From NCBI RefSeq assembly GCF_017410345.1, contig NZ_JAFQQZ010000044.1, positions 62,001 through 126,000 of the forward strand: a stretch of 64,000 bases of DNA. Reading direction: 5' to 3'. Numbering within the stretch: the first letter of the stretch is position 1; every line of letters starts with the position of its first letter. The notes below the pieces were generated by a model that was not told where the DNA came from, did not search any database, and was given only the letters and a program-made list of their open reading frames with translations. A program made the translations under genes and the position numbers. This document shows positions 1 to 64,000 of the stretch, in pieces. This DNA comes from Methanobrevibacter sp. (GTDB lineage: Archaea; Methanobacteriota; Methanobacteria; Methanobacteriales; Methanobacteriaceae).

Positions 1-184
1 GCACTACAACAATTGAAGCAACCAGACTAACGTGCCTTAGGAATAATGCCGCAAGTATCAATGAAACGAACACCAGGAATTCGGCAGCTATTGCTCCTGA
101 AACGTTATTCATGGTTGTAGGGTCTTTGGATAAATTAGACTTAAGTTCTTTCATTGAAACTAAGAATTTACTGTATAAACCCAT
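1..184 (-). CDS. ehbG: Energy-converting hydrogenase B subunit G (partial)
   Basis: Reading leftward from the ATG at 184, an open frame runs off the window edge after 61 codons. The visible N-terminus is a short soluble stretch ([19 protein letters not shown]) followed by a hydrophobic segment rich in Ala, Val and Leu, so it is a membrane protein. Its start overlaps the stop of ehbF by the four-base ATGA arrangement, which implies translational coupling. The assignment rests mainly on gene order: in Methanobacteriaceae ehbG follows ehbF in the ehb operon. The short fragment alone would not identify the family. Confidence 0.7.
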   Translation of the reverse strand, partial: MGLYSKFLVSMKELKSNLSKDPTTMNNVSGAIAAEFLVFVSLILAALFLRHVSLVASIVVV

Positions 185-1665
185 CAGATCAATCCTCCTG
201 CAAATGGAATGAATACATCAGTTACTATATTTGGGAAAATACCCAATGCCAAACAAATAATCAATAGAATGGCTACAGAAAATACGGTAGCCTTTGGAAT
301 CTTATCATGAGCAAATTTCAAGTCCTTTGGTTTTGGCTGCAAGTATACAGTATGGAATGCCTTTACAAAGGTGAAGAATATAACTACACTTACAATGATT
401 GCAAGTATGGCCAACTCTGTGTATCCTGCATCCAAGGCAGCCTGCACAAGCATCAGCTTACTTTGGAAACCGTTGAACGGTGGAACACCTGCCAAAGCAA
501 ATCCTCCAAGCAATACCATTATTGCCATTGTGGAATCCACTCCAATCAATCCTCCTAACTTTCTGGTGTCAGAGGTTTTTGTAAGGTAATATACAGTACC
601 GAATCCAATGAACAGCAATGCAGTGATCACAATCTCATTCGCTGCCTGGAACAATGCCGCTGCAATTGAGTATTGTGTGCCTATACCGAAACCTAAGGCA
701 ATGAAACCAAGTTCCCCTACAGCCAGGAATGCTATCATTCTTCTAAAGTCTACCTCCATTGCAGACATTGCCACACTTAAAACCATCGCAAGAATGGCAA
801 ATACGATTATGGCTGTATTGAAGTAAGGGATATAAGCAAATATCTTATACATTGCAAGTCCGAATGCGAGCATGCACAATACTGAAAATCCTTGCAATAT
901 TGCAGATCCGTTAGGTCTTGCCTTTGAGTAAACCGCTGATTTGATTGTGTGGAATGGAGGCAATCCTGCTGAGTATAGCCATCCAAACAAGATCAATGCA
1001 AAACCGATCACCAGGCTTGGAGAATATGGGTTTACGAAATTGTTGCTAATTGCATATATAATGTCATTTATGTTTACAGAACCGATTGTTCCGAGTATGA
1101 ATGCAATTCCCAACAAGAGCATTGGTCCGCCGATTGCACCTAAAATCAGGTATTTCAAGGCAATTTCATAATTGTCCTCAGTGCTTGATGCTATGATAAT
1201 ACCCACTTGGGTCAAGGCTGTAATTTCAAAGAACACATACATATTGAAAATATCGTTGGAAAGCATCAATGCGGTTACAGATGCTATACCCATAAAAATA
1301 AGGTATAGGTAAGGTCCGGAGACTTCCTTCTTCTCAGAGAAGTAAGTAAGCACTGCAAGGAATGCAACGATTCCCATAAGGAATATGAATATCCTTTCAA
1401 TATTTTCAAATACATAAACAATACCAGTATTGTAGCTTGCTGCAAGAGTGCCTGCAAGATTTGCTGGAAGTGAATTGGCCAATAGTGTTGGGTCGTGTCC
1501 TCCGAAGAATTGGACACCGACAGCTGCAATAACTGCAATTATAGGAATTGCAATGGCCACAACAAGTGAAATGGCCTTTACGGTCTTGTCCTTTCCACCA
1601 AATATGTTAACGATCAAAGCAGCCAATATTGGAATGACAACCATCAATGGAATCAGATAATTCAT
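184..1665 (-). CDS. ehbF: Energy-converting hydrogenase B subunit F, MnhD/NuoN-like ion-translocating subunit
   Basis: A 493-residue, strongly hydrophobic protein with about 14 membrane segments, of the proton-antiporter family shared by Mrp antiporter subunit D and complex I NuoL/M/N. Residues expected for ion movement are visible: a membrane glutamate in FFEITALTQ (about E147) and lysines after the LPPFHTIK motif (K242, K248). In Ehb, membrane ion flow drives reduction of a low-potential ferredoxin used for carbon assimilation; that is known for the family, not shown here. It overlaps ehbE upstream by 4 bases and ehbG downstream by ATGA, so the whole set is one leftward operon. Confidence 0.92.
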
Positions 1666-2027
1666 TTTTCATCCCCCATTATCTCAGATACGCTTAAGGT
1701 TCCATGCTTTCTGTAAAGAACCATAGCCAAAGCCAACATCACTGCTAAAGTACTTGCACCAATTACAATGCTTGTAAGAACTAATGCTTGAGGCAAAGGA
1801 TAAGCCGCATTCGCTGCAAACCAGTCTGCAGTCATGCCTGGCAGGAAGATAGGAACAACGCCTCCTGCCTTGTATCCTAGGCAAATCAGGAAAAGGTTAA
1901 CCCCTTCCTCAATGAAAGCAATACCGATAATTTTTTTAATCAGATTATCTATGAATATTGCTGCAAATAGTCCGATAATTATAAATGCGCCAGAAGCGAA
2001 CAAGGACGCCAATTGAAGATCCATCAT
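1662..2027 (-). CDS. ehbE: Energy-converting hydrogenase B subunit E, MnhC/NuoK-like
   Basis: A 121-residue membrane protein with three predicted transmembrane helices, the size and shape of MnhC/NuoK subunits. The helix-2 segment [22 protein letters not shown] carries the paired glutamates (IEEGVN) that match the NuoK region with essential acidic residues. The start has an AGGAGG site seven bases upstream; a second ATG follows directly and cannot be excluded. The 3' end overlaps ehbF by four bases and the gene starts two bases after ehbD ends, so expression is coupled. Confidence 0.9.
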
Positions 2028-2029
2028 AA

Positions 2030-2263
2030 CTATGCCTCCTCCCTTCTGGTCTTTAAGACAGCCAGTGCGATAAATACAGGTACGATTGCCCCTTCCACAA
2101 TAGCTTGGGTCAATGCCACATCCGGAGCAAGCAAAATCTGGAAGAGAAATGCCACACAGAATCCGGAAATACCTGTCAAGATTGCTGCCTTAAGCAAGTC
2201 ATTTTGTAAAAGTGCGATAATAGCGCTTACAACTGCAACAAAAATAACTATATATTCAATCAT
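2030..2263 (-). CDS. ehbD: Energy-converting hydrogenase B subunit D (DUF4040)
   Basis: A small hydrophobic protein, 77 residues from the start chosen here, with two or three membrane helices and the motif [17 protein letters not shown], typical of the DUF4040 module of MnhB/MbhD-type subunits. The open frame extends upstream to an ATG at 2287, but the ATG at 2263 has GGGGAT at a good distance and gives the expected MIEYIVIF N-terminus. With this start the gene overlaps the stop of ehbC by eight bases. It is one of the Mrp-like subunits that carry ion movement in the hydrogenase. Confidence 0.85.
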
Positions 2264-2720
2264 TGCCATCATCCCCACTTTTCTCATCTAAATCTTCATC
2301 AACACTTGAATCCAATTCCTCTTCGACAGGAGCCTCTTCAAGATCCTCATCATCTTCGACAGGAGCTTCTGGAACGTCCTCATTTTCTTCCAAAATCTCC
2401 TCCTCCAAAAGGTTTGGATTAAGTACTGGATTATTAAGATCATCTTCACTATGGAAATAAGCATTAGCCAATGCATGAGCCAAGAGTGGAGCTAGGAATA
2501 AATAGATAAGGGCAAACAAGGGTTGGCCCAATGCAATGAATGCGATTATTCCTGCAACATCAACAATCCCTAAAATATGGATTCTGGCATAGACTACATT
2601 GTCTAAGTTTCTATCAATCCTTAAGACACCTACTACTGCAACCAATATCAGAAGCGCAGAAATGACAAGCAAGACTGATTGAATGAGATTTATTAAACCC
2701 GGGTCAATTCCAAACATCAT
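2256..2720 (-). CDS. ehbC: Energy-converting hydrogenase B subunit C, MnhG-like with acidic tail
   Basis: Residues 1-100 form a three-helix membrane protein like MnhG of Mrp antiporters. The rest, about 50 residues, is a low-complexity tail almost entirely Glu, Asp, Pro and Val, which the MnhG family does not normally have. The start has a GGAGG site six bases upstream and follows the ehbB stop directly. The acidic tail probably lies in the cytoplasm and could contact basic partner subunits, but its role is unknown. Confidence 0.87.
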
Positions 2721-2981
2721 CTATGCCCTCCTCATAACTGCTGCATAGGCTATTGTTCCAACAATTCCCAATAGGAGCAATGCCAGAGCAATATCCTTGA
2801 AAAATCCGATATTATATATTGTACCGACTGTAATAAGTAGCAAAGTAAGTGCCAAAGTGAATGAAGAAGTACCTATAAGTCCCATAGATATGGATTTATA
2901 TGTAATAATCCTCAAGCTTGCAATTGAAAATGCAATCAATGCAATTATTAAGAAACACTCACAAATCAATAAAATATCCAT
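2721..2981 (-). CDS. ehbB: Energy-converting hydrogenase B subunit B, MnhF-like
   Basis: An 86-residue membrane protein with three helices, the size and pattern of MnhF. The open frame reaches a GTG at 2990, but GTGAT at 2986-2990 makes a better ribosome binding site for the ATG at 2981 (MDILLICEC), used here. The stop touches the start of ehbC. A gap of 123 bases separates it from ehbA, the longest within the operon, with no clear promoter of its own. Confidence 0.87.
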   Translation of the reverse strand: MDILLICECFLIIALIAFSIASLRIITYKSISMGLIGTSSFTLALTLLLITVGTIYNIGFFKDIALALLLLGIVGTIAYAAVMRRA

Positions 2982-3104
2982 TATCATCACATTCTATGAT
3001 TAATAAATTAAATCAGATTAATAAACATTACAAAATTTCATAAATTAAATCGCTTATTCATTCATTTAAAGCCGTATCGACAAATTAAATGAAAATTTTA
3101 GAAA

Positions 3105-3419
3105 TTATTCCAGCATTCCCTTGATATAAGGTTCAAAGGGAATGATGTCCTTAACGTCTCTTGGAGCAATGACTGCAACTTTAAGAACTTGATTTTCGCT
3201 GTCCAAGTCTACAGACAAGGTTCCTGGAGTCAAGGTGATACTGTTTGCTAAGATTGTTTGAGAAATCGGTCTTTTCAAATCAGTATCAATATCGATTACA
3301 ATAGGGTCAAAGCCATCACTCTTAAAGACTCTTAAGGCCATATCTATTGTGGATTTGATAATTTCCAAAATAAGAACCACCAAATAAGCAATCGCATAAT
3401 AAATTCTACTTAAAAACAT
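3105..3419 (-). CDS. ehbA: Energy-converting hydrogenase B subunit A, MnhE-like
   Basis: A 104-residue protein with an N-terminal membrane segment and a soluble region containing the MnhE-type motif LANSITLTPGTLSVDLD, which identifies it as the MnhE-like first subunit of Ehb. It is the most upstream gene of the leftward operon, so the promoter should lie in the AT-rich stretch just above 3420. No odd features apart from the 114-base gap before ehbB. Confidence 0.88.
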   Translation of the reverse strand: MFLSRIYYAIAYLVVLILEIIKSTIDMALRVFKSDGFDPIVIDIDTDLKRPISQTILANSITLTPGTLSVDLDSENQVLKVAVIAPRDVKDIIPFEPYIKGMLE

Positions 3420-3837
3420 TAAAATAACCCCATAATGTTTTAAATTAAAAATATTTACAATAAGTCAAAAATTTGCAAAAAACAGTTAAAATTTTTTAAC
3501 CAATCATAACAAATCATGATAAATTATCATAAATATTCATGACACTTTCATGACAAATTCCACATGAAAAAAAATATGCAATAAAAGCACCATATAAATT
3601 ATATATAATGATAGTAAAAAAATTAATTTTTTTAATATATTATAAACACTATTATTTATCATGATTATTTATTATAAATCTTTTTATATTTTTCATGAAA
3701 ATTTGGTGATAAAAACAGATAGTAATACTAAGTTATTGAAAAATATTAAAAAATTAGAAAAAATTCTAAAGATTTCAATAAAAAAAATTTATTAAAAAAT
3801 TAATTGAAAATCCTTAAGTCCGTATTAAGAAAATTCC
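3420..3837. promoter_or_regulatory. AT-rich upstream region of ehb with five TCATGA palindromes
   Basis: No gene is seen in these 418 bases between ehbA and the next gene, both leftward. TATA-like stretches such as TATATATAATG near 3600 could serve the ehb operon. The six-base palindrome TCATGA occurs at 3514, 3537, 3548, 3659 and 3693; the second and third sit in a direct repeat TTCATGACA spaced 11 bases, about one helical turn. This could be an operator array for ehb, but that is inference. Confidence 0.4.
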
Positions 3838-4563
3838 TTAAAGACCAGTTAAAAAATTAAGGTAAAAGAGGAGTTTATTAGGAAACAAAAATACAAACAT
3901 CACCATCAAAATCAAGAACAATAAAACACCTAATTTCTTATGGTATTCCTTGTCCCTAAATGGACTGAATGCCTTGACTCCAGAATGGGTGAAGGAGTCC
4001 AGGATTATATGGCTGCACAATCCAAAGAATATTGAGAATGCAAGCAATGTCAAATTGATCTTTAAAGGAGGAATAAAGCCCATATTTACAGAGACAACCA
4101 ATATTGCAATAGCTACCAAGAATACTGGAGAGAGTTTCTTATTCAAGAAGAGCAATGCTAAAGCAATAATCAATATCAACAGAATCATCAGGTTTCTTGA
4201 GTTATTGAAGTCCAGATCATAGGAAGACAGACCCATTCCAAAAAAGAGGAAAAGTGATAAAATAAGACTTATTAGAAATGCACCTAAAATAGAATGGGTA
4301 AATCCTCTATGGCTTGAGACCAAGAATATGGCTCCAAGCAATATAATCACCAGGCCTAAATAATAAGGCAATCCCAGAAAATACAGAAAGATTGAAATCA
4401 ACGCCCCTAGAGCAATGATTGTGAGAACATGATTTCTTTTGAATTCATGGTCAAAGTCAGGAATATTCGCTGAGATTACCGCTAATGCAATAGCCAAAGG
4501 ATTATAAAACATTAATAGAGAAAGAACAAATGCAAATATGGTATGGCCCTTATAAGAGGAAAT
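3838..4563 (-). CDS. YdjM-like (DUF457) membrane-bound metal-dependent hydrolase family protein
   Basis: A polytopic membrane protein with the family N-terminus SSYKGHTIFAFVLSLL, a DFDHEF acidic/His motif, SHRGFTHS and HIILDSFTHSGV. These His/Asp motifs define the YdjM/DUF457 family, called metal-dependent hydrolases; the substrate is unknown. The codon before SSYKGH, where the family normally has its initiator Met, is ATT (4561-4563). The frame continues upstream to a TTG at 4605 that has no good ribosome binding site and adds 14 unlikely residues. I therefore place the start at ATT, giving about 242 residues, but the start is uncertain. A 20-base element shared with the hjc promoter and a TATA box lie upstream. 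Confidence 0.7.
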   Translation of the reverse strand: MSSYKGHTIFAFVLSLLMFYNPLAIALAVISANIPDFDHEFKRNHVLTIIALGALISIFLYFLGLPYYLGLVIILLGAIFLVSSHRGFTHSILGAFLISLILSLFLFFGMGLSSYDLDFNNSRNLMILLILIIALALLFLNKKLSPVFLVAIAILVVSVNMGFIPPLKINLTLLAFSIFFGLCSHIILDSFTHSGVKAFSPFRDKEYHKKLGVLLFLILMVMFVFLFPNKLLFYLNFLTGL

Positions 4564-4641
4564 ACTAACACATCCTATTGATTGACATACTCTAAAACAC
4601 TCCAAATAAGTATGTTCAAATAAATATTTGATTTTAAGTCA

Positions 4642-4675
4642 ATATAAACTAAATGAGAGCATTTGAGAAGTAATA
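4642..4675 (-). promoter_or_regulatory. Promoter with a 20-base element shared with hjc
   Basis: Read leftward, TATTACTTCTCAAATGCTCT (4656-4675) is followed after 7 bases by the TATA-like TTTATAT (4642-4648), upstream of the YdjM-like gene. The same 20-mer with one change lies upstream of the hjc TATA box at 19039-19058. The shared position relative to a TATA box suggests a transcription factor or BRE-like site. Confidence 0.5.
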
Positions 4676-4683
4676 ATTTAAGG

Positions 4684-4736
4684 AATAGTTTACTATTTAG
4701 AAAAGAATGATTTAAAATTGGAAATAGTTTACTATT
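4684..4736. repeat. Two copies of the palindrome AATAGTTTACTATT
   Basis: The 14-base palindrome AATAGTTTACTATT occurs at 4684-4697 and 4723-4736, 39 bases apart, each within a longer GGAA(A)TAGTTTACTATTT match. They lie between the stop of the hydrolase gene and the promoter of the YdjM-like gene, so they may be operators or weak termination hairpins. Confidence 0.5.
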
Positions 4737-4767
4737 TTAAAAAAAGTAGAGAATATTTTTAAATCAT

Positions 4768-5517
4768 TTAATCATAAGTTTTCTCAATTATGCCAAAATA
4801 TTCTAAAAAGGCTTTCATCTGCAGGTAAGATCTTTTGCAAATCTTTTCATTTGAATATCCAATGGCTGACAATACCTCACATGTTACAGCTGGAATCTGC
4901 GCCAAATTGGATTCATCCTCAAGAGCTCCCTTAAAAGGAATCCCCGCCATAGGATAAATGATCTTTTCAGAGCCAACTTTCTTGGAAATGTAATCGGCAA
5001 TGTAAAAGCTTGCTGTACATGGCTTTTGAGTGCAGAATACCCCTTCCTTACCTGGATTTGAATTAGGTGCAGATGAATGGAAATCACCGATTGCAGAAAT
5101 ACCCAATTCCTTGGCTTTCTTTAGAATGTTATTTGTTATTGTATTAGGCAGATGAGTGGATCTGTTCAAGTCAATCCCATCAAAATATCTTGAATTGTCC
5201 ATAGTGCTTTTTGGAGAAGCTGAAGGAATGATATAAACAGTGCCTTGCAAATCCAAACCAGCAATTTTCTCAATCAAATTATAAGCGGCAATCTGAGGAG
5301 CCAATTCGTTTCCATGAACTCCAGCAACAAGCATGACATTCGGATATCCCTCTCCAATCTTTATCATGGGAGTTCCCTTAATGGCCTGATTTAAAATGAA
5401 TCTGGAATTGTCTGATAAAGGAATATTATTGAAAATATTCCTATTTGCAGAAATGAATCCTCCGCTTTCATGGGAAACGATCTCCAATTCCAAATTGTTT
5501 CTATTCAAGTCATCCAT
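4768..5517 (-). CDS. AspA/AstE-like zinc-dependent deacylase (M14 superfamily)
   Basis: A 249-residue protein of the aspartoacylase / succinylglutamate desuccinylase group. The zinc site is visible as GVHGNE (His and Glu ligands) and the later DFHSS (His), with the M14-like DLNR following IDLNRSTHL. Members hydrolyse amide or ester bonds of small N-acyl substrates in the cytoplasm; the substrate here cannot be told. The frame extends upstream to 5625, but those 36 residues are Phe/Lys/Ile-rich and come from the AT-rich spacer. The ATG at 5517 has AAAGGCGAT at the right place. It is divergent from argG. Confidence 0.8.
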   Translation of the reverse strand: MDDLNRNNLELEIVSHESGGFISANRNIFNNIPLSDNSRFILNQAIKGTPMIKIGEGYPNVMLVAGVHGNELAPQIAAYNLIEKIAGLDLQGTVYIIPSASPKSTMDNSRYFDGIDLNRSTHLPNTITNNILKKAKELGISAIGDFHSSAPNSNPGKEGVFCTQKPCTASFYIADYISKKVGSEKIIYPMAGIPFKGALEDESNLAQIPAVTCEVLSAIGYSNEKICKRSYLQMKAFLEYFGIIEKTYD

Positions 5518-5595
5518 CAAATCGCCTTTAAGAAATAGTTTTGAAAATATAAAAAATATACAATAATAATTTTTATATCTTATTTTATTTAATTG

Positions 5596-5693
5596 ATTCT
5601 TTTTAAACTTAAAAACCATATACAATAAAATATAAATTTAATAAATTCTTTTTAAACTTAAAAACTATATATAATAAAATACAAAACTTAATT
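5596..5693. repeat. Tandem 49-base direct repeat between divergent genes
   Basis: Two consecutive units (5596-5644 and 5645-5693) share ATTCTTTTTAAACTTAAAAA and the following ATATA-AATAAAATA stretch, with only a few changes over the first 39 bases. Each unit contains TTTTTAA-AC-TTAAAAA, an inverted repeat. The pair lies in the spacer shared by argG and the zinc hydrolase gene and could be a twin operator or promoter. Confidence 0.6.
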
Positions 5694-5782
5694 TATAATT
5701 TAAACTTAAATTATAATATCAATCAACAAAAAATTTAACAAAATTAAATTTACTAAATTTATTAAATAATAAAAGTGATAAT

Positions 5783-6958
5783 ATGGAAAAAGTCGTTCTT
5801 GCATTCAGTGGAGGATTAGACACCACTGTATGCGTTAAATTATTGGAAGAGGAATATAATTACGAAGTAATTACCGCATGTGTTGATGTTGGCCAACCCC
5901 CTGAAGATTTAAAGAAATCTCAAGATTCTGCAGACAAGATCAACACAGGAAAACATTACATCATTGACGCAAAGGATGAATTTGCAAACGAATACATTGC
6001 AAGAGGAATCAAGGCAAATGCAGAATATGAAGGATACCCATTAAGCACTGCACTTGCAAGACCTTTGATTGCAATGAAAATCATTGAAATCGCTGAAAAG
6101 GAAGGTGCAACTGCAATCGCACACGGATGTACAGGAAAAGGAAATGACCAATTCAGATTTGAAGCCATCATCAGATCCATGTCTGACTTTGATATCATTG
6201 CCCCAATCAGAGAAAAGAACCTGACAAGAACTGAAGAAGTGGCTTATGTGAAGGAACATGGACTTAATTTGGCATATGATAAGATTTACAGTATTGATGA
6301 AAACCTTTGGGGAAGAGCTATTGAAGGTGACGTTCTTGAAGACCCTGCAAATGAGCCTCCTGAAGACATCTATGAATGGACTAAATCTGCAGAAGACGCT
6401 AAGGACACCCCTACCAAAGTAAGCATTGAATTTGAGGAAGGAGTTCCTGTAGCTATCGATGGAGAAATGATGGGACTTGTAGACTTGATCCGCAAGGCAA
6501 ATGAGATTGCCGGTGAAAACGGTGTCGGTAGAGTGGACATCATCGAAAACAGAATGATCGGTCTTAAGAGCAGAGAAATCTATGAAGTTCCAGGTGCTAA
6601 ACTCTTAATCGCTGCTCACAGAGCATTGGAACCATTGGTCTTGACTGTAGATGAATTGAGATTTGCAGAATACATGAGCACATTATACGCTGACATGGTT
6701 TACGAAGCATTATGGCAAGAGCCTTTAAGAGAGGACATCGATCAGGCTATCGACCATATGCAAAGAAGAGTCAGCGGAGAAGTCGTGATGAAACTCTTCA
6801 AAGGTTCCATGCAACCTATAAGCAGAAAGTCACCTTTCAGCTTACACAGCATTGAACAGATCACCTTTGAAGACAAGGAAACCGACCAAAGAGAAGTTGA
6901 AGGCATGATCAAATACCACGGTCTTCAAGCTGCAAACTATCAAAAATTAAATAGATAA
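5783..6958 (+). CDS. argG: Argininosuccinate synthase
   Basis: A 391-residue cytoplasmic enzyme that joins citrulline and aspartate using ATP in arginine biosynthesis. The N-terminal PP-loop AFSGGLDT (residues 7-14) binds ATP, and [15 protein letters not shown] is the family signature. Length and sequence are normal for archaeal ArgG. The start ATG has GTGATAAT upstream. No other arginine genes are near, so it seems to be a single transcription unit, ending at a strong hairpin directly over the stop codon. Confidence 0.96.
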
Positions 6959-6976
6959 TTCTTTTATCTATTTTTT
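6949..6976 (+). terminator. argG terminator hairpin
   Basis: AAATAGATAA (6949-6958) pairs perfectly with TTATCTATTT (6964-6973) across a 5-base loop, followed by a T-rich run. It overlaps the last codons and stop of argG. Confidence 0.75.
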
Positions 6977-7167
6977 CTTTTTTTATTTGATTTTAAGTTT
7001 AAATTTAACTAATTTTAAAAAAAATTAAAAAATTTGCTATTTTTATAATATGAAAAATTAATAAAATTGGCCAATTGTCTAAAAAATTTGAGAAAAATTA
7101 AAAAAAGCATGATAATTCTTTAATAAAATTTTTCAAAAGTATGTAAATCATATTTTTAATCAAAAAC

Positions 7168-7290
7168 TTTATAAATGGGAAACGATATATTATAAAAAGA
7201 GAATAATATGTACTCAATTACATATCACCCCCTTTACATATGTTTTTTTTAAAAATTAAACCTTTGCATATTATTCTCGCCTTTTTTTAA
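7168..7290 (+). ncRNA. Candidate small RNA with its own TATA box and closing stem
   Basis: TTTATAAAT at 7168-7176 is a good archaeal TATA box. About 25 bases later, GAGAATAATATG (7199-7210) pairs perfectly with CATATTATTCTC (7267-7278), and a run of seven T follows (GCCTTTTTTT). Together these look like promoter, terminally closed RNA of about 85 nt and terminator. The inside also holds a 14-codon open frame from 7208. On the other strand, GGGGGTGAT lies at a suitable distance before a 39-codon hydrophobic frame starting with TTG, so a small leftward gene is an alternative. No known RNA family is recognised. Confidence 0.45.
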
Positions 7291-7408
7291 ACTATTTTTC
7301 GTTATTTTTAAATTTAAAGCAAAATAAGCTATTTTTATAGAGCATTAAAACATTCCAATATCGTATTATTTTAAAAAAAAGTCTGTAGATTATGATATTG
7401 AAAATAAA

Positions 7409-8125
7409 CTATTTTTCCAAACTAAAATCCAATGAATTTCCAACTAATTCAATGCTTTCCAAGGTATTTTCTGTCTTATAGACAAGAATTTCCACACCTT
7501 CGGCATATGCCTTGTTTAGAGTCTGTGAAAACTTGGGATCATTTTCCCAATTAGGCCTGAAGCTATTTCCGTTTGGATGTTCAATCAGGAAAAATACAAC
7601 TGCCCTAATTCCTTCTTTTTTAAGTGAAATAAGCTCTTCCAAATGCTTTCTGCCTCTTTCTGTAGGGGCATCCGGAAACTGTGCAACTCCATCCTTGATT
7701 AGGGTGACTGACTTTACTTCAACATATGTTTCATCAATGACTTTTGAACCATCATTTGAACTGTCTTCATTTGCCAAATAAATATCAATCCTTGAATTTC
7801 CAATTGTCTTTTCAGATTCTAAAATGGAATAGCCTAAAAGTTCCTTAATCTTTCCCTCTTTAATGGCATCAAAGACAATACTATTCGCTTGCTGTGAAAA
7901 CATTGCAACAAGAGCGCCATTGTTTTCAACCAAATAGAGAGAGTATTTGGTTTTTCTATTGGGATTGTCACTTGGCTTTAGATAAACTGTTGCACCATCA
8001 ACCAAAAGCTCCTTGCATCTGCCTGTATTCGGCAAGTGTGCCCTGACAATTTCCCCATCAAGCTCTGCTTCCACAATAAATCGATTGGCCCTTTTTCTAA
8101 AAATGGCTTTAACCAAATCAGTCAA
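7409..8125 (-). CDS. sfsA: SfsA family DNA/RNA nuclease-like protein
   Basis: A 238-residue protein matching SfsA along its length: AHLPNTGRCKELL near the N-terminus, then YVEVKSVTLIKDGVAQFPDAPTERGRKHLEEL, where the Glu/Lys pair sits in a PD-(D/E)XK-like fold. It was named for sugar fermentation stimulation in E. coli; nucleic-acid cleavage is suggested from the fold, and its role in archaea is unclear. The start codon is TTG at 8125, with GAGTGAT upstream. It is 34 bases after the NAD(P)HX repair gene on the same strand and is probably co-transcribed. Confidence 0.88.
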   Translation of the reverse strand: MTDLVKAIFRKRANRFIVEAELDGEIVRAHLPNTGRCKELLVDGATVYLKPSDNPNRKTKYSLYLVENNGALVAMFSQQANSIVFDAIKEGKIKELLGYSILESEKTIGNSRIDIYLANEDSSNDGSKVIDETYVEVKSVTLIKDGVAQFPDAPTERGRKHLEELISLKKEGIRAVVFFLIEHPNGNSFRPNWENDPKFSQTLNKAYAEGVEILVYKTENTLESIELVGNSLDFSLEK

Positions 8126-8159
8126 TTAAATCACTCTAAAAAATAAAAAAGAATATGAA

Positions 8160-9731
8160 TTATTCAATCAAATCACTCATCACTGCACCTAAATACTGAG
8201 TCAGATCCTGAGCTCCAAAGCCGTATCCCTGTGCCTCATAGGCCAAATCTCCAGCCTTTCCATTTAGATAAGGGGCAAGCAATGCCGCATCAAAGCTATT
8301 CAATCCTTGGGACAATAAGCTGAGACAAATTCCCGCCAATGCATCTCCTGTTCCGCCAACAGTCATTCCAGGATTTCCTGTCCTATTGATCTTCAATCTG
8401 TTTCCATTGAAGATAAAATCATATTTGCCTTTCAATATGACTGAACCGTTAATGTTTTTAGTAATCTTGTGCAAACCATCAATCTTGTCATTGACTTTTC
8501 TAAAGTCGAGATTATCCTTATTGCTTAATTTAACTATCTTTTCAAGCTTATCCAAATCCTCACTTGGAATATCCTTAAAGAAAGACCTGAACTCTGACAA
8601 ATGAGGTGTGATAATCAAATCCTCTTTTTTAGAGACTAAAGAAATATCAACCAATTTCAATGCATCTGCATCCAAAACCAATGGCTTGTCTATTTTCATT
8701 GCCAATACATTGAATAGCTTTCCAGTCTCTTCCATTTGACTTGAACCTGGACCTAATAGAACAGCATCCACCTTTGAAGCAAGTTCCAAAATATCATCCA
8801 AGTCCTCAAGGGAAAGATAATCTCCTTTTGCTTCAGTTACAATGAAATCTTCAGAGAATGATTTTATAGGAATTGCCGCATTCCTTGGAGTGTAGATATA
8901 AGTCAAGTCAACACCTGTTGCAATGGCTGCCTTAGCTGAAATTGCAGGGGCACCATAATAATCCTTGCTTCCCCCTACAATCAGGACCTTGCCATTGTTT
9001 CCCTTATGGGAATCATTGGCCCTGTTCTTCAGTCTAAGCAAATCGCCACCTTCAACAAACAATTCAGCTTCTATAGGAATTCCAATATCACAGGTGATGA
9101 CTCCGCCGGTCTTTTCCTCACCTGCCAATTTGACACCGGTCTTGATCTTATGAAAGCTTACGGTATAGTCAGCATTTACAGCAATGTCTGATATCTCTCC
9201 AGTTAATGGATCCAAACCTGAAGGGGCATCCACTGCTATCTTTATGCCGTTTATTTCATTGATGATCTCCACTGTTTTTCTAACCTTTGTTCTGAGCTTT
9301 CCCTTGATTCCAGTTCCAAGAAGACAATCAAGTACTATATACTCACTATTGGAATCAAAATCAAGCTTGTCCAAATCTGAAGAATCCTTAATGAAATCAA
9401 CAGACAATCGTGAAACTCTCGGTTCCATATTCATGAGTATTTCAAGGTTTGTGAATGCATCCTCAGACTTTATCTCATCTAAGGAATTTAAACAATACAC
9501 TTCGACTTCAAAGCCTCTGTTCAATAAATGCCTTGCTGCGACAAACCCGTCTCCACCATTTCCACCAGAACCTGTGAAAATGATAACCTTCACTGGCTTT
9601 GAAAACTTGAAAGTTGAAAGGGTTGCCACCTCATCTGACAATGATTTGCCTGCATTCTCCATCAAGCACAATCGAGAAAGCCCTAAATATTCACAATTAT
9701 AGTCTGTTGTCATCATATCTATTGGATCCAT
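8160..9731 (-). CDS. nnr: Bifunctional NAD(P)H-hydrate epimerase / ADP-dependent NAD(P)H-hydrate dehydratase
   Basis: A 523-residue fusion enzyme that repairs hydrated NAD(P)H. The N-terminal half (about 1-215) is the YjeF_N epimerase, with GSGGNGGDGFVAARHL and DAPSGLDPLTG. The C-terminal half (about 225-523) is the ribokinase-like dehydratase, with GGSKDYYGAPAISAKAA, DADALKL, the substrate loop ITPHLSEF and the GGTGDALAG anion hole. Both catalytic regions look intact. The ATG at 9731 has AAGGTGAAATA upstream. It leads a two-gene unit with sfsA. Confidence 0.94.
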   Translation of the reverse strand: MDPIDMMTTDYNCEYLGLSRLCLMENAGKSLSDEVATLSTFKFSKPVKVIIFTGSGGNGGDGFVAARHLLNRGFEVEVYCLNSLDEIKSEDAFTNLEILMNMEPRVSRLSVDFIKDSSDLDKLDFDSNSEYIVLDCLLGTGIKGKLRTKVRKTVEIINEINGIKIAVDAPSGLDPLTGEISDIAVNADYTVSFHKIKTGVKLAGEEKTGGVITCDIGIPIEAELFVEGGDLLRLKNRANDSHKGNNGKVLIVGGSKDYYGAPAISAKAAIATGVDLTYIYTPRNAAIPIKSFSEDFIVTEAKGDYLSLEDLDDILELASKVDAVLLGPGSSQMEETGKLFNVLAMKIDKPLVLDADALKLVDISLVSKKEDLIITPHLSEFRSFFKDIPSEDLDKLEKIVKLSNKDNLDFRKVNDKIDGLHKITKNINGSVILKGKYDFIFNGNRLKINRTGNPGMTVGGTGDALAGICLSLLSQGLNSFDAALLAPYLNGKAGDLAYEAQGYGFGAQDLTQYLGAVMSDLIE

Positions 9732-9902
9732 TATTTCACCTTTAATGCTGAATTATTTTTGAAGATTTAAAAAAAATATCATAAATAATATAATATATAA
9801 ACTTACTAATAATTAAATATACAATAAAGAAAATTAATAATATTAATAAAAATCTTAATACTTGAAAAATAAGAAAAGTTTAAGAATTAATGGAGAATCA
9901 TA

Positions 9903-11033
9903 ATGAGTGAAATAAGAAAAATTATTGAAGATTTGAGAAAAAATAAGGCAGGAATGCGTGGAATCCTCGCTATTATCATAATTTTTGCCTATGGGATTTT
10001 AGGATCTTATTTCATCATGGGCCTTAACATAAATAACTCAATTTATTATACAGTCATAACAGTGGCAACTGTAGGATATGGAGATATAATACCAGTTACT
10101 CCACTTCAAAAATTATTTTCTACTAGTTTAGCCCTAACAGGTCTAGGATTGCTTGCATATATATTTACCATTATTATTAATTCATTTGAAGAAAACCTAC
10201 ACGACATCAGGAGTGGAAGACATATGGAAAAAAGATTGGCTGAAATGGAAAACCATTATATTTTATGCGGTTTTGGAAGAGTAGGTACCGCAGTCTATGA
10301 AGAACTGATGAAAAGAAACCAGAAAGTAATCATAATTGAGAAGAATGATGAAAAATTGGAAGACATCGAAGAAGATGACAATGTCATTGCACTTCATGCA
10401 AATGCAACAGAAGACAAAACCCTTAAAAAGCTCAATATTGACAAGTCATTGGGAGTGATAGTGACAACCGGAAGCGATGTTGACAATCTGTTCATAGTCC
10501 TTACAACAAGGGAACTCTATGAAGACGCTTGGATCATATCAAGGGCAAGCAAAAAGGAAAGCATCAAAAGATTGAAGAATGCCGGTGCAAACAAGGTTAT
10601 TTCCCCTGAAGTGAGTGGAGGAAACGACATATACTTTGCTGCCGTACAACCTAACTTGGTTCATATCACTCAAAATCATGGAATCGATTTCCTTGAAAGG
10701 GAATTTGAAATACTTAAAAAGCACAATTGCCATTTGGAAAATATAGAATACCATTTCCCAGGAATCAGAACCCCTGTTACCAGAACCATTGGAGTCTTGG
10801 ATGAAGAGGAAAAGGACCATTTCATTGATATGGTCAAGAACAATCCAGAGGTTAAGGAATCCTTGGATGTCATGTACAATTCAGTGAATGGAGTCCATTC
10901 CCATTGGATATCCGGACCGGATAAGACTCATGTGGACATGGCCATTGAAGAACTAAAAAAAGAAGGAAACCTTTTAGGCATTAATTTAGACTTTAAGGAA
11001 ATAAATGAGTTTACTAAACAATTTAAAGAGTAA
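9903..11033 (+). CDS. RCK-gated potassium channel (MthK-like)
   Basis: A 376-residue channel of the type known from M. thermautotrophicus MthK. Two membrane helices (about 20-40 and 70-95) flank a pore helix with the selectivity filter TVGYGD. An RCK/TrkA-N domain follows (ILCGFGRVG nucleotide- or ligand-binding loop, IIEKNDEK), and then an RCK-C-like domain. MthK opens with Ca2+; the Ca2+ ligands were not checked here. GGAGAAT precedes the ATG. It appears to be a single gene, divergent from nnr. Confidence 0.9.
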   Translation: MSEIRKIIEDLRKNKAGMRGILAIIIIFAYGILGSYFIMGLNINNSIYYTVITVATVGYGDIIPVTPLQKLFSTSLALTGLGLLAYIFTIIINSFEENLHDIRSGRHMEKRLAEMENHYILCGFGRVGTAVYEELMKRNQKVIIIEKNDEKLEDIEEDDNVIALHANATEDKTLKKLNIDKSLGVIVTTGSDVDNLFIVLTTRELYEDAWIISRASKKESIKRLKNAGANKVISPEVSGGNDIYFAAVQPNLVHITQNHGIDFLEREFEILKKHNCHLENIEYHFPGIRTPVTRTIGVLDEEEKDHFIDMVKNNPEVKESLDVMYNSVNGVHSHWISGPDKTHVDMAIEELKKEGNLLGINLDFKEINEFTKQFKE

Positions 11034-11085
11034 ACTCTAACTTTTTTATTAAAAATAGCATAATATTAAAAAAACTGAAAAATAA

Positions 11086-11658
11086 TTAAAACTCAAAATC
11101 TATATTCATTTCCATTAGATTCTCAGTTTCCTCAAGTTTATTAACTAGTCTTTCATCCAAATCAGGATTGTTATCGTGAAAATCAATTTCTCCAAATTCG
11201 CTTCTAGGTGAAAAGGCCAAGTAATCTTTTTCTAAACTAAAATCATCCTCCTCCTTTCCAACATTTCCACGAGCATCAAGCCTAATCCACTTATTTGAAT
11301 CTTTAATATACACAGTATTTAAGGCATGGACAATATGACCTAAACTATCATCTTCAGCTATTGTAAGCAACTGATAACTGATTCCTGATGGAATTCCATT
11401 TGCCCTAAGAAGTGCTGCAAGAAGACATGATTTTGTCCAGCATATCCCTGTCTCATTTATTAATGCATCACTGGCTGTCCTTGAAACTATATTTGTTTGT
11501 ATATCCCATGAGTGTGGAATTTCATCTCTGACAAAGATATAAGCTCTTTTAATATAATCTTCATCATCATATGATTGATCTTTTAATTCCTGAACCTTTT
11601 CTTGGATATGTGGGTTCATATAATCAATGCTTTTTGTCTCCGCTAAATATTCCTTCAT
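11086..11658 (-). CDS. Transglutaminase-like (cysteine protease fold) protein
   Basis: A 190-residue cytoplasmic protein with the transglutaminase core: GICWTKSCLLAALLRANGIPSG contains the likely catalytic Cys (C73), then GHIVHALNTVYI (His near 111) and IRLDARGN (Asp near 128). This fold catalyses peptide or amide bond cleavage or transfer; the substrate is unknown. The frame opens at 11679, but GGTGGAGGAA lies about ten bases before the ATG at 11658 and so decides the start. Confidence 0.78.
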   Translation of the reverse strand: MKEYLAETKSIDYMNPHIQEKVQELKDQSYDDEDYIKRAYIFVRDEIPHSWDIQTNIVSRTASDALINETGICWTKSCLLAALLRANGIPSGISYQLLTIAEDDSLGHIVHALNTVYIKDSNKWIRLDARGNVGKEEDDFSLEKDYLAFSPRSEFGEIDFHDNNPDLDERLVNKLEETENLMEMNIDFEF

Positions 11659-11836
11659 TAAGATTATTCCTCCACCCAATAAATTGTAAATCTAATTTCA
11701 AAAAATTTGTTAAAAAATGATAAATAAATATAATAAAAAAAGAAAAAAGAGTTGAGATAATAGAATTATCTCAAAACATTAATACACCATCTTAAGCTAA
11801 TGTACTAATTAAATTAAATTTTAATAAATTACAGAA

Positions 11837-12730
11837 TTATTCAAATAATTCGTGTAATTTCATGATGTAACTACCTAATTTACCGTCAAAGTTACCTGCA
11901 CTGATTTCAAGTACTCCGTCAACGGTACAAGCTGCCATAATACCTGCTTTCATAGCTGCTTTTACAGATTCTTCATCTACACCATCAATAACGATTTCAA
12001 ATACACCATCAGCATCTGGTCTGATGTCAGAGTCGACTTGGTCTTTTAAGGTTACACACATTTTTTCGTTAGTGGATGCGTTTAAGAATTTGGAATATTT
12101 GTTGGATCCTACTTTGGAACCGGAAGCAACCATACCACCAGGGAATGGAGTGATGGTACCAGGTACGTGGGAAATTGCTTTTACAGCTAATTGAGCAGCT
12201 TTAACTCCAGCCATTACGTCTCTAGCTAAGATGAAGAAGTTTCCTCCAGCTACACCATCTTTGTAACCGAATTCGGATTCTACAATGAAGTCACCGGACA
12301 TGATTGGAATGGAGTGTACTTTTCTGCCGTCAATGCAGCATTCTTTTTCGTAACCGTCACCGAAGAATTTGAGTTTGTTACCGGTTTTTAAGGTTTCTTC
12401 AGATTCAAGTAAGTTGAATGCAGCTGCAGTAGGAGCGGTTAAAACACACATACCGATTCTTTCCATTAATTCGTGGTCGAGTGCTTTTTTACCACCTTGA
12501 CAGATCATGATTGCGTAACCAGGTCTTCCGTCAGGAGTACATTCAGCTGGTACAAAACAGTCAATACCTGCTTCAGCAGGACATCCGATTACAGAAGTTC
12601 CGTAACCAGTTGCTTCAGTTGCTGCGATTTTTGCAAGTCTTGGAGTTGCTGCAGTTACTAAGATTCTAGTTACTTTAATTCCGAAACCTTCTGCGAAAGT
12701 ATCTTTAATTTCTACACCGTTAATTTCCAT
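11837..12730 (-). CDS. ftr: Formylmethanofuran:tetrahydromethanopterin formyltransferase
   Basis: A 297-residue cytoplasmic enzyme of the methanogenesis pathway; it moves the formyl group from formylmethanofuran to tetrahydromethanopterin. Length and sequence are as expected throughout, including [15 protein letters not shown] and the C-terminal [16 protein letters not shown]. The start has GGTGAAAAA upstream. It stands alone, with other genes on both sides that are not methanogenic, as is usual for ftr. Codon choice is typical of a highly expressed gene. Confidence 0.96.
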
Positions 12731-12965
12731 TTTTTCACCATTTAAATATTTAAATATTGAATTAGAATAAATTAAAATCTCGAGATTTAATTTAAAAAAA
12801 TTAAAGTTATCTAATTTATACTAATAATTAATTATATATTAATTCATTAAAATAAAGTTTCCTATTTAATTGTAAAATAAAAAATTAATGAAGGTTCTAA
12901 AAAGTTAAATTTATTAAAAATATTTTACTAATATAATATTAAATATACAATTTAAGGTGTCTAAA

Positions 12966-13355
12966 ATGGAAAGGGAAAGCTATTATTTTTTATTCCTGCT
13001 GATTGCATTTGCAATCTGCATTGGGGTATTCTGGTTCCAATTCAACAATGATGTGACTACATTCATGATAATCAATGCAACTGAAGTTACAGAGGGAGAA
13101 TCCTTCAAGGGAGCATTGATGGATTCATATGGACAGGGAGTTCCAAATAAAACAATCACATATCATAAGCCAGGATATCAATTTGGAACATTGGTGGATA
13201 CGCAGACGGATGAAAACGGCGAATTTGTGATAGAAAAAGCGGAGTATCTCTCCGATGCCCCTGAAGATAATTACTATGGTGATTTCACTTATGCCGGTGA
13301 TGGAAAATATCAAGGCTGCGTATATGAAAGAAATGTTACTGTAGTGGCCAAATAA
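12966..13355 (+). CDS. Small membrane-anchored protein with Ig-like/carboxypeptidase-regulatory-like domain
   Basis: A 129-residue protein with one N-terminal membrane segment (about residues 7-26) and a short extracytoplasmic domain with GALMDSYGQGVPNKTITYHKPG and DTQTDENGEFVIE. This pattern, a linker followed by a DxxGxF turn, resembles the beta-sandwich of carboxypeptidase regulatory-like or Big domains seen in surface proteins. The frame includes an upstream GTG at 12957, but AAGGTGT favours the ATG at 12966. No function can be assigned. Confidence 0.7.
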   Translation: MERESYYFLFLLIAFAICIGVFWFQFNNDVTTFMIINATEVTEGESFKGALMDSYGQGVPNKTITYHKPGYQFGTLVDTQTDENGEFVIEKAEYLSDAPEDNYYGDFTYAGDGKYQGCVYERNVTVVAK

Positions 13356-13388
13356 TTAAAAAATAGATAAAATTTAAAATAGAAAAAT

Positions 13389-13407
13389 AGAGCTATTCAA
13401 TAGCTCT
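13389..13407. terminator. Hairpin between convergent genes
   Basis: AGAGCTATT pairs with AATAGCTCT around a single base, so in practice a stem with a small loop, followed on the plus strand by a TACTCTTTTT run. It lies between the convergent genes ending at 13355 and 13433. Confidence 0.6.
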
Positions 13408-13432
13408 TAATACTCTTTTTATAAAAATTAGT

Positions 13433-14677
13433 TTACTGGTTTTGAACTGTTTCTTCCAAGACTTCTTTTTCTTCTTCAGTTACAACTTCAAGAACAGCTT
13501 CAGCTTCCAGAACCTCTTCATCTTCCATCTCATCCTTAGCTTCAGAAATTGGATCTTCGGTTTCACTATCCAAAGAATCATCTGTGGAATCCTCATCTAT
13601 CTGTTCCAAGACCTTTTGTCCTTCTTCAGAAAGCTCATCATCACCTTCATTCTCATTTTCAGCCATTTCAAATGATCTGTCCAATACGGAAGTTCCAAAC
13701 ATTGAAAGGCAAAGCAATCCGATTGAAGTTGTCATCCAAAATGAAATCAATCTTTCCACAACAGTAGCTGCCGCACTGATTGAAGGTGTGATTCCTGCTG
13801 CAGCATAGAACAGAATCATAATGCCGTCTACAGCACCAAGACCTCCTGGAAGAAGAGGGACCATACCGACAAGTGATGCTATGATGAACACTTCACCAAT
13901 GAGAATTGGAGAGACATCTGCCCCAAACGCTAAAAAGACCACATATACCCTTAAGATTTCAAATATCCAAATGAGGAAGGACAATGGCAAGGCATAATAG
14001 ATAATGGTCTTATCCCTCATCAATGCATTCATTCTGGATTGGAAAGTTATGACCGCCTCAACAATCCTCTTTTCAGTATCCTCATTGAATTTCTTATAGA
14101 ATCTGCGGGTTATCCTTATGACCCATGATGTGATCTTTACACCAAAGGATTGGTTGATGCACACATAGAGCAATAGGATAACCAAAGCGGTGATTCCGCC
14201 AACACAGAGAACCAACAGGATAATCCATGCGATATCCAACGAAAAGGTGAATATCATTCCAATGATTGTCAGAATGGAAAGTATGACGAATGGGAAAGTA
14301 TCCAAAGCCCTGTCTGCAATGACAGTTGCAAAGGTGTCTTCAAACTTAAAATTGCCCTCTTTTGCCAAAAGATAGGCTCTTACAGGCTCTCCTCCGCCAC
14401 GGCCACTTGGAGTGATGTTGTTTACAGCTAAGCTAACCAATACCATAGGAAGGGATTTTCTTATTCCCAAATCCATATCCGCGGTCTTGTTGATGATGTT
14501 CCATCTCCAAGTGAACAGAAAATAAGTGAAGAATTGACAGCAAACAGCCAATAAGACAAACCATAGGTTTGACATTTCTAAAGCCCTTATGACATCATCT
14601 ATACCAATGAAGTATAGCATTACGGCCATTATTATCAAACCGACTATTAGGAATACAATAACTTTCTTGCCTCTCAT
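13433..14677 (-). CDS. Flippase-like (LPG synthase TM-type, UPF0104) membrane protein with acidic tail
   Basis: A 414-residue protein. The first 330 residues form about eight membrane helices with motifs of the lysylphosphatidylglycerol synthase membrane family, such as NNITPSGRGGGEPVRAYLL and PLLPGGLGAVDGIMILFY. Archaeal members are often linked to lipid or glycan precursor handling, but the substrate is not known. Unusually, the last 75 or so residues are a Glu/Asp-rich low-complexity tail, as in ehbC. The site before the ATG (GTTGAT) is weak. Confidence 0.83.
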   Translation of the reverse strand: MRGKKVIVFLIVGLIIMAVMLYFIGIDDVIRALEMSNLWFVLLAVCCQFFTYFLFTWRWNIINKTADMDLGIRKSLPMVLVSLAVNNITPSGRGGGEPVRAYLLAKEGNFKFEDTFATVIADRALDTFPFVILSILTIIGMIFTFSLDIAWIILLVLCVGGITALVILLLYVCINQSFGVKITSWVIRITRRFYKKFNEDTEKRIVEAVITFQSRMNALMRDKTIIYYALPLSFLIWIFEILRVYVVFLAFGADVSPILIGEVFIIASLVGMVPLLPGGLGAVDGIMILFYAAAGITPSISAAATVVERLISFWMTTSIGLLCLSMFGTSVLDRSFEMAENENEGDDELSEEGQKVLEQIDEDSTDDSLDSETEDPISEAKDEMEDEEVLEAEAVLEVVTEEEKEVLEETVQNQ

Positions 14678-14879
14678 TTTATCAACTGCTGTTTGCTATT
14701 TGGAATAATTCCCATATGACTTAAAAAAATTTTCAAATCCTTGAAAAAATTAACTTTATTAATAGAATATTTAATAAATCTTTTATATAAAATTATATAT
14801 TTTTTTTAATATGGTTTGTACATATAAAAACTAAACTATAATAATATTTAAATACATAAAGGATATAATCAATATTTGT

Positions 14880-16355
14880 ATGAAAAGGAAATATATCACT
14901 AAAGCAGATTTATTCGTTGTGCTCCATTACTTAGGGTACATAATGCAAGGGTTAGGAGTTGTATTGTTAGCTCCGATCTTAGTTGCATTGGTGTATGGAG
15001 AGTATATTAAAGTGAGCGCTTTTTTAATTCCCTGCTTTACTTCATTTGTTATAGGAACCTATTTCACTAACAAATTTAAAGGCTATAACAAGCTTAGGCT
15101 AAAGCATGGAATGCTGATATCATCCTTTGCATGGCTATGGGCTTCACTTATCGGAGCTTCAATCATGGCCCTTTCATTAGATATCCACTTTGTCGATGCC
15201 CTTTTTGAAAACATGTCCGCATGGACAGGAAGTGGAATGACTTTTTTTGTAAATGTTGAAATCTTGCCTAAATCCATCCTATTCTTAAGAAGCTTGGAAC
15301 AATGGATAGGTGGATTAGGAATTGTAATCATATTCATCGGAATTTTAATCAGGTCAGGTACTGCAGCGGCCAGATTATACAAATCAGAAGCTAGAGAAGA
15401 AAAGATCAAGCCGAACATTGCAAACACCTTAAGGAAAGCTTTGGAAATCTACCTGATTTATACTGCACTGGGAATATTTCTTTTCATTCTGGCGGGACTT
15501 CCTATCTTTGATTCCATAAACCTCACATTCACCAGCATTTCCACTGGAGGAATGTCCATTAAAAATGCAAATGTGGGTTTCTATCAGAATGACTTGGTAT
15601 ACATCATCAGCATGTTCCTGATGATTGTAGGTGCAACCAGCTTTACAATCCACTATAGGATTGCAAAAACAAAAGGAAAGGCACTTTTAAAGGATGTTCA
15701 ATTCCAATTGATGATTTCCCTAATTATCCTAGCAAGTGCGATCATTTTAGTGACAAACAAGATGGTGCCTATTGAAGAGATATTCACAGTCATATCTGCA
15801 ATTACAACTACCGGTGCGAATGTTGTGCCTGCCCACGAACTTGCCACATGGAAAAGCTCCTCCCTTATCATTCTAATGGTCTTGATGGTTATTGGAGGTT
15901 CTTCAGGGTCCACAGTAGGTGGTATGAAACTCATTAGGGTCATTACAGTCCTTAAAGGAATGAATCTGACTGTAACTAACTTGGTCTCACCTGAAGGAAG
16001 AGTTGTTAGCACAAGGATTGGTGGGAAGAAGATTAATGAAAGAGAAATTAAAGAGGCTTCTGGATATATGGTCATCTTCTTCATGTTTTTAGTCTTCGGA
16101 TGGCTGGTTATGACATTGTACGGATATGATCCGTTTACAGCACTCTTTGACGTTGTATCCCTTATAAGCAATAATGGATTAAGCACTGGAATAGTCTTCG
16201 GAGGATTGCCTCTTCCTGTAAAACTGACATTGATCTTCCTGATGTGGATTGGCAGATTGGAAATCATTCCTGTCTTAGTGGTATTCAGAACAATTGGAGG
16301 ACTGATTAGTCCTAGAAGAATTAAAAATTCAATGAGAAATGGGCATAATGAATGA
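14880..16355 (+). CDS. trkH: TrkH family potassium uptake protein
   Basis: A 491-residue membrane protein with the repeated M1-P-M2 units of Trk/Ktr transporters. Filter-like segments are visible, such as TGSGMTFF, STGGMSIK, TTTGANVV and SNNGLSTG, each with the conserved glycine of the selectivity filter. It imports potassium, with TrkA as the cytoplasmic gating subunit. The trkA gene lies 244 bases downstream on the same strand. TATA-like sequences occur in the 200 bases before the start. Confidence 0.92.
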   Translation: MKRKYITKADLFVVLHYLGYIMQGLGVVLLAPILVALVYGEYIKVSAFLIPCFTSFVIGTYFTNKFKGYNKLRLKHGMLISSFAWLWASLIGASIMALSLDIHFVDALFENMSAWTGSGMTFFVNVEILPKSILFLRSLEQWIGGLGIVIIFIGILIRSGTAAARLYKSEAREEKIKPNIANTLRKALEIYLIYTALGIFLFILAGLPIFDSINLTFTSISTGGMSIKNANVGFYQNDLVYIISMFLMIVGATSFTIHYRIAKTKGKALLKDVQFQLMISLIILASAIILVTNKMVPIEEIFTVISAITTTGANVVPAHELATWKSSSLIILMVLMVIGGSSGSTVGGMKLIRVITVLKGMNLTVTNLVSPEGRVVSTRIGGKKINEREIKEASGYMVIFFMFLVFGWLVMTLYGYDPFTALFDVVSLISNNGLSTGIVFGGLPLPVKLTLIFLMWIGRLEIIPVLVVFRTIGGLISPRRIKNSMRNGHNE

Positions 16356-16599
16356 GATAATTTATTATGAACTTTAAACAGCCCAAAAAAAATCTATTTT
16401 AATTCTTGTTCCCATAAATAGGGAATGCCCCCTAAAATCGCCACGAAAAAATGCTATTTTTATATTGTTCTTATAAATTAAAACTAAGATTTAGAAAGAT
16501 TTATAAGTATAAATTAAGATATTAATTTTATAAATTTTTTAAAGACTATTAAAAAATTAATGAGTTATCATATTTATAAAAGATTATTAGGTGATTGTT

Positions 16600-17274
16600 A
16601 TGTATATTGTGATTATGGGCGGAGGTCGTGTAGGGCTTTCCCTTGCAGACCGTTTAATTATTCATGGTTATGATGTAACAATAATTGAAAGCAATGAAGA
16701 CTTATGTGATAATGCTTCAGAAGAATTGGATGCAATGGTTATCTGCGGTAACGGAACAGATACAAAAACCTTGGAAGAAGCGAATATTGAGGAAGCTGAT
16801 GTTTTTGTGGCAACTACAGGTAACGATGAATCAAACTTACTTTCTTGCATTTTAGTGAAAGAGTATACAGATGGAAAGATCATTGCAAGGGTAAGCAATC
16901 CTGACCACGAAGAAGCATTCAAGAAAGTCGGAATCGACAAGGTAATCAGCCCTGAAAGAACTGCTGCAGGATTCCTTGAGAAAGTCATTACAAGACCGAA
17001 TGTAGCTGACTTGATGGCATTTGGTGCGGGTAATGCAGAGATATTGGATATGACAATTCAAAATCCAAAGGTATTTGGAAAGAAAGTTTCCGAATTCTCA
17101 CCAACTAAGGATTATATCATCATATCCAGAAACAAAGGCAACCACGAATTGGAAATTCCTCAACCGGATGACATCTTAAGCAATGGTGACAAGATTTCCA
17201 TTCTTGTAAAAAGAAACGCCTTTGAAAAAGCAGAAAAGAAATTTATGGGTGCAGGAGGATTATTCGGATTTTAA
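16600..17274 (+). CDS. trkA: TrkA family potassium uptake regulatory protein
   Basis: A 224-residue cytoplasmic protein with an RCK-N domain ([20 protein letters not shown], a Rossmann nucleotide site, then IIESNEDLC) and an RCK-C domain (about 140-224). It gates the TrkH transporter encoded just upstream. The frame opens with a GTG at 16591, but the GGTGAT there forms the ribosome binding site for the ATG at 16600. A possible TATA box (TTTATAAAAG near 16574) suggests it also has its own promoter. Confidence 0.92.
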
Positions 17275-17369
17275 ATCCCACTCCTAATATTTTTTTATAA
17301 ATCAATAATTCATTCGTAATTATTAAAACTAATTTGTTTTTCAATAAAAAAAGAATGGGAAAACTAAGT

Positions 17370-18017
17370 TTATCTTATTCCCATCATCATGCAAGACATT
17401 TTGATATGCTGATTTCCATTATTTACCCAAGGGCCATGACCTGGAAGCAGATATTCAACATCCAATTCCTTCAAGCGCATCAATGATGCCTTCATGTCAT
17501 TTGGATTTCCACCAATATCCATACGACCTACACCGCCATTTGCAAAGATTGTATCACCACAAATGAGAATCTCACCATCATACAAGGATATTCCTCCAGA
17601 GGTATGCCCAGGAGTTGAAATGATTTCAAAATCAGCTATTCTTTCCCCCTCTTCAAGTTCTATGTCAACATCATGCTTTCTGACAATTGAACCGAACAAG
17701 GAGGAAACGGTCAATTCACTGTCAGGGTCTCTCAATGCTACAGCATCTATCTTATGAATGGCTATCTTTGCATTCGGAAAGAAGTCATTACCACCAACAT
17801 GGTCAAAATGGCAATGAGTGTTTACAATAAGATCTATATCCTCTGGCTCAATTCCTATTTCCCTTATTTGTGAGAATAATGTTGCATTGGATTGTCCTGT
17901 TCCGGTATCAACCAATATGTAATTGTAATCATCATCCCCATTTGAATCATCGATTAGATAAGAATTGGAATCCGCCATAAGTCCTTCTATACAATAGACA
18001 TTTTTGATTTTTTCCAT
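17370..18017 (-). CDS. Metallo-beta-lactamase fold hydrolase (glyoxalase II-like)
   Basis: A 215-residue protein with the binuclear metal motif NTHCHFDHVGG, then STPGHTSGG and the final LLPGHGPW. All expected His/Asp ligands are present. The family includes glyoxalase II and many thioester or lactone hydrolases, and the exact substrate cannot be read from sequence. GTGAT lies before the ATG. It is downstream of two tRNA genes on the same strand. Confidence 0.86.
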   Translation of the reverse strand: MEKIKNVYCIEGLMADSNSYLIDDSNGDDDYNYILVDTGTGQSNATLFSQIREIGIEPEDIDLIVNTHCHFDHVGGNDFFPNAKIAIHKIDAVALRDPDSELTVSSLFGSIVRKHDVDIELEEGERIADFEIISTPGHTSGGISLYDGEILICGDTIFANGGVGRMDIGGNPNDMKASLMRLKELDVEYLLPGHGPWVNNGNQHIKMSCMMMGIR

Positions 18018-18179
18018 AATATCACTAAAATTAACTTTAAAAAATTGAAAATAATTAAAAAATAATCATTTTTCTTATCATATTTAATTTTTTAAAAAAT
18101 AGTAAATAAATTTACCTAAAATAAACTATAAAATAAGTAAAATTGATAAAAATCGATAAAAATAGTAATTAAGTAAAAA

Positions 18180-18335
18180 TGGGGTCACAGGGATTTGAAC
18201 CCCGATCCTAGGATTTCTCATGCCTCAGTACTCCAATTGGTCATCACATAACCAATCTATACTGATTATCAGACTACGCGTATTTCTTCAAAGACAACTG
18301 GAGTCCCAGATGATGCCAGGTTACACCATAACCCC
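18180..18335 (-). tRNA. tRNA-Trp (CCA) with a box C/D-containing intron
   Basis: The exons fold into a 73-nt tRNA: acceptor GGGGTTA/TGACCCC, discriminator A, anticodon stem TGGGA/TCCTA, anticodon CCA. The 83-nt intron (about 18215-18297) lies between positions 37 and 38 and fits a bulge-helix-bulge with one mismatch in the central helix. The intron contains a C-type box GTGATGA (18241-18247) and box D CTGA (18225-18228). The bases before box D, TGGAGT, pair with ACTCCA of the anticodon loop, putting C34 opposite the fifth base upstream of box D. This matches the known role of euryarchaeal tRNA-Trp introns as 2'-O-methylation guides. Confidence 0.93.
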
Positions 18336-18373
18336 ATACTTAATAGATTAACATATCAGATATGTTAACCTAA

Positions 18374-18445
18374 AGCCAAGAGAGAGATTTGAACTCCCGT
18401 GTAATTGGTCTGCAGCCAACCGCTTCGCCTCTAAGCTATCTTGGC
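18374..18445 (-). tRNA. tRNA-Cys (GCA)
   Basis: A 72-nt cloverleaf: acceptor GCCAAGA with matching 3' strand, anticodon loop CTGCAGA giving GCA, T loop TTCAAAT and discriminator U, typical of tRNA-Cys. CCA is not encoded. Confidence 0.95.
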
Positions 18446-18561
18446 ATAATAATACAGTACTATAAATTATGTTTTAATAATATATAAACTTATTGATAAA
18501 ATAAAAAAAATAGTAAAATATTGTCCAATTTTGACAAAAAGAATAATCATAAAAATTAAAA

Positions 18562-18969
18562 TTAAAATTTCATTTGCTTGTCAAAGCCACAGATCTCATC
18601 AATCTCATATGCCTTTTCCAAACAATAATCCTTCTCCACCTTATAATTTCCATTTCTGGTTTTCTCGATTAAGTCTGGAGATAAAAAGAACCATTTTGTG
18701 TATTTGAATTTGACACCAAGATATGGGTTTGCACCAAAAGTCTCTGAAAACTCCACTAAAGCATCAATTTGAGGAGAATCAATATAAATCTTGTCTTTAG
18801 TAGTAGTCTTCACTTCAATAGCCAAGTAAATCTTGCCATTTCCTGCAATGACATCAGGCAATGGTTTTTTAGTGGCTCCTCCAGATGCTGGAGCTCTCAT
18901 AGCAGCAAAATTTCTATCCCATAATTTGTGAACCAAATCCCTTTCTTCAGCTGAACCTTTTTTAGCCAT
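18562..18969 (-). CDS. hjc: Holliday junction resolvase Hjc
   Basis: A 135-residue nuclease of the archaeal Hjc family, which cuts four-way DNA junctions in recombination and repair. Visible elements are GSAEERDLVHKLW, the RAPASGG loop, PDVIAG and AIEVKTT, the last two giving the Asp and Glu-x-Lys of the PD-(D/E)XK active site. The frame opens at a GTG (18981), but the ATG at 18969 gives the expected MAKKGS start. The promoter has a TATA box near 19021 and an upstream 20-base element shared with the YdjM-like gene. Confidence 0.9.
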   Translation of the reverse strand: MAKKGSAEERDLVHKLWDRNFAAMRAPASGGATKKPLPDVIAGNGKIYLAIEVKTTTKDKIYIDSPQIDALVEFSETFGANPYLGVKFKYTKWFFLSPDLIEKTRNGNYKVEKDYCLEKAYEIDEICGFDKQMKF

Positions 18970-19020
18970 ATTAAAACCCACTTAAATGTAACCTAATTAA
19001 TATTTAGTTTATTTTTTTAT

Positions 19021-19058
19021 ATATAAATAAAAGCAGTTAGAGCATTTGAAAAGTAATA
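19021..19058 (-). promoter_or_regulatory. hjc promoter with shared 20-base element
   Basis: Read leftward, TATTACTTTTCAAATGCTCT (19039-19058) precedes the TATA box TTTATAT (19021-19027) by 11 bases. It differs in one base from the element at 4656-4675. Confidence 0.5.
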
Positions 19059-19156
19059 TTTCTAAAATTTTCTAAATAAAATGAAAAAAACTGAAAATAA
19101 AATGAAAAAATAGACTCATAGAAATGATAAAAATGATAAAAAAAGTTTAAAAATGG

Positions 19157-19229
19157 GGCCGGGGCCGAGATTTGAACCCGAGTCACAGGATCCACAGTCC
19201 CGTAGGATGACCGCCTACCCTACCCCGGC
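19157..19229 (-). tRNA. tRNA-His (GTG)
   Basis: 73 nt with acceptor GCCGGGG/CCCCGGC, anticodon GTG and discriminator C, which identify tRNA-His. The base at position -1 is T in the genome, so the G-1 needed by HisRS would have to be added after transcription (Thg1-type enzyme), assuming processing at +1. Confidence 0.93.
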
Positions 19230-19271
19230 ATATGAATACCATAATAGAATAAAAAATGAAAATAAAGATTA

Positions 19272-19354
19272 TGCGGGGGCAGGGATTCGAACCCTGGTAG
19301 ATCTGCATCAACAGGTCCTAAGCCTGTCTCCTTTGGCCGCTCGGACACCCCCGC
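19272..19354 (-). tRNA. tRNA-Leu (TAG)
   Basis: An 83-nt class II tRNA with acceptor GCGGGGG, anticodon loop CTTAGGA giving TAG, a long variable arm and discriminator A. Confidence 0.95.
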
Positions 19355-19400
19355 TAATGAGAGGGAAGGAGATCCCCAAAAAATCTTCAAATATAAAAAA

Positions 19401-19479
<79 letters not shown>

Positions 19480-19508
19480 AATACCTATGATAAAACTAGA
19501 ATATGCAA

Positions 19509-19582
19509 TGGGCCCAATGGGATTCGAACCCATGACATCCCGGTTATGAGCCGAGCGCTCTACCTGGCTAAGCTATGGGCCC
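19509..19582 (-). tRNA. tRNA with CAT anticodon, probably Ile2 (or elongator Met)
   Basis: 74 nt with acceptor GGGCCCA, anticodon loop CTCATAA and discriminator A. It is not the initiator, which is at 46408-46482. The GGGCCC acceptor and CTCGG anticodon stem resemble archaeal tRNA-Ile, so a CAU tRNA whose C34 is modified to agmatidine to read AUA is favoured. Elongator Met cannot be excluded. Confidence 0.85.
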
Positions 19583-19587
19583 AGAAG

Positions 19588-19660
<73 letters not shown>

Positions 19661-19847
19661 ATAATAACCCATGCTTGCAAATCAAGTTTTATAAAAATTA
19701 ACACTGCAAAAATACAGTAATAATATGTTGAATAACATACTATATAAATGTTTCTATAAAAAAAGTTTGAAAAACAAATCATCATTTGCCTCCTGCTCTA
19801 CAAAATTTAATATATAAGAATATAATATAAATTAATAAAGAAAGAAG

Positions 19848-19910
19848 ATGAGAATAGAGCAAATCTTCTCAAAAATCAATGAAAAAGAAAGACAAAAGGC
19901 GAAACCATGA
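19848..19910 (+). CDS. 20-codon upstream open frame coupled to the radical SAM gene
   Basis: An ATG at 19848, after AAAGAAAGAAG, opens a 20-residue frame (MRIEQIFSKINEKERQKAKP). Its TGA overlaps the ATG of the radical SAM gene as ATGA. It may be a leader peptide, a translation-coupling device, or the displaced N-terminus of the radical SAM protein. The peptide matches nothing I recognise. Confidence 0.4.
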   Translation: MRIEQIFSKINEKERQKAKP

Positions 19911-20902
19911 ATAATATAGACAGCATTGAAACACTTGAACTGGTCACAAAGGCCAATGCCCTCAGCTTGAAAAAGGGATATACAGAAATAAGTCTTGAAA
20001 GAGCTGTTTTCTTATCATGGTGGTGCGATAAGGGAGATTGCAAATTCTGCTATATGAGCACTCAAAAGAACAAGATCAAAGATCCCACAAAGGCAAAGCG
20101 CAGAGTGAACAACATATTGGCAGAAGCCGAAATGTGCAGCAGACTCGGATGGAATATAGAATTCCTTTCAGGAGGATACAAATCCTTCACTACACAGGAG
20201 ATCAAATCAATAGCTGAAAACATACAATCCATAACCGGAGATGGGGTTTGGCTCAATACAGGAATCACTTCTGAACTTGAGGAATACGGCTCTGAAATCA
20301 AGGGAATCACCGGAGCTGTGGAAGCTGCAAATCCTGAGTTTCAAAAGACAGTCTGTCCAAGCAAGCCATTGGACCAAATCAGCGAGATGCTGGATAAGGC
20401 TGGAGATTTGGGATTCAAAAAAGCAATCACAATCATACTTGGTCTTGGAGAAACTTTCGAAGATGTGGAATACTTGAAGGACTACATCAGAGATCATAAA
20501 ATCGATAGGGTGATCTTCTATTCCCTGAATCCTCACCCTGAAACCGAATACGTAAACAGTTCCCAGCCTGCATCAATGTATTATGCCAAGGTGGTCTCAA
20601 CAATAAGACTTGAATTCCCAGATCTTGAAATAATCTGCGGAACATGGACCGACAATCTGGCAAATATAGGAATACTCATTTTAAGCGGAGCAAATGGAAT
20701 CACCAAATTCCCGCTCTTCAAGATGTTCGGTACCAAATACGGCAAAAGGGTTGAAGAGGAAGTCAAATGGACTGGCAGAACACTTAAGGGAACCTTCACA
20801 GACAAAAGCAAATTAGGAAGCGAGAAAAGTGAAGTCAGCCCGGAACTGGACCCATACATTAAAAGATACATTAAGGATTCCTTAAAAAACAAATACAAAT
20901 AA
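19907..20902 (+). CDS. Radical SAM protein of unknown substrate (CX4CX2C)
   Basis: A 331-residue protein with an unusual iron-sulfur motif CDKGDCKFC, a CX4CX2C pattern instead of the common CX3CX2C. A TIM-barrel-like sequence follows with FLSGGYKSFT, AANPEFQ, IILGLGETFEDV (a GxGE-type segment) and a C-terminal CGTWTDNLANIG. Overall it resembles biotin synthase / HydE / HmdB-like radical SAM enzymes of methanogens. Such enzymes act in cofactor assembly, but no substrate can be assigned. The ATG is coupled to a 20-codon frame upstream. Downstream gatB seems unrelated. Confidence 0.75.
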   Translation: MNNIDSIETLELVTKANALSLKKGYTEISLERAVFLSWWCDKGDCKFCYMSTQKNKIKDPTKAKRRVNNILAEAEMCSRLGWNIEFLSGGYKSFTTQEIKSIAENIQSITGDGVWLNTGITSELEEYGSEIKGITGAVEAANPEFQKTVCPSKPLDQISEMLDKAGDLGFKKAITIILGLGETFEDVEYLKDYIRDHKIDRVIFYSLNPHPETEYVNSSQPASMYYAKVVSTIRLEFPDLEIICGTWTDNLANIGILILSGANGITKFPLFKMFGTKYGKRVEEEVKWTGRTLKGTFTDKSKLGSEKSEVSPELDPYIKRYIKDSLKNKYK

Positions 20903-21185
20903 TAAGAAGTACAAGAATCCCTTAAACAAATAGAAAAACCCTATTAAAAACTCCTTCATAACAACTTATTTTATTAATAATATATATTATAAAGAAAATC
21001 TTTATAAATATAAATATACATAAACTAACATAATATGAATTTATAGTTAATTAACATAACTTTCCAATTAACAGCTATTAACTACTTATTCTTATTTAAT
21101 TAAAATAAATTATTTGACTAAAAAATAATTTAATAAAAAAATATAATATTTAAAAATCCTTGGAGGGATTGATATAGACGTAAAT

Positions 21186-22541
21186 ATGATGTGTGGACTT
21201 GAGATACATGTACAGCTTGAAACTGACTCAAAATTATTCTGTAACTGTCCAACAAACTATCAGGAAGCACCTGCAAACACAAACGTTTGCCCAGTATGCT
21301 TGAACCAGCCAGGTGCAAAGCCATTTCCAACAAATGAAAAGGCAATTGAAAACGCTTTAATGATTTCATTGATGCTTAACTGTAAGATTGACAAGAACTT
21401 CACTTATTTCATGAGAAAACACTATGACTATCCTGACTTGCCTTGCGGATATCAGAAAACCTCTGTGCCAATAGGCTATGAAGGGGAATTGAATGGCGTT
21501 AGAATCAGAGAGATTCACATGGAAGAGGATCCTGGACAATTCAAACCTGACAGAGGTATTGTAGACTTCAACCGTTCTGGAATCCCACTTATCGAGATTG
21601 TTACCGAGCCTGACATGCACTCTCCTGAAGAGGCACGTAACTTCCTGAAAGAGCTCATCAGAGTATTGGAATACAGTGGAGGAGCCCGTGGAGAAGGTAC
21701 CATGAGAGCGGATGTAAACGTTTCCATCAATGGTGGAAACAGAGTGGAAATGAAGAACATCAACTCCATCAAAGGTGCATACAAGGCATTGAACTTTGAA
21801 GTGATAAGACAAAAGAATCTCTTGAAAAGAGGCCGTGAAGTAAAACAGGAAACCAGAGCTTTCCTTGAATCACAAATGATTACCGTTTCAATGAGGGACA
21901 AGGAAAATGCAGATGACTACAGATTCATCCCAGACCCTGACCTTCCACCAATGAAAATCAGCGACGAACAGATCAACAAGGTTCTTGACGTCATGCCTGA
22001 AGCACCTCACAACAAGGTGAAAAGGTTCATGGCAGAGTACGGAATCGATGAGGAATCTGCAAAAGTGCTTACATCCGAACTTGATTTGGCTCAATGCTAC
22101 GAAGAGGTTGCTAAGGAAGTTGACCCTAAATTCGCAGCAAAATGGATGAGAGACGAACTCAAAAGGGTACTCACATACAATAAGCTTGACTTTGCAGATA
22201 GTGGAATCGTAGCTGATGACTTGATTGAATTCTTGAACATGCTCTTAAACAAGGAGATCACCACTAAGGCAGGTCAAAGAATCATCGAGCAAATGCCAAA
22301 CAGCAAACAGACTCCAAAGCAAATAGCTGAAGAGATGGGATTGATTGGTGTTGTAAAAGATGATGAAGTTCAAGCTGCAGCAAAACAGGCAGTTGAAGAA
22401 AACCCTAAGGCTGTTGACGATTACCACAACGGTGAGAAAGGTGCATTGAACTTCCTGATGGGTCAAGTTATGAGACTGACCAAAGGAAAGGCAGACCCAA
22501 GAGAAACTGTTAAGATATTGAAAGAATTGCTTGAAGAATAA
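21186..22541 (+). CDS. gatB: Aspartyl/glutamyl-tRNA amidotransferase subunit B
   Basis: A 451-residue subunit of the GatCAB enzyme, which amidates Asp-tRNA(Asn), and possibly Glu-tRNA(Gln), in archaea. Motifs include CGLEIHVQL, VCPVCLNQPGA (a zinc-type CxxC), RKHYDYPDLPCGYQ and a C-terminal YqeY-like tail from about residue 300. GatA and GatC are not in the window. The nearest strong ribosome binding site, GGAGGG at 21162-21167, is 18 bases before the ATG, longer than usual, so the start may lie a few codons upstream at a non-AUG codon. Confidence 0.93.
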   Translation: MMCGLEIHVQLETDSKLFCNCPTNYQEAPANTNVCPVCLNQPGAKPFPTNEKAIENALMISLMLNCKIDKNFTYFMRKHYDYPDLPCGYQKTSVPIGYEGELNGVRIREIHMEEDPGQFKPDRGIVDFNRSGIPLIEIVTEPDMHSPEEARNFLKELIRVLEYSGGARGEGTMRADVNVSINGGNRVEMKNINSIKGAYKALNFEVIRQKNLLKRGREVKQETRAFLESQMITVSMRDKENADDYRFIPDPDLPPMKISDEQINKVLDVMPEAPHNKVKRFMAEYGIDEESAKVLTSELDLAQCYEEVAKEVDPKFAAKWMRDELKRVLTYNKLDFADSGIVADDLIEFLNMLLNKEITTKAGQRIIEQMPNSKQTPKQIAEEMGLIGVVKDDEVQAAAKQAVEENPKAVDDYHNGEKGALNFLMGQVMRLTKGKADPRETVKILKELLEE

Positions 22542-22560
22542 TTGAATTAATTCAATTATT
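22537..22560 (+). terminator. gatB terminator hairpin
   Basis: AATAATTGAA pairs with TTCAATTATT around TTAA; it overlaps the stop codon and is followed by a run of seven T a few bases later. Confidence 0.65.
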
Positions 22561-22637
22561 CAATATTTTTTTATAAGAATTAACTTAATTTAAAATATAA
22601 TATTAATTTTTAAAAATCATTGTATGGGAGGATGAAT

Positions 22638-23447
22638 ATGGAACAAGAAAAGGCCACAGTAAGGGATTACATGACAAAAGATGTAATTACTGTAAGATAT
22701 AATGCTCTCAACAAAGATGTTATTGCCTTGATGAAGGAAACAAAGCACGACGGTTATCCTGTAGTTGATGAAGATGGAATAATTGTCGGAATAATAACCG
22801 CTTACGACTTATTGTTAAAAGACTGGGAAACTGAATATGTAAGTGGAATAATGTCTACAGATGTAATCGTCGCAAGAGAGGACATGCACATCAACGACGC
22901 TTCAAGAGTGATGTTCAGACATGGTATTTCAAGACTTCCTGTTGTTGACAAGGGAAGACATGTGAAAGGAATCATGACCAACACAGATATTGTAAGGTCA
23001 CATATCGAAAGGTCAACTCCAACTAAAGTCAACGCATTCAAGGAAACCATGGAAAAGCTCTATGACATCAAAACCACATTGACAAGGGAGGAAGTCCCTG
23101 TAGAAAAGATCAGACCTACTCAAGACAGAGTCTATGCCGATGAATTGCAGGGAAGAACCTACGAGCTTGAAAAGGGATTGGCTGAACCGACCATTGTGGT
23201 TAAAAGCGGAGACAGATATATCCTAGTGGACGGACATCATAGGGCAGTGGCATCTGTAAAATTAGGATTGGACAAGATCGATTCCTATGTTGTGGATTTC
23301 CACAAGGACATTAAGTTAGGTATGGAAAAGACTGCTGAAAGACAAGGATTGAATTCATTCAACGACATAACAATTATCGATGACGATCAGCATCCTTTGA
23401 TTGCAATAACTGAAACCATTAAAAACTCACAGCGCAAGCATACCTAA
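22638..23447 (+). CDS. CBS domain pair fused to a ParB/SerK-like domain
   Basis: A 269-residue protein. Residues 5-125 are two CBS motifs (VRDYMTKDVITV, VSGIMSTDVIVA), which normally bind adenosyl ligands. Residues 150-235 are ParB/sulfiredoxin-like, with VPVEKIRPTQDRVY and the signature DGHHR (198-202). This domain in SerK of Thermococcus makes an ADP-dependent free serine kinase for cysteine synthesis, so a kinase rather than DNA-binding role is possible. GGGAGG lies six bases before the ATG at 22638; an in-frame TTG upstream is rejected. hisE lies 50 bases downstream. Confidence 0.8.
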   Translation: MEQEKATVRDYMTKDVITVRYNALNKDVIALMKETKHDGYPVVDEDGIIVGIITAYDLLLKDWETEYVSGIMSTDVIVAREDMHINDASRVMFRHGISRLPVVDKGRHVKGIMTNTDIVRSHIERSTPTKVNAFKETMEKLYDIKTTLTREEVPVEKIRPTQDRVYADELQGRTYELEKGLAEPTIVVKSGDRYILVDGHHRAVASVKLGLDKIDSYVVDFHKDIKLGMEKTAERQGLNSFNDITIIDDDQHPLIAITETIKNSQRKHT

Positions 23448-23497
23448 TCGAATTATTGATTTTTTTTAAGTAAATTACACTTTATGGAAGTGAATTG

Positions 23498-23788
23498 ATG
23501 GTAGATGAAAAGATTTTAAGAGATGTTTATGAAGTATTGGAAAGCCGTAGGGATTCCCCAATAGACTCATACACCTCCAACATCATGAAAGACAGCGATA
23601 AAAAGGCAGAGGACAAGATCCTTGAAAAGATTGCCGAAGAATGTGGAGAAACCCTTATCGCCTCTAAAAATGATGAGAATTTGGTTTATGAATCTGTTGA
23701 TTTGATATTTCATACATTGCTCCTTTTGGTTTACAAAGGAGTGGAATTCGATGAGATTCTGGAAGAATTTGAAAGAAGAAGAAAATAA
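23498..23788 (+). CDS. hisE: Phosphoribosyl-ATP pyrophosphatase
   Basis: A 96-residue helical enzyme for the second step of histidine biosynthesis, hydrolysing phosphoribosyl-ATP to phosphoribosyl-AMP. The MazG-like signature is visible: [21 protein letters not shown] and [14 protein letters not shown] carry the Glu/Asp metal ligands. GGAAGTGAA precedes the ATG at 23498; a TTG one codon earlier is less likely. No other his gene is in the window, typical of the scattered archaeal his pathway. Confidence 0.92.
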
Positions 23789-23930
23789 TTCTTTCAATAA
23801 AATCTTCTTTTTTTATGAAAAGATAATTAGTTTGAATAATTACGAATTAAATATTGAAAAATAAAAAATCTATAAAATTAAAAAAAATAGCAGAAAAAAA
23901 ATAAAAAAATAGATAATAAATAGAAAATAG

Positions 23931-24563
23931 CTATTTTAAAACCAATTCCATATTACGCATCCCTCTTTTCTTTCCAGGAACACCGAATGATTTCCTATTG
24001 AAGACCTTAAATCCTTTGGAACTGTATAGCCTATATGCACCATCATTTCTAAAATCGGCATCCAAAACCACTCTTCTGCAATCCAAATCTTTTGCAAGCT
24101 GAATCAATTGATCCAAAGCTTCAGTTCCGTATCCTTTTCCCCTTTGATTGGAGCAGATAGCCAATTCGCAGATGTAAAAGTCTTCATCCTCAACATCTAC
24201 CAAAACGAAATTGTCCATAAAGGAGACTTTTGAAAGACCTAATGCATCCTTGAATTTAAGGGTCTTGAACTGATTCTTAATATCACCTAATAGTGAATGT
24301 TGAACTCCCTTTCCTCCATTGAACATGCCGATTATTTCATTCTCCTCTACATCCTCATCATCAAAGAAGACATAGAACAGTTCATTTTCATCCTCTTGGG
24401 CACCTTCAGCAAAATCAATCAGAAGCAATCTGTTCCTAATGGCTTCCACACCTTCTTCCTTTGATTTGAAAACATGCTTGAATGTTCTAAAATCAACATC
24501 ATAGATGAGCTCAGCCACTTTATAAGTATCATGAATCTCTGGATTAAAGTCTCTAAAAATCAA
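23931..24563 (-). CDS. GNAT family N-acetyltransferase
   Basis: About 210 residues with the GNAT core in its C-terminal half: YICELAICSNQRGKGYGTEALDQLIQLA holds the acetyl-CoA pyrophosphate loop (RGKGYG), followed by NDGAYRLYSSKGFKV. The N-terminal 110 residues are family-like but divergent. The frame runs to a TTG at 24599 with an unlikely hydrophobic start. The TTG at 24563 follows GGTG and gives MIFRDFNPEIHD, so it is used here. The substrate is unknown. Confidence 0.78.
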   Translation of the reverse strand: MIFRDFNPEIHDTYKVAELIYDVDFRTFKHVFKSKEEGVEAIRNRLLLIDFAEGAQEDENELFYVFFDDEDVEENEIIGMFNGGKGVQHSLLGDIKNQFKTLKFKDALGLSKVSFMDNFVLVDVEDEDFYICELAICSNQRGKGYGTEALDQLIQLAKDLDCRRVVLDADFRNDGAYRLYSSKGFKVFNRKSFGVPGKKRGMRNMELVLK

Positions 24564-24636
24564 TACAAACACCAATAAAATAATATAAATTAAAAACAAA
24601 TAAGAATTAATAAAAAATTAATTGAATGAATAAAAA

Positions 24637-25464
24637 TTATCCTTTAGACATCTTCACTTTTTTGGCAATGTTCTTTGCAATGGTTAAAGCAAAGACTCCT
24701 GCACCGAATCCATTGTCAATATTTACAACGGATAATCCTGGAGCACAGGATTGCAGCATGGAATACAATGCTGCCTTGCCGTCTGCACCTACACCATAAC
24801 CTACAGATGTTGGAACGGCAATCACAGGAACATCAACCAATCCTGCAACAACAGAAGGAAGTGCCCCTTCCATTCCTGCGCAGACGATGAATGCGCAAAC
24901 ATCTTCCTCCACCATATGAGCGATTTGAGGGAAAAGCCTATGAATTCCCGCAACGCCAATGTCATAGGAGCTGATGACTTCACATCCTCCCTGTTCAACA
25001 ATGACCTTTGCCTCTTCAGCAATTGGAATGTCGGATGTGCCGGCAGTTAAAAGTCCTATCTTGCCATATTCAGGATTGAAATCAACTAAAGCATCCGTAT
25101 AGATAATCAAGATCTTTGCTCTTTTATTATAGTCAAATTTGATTCCCTTATCAAGCAAATAAGCCAAATCTTCATTTAATAACTCATATCTTTCCTTAGA
25201 TAATCTTGTAATTATGATATTGCTCTTCAATTCAATTGAACCATTTGACTCTTCCTTTTCAAAATACCTTTTGATAATGGTCAATAGATCTTCATAATCC
25301 TTGCTATCTGCCAAAATGGCTTCTGGGAATCCAGTCCTATCCCTACGGGAAGTGTCTATTTGAGCCACATCATCCAATTGGCGAATGCTTTCAGCCTTTA
25401 AGAGAGTCTCGCATTCCTCTATTGAAATCTTTCCTTCAGCAAGACTTTTAAGAATTTCCTTCAT
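24637..25464 (-). CDS. larB: LarB, nickel-pincer cofactor biosynthesis carboxylase
   Basis: A 275-residue protein with an N-terminal helical region (SRRDRTGFPEAILADSK is the LarB signature) and a C-terminal PurE-like domain (GTSDIPIAEEA, CAGMEGALPSVVAGLVDVPVIAVPTSVGYG). LarB carboxylates nicotinic acid adenine dinucleotide in synthesis of the nickel-pincer nucleotide of lactate racemase; LarC and LarE are not in this window. Many methanogens keep LarB without a clear racemase, so the final nickel enzyme is unknown. Its neighbour hypF, also tied to nickel enzymes, is divergent. Confidence 0.9.
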   Translation of the reverse strand: MKEILKSLAEGKISIEECETLLKAESIRQLDDVAQIDTSRRDRTGFPEAILADSKDYEDLLTIIKRYFEKEESNGSIELKSNIIITRLSKERYELLNEDLAYLLDKGIKFDYNKRAKILIIYTDALVDFNPEYGKIGLLTAGTSDIPIAEEAKVIVEQGGCEVISSYDIGVAGIHRLFPQIAHMVEEDVCAFIVCAGMEGALPSVVAGLVDVPVIAVPTSVGYGVGADGKAALYSMLQSCAPGLSVVNIDNGFGAGVFALTIAKNIAKKVKMSKG

Positions 25465-25657
25465 TTTATCACAAACATTATAAAATCAATAATTTAACTA
25501 AGAATACTTTTTAAAAATTTAATTAAATTCAAATCACAATAGAAAACATTATATTAAAAAGATTTATAATTACTATAATATATAATTAATATATTGAATA
25601 TAAATTATATTATTATTTTATTATTATCTTTTTATTTTATTTATGATTTTATTCTAG

Positions 25658-28072
25658 ATGGTGGAAATGAGAACAAGAAAAGTATTGGTTGAAGGGATTG
25701 TACAAGGAGTGGGATTCAGGCCCTTCATATATAGGATAGCTACTGAATTAAAATTGGTAGGTTATGTCAGGAACTTGGGAAATGTAGTGGAGATAATAAT
25801 CCAAGGTTCTGATGAACAAATAGCTGATTTCATATACAAACTCCAAAATGAACTTCCGCCAATAGCTAAAATAAACAACTTGGAAACCGAAGATCTTGTT
25901 GAGGCAGAAGAATATGCTGATTTTACAATCAAGGAAAGTTCAGACAGTTTCTCAGGAACATCAGTCATTCCACCTGACCTTGCAATCTGCGACAAATGCT
26001 TGGAAGAGATAAACGATCCAAACAATAGAAGATACAATTATCCATTCAATGCCTGCACTGACTGCGGGCCTCGTTTTACTGTAATTGAAAATGTCCCATA
26101 TGACAGGGACAAGACCACCATGGACGATTTCCCATTATGCGATGAATGTGAAGTGGAATACAAAAACCCTCTCGACAGACGTTATCATGCAGAAGCAAGC
26201 TGCTGTGAAGTCTGCGGACCATCCTTGGAATTGTATGGAAAGGACAATCAAAATCCAATTAGGATAGATTGTGAAGACCCCTTGAAGGAAACCGCAAGAC
26301 TCCTTGATGAAGGAAAGATATTTGCAATCAAGGGAATTGGAGGAACACACTTAGTTGCAAATGTGATGATGGAAGATACTGTAAATCTCCTAAGGGAAAG
26401 ATTGGGAAGAGAAAACCAGGCTTTTGCAGTTATGAGCCCAAACATTGAAACCGTCAAAGGATATGCAATCGTATCAGAAGCTGAAGAAAAGACATTATTA
26501 TCAAAGGAAAGGCCTATTGTAATCCTAAAGAAGAATGATGATTATGATTTCGCAGAGTCAGTTTCACCTGGTCTGCACAATATTGGAGTCATGTTGCCAT
26601 ATGCCCCATTGCACCATCTACTGTTCAATCATACCGACACTCCAGCTTATATCATGACTTCAGCTAACGTTCCTGGAGAGCCTATGATGATTACAAACCA
26701 GGAAATCCTTGAAAACCTTGATGAAATAGCTGACTATTACCTCATCCACAACAGAAGAATACTCAATAGATGCGACGATTCCGTGGCCAGATTCAGAAAC
26801 AATGAGCTTGCATTCATAAGAAGATCAAGAGGATACACTCCAGAACCATACGACCTCAAAGGAAAATACATCCATCTGAATCCAGAGTTCGATAACTTAA
26901 ACATTCTCGCTCTTGGTCCTGAACTTGACGTCACATTCACTATCCTTAAGAATTCCAAGGCATATGTGTCCCAGCATATCGGAAATACCAACAAGTACAG
27001 AACCTATGAATTCCTCCAGGAAGCAATCAAGCATATGATGAGGATTACAAAAACCGATGATTTCGATGCAATCGCATGTGACTTGCACCCACAGTTCTTC
27101 ACTACAAAGCTTGCAAAAGAGCTTGCAGATGAATATGACTGTCCATTGATACCTGTTCAGCACCATCATGCCCATGGAATCTCATTGTTAAATGACCACT
27201 ATTCAAAAGAGGAAGGAAATGAATATGATGAAATGATCATAATCGCTGCAGATGGAGTGGGATATGGTGGAGACGGCAACTCATGGGGTGGAGAAATACT
27301 GTACACAAACATTAAGGATTATGAAAGAACAGCCTCATTGATGCCTCAGAAGATGCCTGGTGGAGATTTGTGCACTAAATTCCCAGTGAGAATGTTGGCA
27401 GCCATACTTGCAAATCCAAACAGTGACTATGAAAGCGAAAAGTACACTGAAGATTACATAAAGGAACTATTGAATGAAAATTACATCAACTCATTCCAGC
27501 ATGGAGCAATTGAAATAAAAAGTCTTTTCAGGCAATTGGAAACCAATCTCAACGTTGGAATAAACACAAGTACCGGAAGGGTTCTTGATTCCATTTCAAC
27601 CGCTCTCCACATATGTGACAGACGTACCTACGAAGGGGAAGCCTCCATGAAATTGGAATCATACGCTTATGATTACAAAGAAGAAGACAAGCTCGAAGAC
27701 TTCCCAATAATCATTAAAGAATATGAAGATGAAAACGGAAAGAGAATGATTCTTGATACTACTGCAATACTCAGATATGTTGTAGACAAGATTGAAGAAG
27801 GAGAGAATCTCAATAAGATTGCAGTTGCAGGTCAAAAGGCAGTTAGCATAGGACTTGCTAAGCTTGCCGTGGAATCCGCAAGGGAAAAGGGAATCAGAAC
27901 AATAGGTGCAACAGGCGGAGTGTTCTACAACGAGGCAATCACATCACACATTAAGAACTATGTGGAAAAAGATGGATTCGAATTCATTCAACACATCAAC
28001 TCCTGTCCGGGAGACGGATCAGTATCCTTAGGACAGGCAATAGTTGCTGGAATAAATCTCAAGGATTTGTAA
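25658..28072 (+). CDS. hypF: Carbamoyltransferase HypF
   Basis: An 804-residue hydrogenase maturation factor that makes the cyanide ligands of the NiFe site from carbamoyl phosphate. Domains in order are acylphosphatase ([15 protein letters not shown]), two zinc-finger-like units (CDKCLEEI...CTDCGPRF and CDECEVEY...CCEVCGP), YrdC-like (about 210-400) and the Kae1-like carbamoyltransferase ([10 protein letters not shown] near 505, then [11 protein letters not shown]). All appear intact. It should serve both the Ehb and Frh hydrogenases. The exact N-terminus (ATG 25658 or 25667) is open. Confidence 0.95.
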
Positions 28073-28127
28073 AATAAGAAAATAAATAATAATGAAAATA
28101 TTATTTATTATATATTATATTTATAAT

Positions 28128-28155
28128 ATAGTATTTTTTATATAATACTATTTTT
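28128..28155 (+). terminator. hypF terminator hairpin
   Basis: ATAGTATT (28128-28135) pairs with AATACTAT (28144-28151) and is followed by TTTT. Confidence 0.5.
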
Positions 28156-28245
28156 AATTTATTTAATTTAAAAAAAAGTAAAAAAAGAAAGACAATAAAA
28201 AGAATAATAAATATTATATTATTATATTATTATTTTAATAATAAT

Positions 28246-28755
28246 CTAATATCTATTATAAGTTCTTTCCAAAATGTATTCTGCTCTTTCCTTCAAGTTG
28301 TCGTATAAGCGTATTTGACTTTTCAATTCTTCAATGGCTTCTGTCTGACCTTGGTCAATTCTCTTTTCAATGTCCAATAACTTAGACCATTCGTCACCAG
28401 AAGGCAATTGCTTAATGTCATTTTGAGGATTTAGCATATCCTCGGAAATTGCCACATTGAATGAATGCTTGGTGATTGTAATGCTGACATTCACATCATT
28501 AGGCATGTCATAATACTTACGAGGGCGACCTCTGACCACTTTTTTTGTTGAAGATGTTAAGATTCCCACATCTTCCATAGCCCTTAAATGTTCAATAATG
28601 GCTTTCTGACCTATTTGGAGCTCTTGGGATATTTCACTGACAAATCTTGGCTCTTCCCTTAAGAGATCCATGATATCACGTCTGGTCTTGCATCCCATAA
28701 CATCAAGAATGGCTTCCATATCAACATCATCTTGCTGTCTTTGGTTCTGTTCCAT
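28246..28755 (-). CDS. ArsR-type winged-helix regulator, likely heat-shock repressor (HSR1-like)
   Basis: A 169-residue DNA-binding protein. Residues 15-85 form a winged helix (ILDVMGCKTRRDIMDLL, FVSEISQELQIGQKAIIEHLRAMEDVGIL, RGRPRKYY wing), and the C-terminus is helical, probably for dimerisation. GGAGGTC precedes the ATG. It is divergent from grpE-dnaK-dnaJ. The space between holds three TAAC-N5-GTTA palindromes, closely like the CTAAC-N5-GTTAG sites reported for the heat-shock regulator HSR1 of Archaeoglobus fulgidus. Control of this chaperone operon, and self-control through the nearest site, is therefore the best guess. Confidence 0.8.
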   Translation of the reverse strand: MEQNQRQQDDVDMEAILDVMGCKTRRDIMDLLREEPRFVSEISQELQIGQKAIIEHLRAMEDVGILTSSTKKVVRGRPRKYYDMPNDVNVSITITKHSFNVAISEDMLNPQNDIKQLPSGDEWSKLLDIEKRIDQGQTEAIEELKSQIRLYDNLKERAEYILERTYNRY

Positions 28756-28845
28756 AATTTGACCTCCACTTTTTAAAAAAATTGTAAAAATAAATTAATA
28801 TTTCTGCACTATGCTCTATAATAATATAAGTCATAAGTATTATAT

Positions 28846-28858
28846 TAACTTTTTGTTA
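28846..28858. promoter_or_regulatory. Heat-shock operator site 1 (TAAC-N5-GTTA)
   Basis: TAACTTTTTGTTA, a palindrome with a 5-base centre. It is nearest to the regulator gene and lies just upstream of a likely leftward TATA box (about 28822). Confidence 0.65.
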
Positions 28859-28873
28859 CTAAAAACCGAAATC

Positions 28874-28892
28874 TTTATATAACATTTTGTTA
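28874..28892. promoter_or_regulatory. Heat-shock operator site 2 overlapping a TATA box
   Basis: TAACATTTTGTTA at 28880-28892 overlaps the rightward TATA box TTTATATAAC (28874-28883), so a bound repressor would block TBP directly. Site 2 is 34 bases from site 1. Confidence 0.65.
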
Positions 28893-28914
28893 CTATAATA
28901 AGTATAGAGAAAGA

Positions 28915-28927
28915 TAACATTTTGTTA
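28915..28927. promoter_or_regulatory. Heat-shock operator site 3
   Basis: A second copy of TAACATTTTGTTA, 35 bases beyond site 2, just after the expected rightward transcription start (about 28903). Confidence 0.65.
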
Positions 28928-29323
28928 CTTTAATATAAATTGACAAAATAAAATCTAAATCCAACGGTTATTTATTAAAAGCAGAACTTAAACAAATCAA
29001 AAAATCAAACTTCTGTCAATGAATAACTTAAACTCAAAAAGTTATTATGAGAAACCTATAAGATTCTAAAAAATAATAACAAACCGGATAAACACAAATC
29101 AAAGAACATTTCAAAATCCTCTTTAAAAATCACACTATAAACAAAGATTTCCTAGATTTAAGCCCACACCCTAAATCTAGAAACATAAAACACTTTTCTA
29201 TTAACCCATATAATAGAAAAAACAAATCAAATTTCTTTGATTGAAGTCATGAATATTAAAGGAGCTTATCGCTCTCTTTCTCTTTCATTATAACTTTATG
29301 ATAAATTCATAAAAGGTGAATAA
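28928..29323 (+). promoter_or_regulatory. Structured 5' leader of grpE-dnaK with serial hairpins
   Basis: About 400 bases with no real gene between the operators and grpE. Perfect hairpins follow one another: AATAACTT/AAGTTATT (29022-29046), CTAGATTTA/TAAATCTAG (29152-29180), TTTTCTATTA/TAATAGAAAA (29194-29220), AATCAAA/TTTGATT (29225-29242), GAGC/GCTC extended by AAAG/CTTT (29258-29279), and TTTATGA/TCATAAA (29295-29313), which touches the AGGTG ribosome binding site (29314-29318). A 14-codon frame starts at 29249. This suggests a cis-acting RNA or a separate structured small RNA. Confidence 0.55.
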
Positions 29324-29956
29324 ATGGCTAAGAAAAACAAGAAAGAAAAATCTGAAGATTTGAATATTGAAGAAGATCAATCCAAACTTCAGGAAGAAAA
29401 GGAAGAAGCTCCTTCTGAAGATGAAGAAAAATCTGAAGATGAAGAAGTGCCTTCTGAAGGAGAAGAAGAAAAGGAAGATGATGAATTAGCTAAATTGAAA
29501 GAAGACCTTGAAAAGAAAGATGAAGAGATCATAGAGCTAAAATCCCATATACAAAGACTTCAAGCAGACTTTGATAATTTCAGAAAGCAAGGTGAAAAGC
29601 AAAAGCAAGACCTGATAAGATATGCAAATGAAGGCCTCATTGTAAAATTCATAGACATCTATGAGGATATGGAAAGGGCTCTTGAAAACTCAACTAACGA
29701 AGAAGAACTTAGAGAAGGTTTAGAACTAATTTATTCAAAAATGAAAAATACCTTAGAAAAGGAAGGTGTTGAAGAGATTCCTGCAGTGGGAGAGAAATTC
29801 GACCCATTCAAGCATGAGGCATTGCTTACTGTAGACAGTCCGGATCATGAAAACAATGAAATCGTTGATGAACTCATGAAAGGATACACCTTGAAGGATA
29901 AGGTAATCAAATACTCTAAAGTTAGAGTTTGCAAAAAAGCTAAAAAAGAAGAATAA
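29324..29956 (+). CDS. grpE: Nucleotide exchange factor GrpE
   Basis: A 210-residue co-chaperone that releases ADP from DnaK. Residues 1-60 are a Glu/Lys/Ser-rich acidic tail with repeated PSEDEE/PSEGEE blocks. Residues 60-110 form a coiled coil ([22 protein letters not shown]), and the C-terminal domain has [42 protein letters not shown]. Family motifs are complete. GGTGA lies before the ATG, next to a hairpin. It is first in grpE-dnaK-dnaJ, the usual order in Methanobacteriaceae, which acquired this system from bacteria. Confidence 0.94.
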
Positions 29957-30127
29957 TCAAAATATAAAAAATTAAAATTCATATTTATAAATTATTATAA
30001 AATTAAAATTATTTTAATCTTAAAATAATTTTTCTAGCAAATATTTTAAGAAATCTTAAAATTAAAATATCTGCAAATAAAAAATCAAAATAACTTTTAT
30101 TAAAAACAAAATGTAAAGGTGAAAACT

Positions 30128-32020
30128 ATGTCTGATACTAAAAAAGAAAAAATCATTGGAATTGACTTAGGAACCAGTAACTCTGCAGCTTCCGTACTTG
30201 TCGGTGGTAAACCTACCGTTATCCCAAGTGCAGAAGGTGCAAGCCAATATGGTAAGGCATTTCCAAGTTATGTCGCATTTACCGAAGATGGCCAGCAATT
30301 AGTTGGTGAACCAGCAAGAAGACAAGCTGTAACCAACCCTGAAAACACTATCAGTGCAATCAAAAGAAAAATGGGTACCGACTACAAAGTAACCATCCAA
30401 GGAAAACAATACACTCCACAGGAAATCTCTGCAAAAATCTTGCAAAAGATCAAAAAAGATGCGGAATCCTTCTTAGGAGAACCTATTGAAAAAGCGGTAA
30501 TCACCGTACCTGCTTACTTTGACGACAACCAAAGAACCGCAACCAAAGACGCAGGAACCATTGCAGGCCTCGATGTAGTAAGACTTGTAAACGAACCTAC
30601 CGCAGCAAGTTTAGCTTATGGTATCGACAAACAGGATGACGATGATGACGTAAACATTTTAGTATTCGATTTAGGTGGAGGTACCTTAGACGTAACCATC
30701 ATGGAATTCGGTGGAGGAGTATTCGAAGTGCAATCCACCAGCGGTGACACCCAACTTGGTGGTACCGACATGGACAACGCTTTAATGAACTACTTAGCAA
30801 GCGAATTCAAAGCTGAAACCGGAATCGACCTAATGACCGATGACCAAGCTGTACAAAGATTAAGAGAAGCAGCTGAAAAGGCAAAGATTGAATTGTCCAC
30901 TACATTGACAAGTGAAGTGAACTTGCCATTCATCTGCATGGGCGCTGACGGCAAACCTCACAACCTCATCAACAACTTGACCAGAGCAAAATTGGAAGAA
31001 TTAGTAGATCCTATCGTAAACAAATGTGGTCAACCTATCAAACAGGCATTGGATGATGCAAAAATGACCAAAAACGACATTGACAAAATCATTCTTGTCG
31101 GCGGACCTACTAGAATGCCAATCGTACAAAAATTCGTAGAAAACTACATCGGCAAACCTGTAGAAAGAGGAATCGACCCAATGGAATGTGTAGCAATGGG
31201 TGCAGCTATCCAAGGTGGAGTATTAGCTGGAGAAATCAAGGACTTAGTTCTCTTGGACGTTACCCCATTATCCTTAGGTATTGAAACCTTAGGTGGAGTA
31301 TCAACCACCCTTATTGAAAGAAACACTACAATTCCTGCTAAAAAGTCTCAAATCTTCTCAACTGCAGCTGACAACCAACCTTCCGTAGACATTCACGTAG
31401 TTCAAGGGGAAAGAAAAATGGCAGCAGACAACACCACTCTTGGAAGATTCCAATTAGTGGGAATACCTCCTGCACCAAGAGGAATGCCTCAAATCGAAGT
31501 AACCTTCGATATCGATGCAAACGGTATTATCAATGTTACTGCACAAGACAAAGGAACCGGCAAGGAACAATCCATTACCATCACTTCCTCTACCAAATTG
31601 ACTGACGAGGAAATCGAAAAGGCTGTCAAGGAAGCTGAAATGAACGCTGAAGCAGACAAGAAGAAACAAGAGGAAATTGAAGTTAGAAACAATGCCGACT
31701 CCATGATCTACACTGCAGAAAAAACCATCAATGAGGAAGAAATCAAGGACAAAGTCTCTGATGATGAAAGATCCAACATTGAAAGATTGGTTGCAGAACT
31801 CAGGGAATTAATCAGCGGCGACGACATTGCTGCAATCAAGGAAAAAACCGATGAACTTACCAAAGTGGTTCAAGACATCGGTGCTAGAATCTACCAAGAG
31901 GCTGCAGCAGCACAACAAGCAGCACAAGATGCAGCAGCTGGCGCTGACCCTAACGCAGGAGCAGGCCCACAAGATGACGATGACGGCACCATTGATGCTG
32001 AATTCGAAGAGAAAAAATAG
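30128..32020 (+). CDS. dnaK: Chaperone DnaK (Hsp70)
   Basis: A 630-residue Hsp70. The ATPase domain (1-370) has [25 protein letters not shown] and [10 protein letters not shown]; the linker [13 protein letters not shown] and substrate domain follow, and the lid ends in an Ala/Gln and Asp-rich tail ([14 protein letters not shown]). AAAGGTGA precedes the ATG at 30128; an in-frame GTG three codons upstream lies inside that site and is rejected. It works with GrpE and DnaJ on both sides. A hairpin sits on the stop codon, so dnaJ may depend on its own promoter. Confidence 0.97.
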
Positions 32021-32043
32021 ATTAAAGCAATAGCTTTTAATCT
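32019..32043 (+). terminator. dnaK terminator hairpin
   Basis: AGATTAAAGC (32019-32028) pairs with GCTTT-T-AATCT (32033-32043) with one bulged T; a T-rich run follows. Confidence 0.65.
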
Positions 32044-32129
32044 ATTTATTTTTTGATTTTATTTAATCTCAAAAAAATTTATAGAAACATTTGAAACTCT
32101 CAAAAATCAAATTTAAAGATTAATAAATG

Positions 32130-32201
32130 GAATTCTTTTAGACATTCCTCCTTAGTTTTTCTTAGCCACTTATACCTTTTAATGTCTGAAGAATTCTTTT
32201 T
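32130..32201. ncRNA. Long stem-loop between dnaK and dnaJ (candidate RNA)
   Basis: In the 454-base gap between dnaK and dnaJ, GAATTCTT (32130-32137) and AGACATT (32140-32146) pair with AATGTCT (32181-32187) and AAGAATTC (32189-32196), 15 base pairs interrupted by one small internal loop. The apical loop is 34 bases and a run of T follows. The rest of the gap is AT-rich with no gene. On the minus strand the loop reads GGAGGAATG followed by only ten codons, so a peptide is unlikely. Confidence 0.4.
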
Positions 32202-32474
32202 ATTAATTAAATATTAAAAAAATCAATTAAACGTAAATTAATAAATTAAATTAAGTTTAAATATTAAAATTAACTAATAATTAATTTAGTAAATATTATT
32301 AGCTAAAATTTAATTAAATTATCAGAAAATAATGAAAAAATAATTTAATTAAATTTTAATTAATAGTAGATATGCTATTTTTAAAAATTTATTTGATAAA
32401 CATTAAAAAAAAAATAAATCATAATTAATCGAAATAAACTGAATAATCAATTATTAATCTTATAAGGTGACGAA

Positions 32475-33638
32475 ATGGCAGAGAAGCGTGACTATTATGA
32501 AGTTCTCGGAGTGGACAAGACCGCCGATGAGAAAGAGATTAAGAAAGCTTATCGTAAATTAGCTAGAAAATACCATCCTGACGTTGTGGAAGAGGATCAA
32601 AAAGAGGAAGCCACTGAAAAGTTCAAGGAAATCAGTGAAGCTTACGCTGTCCTATCCGATGAAGAGAAAAGGCAAAGATATGATCAATTCGGCCATGCAG
32701 GTATGGAAGGCTTCACCAATGAAGACATCTTTAGAAACGTAAACTTCGAAGACATCTTCCAAGGATTCGGAGGAGGCGGAATAGAGGACATATTCGATCT
32801 CTTCGGATTCGGTACAGGAAGGTCCAGATCACGCAGTACCGGACCAAGAAGGGGAAGCGACATCTACACTGAAATCGAAATCACATTGGAAGAGGCAGCT
32901 AATGGTGCCGATAAGGAAGTCACAGTCAGACACGATGTATTCTGCCCAGTCTGTGACGGTTCAAAGGCCGAGCCTGGAAGCGAAGTGGAAACCTGTCCAG
33001 TCTGTGGCGGTACAGGTCAAAGAAAACAGATTAGGCAAAGCCTCTTCGGTCAAGTCATGAACGTTGTCCAATGTGGAGAATGTAATGGTACCGGTAAGAT
33101 TATCAAGGAACCATGCCACAACTGTAAGGGAAGAGGAACCGTCAAGGAAAGCAAGACCCTCAACATCAAGATTCCAGCAGGTGTTGAAAATGGAAACAGA
33201 TTAAGAGTTTCCGGTGAAGGTAATGTTGGAGATGTTGGCGGAGGAAAGGGAGACCTTTATGTGGAAATCTACATCAAAAGGCACGAGTACTTCGAAAGGG
33301 ATGGTGCTAACCTCTACTATGAAAAGCAGATCAGCTTCGTCCAAGCAAGTTTAGGTGACACTGTAGACATTCCAACAATCAATGGTGAAGTCGAGCTTAA
33401 GATTCCACCTGGAACCCAAAGCGGAACCACATTCAGATTAAGAGACCAAGGTATGCCTTACATGAGACGTGCAGGAAAAGGTAACCTTTATGTGAACATT
33501 ACCGTTGTCGTTCCACAAAGATTAAGCAAGGAACAGAAAAAGCTCTTGATCCAATTCGGTGAAATCAGCGGAGACGAGATAAAGGTCTACAAAAAAGGAT
33601 TGTTTGACAAAGTGAAAGATGCTATAAACAATCCGTAA
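32475..33638 (+). CDS. dnaJ: Chaperone DnaJ (Hsp40)
   Basis: A 387-residue type I J-protein. The J domain (5-75) carries KYHPD, a Gly/Phe-rich region (about 90-125) follows, then four zinc-binding repeats ([32 protein letters not shown]) and the C-terminal substrate domains. All features are intact. GGTGACGAA precedes the ATG. It stimulates DnaK ATPase. It is 454 bases from dnaK and may have its own promoter in that AT-rich stretch. Confidence 0.96.
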
Positions 33639-33653
33639 ATTTAACTAATAATC

Positions 33654-33680
33654 AGATGTTTAAATTAAACATCTTTTTCT
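33654..33680 (+). terminator. dnaJ terminator hairpin
   Basis: AGATGTTTAA (33654-33663) pairs with TTAAACATCT (33665-33674), followed by TTTTTC. Confidence 0.65.
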
Positions 33681-34025
33681 ATTTTTTAACTATTTTTTCA
33701 AATATTTTCATTTTCTATTTTTCAACTATTTTTTATAAAATTTTACTAAAATTAAAAATTTTTATCTTCTTATGTAGATACTATTATTTTAAAACATGTG
33801 ATTTAAAAAATGAATCAATTTAATAATAGTAATACATGATTAAAATATAGTTTACTTATCAAACTATCATTTTAAATGTATCTTGAATCAATTAAGTTGA
33901 ATGAAAATTTTTACTGAAAAATTCTTTTCAAATTATTGGAAATTTTAGAAAATTTTCACATATTAAATGTTAATAATTATGAAGAACATATAGATTATAG
34001 TAAAAATTTTAACAGGCAAGATCTT
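33681..34025 (+). promoter_or_regulatory. Upstream region of bioW with two inverted repeats
   Basis: No gene is seen. TACTATTATT (33779-33788) is repeated inverted as AATAATAGTA (33822-33831), and ATAGTTT (33847-33853) as AAACTAT (33861-33867). These could be operators for the biotin genes. Neither fits the BirA consensus I remember. Confidence 0.35.
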
Positions 34026-34787
34026 ATGATGTACAGCATAAAGATGCGATGCTCAAAAGGAGGCCCTCATGAAGAAGGGGGAAAGCACATCTCAGGAGCA
34101 GAACGTATTTTAAGGGAAGAAGAAATAGAAAAGGAACTGATCAATGTTTATAGAAGGGCAATCACTCACGAGCGAGGAAAGCCTGATTTCATAAACTTCA
34201 AGATTGAAGAGATTGATGAAGATGACATCATCTATAAAAAGAGATTGAACATTAACCAGCATCATGTTAATTCCAAAGAGGAAGGATTGAATCTTGCCAA
34301 AGAACTACTGAAGGAAAATGATGTAAGCGAAGAATCCACCCAAAAAGCCATTCAGACCCTGCTTGACCTTGAAGATAGCATGCATGGAGCTATGCTGATT
34401 GACAAGGACACTGGAGATAGAATAGACAATAAAGGAATTAAGGGTGTCAGAGTCACCGGAATAGCCAGTGCGGACATAACTAAATACAAAGAATCACTGA
34501 AAAATGATGGAAGGGAAGGACTTCACCTTGAAGAGGCATTGATTCTAGCATCCAAGATAGCAAGTACTAAAGGAATCGTTGCAGAGCTTTGTTGGTCAGA
34601 TGATCCAAGCTATGTGATAGGATATGTTGGAACAAAGGATACTTATGAACGGATTCCTATCCTAAAAGATGAAGGAACTCCTATAGGCGGAAGGGTTTTC
34701 TTTGTTGATACAAATCAATTGAATGATGATTACACTTTAGATGATTTGATGAATTACCTTGAAAAGCAGGTTGTGCTGATTGAATAG
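34026..34787 (+). CDS. bioW: 6-carboxyhexanoate-CoA ligase (pimeloyl-CoA synthetase)
   Basis: About 253 residues. BioW activates pimelate to pimeloyl-CoA with ATP, the entry to biotin synthesis. Signature parts are SIKMRCSKGG, GKHISGAERIL, the central GVRVTGIA and the C-terminal ELCWSDDPSYVIGYV and RIPILKDEGTPIGGRVFFV. The frame extends upstream to a TTG at 33936, but those 30 residues do not look like the family; the ATG at 34026 gives MMYSIKMR. Its ribosome binding site is weak (AGGCAAG). It overlaps or abuts bioF. Confidence 0.88.
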   Translation: MMYSIKMRCSKGGPHEEGGKHISGAERILREEEIEKELINVYRRAITHERGKPDFINFKIEEIDEDDIIYKKRLNINQHHVNSKEEGLNLAKELLKENDVSEESTQKAIQTLLDLEDSMHGAMLIDKDTGDRIDNKGIKGVRVTGIASADITKYKESLKNDGREGLHLEEALILASKIASTKGIVAELCWSDDPSYVIGYVGTKDTYERIPILKDEGTPIGGRVFFVDTNQLNDDYTLDDLMNYLEKQVVLIE

Positions 34788-34809
34788 AATCCTAATTATT
34801 GATGATAAC

Positions 34810-36024
34810 ATGAATCCAAATCTTGAAAAGCAATTGAAAAAAGAGTTGGAAGAGCTCAAAAGCAAGAATCTAAATAGAACCGTAGATGACTTAAGGTTCA
34901 TCAGTTCCACAAAAGCCATCGATAGTGATGGAAAGGAGTATCTTGTTTTTGGAACAAACAATTATCTTGGATTGACTCATCATCATGATGTGATAAAAGC
35001 ATCAAAGGATGCAAGCACATATGGAACAGGTTCAACTGGTTCAAGACTGACTACAGGAGCCTCTTTTGAAGCTAGAGAACTTGAAAAAAGCATCTCCGAG
35101 TTTAAGAACACTGAATCCGCACTTATTTTTAATACAGGATATATGACTAACTTAGGAGTCATTTATGCACTTACAAAGGAAAATGACATAATATTCTCTG
35201 ATGAATTGAATCATGCAAGCATCATTGATGGAACTAAAATCTCTAAAGCTAAAGTAAAGGTCTATAAACATAAAGATACTGATGAATTGGAAAGATTAAT
35301 TCAATCTGAATTAAAAGAAATGAATAATCAAAATTCCAATTTTTTCATTGCCAGCGATGGAGTATTCAGCATGGATGGAGACATTGCTCCACTACCGGAA
35401 CTTGTGGAAATAGCTGAGAAATACAACTGCACTCTAATAATTGATGATGCTCATGCGACTGGAGTAATCGGAAAGACCGGTAAAGGAACAGTTGAATACT
35501 TTAAAGACAAGACAGGAATCGATCTGACCGATTCTGTAGACTTGCAGATAGGCACCTTAAGCAAGGCACTTGCATCTGAAGGAGGATTCGTCTGTGGAAA
35601 GCAAGTCTACATTGATTACCTCATAAACAAATCAAGACCATTCATATTCTCAACAGCACTTTCACCTTCCACAATAGCTAGTGCAAATGTTGCATTGAAT
35701 CTATTGAAGGAAAATAGTGAAGAATACTTGAATAATCTAAATTCAAACACAAAGCTTATGAGAGAACTACTCATCAATGCAGGATTGAATATTGTTGATG
35801 GAGAAACACCAATCATTCCAATCATCATAGGCCCTGCAGATTTAGCAAACAGATTCTCAAATGAACTTAAAAAAGAGGGAATTTTGGTTTCAGCAATCAG
35901 ACCACCATCCGTACCTAAAGAGATGAGCAGACTGAGATTTACAATAATGTCAACCCATACAAAAGAAGAAATAGAATTCACTGCAAATGAGATTATTAAA
36001 ATTTGGAATAATATTAAAAAATAG
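34810..36024 (+). CDS. bioF: 8-amino-7-oxononanoate synthase
   Basis: About 404 residues; a PLP enzyme that condenses pimeloyl-CoA with alanine in biotin synthesis. Family landmarks are NNYLGLTHH, STGSRLTTG, DELNHASIIDG, IDDAHATGVIG and GTLSKALASEGGFVCG with the PLP-binding lysine. It is directly downstream of bioW, whose product it uses. The frame opens at a TTG (34780) overlapping the bioW stop, but the ATG at 34810 is preferred; the start is not certain. bioA, bioD and bioB are not in the window. Confidence 0.92.
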   Translation: MNPNLEKQLKKELEELKSKNLNRTVDDLRFISSTKAIDSDGKEYLVFGTNNYLGLTHHHDVIKASKDASTYGTGSTGSRLTTGASFEARELEKSISEFKNTESALIFNTGYMTNLGVIYALTKENDIIFSDELNHASIIDGTKISKAKVKVYKHKDTDELERLIQSELKEMNNQNSNFFIASDGVFSMDGDIAPLPELVEIAEKYNCTLIIDDAHATGVIGKTGKGTVEYFKDKTGIDLTDSVDLQIGTLSKALASEGGFVCGKQVYIDYLINKSRPFIFSTALSPSTIASANVALNLLKENSEEYLNNLNSNTKLMRELLINAGLNIVDGETPIIPIIIGPADLANRFSNELKKEGILVSAIRPPSVPKEMSRLRFTIMSTHTKEEIEFTANEIIKIWNNIKK

Positions 36025-36046
36025 CTTTTTTTAAAAATAGATAAAA

Positions 36047-36116
36047 GGATTAACTCTCCCTACTAGTGAAAGAGTTTTGGTCAAGGTTTTATTGGCCGAA
36101 GGCCAATAAAAGCTTG
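36047..36116 (-). repeat. Hairpin-plus-tail element at the 3' end of rnpB (copy 1)
   Basis: Read leftward from 36116: CAAGC, a perfect hairpin TTTTATTGGCC-TTC-GGCCAATAAAA (36087-36111), then the tail CCTTGACCAAAACTCT and CTAGT. The same element follows map at 48908. The stem differs between the copies by paired changes (GGCC/GGCC here, GACC/GGTC there). It probably ends the rnpB transcript, but the conserved tail goes beyond a plain terminator. Confidence 0.7.
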
Positions 36117-36409
36117 TTGGTCTGCCGAGAGTAACCCACATTCTGTTTTATACAGCATTCATCTTAGCGAACTACTCTGCTTCCCTTAGAGGTCATCAGC
36201 ATATTTGTTCTTGCATCCTGTAGATTGGCCGTTTCACCGATTCCTTTAATGTCCATCAGTCAAGCATCATTGTCATCCATCAAAGGCCGTGTCGTTTCTG
36301 CTCCAGAGTCATACTTCTCAGCATAAGTCTTTCAACTTTACAGTCTATACGATGTGCGGAGTTTCCCTAGTTATAAAACCAGCAGCTGTCTTCGGCTTAC
36401 CATTACCAA
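36117..36409 (-). ncRNA. rnpB: RNase P RNA
   Basis: About 293 nt of archaeal RNase P RNA, the catalytic part of the enzyme that trims tRNA 5' ends. Conserved blocks read leftward are GGGAAACTCCGCAC, AGAAACGACACGGCC, GGTGAAACGGCCAATCTA and AGATGAATGCTG with ACAGAATGTGGGTTAC. The ends pair as P1 (TTGGT/ACCAA) and P2 (GCCGA/TCGGC), which sets the limits to within a few bases. A TATA-like TTTATAC lies at 36426-36432, so it has its own promoter. Confidence 0.93.
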
Positions 36410-36425
36410 TAATTTATCTTTTCTA

Positions 36426-36432
36426 GTATAAA
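36426..36432 (-). promoter_or_regulatory. TATA box of rnpB
   Basis: TTTATAC on the minus strand, about 20 bases before the predicted RNA start. Confidence 0.55.
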
Positions 36433-36477
36433 TAATTAAAATTTGAAAAATAGTAAAAAAATTAAAAAAGAAGAAAA

Positions 36478-36828
36478 TCATTTAGTCTTATTCTGGACCA
36501 TGATCATCTTACCCGTTTGTGGGTCCTTATACACCTTACCCATCTCGGTATAACCCTGTCCAGTCTGATTGCTTGTATCAGGAGTCTCATTCAATATTTC
36601 CCCCTCTTGAACCTCAGTCACTTCCTGATTCATTGCTTCCATAACCTGTTCCTTCTGTTCCTGAGTCAAATCATTATTAAATAAAACGCTTTGCATGTTC
36701 CAAGCAAGCACCAGGAAAACGAGCAAGCCTACAGCAATGACCAACATTGCATCCACAAGGTTGGCGGTTCCTGCCATAGGATCCTCTTCCTCACTGTCAA
36801 AACGTCCCTTTCCTCGACGACGAGCCAT
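36478..36828 (-). CDS. DUF2149 membrane protein, ExbD-like partner of the proton channel
   Basis: A 116-residue protein of the DUF2149 family known from methanogens. It has a short basic N-terminus, an acidic EEEDPMAGTANLVDAML region with an aspartate entering a single membrane helix (about 25-45), then a Glu/Gln-rich periplasmic-side tail ending in KVYKDPQTGKMIMV. The Asp before the helix and the size recall ExbD/TolR. GGTGATTGTT decides the ATG at 36828. It is downstream of an ExbB/TolQ-type gene. The function of the pair in archaea is not established. Confidence 0.8.
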   Translation of the reverse strand: MARRRGKGRFDSEEEDPMAGTANLVDAMLVIAVGLLVFLVLAWNMQSVLFNNDLTQEQKEQVMEAMNQEVTEVQEGEILNETPDTSNQTGQGYTEMGKVYKDPQTGKMIMVQNKTK

Positions 36829-36989
36829 AACAATCACCAAAATTTTTAATATAAACACATATGAATTCCAATCTATTGTAAAATTTTTTAAATATATTGT
36901 ATACAATATCTGAACTTATTTTTCAAAAACAATTTATTTAAATTAATGTTTTCAAAATTATATTGTATAATCCTCAATCACTTCAGTGA

Positions 36990-37730
36990 TTATTTCAGCC
37001 TCTCATCCCTCTTGTCGATATTGTCCAAAATCGCATCCATCAATGCATCCAGGTTGGCAAGGTATTCACCAAACCATCTTCGTCTCAACTTGGAGGCGAA
37101 GTATGCGATAGCACCTGCACCAATACCAATGACTGTTGTGTTGAATGCAATTGTAATCGCACTTGCAAGTGTGGTAACGTCACCGGTACCCAATGCCGCA
37201 AGCCCCGGACCCATAGGAATCAATGTACCCATCAATCCAAGGGTTGGACCGATTTTAGTCACGATATCTGTCTTGTTAAGATTCTGTGCGATCTTATCCT
37301 CTTCATTGTCTATCAATCTACGAGCAAGGGTTTCCCTTGACTTCTTACCAAGATGCTCACTGTCTGCAAGTTCTGACAAGATTCTCTTTTGGGACTTCTG
37401 AATATCCGCATTGTTCACAACATTCTTGATATCCTCAGCAGACTCTGCATCATAGATTGCGTAAATCATATCCTTGATTAAGCTAACAGGCACTTTCTTA
37501 CGGGAAAGGTGTTCTGATAATAGCTTTCCTAAAGTATATACGGCAAAGACTAAAAATGCTATCAAAAGTATGATTACAGGTATCTGCAATGCCTGTGTAA
37601 TGGCAGTCAGTGAACTGTCAAGTATTGGAAGTCCGGTTCCATTGGTATTTGAGAACATGGACAACAATCCGTTTGAACCTTGAAAGGCAGCCTCATCAGC
37701 ATAAATCAAAGCATTTCCAACATTAATCAT
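36990..37730 (-). CDS. MotA/TolQ/ExbB proton channel family protein
   Basis: A 246-residue membrane protein with three main helices. The C-terminal pair holds the family signature: TKIGPTLGLMGTLIPMGPGLAALGTGDVTTLASAITIAFNTTVIGIGAGAIAYF (residues about 165-220). In bacteria these channels use the ion gradient to power outer-membrane or flagellar work; archaea lack those systems, so the target here is unknown. GGTGATTTA precedes the ATG. It lies 62 bases after the end of a giant adhesin gene and before DUF2149 on the same strand. Confidence 0.88.
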   Translation of the reverse strand: MINVGNALIYADEAAFQGSNGLLSMFSNTNGTGLPILDSSLTAITQALQIPVIILLIAFLVFAVYTLGKLLSEHLSRKKVPVSLIKDMIYAIYDAESAEDIKNVVNNADIQKSQKRILSELADSEHLGKKSRETLARRLIDNEEDKIAQNLNKTDIVTKIGPTLGLMGTLIPMGPGLAALGTGDVTTLASAITIAFNTTVIGIGAGAIAYFASKLRRRWFGEYLANLDALMDAILDNIDKRDERLK

Positions 37731-37792
37731 TAAATCACCATAAAAATAAAGAATAAAATAATTAAAATGAATTAATTACTTATTCTAGAAAT

Positions 37793-40700
37793 CTATTTTA
37801 TTACAACTTTTCCGGTTTTTGTAACCGCCACATAAGTCTTGTCACCAGCGAATTTAACTGTAAGCTTATAGGTTTTCTTTTTGGATAATTTGACCTTTAC
37901 AGTCGCAACTCCTTTAGAATTGGTTTTTGCGGAGTATTTTTTACCATTAACTGTGAAAGTAATCTTTTTGGATTTTAAGACTTTTCCAGTCTGATCCTTT
38001 AAGGTTGCAGTCAGTTTCTTGTTTTTTGCAGCCTTCTTATAAGTCTTTTTAGGCACAGCCAATTTGGTTTTTGTCTTAGTCACCTTAACCTTTATGGACT
38101 TGGTGCTTGCTTTGTAATTGCTGTCACCTGCAAACTTAAGGCTTACAGTATAGGTCTTTACAGCAGTCAATTTCAATTTAATTGTTGCCACACCTTTGGA
38201 GTTGGTTGTACCGCTATAGGTTTTTCCATTTACGGTTGCTGTAATCTTCTTATTCTTAATTACATTTCCACTTCCATCCTTTAATGTTACCGCAATGGCT
38301 TTTGAACTTGTAGTAACTGTAAAAGTCTTGCCGGATGCGGTTAGACTTGTAGAGCCTTTAGTAATTGTAATCTTTCCAGATGCGGATGACGCAAAGTTAT
38401 AGGAATCACCTTCAAATTTAGCACTGATACTATAAGATTTAACTGCATTCAATGAAACCTTTAAGGTTGCAACACCCTTATCATTAGTTTTGGCAGTATA
38501 TGTTTTACCATTTACAGTTATTTTGATCTTGGCATTAGCAATGGCATTTCCGTATTCATCCTTGAGAGTTACAGAGATAATTTTGTTTAAGTTATCCACT
38601 TTATAGGATGAATTGGAGACAACTAAAGTGGAATTGGCTTTTCCTGTAAAGCTATTTCCTTCAATAGCATTGTTCTCACTTCCGCTATATGTCAAGATGT
38701 TATGACTGTGATTGGTAAAGATCCCAAAATTATTATTTAGGAAATTGGAGTCAATTGCTTTATATCCTAAAACAATGCCTACACCATGTAAAGGACCAAT
38801 AATTGTAACATTATTATCAGTGAAGTTGTTGTTTTTAGATCCTTCAGCTGTACTGTTCGGACTTGCTCCAATAATGCCTATGCCATAAATGATAGGGTCA
38901 TTGGAATGAAGAAGAATATCATTATTTGAAATGGTATTGTTAAATCCGCCATAATGGATAAATACCCCTGCAATGGAGTTATAGGATTCATTCAAATTAT
39001 AATTTGATGGCAAATCAGAGCTTACATCAATCTTATTGTTTGTTAAGTTAACATTAGAGGAATGGATTAATAAGACCCCATAGGTCCTGTATACTCCGGA
39101 TACCATATGGGAACCTGGTATAACCCCATCTAAAACATTACTTGAACCTGTTCCATCAAGGCAGATGACTGTTCCATTTGAATACTCTATTGTACCATTT
39201 GTGTAATAGGTTGTGCCATCAACACAGATAGAACCATCTGGATTGACGTCTCCCTCGCCATAGTTTATTATTGTGCCATCAGGACATCTAATGATGCCAT
39301 CTGCACAAACAATACTTCCATCAGCACATACAAATGCACCATCTGCACAAATTACAGTGCCATTAGTGCATAAGGTAGTTCCATCCGGACAAACAACAGA
39401 ACCATCCTGACAAACAGTAATTCCATCGGTACAGACAGAACCATCAGGACAGACAACAGTACCATCTGAAGTAAGCCTATAACCACCAGCAACAATACGA
39501 GTACCATCAGCAAGAAGAACAGTACCATCAAGACAATAGGTAACACCATCAGCACAGACAGAACCATCCGGACAAATCTCAGAATTGATAAATGTCCCAT
39601 CAGGACATCTGATAGTGCCATCAGTACAAACAATACTTCCATCAGCACAGATTCTTGCTCCATCAGCAAGGTTTACGGAACCGTCTGTACATAAGGTAGT
39701 TCCATCCGGACAAACTACAGAACCGTCCGCACAAATGGTAGTGCCATCAGTACAAACAATACTTCCATCCGGACAAACAGTTACTCCATCGGTACAGACA
39801 GAACCATCCGGACAGATTATTGTATTATTCGGAGTGATTTGATAACCGCCAGCAACAATACGAGTACCATCAGCAAGAAGAACAGTACCATCAAGACAAT
39901 AGGTAACACCATCTACACAAACTCCATCAGGACAGATTTGAGTGTTTTCAGAACTGACTACAGTACCATCGGCACAGATTAGAGACCCATCAGTGCAAAC
40001 TATTGATCCATCAACACAGATTGTAAATTGATTTGAACCGATTACATTACCATCAGGACATAGCAAAGAGCCATCGGCACAAATTGTGTATCCATCAGGA
40101 CATGTTATGGAACCATCCAAACAGGCATCCACACAAATGCTGAGATAACCATCCAAACAGCTTTTATTGTTTATGAGATAAGTATCACCGCTTCCAATTG
40201 TTTTTATAGTGTTTCCATCCATAAGAATATCTCTTGAATTGAATGAAAGTATTGCAGCAGTGAAATAGTTTCCTCTCGCCTGTAGCGTATTGTTGATAAT
40301 GCTGCAATTTGAAGCTTCTAAAAGATAGATGGCATATGCTGAAAAGGTATCATTTATTGATATATCACAATTTTTAATTGACACATTATTGACGCCATTA
40401 ACTTGAATGCCCCATAAACGGTCTTTCACATCATGATTCGGATTAAAAATCTTAATATCGGAAATTGATACATCATCAACATCTATTATGAAAGTTGTGT
40501 CAACAAAACTTGCATTAATGCCTAAAATTTTAACTTTTTCATTTATGTGTATCTTATTTTTAGATGAAAATTCACCTTTAAATATTAAATAATCATTTTC
40601 TTTTATAATATTTTCCAGATATCCAGTTGATGTGAAGTAAGTGTAGAAATTAGACTCCTCAATGAAATGTACCTCCCCATCATCTAATGCGATTGGTTCT

Positions 40701-42244
40701 GTACCTCCTATTAAAATATTAGAGATTAAAGTGATATTTTGAGATTCAGATGGAACATCAATAGATACAACACCTGAATTATATAATATGTTGTCATTTA
40801 TAATAATGTCATTCGGTATCTTGTCTCTTCCCAATTTTATTAATTTGATATTATTTTTATTATGTGAATCTATGATATTGTTTGAAACTGAAACATTACT
40901 GATATTTCCATAATAAGGATTAATGTAAATACCATAACCGGTAACATTGATATTATTGTCTGAAATATTGACATTGCCCTTTTCTATAAAAATTCCAATG
41001 CCTGTAACATTTGTTATATTGTTATTGGTAATATTAGACCCCTGACCCGCTTGAATAGCCGCTTTGGTTCCATTAAAAAATGAATTATAAATTAAATTGT
41101 CTTTAATTAAGCTATTAGGGCCAGAAATAATGGCATTATCAGCACCTTCTTCCACATCAGAATAGCTACTATATGTTCCATGGATATTATAAATCACATT
41201 TCCGATAATCTGATTGCTGGTTCCAGTAGTGGAAATTCCCCTATATGCATTGTAAACTGTATTATTTATAACATAATTGTAACTGCTCATCACTTGAATG
41301 GCATAAACAAATGAAGAAGGGAGAGGCCTAATTGAATAAACCGTATTATTCACAATGTAATTTGAATAGCTTTCCGCATCTCCCCCTGAACCCATAGAGG
41401 ATGTAGCACCATATCCTGTGAAATAAATACCATTTGAATCATTAGTTATAACCGTATTATCATAGATGTTACAAGAGCCTGCATTACGGAAAACCATCGC
41501 AGAGGGATGCCCCCAACCTTCTACATACCCAGTAGATCGAAGGGTATTATTGTAAATATTCATTCTATTAACCCTTTCGAATGTCATTGGGTGGGAACCT
41601 GTAGCTGAACTAAATAGGTCATTTTCCCTAAGAGTCATGTCATCAGCATCTGAAACAGAAATAAGAGGTTTATTAATAACCGAATTATTAATTTTCATAT
41701 TGGAAATGCTGGAACCGCTTGATCCATTTATAAAATTAAATGCACAATTAGTCAAATGGGCAGTGCTATCAGTACTGGTAACAATCAAAGGAATATTGAT
41801 AATGAATGTCTTATTGGTGAATTCCCCTGAAAAATCTAAAGTGTCTCCAGACTTTAATTTTCCGGAGATTATCTTCCCATTTGAACTGAAGTATTTGGAA
41901 TAGTCGCTTTCTCTAAATGTTATTGTAGATGCAAGAATATCCGTATCAGGACTAGCGCCAAGACTGCTTGTCACACCTACAGAATTTTCATAAGAATAAT
42001 CAATACTGCCTATACATTCACTATTGTCCTTTTCATCCTCTTCCACATTTTTAATAGCATATACAGTATTTTCATCACTTGCAACATTGGAATCATCAAT
42101 ATGATTAACAGCCATTCCATCATCTGCTAACTCAAGACTAGAATCATCCATATCATTATCCATATTAGCTGCACTGATATTTCCAATAGCTAATATCAAT
42201 AATGCCAACAATCCCAACATTGCAATAAATTTTTTAGAATTCAT
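37793..42244 (-). CDS. Giant adhesin-like protein with beta-helix, Cys-x-Asp-Gly repeats and Ig-like tail
   Basis: A 1483-residue secreted protein. A signal peptide (1-25) is followed by an acidic spacer, then right-handed parallel beta-helix (NosD/pectate-lyase-like) repeats (about 105-690) with Asn-rich turns such as SNNIID. Residues about 695-1036 are a run of CxDG(S/T)xx repeats with about 36 cysteines. More beta-helix follows (about 1045-1190). Three Ig-like repeats of about 95 residues end the protein, the last very Lys-rich (TVNGKKYSAKTNSKGVATVKV). No C-terminal membrane helix is present, so wall binding through the basic tail is likely. GGGGTG precedes the ATG. Confidence 0.85.
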   Translation of the reverse strand: MNSKKFIAMLGLLALLILAIGNISAANMDNDMDDSSLELADDGMAVNHIDDSNVASDENTVYAIKNVEEDEKDNSECIGSIDYSYENSVGVTSSLGASPDTDILASTITFRESDYSKYFSSNGKIISGKLKSGDTLDFSGEFTNKTFIINIPLIVTSTDSTAHLTNCAFNFINGSSGSSISNMKINNSVINKPLISVSDADDMTLRENDLFSSATGSHPMTFERVNRMNIYNNTLRSTGYVEGWGHPSAMVFRNAGSCNIYDNTVITNDSNGIYFTGYGATSSMGSGGDAESYSNYIVNNTVYSIRPLPSSFVYAIQVMSSYNYVINNTVYNAYRGISTTGTSNQIIGNVIYNIHGTYSSYSDVEEGADNAIISGPNSLIKDNLIYNSFFNGTKAAIQAGQGSNITNNNITNVTGIGIFIEKGNVNISDNNINVTGYGIYINPYYGNISNVSVSNNIIDSHNKNNIKLIKLGRDKIPNDIIINDNILYNSGVVSIDVPSESQNITLISNILIGGTEPIALDDGEVHFIEESNFYTYFTSTGYLENIIKENDYLIFKGEFSSKNKIHINEKVKILGINASFVDTTFIIDVDDVSISDIKIFNPNHDVKDRLWGIQVNGVNNVSIKNCDISINDTFSAYAIYLLEASNCSIINNTLQARGNYFTAAILSFNSRDILMDGNTIKTIGSGDTYLINNKSCLDGYLSICVDACLDGSITCPDGYTICADGSLLCPDGNVIGSNQFTICVDGSIVCTDGSLICADGTVVSSENTQICPDGVCVDGVTYCLDGTVLLADGTRIVAGGYQITPNNTIICPDGSVCTDGVTVCPDGSIVCTDGTTICADGSVVCPDGTTLCTDGSVNLADGARICADGSIVCTDGTIRCPDGTFINSEICPDGSVCADGVTYCLDGTVLLADGTRIVAGGYRLTSDGTVVCPDGSVCTDGITVCQDGSVVCPDGTTLCTNGTVICADGAFVCADGSIVCADGIIRCPDGTIINYGEGDVNPDGSICVDGTTYYTNGTIEYSNGTVICLDGTGSSNVLDGVIPGSHMVSGVYRTYGVLLIHSSNVNLTNNKIDVSSDLPSNYNLNESYNSIAGVFIHYGGFNNTISNNDILLHSNDPIIYGIGIIGASPNSTAEGSKNNNFTDNNVTIIGPLHGVGIVLGYKAIDSNFLNNNFGIFTNHSHNILTYSGSENNAIEGNSFTGKANSTLVVSNSSYKVDNLNKIISVTLKDEYGNAIANAKIKITVNGKTYTAKTNDKGVATLKVSLNAVKSYSISAKFEGDSYNFASSASGKITITKGSTSLTASGKTFTVTTSSKAIAVTLKDGSGNVIKNKKITATVNGKTYSGTTNSKGVATIKLKLTAVKTYTVSLKFAGDSNYKASTKSIKVKVTKTKTKLAVPKKTYKKAAKNKKLTATLKDQTGKVLKSKKITFTVNGKKYSAKTNSKGVATVKVKLSKKKTYKLTVKFAGDKTYVAVTKTGKVVIK
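39140..40162 (-). repeat. Heptad CxDG repeat region within the adhesin gene
   Basis: About 340 codons encode 7-residue units Cys-x-Asp-Gly-(Ser/Thr)-x-x (CPDGSIV, CTDGTTI, CADGSVV and similar), with some 5- or 6-residue units and some Leu-Ala-Asp-Gly or Thr-Asn-Gly variants. A 65-base stretch at 39486-39550 is repeated identically at 39849-39913, an offset of 363 bases (121 codons), so a block was duplicated recently. Confidence 0.9.
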
Positions 42245-42623
42245 GTTTTACACCCCGATTTATAAAATAAATCATTTAAGCATGCTAGATTAAAAAAATT
42301 AATTATTAAATTATGTTTACTTTTAATAAGAATTTATGAATAATTAAATCATATTTGATATAAAAATAAAATAAAATTTAACAAATATAAAATAAAATTT
42401 ATACATTTATATTTATTATATTATAATAATATAAATTTATCTAAAAAATTGTAATGAAAAAGAAAGGAAGGATTTTATCACTAAAATCAGGAAAAAAAAG
42501 AAATTAAAATTTAAAAAATATTAATTATAAAAAAAATAAGAAAATGAAACTTTAATATTAAAATATTAATTTTTGTCAGGTATTTCCTAATAAAAAATGA
42601 AGGAAAGAGGAAAAATATAAATT
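42245..42623. other. AT-rich spacer between adhesin genes
   Basis: 379 bases with no gene. It should carry the promoter of the leftward 1483-residue adhesin gene; TATA-like stretches occur near 42405-42435. No repeat or RNA is evident. Confidence 0.5.
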
Positions 42624-45600
42624 TTATTCCTCATCATCTTCGTCCCTTGCAGCCAAGAAACTGAAACAGAAAACCAATACTAGAATCAATGCCGCAACCG
42701 GTACAAAAATTCCTCCAGATATTGATTTGCTTGCAACTTCTTCAATTTCACTTGCAACCACATCAGATCCATCTCCTGCTTCACCGGAATCTCCAGCCCC
42801 ATCGTTTGCAGAGGATTGCGCATTTGCATTGAAGTTGGAATTCACATCACCAAATGCACTTGCACCATTGGATGGGGAATTACCTGAATTGCCAGAGATG
42901 CTTGAACTGCCATTGGTATGAATCGGTCTTCTAGGATTGACATTGCCACTATCTGAACCATGCCTTAATCCGGTATTTCCAGAAATATGATTCATGCCGG
43001 TATTGTCTGAAACAGCAGCATTTCCCTTGCCTTTTGATGAGGCTAACTCATTATTCAAAATAGAGTTTCCAACAGAACCATCGATAGTGATTGCATAATC
43101 TCCGTCACTAACAATAACATTATCTGCGATCAAATTGCCATTTGAACCTTTTTCAAGGAGAATGCCAGTATTAATCAGACTAACGGAATCTGGATGCTCA
43201 GGACCTTGTGCCGGATCATTAATACCATCACCAAAGGAATGGATGGTGTTGTTTGTAATGCTATTGCCTGATGAACCATAAAGCCCCACTTCACTGAAAC
43301 TTCCATTGGCATAAATATTGTTGTGGCCAATATCATTGCTCCAAGCGGAATAAAGTTCCATAGCATAAATTCCTGCACGACCAGATAAGTTCAAGGTATT
43401 GTTTTCAACTTGGGCGCCACCTGAAATTTCCAATGTCAGACCGTAGGTATAATTATTGGAATAAAGGTTGAATTGATTTTCCTCAACAACAGTGTCAATG
43501 GAGTTGTGTCTTAAAATCATACCCATTGCAAAATAATCCGCCTCTATTGTAATATTGTTCCTTGAGAAAATATTTTCACATGCATAAGTTACGGATTTGT
43601 CAGTGTCATCCCCAGATGAACCCATTCCATAAAGGAAAGGATCGTGTCCATGGACATACACATTGTTTTCACTGACATTGTTCCTATTGGAATCATAATA
43701 AATATAAAGACCGTAAAGAAGGTTTTCAGCTGGATTATATGGAACCTGGAATCCTTCAACAGTTGAAGTTACCTCAATGTCATTGTGAATGAATTGATTG
43801 TCACTTGAGAAATCAATGATGACCCCATAAGTGTTTGCCATTTCTGAAATACTGTGAACACCATCTATGCAAATGGTCTGGTAATATGAGTATAGCTTCC
43901 CTGTTCCAATGGCAAGGATGCTGTTGTTTTCTATTAGGCTTCCATAAGTCTCATAGGTTATCAGTCCCAATACCAAGTTATCTCCTTGACATCTGATGCT
44001 ATTGTTTGCAACTGTATCATAACGGGAGTCGCAAAGGTAAATCCCATAAGAGGTATTCTTATCCCAAACTGTGATATTGTTTCCACATATGATTTCATTA
44101 TCCGCTTCATAGACATAAATTCCCCAAAGGTTGCAATTGCTGTCAGTTGAACCATTGTTTATGATAGTCAAGTTCTGAACTTCACAATTTGATGAATAAA
44201 CAACAATGGTGGTGTCCTTAAGCACCGCACTGTCACCAATGATTTTCACTGCCTTATTTAAGATGATTTTGCCTTTTGGAGCAAAGTTTCCAAAGAGAAT
44301 CAGTGTGTCTCCATTCTGGACATTATCTCTTAAATAACCATTGGAATCAAAATACTCATCATAATTCTCATTGGTCACTTCATAATAATTGCCATCTCCG
44401 GAATGAGGGATATCACCACTTGGAATCGGATAAATAATCACTCTATCACCAATTATGTTATCTATGCATAAATAGGATTCATTTGAAGACTGGGCAATGT
44501 TTATTGCCACTTCATTGGAAGTATAGATTGTATTATTGCATGTAGAGATATTGTAAGGTCTTTTGGTTCTTGATTGGTAAATGGATAAGATGCCAATTCC
44601 TAAACCGGAACCTTGTGAAGCCCCTATTTCAGATAAGGAGTTTATAATGTTCTTGTAAACTTCACTATCTTGAGGGCTGCCTTTTAAAACAATGCCTGCA
44701 CCTGATAGGAAATCTATAGTGTTATTATAAACTTTTGAATTATGACCTCCTTCCACGTCACCAAGGATAATTCCGTTTCCACTGCTGTTTATTTGAATAT
44801 AGTTTCCATAGACATCACTGTTTGAACCTACAAGAATGCCTGCACCAATCAAATCTGCATTGTAAATGGAGTTATTGGCAATTAAAGTGTCATTACCTCC
44901 CCAAATACCATAATCTCCACCAATACCATTATTATCATCAAATCCGGTTATGTTATAGATTTTATTGCCAACTATATAATTATGAGGATAACTTGAATGG
45001 ATTCCCCTATACATGCGGATTATAGTGTTGTCAGCTACTGTGTTATAATTTCCAGTTAGGTAAACACCATAAGACCAGAATGAAGGAGTTTCTGAAGTGG
45101 CTCTAATAGTATTGTTTGCTATGATATTGTTATTGGAAATGGAAACGCCATAACAAAGGTATACTCCATAGGAATTTTCAACTGTGATGTCATTATGAAC
45201 AATTGAATTCCCATGTGCATCCCTTAAGCTGATACCTGAATGTTGCCAACTGCTGTTGTCTCCACTGTTTTCCTCATCCTGATCGGTCTCGGAGGAACTT
45301 GCACCGGTATTGACCGGAACGACCGTTTTAATAATGTTGTTTTCAACAAGACAATTGTAGGTAAACCCATCAAGGGAAATAGGATAGCCGTTATGCCCTG
45401 TAGTGAATATGTCATTGTTTAAAACCTTTATGCAAGTTGATCCGACTACCCAAACTGCAGATATGTCAGGAATATTTGATTCAATTTTCAAGTTGGAAAC
45501 AATTGCATCATAAGCAAAATTCTCATTGGATACATTATAGTAATATATTGGAGAATTCTTCAATATCGCATCGTTTTCTGTACTTGTAATTGTTAAAGGA

Positions 45601-46064
45601 ATATTTATTACAAATTTCTTATTAGAAAAATTACCAGACAAATTAATAGTGTCATTGGCCTTTACCAATGAATTTATCAAATTACCATTGGAATCAAAAT
45701 AACTAGAATAATTCTCTTCGGTAATTGTGTGAACTGTCTTTTCACCGGCACCGAGATTAGATTGAGACTCTTCACCAGAGATTTCTTCAATAGGATCATT
45801 TGAGTTGGATATGATGTTATCATCAATTGAATCATCCAAATCAGATAGTCTATTATCCACAATAGAATTGGATTCAAGATTATCTGATGATTCCAAAGCT
45901 TCATTAACGCTATCAACAGCATTTGAAACTGGACTGGATTCCAAACTTTCTGATAAATTGTTAATCAAATCATCTGAACTTGATGCGCTAACAGTGTTCA
46001 ATCCTAAAAGAAGAAAAATCAAAATAACGATTAAGCTTAATCCGATTATTCTTTTACTTCTCAT
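42624..46064 (-). CDS. Giant adhesin-like beta-helix protein with C-terminal membrane anchor
   Basis: A 1146-residue surface protein. After a signal peptide (1-28) and an acidic Ser/Asp region come two beta-helix modules, each opening with a cap sequence (NYSSYFDSNGNL and NYDEYFDSNGYL). A Gly/Ser/Asn-rich linker (about 1030-1110) leads to a membrane helix (FVPVAALILVLVFCFSFLA) and an acidic DEDDEE tail. Unlike the other three adhesins here it has no Ig-like tail and is membrane-anchored. It contains one CIDG motif (YYQTICIDGV) where the neighbouring adhesin has its long repeat. GGAGGTG sets the ATG at 46064. Confidence 0.85.
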   Translation of the reverse strand: MRSKRIIGLSLIVILIFLLLGLNTVSASSSDDLINNLSESLESSPVSNAVDSVNEALESSDNLESNSIVDNRLSDLDDSIDDNIISNSNDPIEEISGEESQSNLGAGEKTVHTITEENYSSYFDSNGNLINSLVKANDTINLSGNFSNKKFVINIPLTITSTENDAILKNSPIYYYNVSNENFAYDAIVSNLKIESNIPDISAVWVVGSTCIKVLNNDIFTTGHNGYPISLDGFTYNCLVENNIIKTVVPVNTGASSSETDQDEENSGDNSSWQHSGISLRDAHGNSIVHNDITVENSYGVYLCYGVSISNNNIIANNTIRATSETPSFWSYGVYLTGNYNTVADNTIIRMYRGIHSSYPHNYIVGNKIYNITGFDDNNGIGGDYGIWGGNDTLIANNSIYNADLIGAGILVGSNSDVYGNYIQINSSGNGIILGDVEGGHNSKVYNNTIDFLSGAGIVLKGSPQDSEVYKNIINSLSEIGASQGSGLGIGILSIYQSRTKRPYNISTCNNTIYTSNEVAINIAQSSNESYLCIDNIIGDRVIIYPIPSGDIPHSGDGNYYEVTNENYDEYFDSNGYLRDNVQNGDTLILFGNFAPKGKIILNKAVKIIGDSAVLKDTTIVVYSSNCEVQNLTIINNGSTDSNCNLWGIYVYEADNEIICGNNITVWDKNTSYGIYLCDSRYDTVANNSIRCQGDNLVLGLITYETYGSLIENNSILAIGTGKLYSYYQTICIDGVHSISEMANTYGVIIDFSSDNQFIHNDIEVTSTVEGFQVPYNPAENLLYGLYIYYDSNRNNVSENNVYVHGHDPFLYGMGSSGDDTDKSVTYACENIFSRNNITIEADYFAMGMILRHNSIDTVVEENQFNLYSNNYTYGLTLEISGGAQVENNTLNLSGRAGIYAMELYSAWSNDIGHNNIYANGSFSEVGLYGSSGNSITNNTIHSFGDGINDPAQGPEHPDSVSLINTGILLEKGSNGNLIADNVIVSDGDYAITIDGSVGNSILNNELASSKGKGNAAVSDNTGMNHISGNTGLRHGSDSGNVNPRRPIHTNGSSSISGNSGNSPSNGASAFGDVNSNFNANAQSSANDGAGDSGEAGDGSDVVASEIEEVASKSISGGIFVPVAALILVLVFCFSFLAARDEDDEE

Positions 46065-46407
46065 CAAACACCTCCAGTAATTTTCTTAATTTCAACAACT
46101 AATTTCCATAAACTAAAACCTGAAAATTCAAGAATTTGCTTTATTAAATCTTAAGTCAATTAAAGAAATCTTAAAGTAAGTTAAAGTTTATTTTTTTAAA
46201 ATATTTTATAATTAAAGTTTCTTTATAAAATATAAAATATAATTGATACATTATTAATTTATAATTCTTAATATTAATAAATATTTCTTATTTAATAATG
46301 ATAATGTAAAAAAATAAGAGAAAAAATAAGCCAAATCCCCATTTAAAAAAAGGAAAAGTGAAAAAATAGCAAAATATAACATTGTTATATGACTGTTCCA
46401 TAAAAAA
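46065..46407. other. AT-rich spacer upstream of the anchored adhesin
   Basis: 343 bases without a gene between the adhesin start and the initiator tRNA (both leftward). It is very AT-rich, with several TATA-like stretches (for example near 46215 and 46245) that could serve the adhesin. Nothing else is seen. Confidence 0.5.
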
Positions 46408-46482
<75 letters not shown>

Positions 46483-46709
46483 AAACGAATAAACAATGAT
46501 AAATTCCTTTTAACATTATAATATTAAGCACCATCATATATAAATATTTGCATAAAAAGAGACTGTGAATTCCTTTCATTTAGAAATGAAAAAACAAGTA
46601 ATAACTAATTTAATAGAAAAAACAAACTAAAGCAAGTAATAAAAATAGAAAAAACAAGTAAAAAAGCCATTTTAAAAAAATAAAAAATAAAAAGAGAAAA
46701 GAATAAAAA

Positions 46710-47228
46710 TTATTCTTTTTCAGCTTCCACTACAGCTTCTTCAGCCTCTTCCAAATCCTTTTCAGCCTCTTCTAAAGCTTTGAGACGTTTGTCAAGATCT
46801 TCGATTTTGGCATCAGTTGCATTGGTGAATTCGCTGAATCTTTTCTCTAATGCTTCAATGCTTTCAAAAGCATTATCATATCTTTCTTCTAAAGAGGATA
46901 AATCATCAGTAGTCACCAAGGACCAGTTTTCAATCAGTTCCTCACTTCTTTCATCCAAGAAGGAATCCAATCTTCTTGAAAATGCATCTGTAGTGTTGGC
47001 ATAGGACTTGTCAATATCCTTAAAGGTGTACTTTATCTTGTCACCCATGGATTTCTTTTCCTGAATATCCTCATCGACAAGAGAATTAATATTGTTTTCC
47101 TTAGGTGAAAACTTAAGTATTTCCTTAATATCAATATTGCCGTCATTTGCTGTTTTAATGTAATAATACACTAAAAACACTATAGCAGCGACTAAGATAA
47201 TGATGGCAATCAATTCAATAATATCCAT
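46710..47228 (-). CDS. Membrane-anchored coiled-coil protein, 172 residues, unknown
   Basis: One N-terminal membrane helix (about 4-24) is followed by a mostly helical, charged cytoplasmic or surface region. The last 60 residues form a clear coiled coil (DAKIEDLDKRLKALEEAEKDLEEAEEAVVEAEKE). GAGGTC precedes the ATG. It is 71 bases after a similar small gene on the same strand, so the two probably form a unit. I do not recognise a family; a scaffold or spacer role near the envelope is only a guess. Confidence 0.75.
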   Translation of the reverse strand: MDIIELIAIIILVAAIVFLVYYYIKTANDGNIDIKEILKFSPKENNINSLVDEDIQEKKSMGDKIKYTFKDIDKSYANTTDAFSRRLDSFLDERSEELIENWSLVTTDDLSSLEERYDNAFESIEALEKRFSEFTNATDAKIEDLDKRLKALEEAEKDLEEAEEAVVEAEKE

Positions 47229-47299
47229 AATAAGACCTCATTATAAATAATATTCATTTATCCAAGCTTAATATTAAATTAAAATATAATAAATATTAA

Positions 47300-47698
47300 T
47301 TATTTATTAAGCTTTTTCTCTTTCTCTTCAATTTCCTTGAGCATTTTTTCTAACTTTTTAAGTTCGGTTTGAGCTTCAAGACGAGCTAAACGTTCATTGA
47401 TTTCACTATGCAAGTATCCTACATTGCTCATGACTTCAGCAGTGGAATCCCTGATTTGAGTGAGTTGCGCTTGTTGCTCTTCAGGCAATTGAATCGGATT
47501 TTCCATAATGCGCTTGTTCTCTAAATCCTTTTCAACCATAGCTATTTTCTTAAGCTCAATTTCCTTTTCCATTAACTTTAAAGTGTTGTTAGATTGACTT
47601 ACCTTTTTCCATTGGCTTACTACAATAATTACAACAATAGCCAATATAACTACTAAAATAAGCATAAAGATTTGATCCGGAATGATTTCAGCAGCCAT
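47300..47698 (-). CDS. Membrane-anchored coiled-coil protein, 132 residues, unknown
   Basis: An N-terminal membrane helix (about 10-28, IFMLILVVILAIVVIIVV) is followed by about 100 residues of continuous helix with heptads, ending in LKKLEKMLKEIEEKEKKLNK. A strong GGAGGTAAATCT site precedes the ATG. It is the first gene of a pair with the 172-residue protein, and both are placed between adhesin genes. No family is recognised. Confidence 0.78.
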   Translation of the reverse strand: MAAEIIPDQIFMLILVVILAIVVIIVVSQWKKVSQSNNTLKLMEKEIELKKIAMVEKDLENKRIMENPIQLPEEQQAQLTQIRDSTAEVMSNVGYLHSEINERLARLEAQTELKKLEKMLKEIEEKEKKLNK

Positions 47699-47975
47699 AG
47701 ATTTACCTCCATAATAAACATAATTCTATCATATTTTTAAAAATCATAAAACTGATTGACATAAGAATTATTCAAATATAAATTAAAGATATTTAAATAA
47801 GAATAAGTATATTATATAATTAAGAGTATATAAAAATTTTTATATGAATGTTTAAGAATTTTGAATATGCCCATTAAATATGATTAACTAATGCTAAAAT
47901 TAAAGAATATTATTTAGAGTTAAATTAACTAAATAAAACTAGAATTAAAAAATACTATTAAACCAAAGTGATAAT

Positions 47976-48905
47976 ATGGTTGATGAAATCAAATCTTATG
48001 AAGAAGCCGGAAAGATCGTATCTAAAGTTAGATCAGATGCTTCAAAAATGATTCAAAACGGACTGCCGATTCTTGATCTTGTGGAATTTGTGGAAAGTGA
48101 AATATTAAAGGCCGGCGCGGGGATTGCATTCCCTTGCAACGTTTCCATAAACGAAATCACCGCCCATTACACCTCTCCTGCAGGAGACACCAACAAGATG
48201 GTCACAGGAGATCTGGTAAAGCTTGACCTTGGAGCGGAAGTGAACGGTTTCATTGCAGATTCCGCAGTTACAATAATGGTTCCTGGAGACAATCTGGAAG
48301 AAGTCTTCGATGAAGAGACATTGGAGCTCAATCAAAGAATCATCGATGCTTCAGCGGCAGGCCTTGAAGCTGCAATAAGCACCGTAAGGGCAGGAGTAAA
48401 GGTCTGTGATGTCGGCAGAGCAGTTGAAGAGGCAATTGCAGAGTACAATCTAAACCCGGTAAGAAACCTTACAGGACACAGCCTTGAACATTGGAACCTG
48501 CATGCAGGCATTTCTGTTCCGAATTATGACAATAACGATCCGACAATTCTTGAGGAAGGACAGGCTGTGGCAATCGAACCTTTTGCAACAAATGGCGAAG
48601 GTATTGTAAATGACTGCCCTCATGCATATATCTTTTCATTTTTACAGAATAAACCGTTCCGTATGAAAAATACTCAAAGGATGCTATCATATATTGAAAA
48701 GAATTATCGCTACTTGCCATTTAGTGGACGCTGGCTTACAGAAAACTTCAATGAAAGAAGAGTGAACTCTGGCCTTAAGCAATTAGGGGATGCCATGGCA
48801 ATTTATCCATATGCTGCCCTTAAGGAAAGAACAGGTGCATGGGTATCACAAAAGGAACATACCTTGATTGTTGAAAGTGATGGCTGTCAAATTACCACAC
48901 TATAA
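47976..48905 (+). CDS. map: Methionine aminopeptidase, type II
   Basis: A 309-residue metalloprotease that removes initiator Met from new proteins. It has the five metal ligands in context: KLDLGAEVNGFIADSA (Asp pair), TGHSLEHWNLHAG (His), EPFATNG (Glu) and KEHTLIVE (Glu), plus the type II insertion of about 60 residues before the last ligand. GTGATAAT precedes the ATG. Three bases after the stop begins a hairpin-tail element also found behind rnpB. Confidence 0.95.
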   Translation: MVDEIKSYEEAGKIVSKVRSDASKMIQNGLPILDLVEFVESEILKAGAGIAFPCNVSINEITAHYTSPAGDTNKMVTGDLVKLDLGAEVNGFIADSAVTIMVPGDNLEEVFDEETLELNQRIIDASAAGLEAAISTVRAGVKVCDVGRAVEEAIAEYNLNPVRNLTGHSLEHWNLHAGISVPNYDNNDPTILEEGQAVAIEPFATNGEGIVNDCPHAYIFSFLQNKPFRMKNTQRMLSYIEKNYRYLPFSGRWLTENFNERRVNSGLKQLGDAMAIYPYAALKERTGAWVSQKEHTLIVESDGCQITTL

Positions 48906-48907
48906 TT

Positions 48908-48978
48908 CAAGCTTTTTGACCTTCGGTCAAAAACCTTGACCAAAACTCTTATCCCTAGTTGGAAGCAAACCCCAACTA
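48908..48978 (+). repeat. Hairpin-plus-tail element after map (copy 2)
   Basis: CAAGC, hairpin TTTTTGACC-TTC-GGTCAAAAA, then CCTTGACCAAAACTCT and CCTAGT, the same layout as behind rnpB. A second hairpin follows, TAGTTGG (48956-48962) with CCAACTA (48972-48978). It is in the same orientation relative to the gene as copy 1. Confidence 0.7.
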
Positions 48979-49252
48979 TTACTATTTTCATATTTCGTTT
49001 TTAAACTTAAGAAATATTTTCTTTTTTTTAATTTTTTTATAATATATATAAATTAATTTTTTTACATACTCTTTTTTTTAAAATTAATTAATATTTAATC
49101 AAAAAATCTTTTTTTAAAAATAGTTAACTTATATAGATTAAAAAATTTATAAGAATTAGACAAAAATAGAATCAATTGATATGATTTAAAAAAAATAAAA
49201 AAAGGATCTAGGATTTGAGCTAATGCTCAAACACTAGATAAAATAAAACAAC
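48979..49252. other. AT-rich spacer between map and an adhesin gene
   Basis: The genes on both sides converge here. The stretch is AT-rich with several long T runs that could end transcription from the left. A small inverted repeat, ATCTAG (49205) and CTAGAT (49233), lies near the adhesin end and may terminate it. No gene is seen. Confidence 0.4.
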
Positions 49253-52200
49253 TTATTTTATTACAATTTTACCAGTCTTTTTAGTAACTGCTTTGTATTG
49301 GGTGTCACCTGCAAATTTAACTGTGTACTTAAAGGTACCTTTTTTAGTTAATTTAACTTTAAAGGTTGCTTTACCTTTTTTGTTGGTTTTTACAGTGTAT
49401 TTTTTCTTATTAACTGTTAAGGTAATTTTCTTGCTAGCGATAGCTTTACCTTTAGAGTTTTTAAGAGTAATTACAACTTTTTTGGTTTTTGCAGATTTTT
49501 TGAATGTCTTTTTAGGAGCAGTTATCTTGGTTTTCTCTTTGTTGAGTTTTACTTTAACTGATTTAGTGGATGCAGCGTAAACACTGTCAGCTGCAAATTT
49601 GATTTTTACAGTGTATGTTTTTGCAGCTTTCAATGCTAATTTAACAGTAGCAACACCTTTAGCATTGGTGGTTGCTTTGTAGGTTTTACCGTTTACGGTA
49701 AAGGAAACTGTTTTCTTAGCAAGAGGATTGCCGTTTGCATCTTTCAATGTTGCAGTTAATTTTTTGGTAGTTGCAGTAGCAAGGAAAGTTTTGCCAGATG
49801 CAGTTAATGCAGTTTTAACTTTATTAATGGTTATTTTTGCACTAGCATCAGCTCCTCTGTAATTATCATCACCTAAGTAGAATACTTCAGTGTTGTAAGT
49901 ACCTGACTTGTTAAGTGGGAATGATAATACAGCAACACCTTTAGCATCAGTGGTTAACTCATACATTTGACTGTTGAATACCACTTTTACAACTTGGTTT
50001 GCTAAAGCCATACCACCAGCAGTCTTTAAGGTAATTTGTAAGCTGCCATTTCCACTAGGAGCAGCGGTAACGGTAAGGTCACTTACTTCAATTACAGTGT
50101 CTAATCTGACTGCACTTACTTCAGAAACATCGTTATTGTTCATTTCAACATTAGTATTGCCGTCTCCAGATAAGACAGCTGCATTTGCAGTACCTAAGGT
50201 GTCAGAAGAGGTAATAGTAGTGTAGTCTCCACCATCGATAGCTACAGTGTTGTCTTCAATAGTTATTCCATCTTGATGGTTAATACCAATACCTACAGCA
50301 CCAGTACCTTTAGCATCAATTTCATTTGCACGGATGATTGTGCCACTACCAGAAGTGGTTGCAGTAATACCATAAGCCTGAGTGGCTGCATCTGCAGCAA
50401 TATTGTTGGATGTAATAACTGCATTGGTTAATTGATCGGTAGCAACACCATAAGCAGCACCGTTAGAGGTGGAACTAATAATGTTTCCATCAATTATTAC
50501 ATCATCAGATTCACTTACATAAATAGCTTCAGCCATCTTGGAACCACCATTTATGGTGATATTGTTTTCAAAGATGTTGATATTGTTGTTTCTGTTTTCA
50601 GATTTGTAGGTTTTGAAAACATCAATACCATAAAGATATCTGCAAGTTCCTGCCATGTTGATGGCATTATTATTTATGGAAATATCTTTACAGCCTGACA
50701 TACCGCTTTCAACTTCAATGGCATAAACAGATGAACCATATTTTGCACCGACTTTGTCAACAAAGTCAGGAACAGTGATCTTATTGTTGGAAATGGTTAC
50801 ATTTGTTACATCCTTAATGTAAATAATTCCAATGGATCCGGTAGTGTTGTCACCGGTGAATTCCATGTTCAATCCATCAATTACAGAATTGTCTGCACCT
50901 GCAACAAGGTTAATAGTAGTGTTGATTAAAGTTGAATCTTCACTTAAAGCTTTTATAGTGATAGGAGCATTTATTATCATTTTCTTATTGGATAAGTCAC
51001 CTAATAATAATGTGCTTTCTTGAGGTATGGTCTTAAGATTGCCTTTTTCATCAAAGAAAATATCATAAGTAGACTCATTAACTATAAATGCACCAGACTC
51101 GTCAACAGCAGAAACAATAGTATTATCGAAGATTACATAGTCCTCATCATTAGTATCTTCTGCAACAACGTTAGTGAAAATATTATTATTTTTCACATTA
51201 ACTTCATAATCTTCATCTTCAATACTTGCAGCTCTAGAATTGACATATATGGCAGTAGTTCCAACACCTATCATATCCTGAGAAGTTACTTCTTCACTGG
51301 AACCTCCAATGACGTTTATGTCATTATTAGAAATAGAACCATCATAGAAGATACCTCCAACTCCAATAACTCCTTTCTCAGAAGTAATGACAACATTATT
51401 GTCGGAAATTACAATATTCAATGGTAAAGCAAATAATTCTTCTTCATTAACATCATAACCAAAACTAATTACTGTAATACCATAAGCCATGTATTGTGTT
51501 TCAAGATTTACAATGTTGTTTTTAATCTCAACATTTGTTGGAGAATTGCTAGTTGGATCGTAGGAATATGCCATCATAGTATATGAAGTATCTGGCACTT
51601 GAATACCATATGCAAATGCATTACCTACTGATTTTACAGTTATATTGTTATTTTCAATTACTGAATCACTAACTTCTACATAGATTGCCGCATTGGATCC
51701 AGAAGTGGATGAAATATCTAAAACAATAGTGTTTCCAGAAATATTGAAGTTTGATGGAGTATCTGCAGCACCCCAGTTCATAGCATAAATACCATTACTG
51801 TAAGGAACATCACCTGTAACGGTGATATTATTATCGATGATTGCTAATCCATAAATGAAATTATGTGGGGAAATGGCTGTAAGAGTGTATACATTTGCAC
51901 TAGAATCTCCAACAAGGTCCATGGTATTTCCTTGAATAGTTATAAAAGTACAATATTCGGCAATGTCAACAGCACCTTTATTGGTGTTGGTGAAGGTTAA
52001 ACCTGAGATAGTAATGGAACCGACTAAACCATCAGCACCACCATCAAGATAAATAGTACCATCATTAATGAATCCTGCACCTTCTTTACCAGTGATAAGA
52101 ATATTAGAACCGGAATGGATTACAATATCCTTATCGGTTAAGGTATCAATGACCAAGGTGTAATCTCCAGATGGACTTAAGTAATCTTTAACAGTACCGT

Positions 52201-53629
52201 TTGCATAGAAGTAGATATCATAATTTCCATCATTAAGGACAACATAACTGGTTTCAAAAGTATTGTCTTCAATCACTAATGGATCATTTCCATCCTCATT
52301 TTTAGAAACTCTAATAGGATTTTCAGTTGTTTCAATTGTGTTTCCAGTTACAGTATTGTTAACATAATAACCCATATTATTATTAAAGTTATTAACAAAG
52401 ATAGCACAACTTTCATTACCGATATAACTATCAACATAAGCCGCAATAGGATTATGGTCCGCTTTGAGAGTAACTTTGTTGTCAACAATGCTCACATCGG
52501 AAGAATCTGCACAAATTCCAACACCTTCGGTTTGGGTTGTGATGTTTACTTCATTGCCAGAGATAATCATATCCTTAACAATTTTGCCATAATTTTCATC
52601 ATAAGGCCATAAGCTAATTACACTAATACCATAAGCCAAGTCAGCAGAATCCAATACTATGGTGTTATCCTTGATAGTTACATTATACGGTGAAGCCGCC
52701 CAAGGAACATTGAAGAATCCCCAAGAATCAGAAACTTGCATACCATAATTAGCGACACCTGCATTGTCAGTGACAACAGTGATATTGTTGCCTTCAATTA
52801 CTGAATTGATTATAGTGTCTAAATACATAGCCTCAGCCATACCGCCAAAAGCAGTGGAATGAATATTGATTTTATTATTAGCTACATAGAAATGCTCACC
52901 ATTGGCATCTCCGGAGCCAGCCCAATTAGCAAGATAATAGCATAAATCAATACCATAGGTATAGTAACCAGCACTTTCCATATTGATTTCATTATTTACA
53001 ATGATAGTTCCGTCAACATAACCATAGGTAACAATAGCCATAGGAGATCCGGCATAAGTATCATCATAAGTTAAATCAAACTTATTTTGAGCGATAGCAA
53101 CTCCATTAGCATATTGGTTAACAACTATAGCATCTTTGTTATTGTTAATGAAAGTTAACCCGGAAATTTGGACGGTACCGATTTTATCCTCAGTACCATC
53201 ACCAATGGTAATGGTACCGTCATTGATTATACCTGCTCCTTCCTTACCTTGGATGTAAACATTTTGGCCAGAAACAATTTTTATGTCCTTATTGGTTAAA
53301 GTACCAACGTTCAAATAGTAATTTCCGTCAGCACTTAACGCTTCAGTAGCGGTACCATCTTCATTGAAGTATGTGGAATAAGTGTCATCATCAAGATCAT
53401 AATTTACTGTATCATCCGGACCGCCACTGTCATCGCCAACAGTCTCATCTGCAGTATCTGCAGTACTTAAATCTTCTGCGACATCTGTAACTTCGACAGA
53501 TCCCTGAATGTCACCATCTTCAACAGCGACAAACCCGGAATCGTCTACAGATTCCGCACTTACAGCCCCAATAGCCATTATTGAAATCAATAAAACGGCT
53601 AAAACGACTGTGAATTTATTAAGCTTCAT
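49253..53629 (-). CDS. Giant adhesin-like protein with three beta-helix modules and Ig-like tail
   Basis: A 1458-residue secreted protein: signal peptide (1-25), acidic spacer, then three beta-helix modules, each opening with a cap (YFNEDGTATEAL, YFYANGTVKDYL, FFDEKGNLKTI) followed by GxLTNKDIxI-type strands. The first two modules share GKEGAGxINDGTI and are likely internal duplications. Three Ig-like repeats (about 1180-1458) end in the Lys-rich KTGKIVIK. No membrane anchor is present at the C-terminus, so wall attachment through the basic tail is inferred. AGAGGT precedes the ATG. Confidence 0.85.
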   Translation of the reverse strand: MKLNKFTVVLAVLLISIMAIGAVSAESVDDSGFVAVEDGDIQGSVEVTDVAEDLSTADTADETVGDDSGGPDDTVNYDLDDDTYSTYFNEDGTATEALSADGNYYLNVGTLTNKDIKIVSGQNVYIQGKEGAGIINDGTITIGDGTEDKIGTVQISGLTFINNNKDAIVVNQYANGVAIAQNKFDLTYDDTYAGSPMAIVTYGYVDGTIIVNNEINMESAGYYTYGIDLCYYLANWAGSGDANGEHFYVANNKINIHSTAFGGMAEAMYLDTIINSVIEGNNITVVTDNAGVANYGMQVSDSWGFFNVPWAASPYNVTIKDNTIVLDSADLAYGISVISLWPYDENYGKIVKDMIISGNEVNITTQTEGVGICADSSDVSIVDNKVTLKADHNPIAAYVDSYIGNESCAIFVNNFNNNMGYYVNNTVTGNTIETTENPIRVSKNEDGNDPLVIEDNTFETSYVVLNDGNYDIYFYANGTVKDYLSPSGDYTLVIDTLTDKDIVIHSGSNILITGKEGAGFINDGTIYLDGGADGLVGSITISGLTFTNTNKGAVDIAEYCTFITIQGNTMDLVGDSSANVYTLTAISPHNFIYGLAIIDNNITVTGDVPYSNGIYAMNWGAADTPSNFNISGNTIVLDISSTSGSNAAIYVEVSDSVIENNNITVKSVGNAFAYGIQVPDTSYTMMAYSYDPTSNSPTNVEIKNNIVNLETQYMAYGITVISFGYDVNEEELFALPLNIVISDNNVVITSEKGVIGVGGIFYDGSISNNDINVIGGSSEEVTSQDMIGVGTTAIYVNSRAASIEDEDYEVNVKNNNIFTNVVAEDTNDEDYVIFDNTIVSAVDESGAFIVNESTYDIFFDEKGNLKTIPQESTLLLGDLSNKKMIINAPITIKALSEDSTLINTTINLVAGADNSVIDGLNMEFTGDNTTGSIGIIYIKDVTNVTISNNKITVPDFVDKVGAKYGSSVYAIEVESGMSGCKDISINNNAINMAGTCRYLYGIDVFKTYKSENRNNNINIFENNITINGGSKMAEAIYVSESDDVIIDGNIISSTSNGAAYGVATDQLTNAVITSNNIAADAATQAYGITATTSGSGTIIRANEIDAKGTGAVGIGINHQDGITIEDNTVAIDGGDYTTITSSDTLGTANAAVLSGDGNTNVEMNNNDVSEVSAVRLDTVIEVSDLTVTAAPSGNGSLQITLKTAGGMALANQVVKVVFNSQMYELTTDAKGVAVLSFPLNKSGTYNTEVFYLGDDNYRGADASAKITINKVKTALTASGKTFLATATTKKLTATLKDANGNPLAKKTVSFTVNGKTYKATTNAKGVATVKLALKAAKTYTVKIKFAADSVYAASTKSVKVKLNKEKTKITAPKKTFKKSAKTKKVVITLKNSKGKAIASKKITLTVNKKKYTVKTNKKGKATFKVKLTKKGTFKYTVKFAGDTQYKAVTKKTGKIVIK

Positions 53630-53911
53630 AAATAAAACCTCTTTATAAATTCATAATACATATAATAGTTTTCTTAAAAAAATATTTTACAAAATAACCA
53701 AAATACTTGATAAATTTTGATTAATTATATATATTTATATAATAATTAAAAAGGTTTTCTATTATATTTTATAAAATATAAAATTTAATTGAAAAATTTA
53801 TAAAAAATATTTATGAATATAAGTGAATTTAAAAAAAATAAAATTAAAATAATGGATAAAATGTCAAAAATAAGAAAAAATAGTGAGAGAAAGAAAAATT
53901 AAGTGTCAAAA

Positions 53912-56900
53912 TTATCTAATCTTAACTTTAGCATTCTTATTTGCCTTAAGATAAGTGCTGTCTCCCGCAAACTTGACTGTAAACTTATAGGTTTTCTTTT
54001 TAGATAATTTTATCTTAACAGCGCCTATTCCCTTTTTATTTGTCTTTACAGTGTATTTCTTACCATTTACAGTAAAAGTTAATTTCTTATTGGCGATTGC
54101 CTTTCCACTTTTTGTCTTTAAGGTAGCGGTCAATTTCTTATTTTTAGATGATTTCTTATAGGATTTATCCTTTACAATAAGTTTTGTGCCAACCTTTTTA
54201 ACATAAAGCTTCAAGGTCTTGCTGATAGGGCTATAAACACTGTCTCCAGCATATTTGACTGTAACAGCATAAGTCTTAGCAATATTGACTTTCACTTTGG
54301 CCTTAGCGACTCCTTTTGAATTGGTATAGGCACTATAGGTCTTGCCATTAACAACAAAGCTAATCTTCTTGTTTTTAATAACTTTGCCATTTACATCCTT
54401 GAATGTTGCAGTCAAATACTTGTCTGCATTTACATAATATGATTTATTTGGAGCGGCCAAGCTTGCCTTCTGCTTGTTGACAGTCAATTTGGATGTTGAA
54501 AATGAAGCGCAATACTCACCATCACCAAGGAAACTGATCAAAAGAGTGTAGATTCCATAAGCATTGATACTGACTGGAAGCTTTGCCACCCCACTGGAAT
54601 CTGTGATAAGATTATAGATTACATTATTATAAAAAATATGAATTGATTTATTAGATAATAAAGCACCACTTCCATCTGATAATCTTACTTCAAAATGCTT
54701 AATGCAATTTCCATAAATGGCTTTATCCATAGCTGTGCAAACCAGATTATTGGCAACAATAACAGTTTCACTGCCATCATTGAAATTGATCTCATTGGAA
54801 CTGGAATCATCAAGCAAATAATACTTGATTTGCCCCATATTTTCTATCAAATCATTATTTTCTAGATTAATATTGTCTATAGGTTTGAACAATGGTCTTT
54901 CTGCAATGGATTTGACAAGACATATTGATTCCTCATCAACATCATCATTATTCTTTAGAAATGTGTTATTCTTGATATTGATGATTGGATAATCAAGACC
55001 TGTTGGATTTGTTGAATTTGTCAATAGGGATAAAACAAACAAGTCATTTTCTTTTAATATTACAGTCATGTCAAGTAAATTAACTGTACTCTTAGACAAT
55101 ATAATGAATAGGGGGTCATTATTGGAAACAAGCTGATTGGAACTTGAATCAATATTGTCCAATAAGATTCCTCCAACTAAACTAATGGATCTGTCAATTA
55201 TGATAGAATCTTTAATTGTATAAGGATTATTTCCTAAATAAACAGTATCCCCACTCTCTGAATTGTCAATTGCATTTTGAATGTCCTTTGCAGGATTATT
55301 GGAATGAATGATATTTACATAAGCATTATTTTCATATAATTTATTATTCTTTATATTTGAACTTGAAATTTCATTTAAATGAAGACCGTATGCAAGATTT
55401 CCATTTGAATAGATATTATTGGAGCTTATTTCCAAATTATCGCTATTTAAGACATTTATGCCACAAGTGATTCCATCTTCGCGACCATTGGATATGGATA
55501 GATTATTATTTAAAATGGACAATGCATATGTTATGTCGTTGTAATTGATTAATCCCTCATTAAGTGCAGAAATGGCTGAAATGGAATTTAAATCAGCATT
55601 TAAATTAAATATATTATTTAATAGTCTAATATTATCAGCGCTTTCATCTGATCCAATTATTTTAATGGCAGACAAGCTAGCATCTCCACCGACATTGGAA
55701 ACATCAAATTGATTATTTTCTATGATTAGATTACTGACCCCATCCTTAATTATTATAAATGAAAAGCCCTTATTTAAATTTCCATTTTCCAATTTAAATC
55801 TTAAATTAGAGATATTGGTATTTGAAGCCATATCCTCCAGTATTATAGTGGAATTATTGATTATGGAATCCTTATAAGGTAATATGGTTAATGGAATGTC
55901 AATTCTAATGGTCTCATTGCTTAAATCGGCAATCTTCAAGGTATCTCCCATTTCTATGTCCAAATCATCATAAAATCTTCCATCTGAATTAAAGATTGAA
56001 TCAAAATTAGCATCACTGACCATATATACGGTAATTTTCAATATGGAACCGTTAAGTGATTGAATATCTTCATCAGCCAATGTATTGATAATGTTCTCAC
56101 CGTAAAAGATGTAACTTCCATTATCGTTCAATATAGCAGGATTGTCTTCATTAATTGTAATAACATTATCCAACATGCTAATTCTTGAATTGTTTAGAAC
56201 TAAGGCATAACTTTTAGAGTTTATAGTTATTGTATTATTTATTAAACTAATATTCCGGGCATTGCCTATGTTGAATGCATTCTCTCCATTACGTATAACA
56301 ATCTGTAAATTTTCTATTCTAATATTATCACAACTCAAGATAAATGGCATATTTGTAATTTTTGAATTTTCCCCTATTATGGATATTTCCTTGTTTAATT
56401 TAATGGACGCAACTCTTGAATTTAAATTTCCTTTAAATATGAGGGTGTCTATTGATTTTAAATTCTTCAAATTCCCATTTGTATCAAATGCATTGAAGAA
56501 AGTGCCGCCGGTAACATATAGGCTATTATTAAATAAAGTGATTTGTGATTTTGATTCAACCTCAGAAAAATCAATGAAGGAGCTTGTACCCTCTAATATC
56601 TTGTTATTTTTAATGATTACATTATCAGGATATTTGGATTTTGATTGCATTTTAACTAAAATAGCTGTTCCATTTTTAGTGCCTATAGTGTTATTGGAAA
56701 CAGTGACGTTAGTCATATTTCCTCGAATATAAAGCCCATTTCCAGAAGTCATGTTAATGATATTATCTTGAATCAGTGTATTGGAAGCCGAAAGAGAAAA
56801 TTCAAATGCATGCTCTCCGCTGATGTTTTGAATCACATTGCCATAAGCGGTACAGTTTACAGTCACGTAAATGGCTGATCCGGTTATCTTGCTGTCATGA

Positions 56901-58033
56901 ATGGTGTTGTTTATGATTGTATTGTCATAGGAGGCATGAATTCCATACTCCCCACCGTCAGTACCATTGTTTCCTTCATAATAGCTACCAGCCAAGGCAT
57001 AGATGTCATTGCCTATTATCTCATTGAAGCTGCCTTCTGAATCCACTCCACGATACATTAAATAGATAGTATTGTTTATTGCCTTATTGTAATCCCCCAT
57101 GATATGAACACCATAGGCCCATGCTGAAGGGTTTGGCAGCCCTGTCTCTTCACTGATTGCAGAGGATCTGATTGTATTGTTGTAAATATTGTTGTAATTG
57201 GACTTTTCAAAACCATAGGTTGTCAAATAGATGCCATTTGAGTCCTTGATTGTAACATCATTGGAATAAATGTTATTGTAGTGAGACTCTCCAAGCAATA
57301 TTCCTGCACGTTTCCAGGACATGTTCATATAACCGGTGAAGGTGGTCTCAAAGACATTATCATGTATAATGCAGTAGGTGGAACCTACCAAAAGGGTTGG
57401 ATTACTGTTTGCGCCTGTGGAATAGGCATTACAGTTAAAGACATTCACATGACTTGAATACACCACATAAACGCAAGGATGCTTTTCAATGTCTACGGTA
57501 AAGCTTAGATTGGAAACGTCTGAATAGATGCTGGAGTTAACATTCTCATATTTTACTACACAATTATTAAGATAAGCGTTTCTTTGGCTGCTTGTGATTG
57601 AACATGGAATTGTGAATGTAAAGTTAACCTTTTTGAACTCGCCGGATAAATCAATGATATCCCCTGATTTGACTATGCTTGTATCCACATAGCCATTCTT
57701 GAAGTATTTTGAATAGTTGGAAGGGCTTATCTCATGTACATTTCCACTGGAACTAGCAGATAAAACCTCCTTATCCGTAGTTTCAACAGCCCCATTATAT
57801 GCAGCCAAATCATCATCTTCATTCTCATCAGACATTTGGTTGAAATTAGAGAGGGATGACTGGTCTTCCACTTCTTCATTCAATGAAACATCATCAATAG
57901 ACATCTCTTGAATATTGTTGTCATCACCAGCAAACTGAATATTATCACCATCTATTTCTGAAGCACTTGCAAATGAAATGCTTAAGATAATCAGAATGAT
58001 TGATAATATGCAAATTTTACTTAATCTTTTCAT
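53912..58033 (-). CDS. Giant adhesin-like beta-helix protein with Ig-like tail
   Basis: A 1373-residue surface protein. GGTGAAATC sets the ATG at 58033; an in-frame start 14 codons earlier is rejected because it precedes the signal peptide (KRLSKICILSIILIILSISFASA). After an acidic region come beta-helix modules opening with caps such as NYSKYFKNGYV, FFNAFDTNGNL and FDSIFNSDGRF. About 290 residues of Ig-like repeats close the protein, ending KKTYKFTVKFAGDSTYLKANKN. It lacks the CxDG repeat and a C-terminal anchor. It is the last of four adhesin-like genes before frh. Confidence 0.84.
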   Translation of the reverse strand: MKRLSKICILSIILIILSISFASASEIDGDNIQFAGDDNNIQEMSIDDVSLNEEVEDQSSLSNFNQMSDENEDDDLAAYNGAVETTDKEVLSASSSGNVHEISPSNYSKYFKNGYVDTSIVKSGDIIDLSGEFKKVNFTFTIPCSITSSQRNAYLNNCVVKYENVNSSIYSDVSNLSFTVDIEKHPCVYVVYSSHVNVFNCNAYSTGANSNPTLLVGSTYCIIHDNVFETTFTGYMNMSWKRAGILLGESHYNNIYSNDVTIKDSNGIYLTTYGFEKSNYNNIYNNTIRSSAISEETGLPNPSAWAYGVHIMGDYNKAINNTIYLMYRGVDSEGSFNEIIGNDIYALAGSYYEGNNGTDGGEYGIHASYDNTIINNTIHDSKITGSAIYVTVNCTAYGNVIQNISGEHAFEFSLSASNTLIQDNIINMTSGNGLYIRGNMTNVTVSNNTIGTKNGTAILVKMQSKSKYPDNVIIKNNKILEGTSSFIDFSEVESKSQITLFNNSLYVTGGTFFNAFDTNGNLKNLKSIDTLIFKGNLNSRVASIKLNKEISIIGENSKITNMPFILSCDNIRIENLQIVIRNGENAFNIGNARNISLINNTITINSKSYALVLNNSRISMLDNVITINEDNPAILNDNGSYIFYGENIINTLADEDIQSLNGSILKITVYMVSDANFDSIFNSDGRFYDDLDIEMGDTLKIADLSNETIRIDIPLTILPYKDSIINNSTIILEDMASNTNISNLRFKLENGNLNKGFSFIIIKDGVSNLIIENNQFDVSNVGGDASLSAIKIIGSDESADNIRLLNNIFNLNADLNSISAISALNEGLINYNDITYALSILNNNLSISNGREDGITCGINVLNSDNLEISSNNIYSNGNLAYGLHLNEISSSNIKNNKLYENNAYVNIIHSNNPAKDIQNAIDNSESGDTVYLGNNPYTIKDSIIIDRSISLVGGILLDNIDSSSNQLVSNNDPLFIILSKSTVNLLDMTVILKENDLFVLSLLTNSTNPTGLDYPIINIKNNTFLKNNDDVDEESICLVKSIAERPLFKPIDNINLENNDLIENMGQIKYYLLDDSSSNEINFNDGSETVIVANNLVCTAMDKAIYGNCIKHFEVRLSDGSGALLSNKSIHIFYNNVIYNLITDSSGVAKLPVSINAYGIYTLLISFLGDGEYCASFSTSKLTVNKQKASLAAPNKSYYVNADKYLTATFKDVNGKVIKNKKISFVVNGKTYSAYTNSKGVAKAKVKVNIAKTYAVTVKYAGDSVYSPISKTLKLYVKKVGTKLIVKDKSYKKSSKNKKLTATLKTKSGKAIANKKLTFTVNGKKYTVKTNKKGIGAVKIKLSKKKTYKFTVKFAGDSTYLKANKNAKVKIR

Positions 58034-58277
58034 GATTTCACCAAATAATCTAAATTTGAATTTAATTTTGTACAAATAAAATTTATTATATATATTAAAA
58101 TTTTTATTTTATTATATATTAATTATTTGATAATTTTTGAAAAAAGTATTAAAAAAAGTAAAATTATTGAAAAAGATGTTAAAATCTGAAAAAATAGAAA
58201 AAATCAATTTAGTTGTTAAATATACGAACAATTAAAAATTGTTTAAAAAAAAGTAAAAAGAAAAAAGAAAAGAGAGT

Positions 58278-59123
58278 TTAGAAAGGACTTGGGAGTCCCA
58301 TGTTAACTCTTCTTTCGATTTCTTTTCTACCTTTGTCCTTTTTACCGTTAGCTAATTTTTCGAGTAATTCTAAACCAGGTTTTACATCATCCATTGGTTT
58401 GGTTTCGATTACTCCAGCTTCAACAGCTGCGGTAAAGATGTCTGCTCCGTTGTCAGTTCTGGTAAAGACAGTGGACCAGCCATCTGGGGAACCTACAGAT
58501 CCGGTGGATACATCAGCTAATTCTGCAACATAGTCGAGACAGATGTTACATCCAGCTTGTTCGTATCCGTGGGTTTCTTTTAATGCAAGTCCGGATTCAC
58601 CTTCAATGTCAGTGATCCAGAATTTTCCTTTACCGATATCCATTTTGTTAACGCTTTCTAAGGAAGAGTTCATTTTACCTTCGATGAAGGTTTTTAAGGA
58701 ATCTCTTGGGAAGTTTTCCATACAGAAAATACCGATAATTAAAGCAAGTTTATCTGCTACGAATCTGGTAGCAAATGGGTAGGATTGCATTTTTCTGAGA
58801 CCCATGATTTGACAAGGAGTTCCGACGGTTCCGATTTTTTCAAGACCGTATTGTCTTACAGCTTCTTTGATTTTGATTGCGTTTGGAGAGAAGGTGTATT
58901 TGGTACCTGCTGCTGCAATGATTTCTTCTGGAGTCATTGCAATGGTTGGTTCAGGTTTCCATGCGTCTTCAGTGTTACCTGCAACGATTGCACCTTCAAT
59001 AATGTTTTCTTCTAAAGCGTAAGTTAATAATGCGGTTACGATTCCACCATCTTGTGCGACTTTTTGGATTGCTTTGTCAGTAGCTCTTGCAGATACTACT
59101 TCTTTATAAGTACCGAATGCCAT
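58278..59123 (-). CDS. frhB: F420-reducing hydrogenase subunit beta
   Basis: A 281-residue FAD protein that passes electrons from the FrhG clusters to coenzyme F420. The N-terminus has [16 protein letters not shown] and the GTKYTFSPN loop; cysteines such as [20 protein letters not shown] and [26 protein letters not shown] bind the iron-sulfur cluster and flavin. The length matches the known Frh beta subunit. GGAGGAAATAAA precedes the ATG. It is the last gene of frhADGB. Confidence 0.95.
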
Positions 59124-59134
59124 TTTATTTCCTC

Positions 59135-60079
59135 CTATAATCCTAAGTCTTTTTTAATTTGCTCTTCTGGGAACCATGCTCTTGGACAGTGTACATTACA
59201 TGCACCACATTTAATACATCTGTTTTTGTTGTGGGAAGGTCTACCTTCCACCATTTCAAGAGCTCTGGTTGGACAAGCTAATACACAAGTTCCACAACCA
59301 GTACATAATGCTTTACTTACAATGTTGGTTTGTAAGTCACAACCACATGCTAAGTTGCATGCTGCCATGTCTAACATAGGTTGTAAGTAATCCATGTCAC
59401 CGTTAATTAATGCAACTACTACTTTTGCAATAATTTCTGGGGATGCTGGGCATCCTGGAATTGCACAATCTACTTTAATTAAGTCAGAAATTGGTACAAA
59501 TGATTCATGTTTTGGTTGAGCTAATTGTCCACCACGTGCGTAACGGGTGAAACAACCAGTCATAGCACAAGATCCAAATGCGCAAACTAATCCTGATTTT
59601 TCTCTAAGTTCCATAAGTTCTTTTACACTGTGTTCATCTTGTAAACAGACAGACCCTTCGACTAATGCTAAATCCATTTCAGGCATTTCCCATAAATCTA
59701 CTAAAGTTGTTCCGTAAACAATGTCCACCATATCAGTGAGTAAGGTTGAGAGAATGTCATAGTTTTCAGTTAATGACATACCGTCTCCAGTACAACCACT
59801 CATGTGAATATATCCTATTTTTGGTTTGTCAGCCACTTTTTCAACCTCCTGTGTTGAAGATTCTTTACTTATTTGCTCAGATGATTCTGCTTGTTTTTTA
59901 GCCTCTTCTTCAGCTGCAGCGTCTGCCGCTTTTTTAGCTTCTTCAGCCGGCTTTGATTGAGCTTCAACTTCGCTTTTCATTTCTTGTTTCAATTTAGCTT
60001 TTGCTTCATCATCTTCTGCGTCCGGTTTAGCTTCAAGGCCTAAAAATTTTCTTAATTTATTTTTTAATCCATCAAGCAT
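59135..60079 (-). CDS. frhG: F420-reducing hydrogenase subunit gamma, with long charged N-terminal extension
   Basis: A 314-residue iron-sulfur subunit. The core starts at about residue 86 with [21 protein letters not shown] agrees with the known Frh proximal cluster, which has an aspartate ligand. Two ferredoxin-type motifs end the protein ([24 protein letters not shown]). Before the core lie about 85 residues of Ala/Glu/Lys-rich low complexity ([18 protein letters not shown]), which seems longer than in relatives I remember. It carries electrons from FrhA to FrhB. Confidence 0.94.
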
Positions 60080-60091
60080 TGCTAAACCCCT

Positions 60092-60565
60092 TTAAAGTTC
60101 ATTTAATATCATTTCAATAGCTTTTGGAATAGCTGCCTCCACTGGCTCTGTTAAGCCCATATCTACATCTGGTGCAGTGATTTCTCCTGGTTTGCATCCT
60201 ACGATTACCACTTCAATGCCTCTGTCAGCCAAATCATGAAGCGGTTCTTCAACCGGCCAGGTATGAGCGTTCTCATATTTTCCTTTTGGCATGTCATAAG
60301 GGCTGAAAAGTCTAAGTGTTCCTGGTTCCGCATTCCACTCTACAACATCAACCACAATTATCTTTTTCCAATTGTCATCAGGCATGGAAAAGATGAAGTG
60401 GGTTGCGCCGGTTCCTGCGTCAATGAACTGAGTGTCTTCAGGCATTTCCAAATCGTTTTCCTTAAAGTAATCTTCTATAGCATGTATAACCATCGGACCG
60501 AATCCGTCATCTTTAAAAAGGACGTTTCCGCATCCAACAACTAATCTTCCTGCATCATAAGGCAT
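60092..60565 (-). CDS. frhD: F420-reducing hydrogenase maturation protease FrhD
   Basis: A 157-residue peptidase of the HyaD/HycI family that cuts the C-terminal tail from the large subunit after nickel insertion. Visible are [17 protein letters not shown] (with the nickel-sensing Asp/Glu region), [10 protein letters not shown] and VVDVVEW, then GCKPGEI. It sits between frhA and frhG, the standard order. Its substrate should be the FrhA tail after His386. Confidence 0.93.
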
Positions 60566-60594
60566 ATTATTCCTCTCTATTAAAATCTATATAA

Positions 60595-61812
60595 TTAAAT
60601 TCTCACCATTTCGTTTTTAACAACTGATCCATCTTCGTCGTCAACTACCATTACGTGAGTTGCACAAGATAAACATGGGTCGTAAGCTCTGATTACGTGA
60701 GGTCCCCATTCGTGATGGAATCCTTCAGTTGCAGGACCCATAGTTGGGATGTTCCAAGTAGTTGGTACTAATGCACTGTAGAAAGCGGTTTTACCGTCTT
60801 TTACTTGTGCCATGTGAATATCAGTTCCTCTAGGAGCTTCAACTACACCGATACCTAATTTGTTGGTTCCTCTTGGGTCGAAATCTGCGAGGGTATTAGC
60901 AGCAGTGTCTAATTCATCTAAGATAGCAATAGCTCTGGAAAGGTAAGTTTTCATTTCACGAGCTCTAGCTAAGTGTTGAGCTACAACACCTTTTTCTTTG
61001 TAGCCTTGGAATTTATCTAATCTTGCTCTAGGACCAGTTTCTACATTTAAACCATCGTATAATGGTACAGTAGTACAAGCTCTTTTACCGATTTCTGGGT
61101 CATCATACCATAATTCTGGTACGATTTCAGTGAATCTGTCAAGATCGAAGAATTCTCTTTTACCGTAAACGACATCACTTGCAAATACAGGAGCAGTAAT
61201 AGCACCTAATCCTTCAGGAATGTCCTTTTCGAGGATTAAGTTAGTCATCAATTCAACGTGATTGTCTACTACTGGGACTAATGCTTTCATTCTGGTGTAT
61301 AATTTCTTACGTGCAAGTTCAGAAAGGTTTCTTGCCATACCACCGATTCTTACATCAGATGGGTGGATACCTTCACCAGCTACCATATCTACAACATATT
61401 GTGCGTTTTTCCTAATTGTTCCAACACTGTCTACTGCAGTCTTGAAAAGATCTTCTGGTACAAAGTCAGGAGCGACCAAGAAATGGTGAATTGCGTGACT
61501 GTTCAAGTTGGAAGCGGAGATTGTTAATTCTCTTAACAATGCAGCTGCCTTTGGAATTTCAATGCCTAAAGAGTCATCCATAGCTTCAGCGGATGCCATT
61601 GTGTGAGGAATTGGACATACCCCACAGATTCTTTGACAAAGAACTGGTGCAGTCTCAGGTGCTTTACCTGTAACCATTTTCTCTAAGCCTCTGACAGGTG
61701 TGATACTGAAGTATCTACCTTTGGTAACGATCCCTTCATCGTCAATTTCCATGACTAATTCCGCATGACCTTCTTGACGAGATGTTGGGGATATAACTAT
61801 TTTATCGCTCAA
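60595..61812 (-). CDS. frhA: F420-reducing hydrogenase subunit alpha (NiFe large subunit)
   Basis: A 405-residue catalytic subunit. The two CxxC nickel-binding pairs are RICGVCP (C63, C66) and DPCLSCATH (C380, C383), with His386 followed by a 19-residue tail that the maturation protease should remove. The frame starts formally at a GTG (61821) that is part of the AGAGGTGA ribosome binding site. The TTG at 61812 gives the expected [19 protein letters not shown] and is chosen here. It opens the leftward operon frhADGB, which uses H2 to reduce F420. Confidence 0.95.
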
Positions 61813-61918
61813 ATGTGTCACCTCTTATTTTATTTAAAATTTTAAAAGTTAGAAACTAACATTAATAATATATAATACTAGTTTAATATAAATTAACCTT
61901 TTAAAATCAAAAAGAAAC

Positions 61919-61951
61919 ATTTATATAGGTTTATTTGTTAGGTTGACCTAA
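61919..61951 (-). promoter_or_regulatory. frh promoter: palindrome next to a TATA box
   Basis: On the minus strand ACCTATATAAAT (61919-61930) is a good TATA box. Just upstream is the palindrome TTAGGT-CA-ACCTAA (61938-61951), with six-base arms, placed where an activator or a BRE-adjacent repressor would bind. A further half site TTAGGTTAA lies at 62036. Confidence 0.6.
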
Positions 61952-62314
61952 ATTTCGGCAAAAAATCAAAAATTCGTTAAGAATTAAAAAAAATTTTAAA
62001 ATAGGGCCTCATAGCGAATAGATAGAAAAGATTAATTAGGTTAAGCAAAAAAATAAAAATGATTAATCATGATAAATAGGCAATGATAAATTTTTTGAAT
62101 TTTTATTAACTATGATTTAAAAAGTATTACTTTTCCAATGAAAAAATATTTTTAAAAAATCTAAAAAAATATGTGAAAATTGAAAAAAATTGAAGAAAAA
62201 TCTATAAAAATCACAAGTCGAATTTTCTAATCATAGGAACAATTTCCAATCAAAAGTAATAATTGAAAAATAATGAGTAATACTTAAATTCATATGAAAA
62301 ATGATGTCTTTTCC

Positions 62315-62400
62315 TTGAAAAAATTTTAAGGGAAATGCTGAAAAATCTTGAAGAAATTTAATGAAAATGCTAAAAAATCTTGAAAAAATTTTAGGAAAAG
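62315..62400. repeat. Imperfect 33-base tandem repeat
   Basis: About 2.6 units, each starting TTGAA(A/G)AAATTT and containing AAATGCT, at 62315, 62348 and 62380. It lies upstream of the tandem secreted-protein genes. Confidence 0.6.
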
Positions 62401-62524
62401 ATATATTTAATATAATGAACAATAATAATATACAATTGTAAAGTTTTTTCAAACTTCAATTAAAATAAAATATCAATTATTCAAATTTATAGAAATAATT
62501 CTTCCAAATAAAGGAGGTGAAAGA

Positions 62525-63049
62525 ATGGACAATTCAAACATAATCATATCTGTAATTATTGTTTTATGTATCGCTGCAGGAGTAACTGCATATGGAATCA
62601 GTGAAGGCGATAATGCAGTTTTCAATGATTTGACTGGATTCTCTCCAGACAGTTCAAGCTCTGATGGCAATGGATTAGGCGATATATTTGGCACTGATGG
62701 AAATGACGGAACTGGTGCAGACGTTTCTTCAGGATCAAGTTCCGGCAGCAATGGCGCCAGCGGTGGAACCAATACCGGAGGAAGCGGATCCGGCTCAGGT
62801 TCAGGGTCCGGCTCTGGCTCAGGCTCTGGCTCAAGTGGAAATGGAACTGGCGGAGGCCAAAACACCAACAAAATAAGTCCTGCCCAAGCTAAAACAATTG
62901 CTTCTGGTTTTATTGGTGAGGCAGGAGCATATGTCAGCAACGTTAAAGATGACGGAACCCAATACATATGCTATATTTCAAACTCTACTGGGGACGTCGT
63001 TGATGCAATTGGAATTAGTTACACCGGTGAAAACTTAGGAAAAGTATAA
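62525..63049 (+). CDS. Secreted SG-rich linker protein with PepSY-like C-terminal domain (paralogue 1)
   Basis: 174 residues. An N-terminal signal or anchor helix (5-24, IIISVIIVLCIAAGVTAYGI) leads to a conserved NAVFNDLTGFSP block, a Gly/Ser linker (about 50-115, many SG repeats) and a small domain with ISPAQAKTIASGFIGEAGAYV...YICYISNSTGDVVDAI. The last part resembles PepSY domains, but that is by pattern only. AAAGGAGGTGAAAG gives a strong start. A paralogue follows at 63321. Function is unknown; a surface protein is likely. Confidence 0.75.
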   Translation: MDNSNIIISVIIVLCIAAGVTAYGISEGDNAVFNDLTGFSPDSSSSDGNGLGDIFGTDGNDGTGADVSSGSSSGSNGASGGTNTGGSGSGSGSGSGSGSGSGSSGNGTGGGQNTNKISPAQAKTIASGFIGEAGAYVSNVKDDGTQYICYISNSTGDVVDAIGISYTGENLGKV

Positions 63050-63062
63050 TCTAATTTACCTT

Positions 63063-63095
63063 AAGGAATATTCTCAAATATATTCCTTACTTTTT
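63063..63095 (+). terminator. Terminator of paralogue 1
   Basis: AAGGAATAT (63063-63071) pairs with ATATTCCTT (63080-63088), followed by ACTTTTTAC. Confidence 0.65.
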
Positions 63096-63320
63096 ACTTT
63101 TTTCTTGACTTTTTTTAAAAAGAATCTTTACTACATTATAAAATCTATTTTTGAAATTGAAAAATTCATAAAAACAAATAAATTTATAATGTAGCTTTAC
63201 TAAAATAAATACTATATTATCAATTTAAGACGATTGATGATGAGAGACAAAATATTATATTCATAAAAAATTATAAAAATATTCAAATCTTTTTTAAAAT
63301 ATTCTAAAAGAGGTGGAAAT

Positions 63321-63863
63321 ATGGACAATACAAGCATTATTATTTCTGTTGTTATTGTTTTATGTATTGCTGCAGGAGTAACTGCATATGGATTAACAAA
63401 CGATAGCAATACTGTATTTAACGACCTTTCAGGTTTTACACCTGATGAACAAGGCAACACAGGAATAGGAAATAATTCTACTGGCCTAGAGGGAACAGAC
63501 TCTGGAACTGGCACTGGAACCAGCGCAAGCAGTGGATCCGGCAGTTCAAGTTCAAGTAGTAGTAGCAGCAGTTCAAGTTCTTCAACCAAACATAATGTTA
63601 GCCCTGAAAAGGCTAAAAAGATAGCTGAAGGTGAAGGATGGGAAGGTTCCTGGTGTTACAGTGTAAAATACAATCCTAATGGATATTACACTTGTCTTTT
63701 AAAGGATGCTAAAGGCCGTACCGGTTATGTACTTGTTGGATCTGGTACCGGAACAGTGCTGGAAGGTGCTTGGAGTGATGAAGTCGTACCTGATGAAGGG
63801 GACAACAAAACCTCTAACTCAACAGACTCTAACAAAACCAGCAATAAGACTAGCAGCCAATAG
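63321..63863 (+). CDS. Secreted Ser-rich linker protein (paralogue 2)
   Basis: 180 residues with an N-terminus nearly identical to its neighbour (MDNTSIIISVVIVLCIAAGVTAYGL) and the FNDLSGFTPD block. A Ser-only linker (about 75-89) replaces the SG linker, and the C-terminal domain (VSPEKAKKIAEG...YYTCLLKDAKGRTGYVLVGSGTGTVLEG) aligns with that of paralogue 1. An extra Asn/Thr/Ser tail (NKTSNSTDSNKTSNKTSS) offers N-glycosylation sites. AGAGGTGG precedes the ATG. It is probably a tandem duplicate with its own promoter. Confidence 0.75.
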   Translation: MDNTSIIISVVIVLCIAAGVTAYGLTNDSNTVFNDLSGFTPDEQGNTGIGNNSTGLEGTDSGTGTGTSASSGSGSSSSSSSSSSSSSSTKHNVSPEKAKKIAEGEGWEGSWCYSVKYNPNGYYTCLLKDAKGRTGYVLVGSGTGTVLEGAWSDEVVPDEGDNKTSNSTDSNKTSNKTSSQ

Positions 63864-63922
63864 ATTAAAAAAATAAAATTCAATAAAAACAGTTTTAACT
63901 GGAAAACAACAATAAACACTAT

Positions 63923-63956
63923 AAAATTAAATTATCTTTAATTTAATTTTTAGTTT
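63923..63956 (+). terminator. Terminator of paralogue 2
   Basis: AAAATTAAATTA pairs with TAATTTAATTTT around TCTT (63923-63950), followed by a T-rich stretch. Confidence 0.6.
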
Positions 63957-64000
63957 TTATTTTCTTTTTTATTTTCATTTTAAGAAAAATATTTTTCTAA

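Follow-up and report, generated by a model that had tools for sequence, protein, structure and literature searches.

The window analysed here is a 64,000-nucleotide stretch of a Methanobrevibacter sp. contig (NZ_JAFQQZ010000044.1), and all positions are counted from its first letter. On its minus strand, the gene of a cysteine-rich protein, hereafter the array protein, is preceded by a paralog and followed by genes for an ExbB-type channel and a DUF2149 protein. The features of this cluster are the following.

36478..36906, minus strand: DUF2149 membrane protein (open reading frame, start codon uncertain; Pfam DUF2149, E=1.2e-23)
36990..37730, minus strand: MotA/TolQ/ExbB proton channel protein, 62 bases downstream of the array gene (Pfam MotA_ExbB, E=1.4e-12)
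37793..42244, minus strand: gene of the array protein, 1483 aa, with signal peptide, beta-helix, CxDG array, beta-helix and three Ig-like repeats (open reading frame and Pfam)
37796..38632, minus strand: C-terminal Ig-like repeats (Pfam Big_1, Big_3_5)
38645..39097, minus strand: second beta-helix part, about residues 1050-1200, from the conserved H-M-V-S-G-V-Y-R-T-Y-G onward (AF2 pLDDT mostly 81-95, 60 at one loop; conserved in orthologs)
39137..40162, minus strand: CxDG array, residues 695-1036, with 36 Cys and 35 C-x-[DN]-G units (sequence, pattern and shuffle statistics)
39215..39574, minus strand: internal duplication, second copy, residues 891-1010 (71% DNA identity to the first copy)
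39575..39934, minus strand: internal duplication, first copy, residues 771-890 (71% DNA identity to the second copy)
39587..39796, minus strand: ten uninterrupted heptads, residues 817-886, the input of the confident array model (AF2 and Foldseek)
40175..41947, minus strand: first beta-helix part, about residues 100-690 (Pfam Beta_helix; residues 610-680 at AF2 pLDDT 84-98)
42170..42244, minus strand: signal-peptide-like N-terminus, residues 1-25, MNSKKFIAMLGLLALLILAIGNISA (by eye from the sequence)
42624..46067, minus strand: paralog next door, 1147 aa, beta-helix and C-terminal membrane helix (BLASTP 29% over 663 aa, E=2e-52)
43860..43871, minus strand: the paralog's lone CIDG, at the position homologous to the array (BLASTP alignment)

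With a signal-like start recognised by eye, a right-handed beta-helix and Ig-like repeats at its C-terminus, the array protein resembles the adhesin-like proteins (ALPs) of gut Methanobacteriaceae (PMC11532034), and AF2 models both flanks of the array as beta-helix, with pLDDT mostly above 80. Unlike ALPs as described, it carries a Cys-rich insertion inside the beta-helix, and the text of that source, searched for it, describes no such insert (PMC11532034). We class the array protein as an ALP whose insert is unusual.

Cysteine heptads filling about 340 residues between two beta-helix parts, with some 36 cysteines, had been pointed out in a sequence-only reading of this DNA, and translation, shuffling and cysteine content all confirm them. 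Residues 695-1036 contain 36 of the 41 cysteines of the protein, and 34 of the 35 C-x-[DN]-G units read C-x-D-G, spaced from unit to unit mostly by 7 residues and otherwise mainly by 14, 21 or 28. Cysteine pairs at lag 7 number 21 in the array, whereas 20,000 shuffles average 3.6 and never exceed 12; the cysteine content is 10.5%, compared with 1.17% for the window's other long ORFs (P = 6e-23); and a DNA pattern of three consecutive heptads gives 11 matches in the window and none in 100 shuffles. The heptads had also been said to repeat with little interruption, which mostly holds for the register but not for the motif: short non-CxDG stretches, in which the 7-residue register is mostly kept, break the array every ~30-60 residues, and the array includes an internal duplication of ~120 residues.

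The codons of these units bear on the age of the array. In the Gly codon of the window units, the third base is free (diversity 0.66) while bases 1 and 2 are fixed (0.00), and comparison of the units gives medians of ~0.46 for dN and ~0.99 for dS. The window array is therefore old and under purifying selection that has kept C, D and G, and is not the outcome of recent slippage. Of 223 units taken from 21 orthologs, 207 have Cys at position 1, 212 have Asp at position 3 and all 223 have Gly at position 4; the search pattern itself partly fixes the figures for Gly and Asp/Asn. Some ortholog arrays of other species (e.g. G052 and G093) consist of near-identical DNA repeats and are thus recent.

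The earlier reading had proposed a profile search with the CxDG heptad in archaeal proteomes; in the genomes searched here, the exact heptad pattern is confined to two genera. Of the 151 genomes of the order, 21 contain it, each at a single place, and the reversed pattern used as a control gave a single match in total. Elsewhere in the phylum it was not found (21 of 152 genomes positive, all from the same two genera), nor did it occur in any of 396 Bacteroidota genomes. Four loci in viral contigs were matched: L166 reads as an unrelated Cys-rich protein, and in the other three no ORF of at least 60 aa was found to contain an in-frame CxDG triplet. A profile of the region is more inclusive, finding relatives in 89 of the 130 genomes of the family.

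Among the relatives read in detail, variation is confined to one loop, which follows the '...TIxTxGTGxxY...' strand and precedes 'HVVxExYRTYGIL'. The 55 Methanobacteriaceae orthologs carry 0-36 Cys at exactly this loop, and their repeat period is 4, 5, 6, 7 or 14 residues according to lineage. The loop may be devoid of Cys (G024), hold one CxDG (G028, G031, G040, G045), or be filled with tetrads (CLDG x11 in G003), pentads (CLDGN), hexads, heptads or a 14-mer (CIDGNELVIDGKSY), the 14-residue repeat occurring in 13 orthologs; CPEG and CTSG variants are also seen. The neighbouring paralog is collinear with both array flanks and has its single CIDG at the corresponding place. In a tree built from the flanks, period 7 requires 6 changes, at least 5 of them on well-supported branches, and period 4 requires 3, at least 2 of them on such branches; periods 14 and 5 each fall on one side of a branch. 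Since one and the same loop shows differing periods and anything from no cysteine to 36, and the paralog carries just one CxDG at this spot, repeated and independent enlargement of a single ancestral CxDG loop is the probable origin of the Cys-rich arrays. Judged from these sequences, the conserved element is the Cys-Asp-Gly unit, not the heptad. As to the rigid segment suggested earlier, the orthologs differ in period over a range of 4-14 residues, so that the geometry of the heptad is not the conserved feature. In the orthologs of L271, L273, L274 and L277, the same loop holds CIGQ/CIGx-type tetrads, in which Cys and mostly Gly are kept and Asp is lost, followed by one CLDG.

Such changeability raises the question of whether the repeats do anything at all. 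Under neutral or antigenic variation, CxDG repeats would come and go in a surface loop tolerant of tandem duplication, themselves serving little function, as the recent, near-identical arrays of G052 and G093, the wide range of Cys numbers and the high variability of ALPs in general (PMC11532034) would lead one to expect. This explanation appears rather unlikely, for the old arrays have kept C, D and G while their codons diverged, and expansion, repeated independently, has kept the Cys; variation in number is also compatible with function.

The fold adopted by the units can be approached through structure prediction. For the ten uninterrupted heptads, AF2 produces a confident model (mean pLDDT 88.5, pTM 0.64) from 31 register-aligned alignment rows that overlap one another, whereas the array within its full context reaches a pLDDT of only ~45-71. 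The compact beta-structure anticipated by the first reading is thus backed by the model of the array alone, as a predicted DG-turn meander, but not by the in-context confidence. The best solved structure matched by Foldseek is the CPAP TCP10 domain (prob 1.00, TM 0.57, 3.6 Å), and MORN and OspA are also among the matches, consistent with an open antiparallel sheet; a Foldseek search with a 528-residue model was uninformative (TM on query at most 0.11). The TCP10 domain forms a single-layer antiparallel sheet that stands free, often with PDG at its turns (PMC3776556), and many units of the window read CPDG. The modelling predicts that the array is a DG-turn beta-meander resembling this sheet, although TCP10 (the G-box of CPAP/SAS-4) belongs to a eukaryotic centriole protein and no regular Cys are known in it. 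Pfam Tcp10_C (PF07202) stays below its cut-off for the array, at 19.8 bits with 36 required. MORN repeats share hairpins with Gly turns and structural similarity with the array, and the Pfam MORN model matches only one array segment (E=0.0034); they differ in their 14-residue YxGxWxxGxxHGxG pattern and lack of Cys. The tetrad and pentad orthologs cannot form the same sheet as the heptads.

A different geometry, a two-sided beta-roll of 14-residue coils with two heptads per turn, would make the array a pure scaffold akin to the grass antifreeze protein or the YadA head. Both have 7- or 14-residue Gly-containing repeats, and weak profile matches link them to the array: Pfam LbR_Ice_bind (PF21300) is hit at E<=0.01 by 24 of the 31 array segments (best 1.1e-5; the family is not listed for the whole array), further weak matches concern the BpaC head and 3ult, and 13 orthologs have a 14-residue period. 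Nevertheless, we hold the beta-roll to be improbable: Foldseek ranks open antiparallel sheets (TCP10, MORN, OspA) first, no grass antifreeze or YadA-type fold is in the top 50 structure matches, and DG/NG pairs suit hairpin turns. The grass antifreeze and YadA-type repeats themselves have no Cys pattern and place their Gly outside DG pairs.

The array had also been thought to match no described domain, and here one family needs to be considered. Pfam DUF6799 (PF20606) exceeds its cut-off of 26.8 bits for the array (85.8, a score summed over many repeats) and for the whole protein (59.1); unlike hmmscan, a six-frame search of the protein's own genome reported no DUF6799. This Bacteroidota family resembles the array in DG/NG pairs spaced by 7 residues, but the true members found here are secreted proteins of ~110-220 aa, with one or two copies, 0-2 Cys and no Cys pattern. 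On these comparisons, the match is treated as repeat-driven; the family partly covers the repeats without having their cysteines, and the earlier claim does not quite hold. That the array is neither an RTX nonapeptide nor a known zinc ribbon agrees with the family searches: the RTX motif (GGxGxDxUx, period 9) is absent from the period-7 array and no RTX family appeared in the Pfam scan, and zinc ribbons received no support. A PDB sequence search with the array returned chance-like matches only, and PHROGs and NCBIfam searches weak ones only.

What the cysteines do depends largely on their state. Of the 55 orthologs, 29 have an odd and 26 an even number of array Cys, and versions with a lone Cys are common. 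VKOR was absent from 15 of 15 genomes, with positive controls. The host group consists of strict anaerobes. Given this balance of odd and even counts, the lone cysteines, the missing VKOR and the anaerobic habitat, free thiols would be more likely than a disulfide ladder, as far as VKOR as the oxidase goes. The ladder had been one of the two possibilities initially raised, and would turn the array into a disulfide-stabilised beta-structure acting as a rigid stalk, with part of the adhesin thrust outward by it. Regular spacing, a register at multiples of 7 and the confident, regular beta model of ten heptads are in keeping with it, yet it is unlikely: besides the indifferent parity, the lone-Cys orthologs and the lack of VKOR in 15 genomes, no single ladder geometry can accommodate the tetrad and pentad versions, and neighbouring Cys in a 7-residue antiparallel meander would, on a geometric estimate, be ~8 Å apart, too far to bond directly. 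A metal or free-thiol role would be compatible with the data and is the one favoured here.

The gene neighbourhood suggests what such thiols may serve. In the host's own genus, the order is paralog (with membrane helix), array protein, ExbB and DUF2149, and the ExbB and DUF2149 pair follows the array gene in 9 of 9 contexts that include that side. Outside the genus, a CobN-type protein of ~1600 aa (Pfam CobN, E=6.7e-170) is encoded directly upstream of the ortholog in all 13 complete contexts of a first set and in 15 of 18 of a second, where 2 further contexts have a single gene in between; within the host's genus, CobN is located elsewhere. The adjacency is independent of array length and holds for orthologs with 0 or 1 CxDG, so that the array is not needed for the CobN linkage and may be a tunable add-on. 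With its signal-like start and C-terminal helix, the archaeal CobN may act outside the cell. No outer membrane is expected in the host's archaeal group. DUF2149 has 1-5 copies per genome, and ExbB/DUF2149 pairs are found several times per genome, also beside other surface proteins, so that they may constitute a general module.

Several other genes of these loci are worth recording. The present genome has four ExbB/DUF2149 pairs (G000 C14, C1 and C3, and window 36478-37730), several of them adjacent to beta-helix proteins that end in a membrane helix, and perhaps such pairs are a general energised surface module. In most loci of the other genera, a DUF1002 gene divergently adjoins CobN (e.g. 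L175:1689-2537). Two small genes without Pfam match (window 46710-47228 and 47300-47698) are kept beside the array cluster in both genera, and on the plus strand (window 33936-36024) BioW stands beside a BioF/KBL-like aminotransferase, these biotin precursor genes adjoining the surface-protein cluster.

Taken with the state of the cysteines, these neighbours lead us to propose, tentatively and as a possibility somewhat short of even, that the array presents free thiols, which would capture a metal or metal-tetrapyrrole for the chelatase/ExbB system. The thiols would be shown on the surface partner of this archaeal system. Within each unit, a short beta-strand probably leads into an Asp-Gly turn, as modelled, and the units together would build an open sheet or ribbon of antiparallel strands that loops out from one turn of the beta-helix. 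Kept reduced by the strictly anaerobic habitat, the Cys could bind soft metal ions or a metal-tetrapyrrole, such as heme, a corrinoid or an F430-like compound, and exchange of the catch with the adjacent CobN-like chelatase might run in either direction. By analogy with the action of HmuSTUV on heme in Bacteroidota, the energy would come from the ExbB/DUF2149 pair.

The same exposed cysteines could instead serve in adhesion, forming bonds by thiol-disulfide exchange with mucin or with Cys-rich surfaces of partner microbes or the host. An adhesin-like architecture with many unpaired surface Cys would suit this purpose, and gut-methanogen ALPs are believed to act in contact with other cells (PMC12134236); this reading leaves the constant presence of CobN or ExbB/DUF2149 as neighbours unexplained, and no disulfide-making enzyme was found (VKOR searched), which makes adhesion through thiols quite improbable. 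If, on the other hand, metal or tetrapyrrole capture is true, it would be a route for gut methanogens to obtain Co, Ni or Fe. A Cys-rich surface partner beside archaeal CobN/HmuS homologs, for which no role is known (PMC12583661), also offers one testable protein for two questions, the role of CobN and the ligands of ALPs. Moreover, the loop is a natural series in which a Cys motif has grown from one copy to dozens with varied periods, and suits the study of how repeat domains originate.

A close known counterpart of this system is the heme uptake system hmuYRSTUV of Bacteroidota, in which hmuSTUV encode CobN, a hypothetical protein, MotA/TolQ/ExbB and DUF2149 (PMC10434189). HmuS is a heme de-chelatase, the role of its archaeal homologs is unclear, and Archaea are said to be without complete hmu operons (PMC12583661). 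Elsewhere in these methanogen genomes, we found operons with the order CobN-DUF2162-ExbB-DUF2149 (L225:3345-10321, L226:2644-9527 and L227:8697-15487); the families of the L225 cluster were confirmed, and genome G060 carries an operon of this order. The archaeal neighbourhood is thus similar to hmu in its CobN-type chelatase, ExbB-type channel and DUF2149, and in the related operon also in their sequence, DUF2162 taking the position of HmuT by gene order. A bolder version of our proposal, which we consider unlikely as a whole, would be that gut methanogens have a cell-surface version of hmuSTUV, in which an expandable polythiol CxDG-sheet beta-helix protein replaces hemophore and receptor and captures metal or tetrapyrrole for an extracellular CobN, with the length of the array tuned to metal demand. 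There are also differences from the bacterial operon. The parts are spread over several loci in the host's own genus, so that the CobN, ExbB and DUF2149 set of hmu is found for the system as a whole, with only ExbB and DUF2149 adjacent at the window locus, and in this archaeal system a beta-helix protein with a Cys array or a single CxDG stands in the place of HmuY/HmuR.
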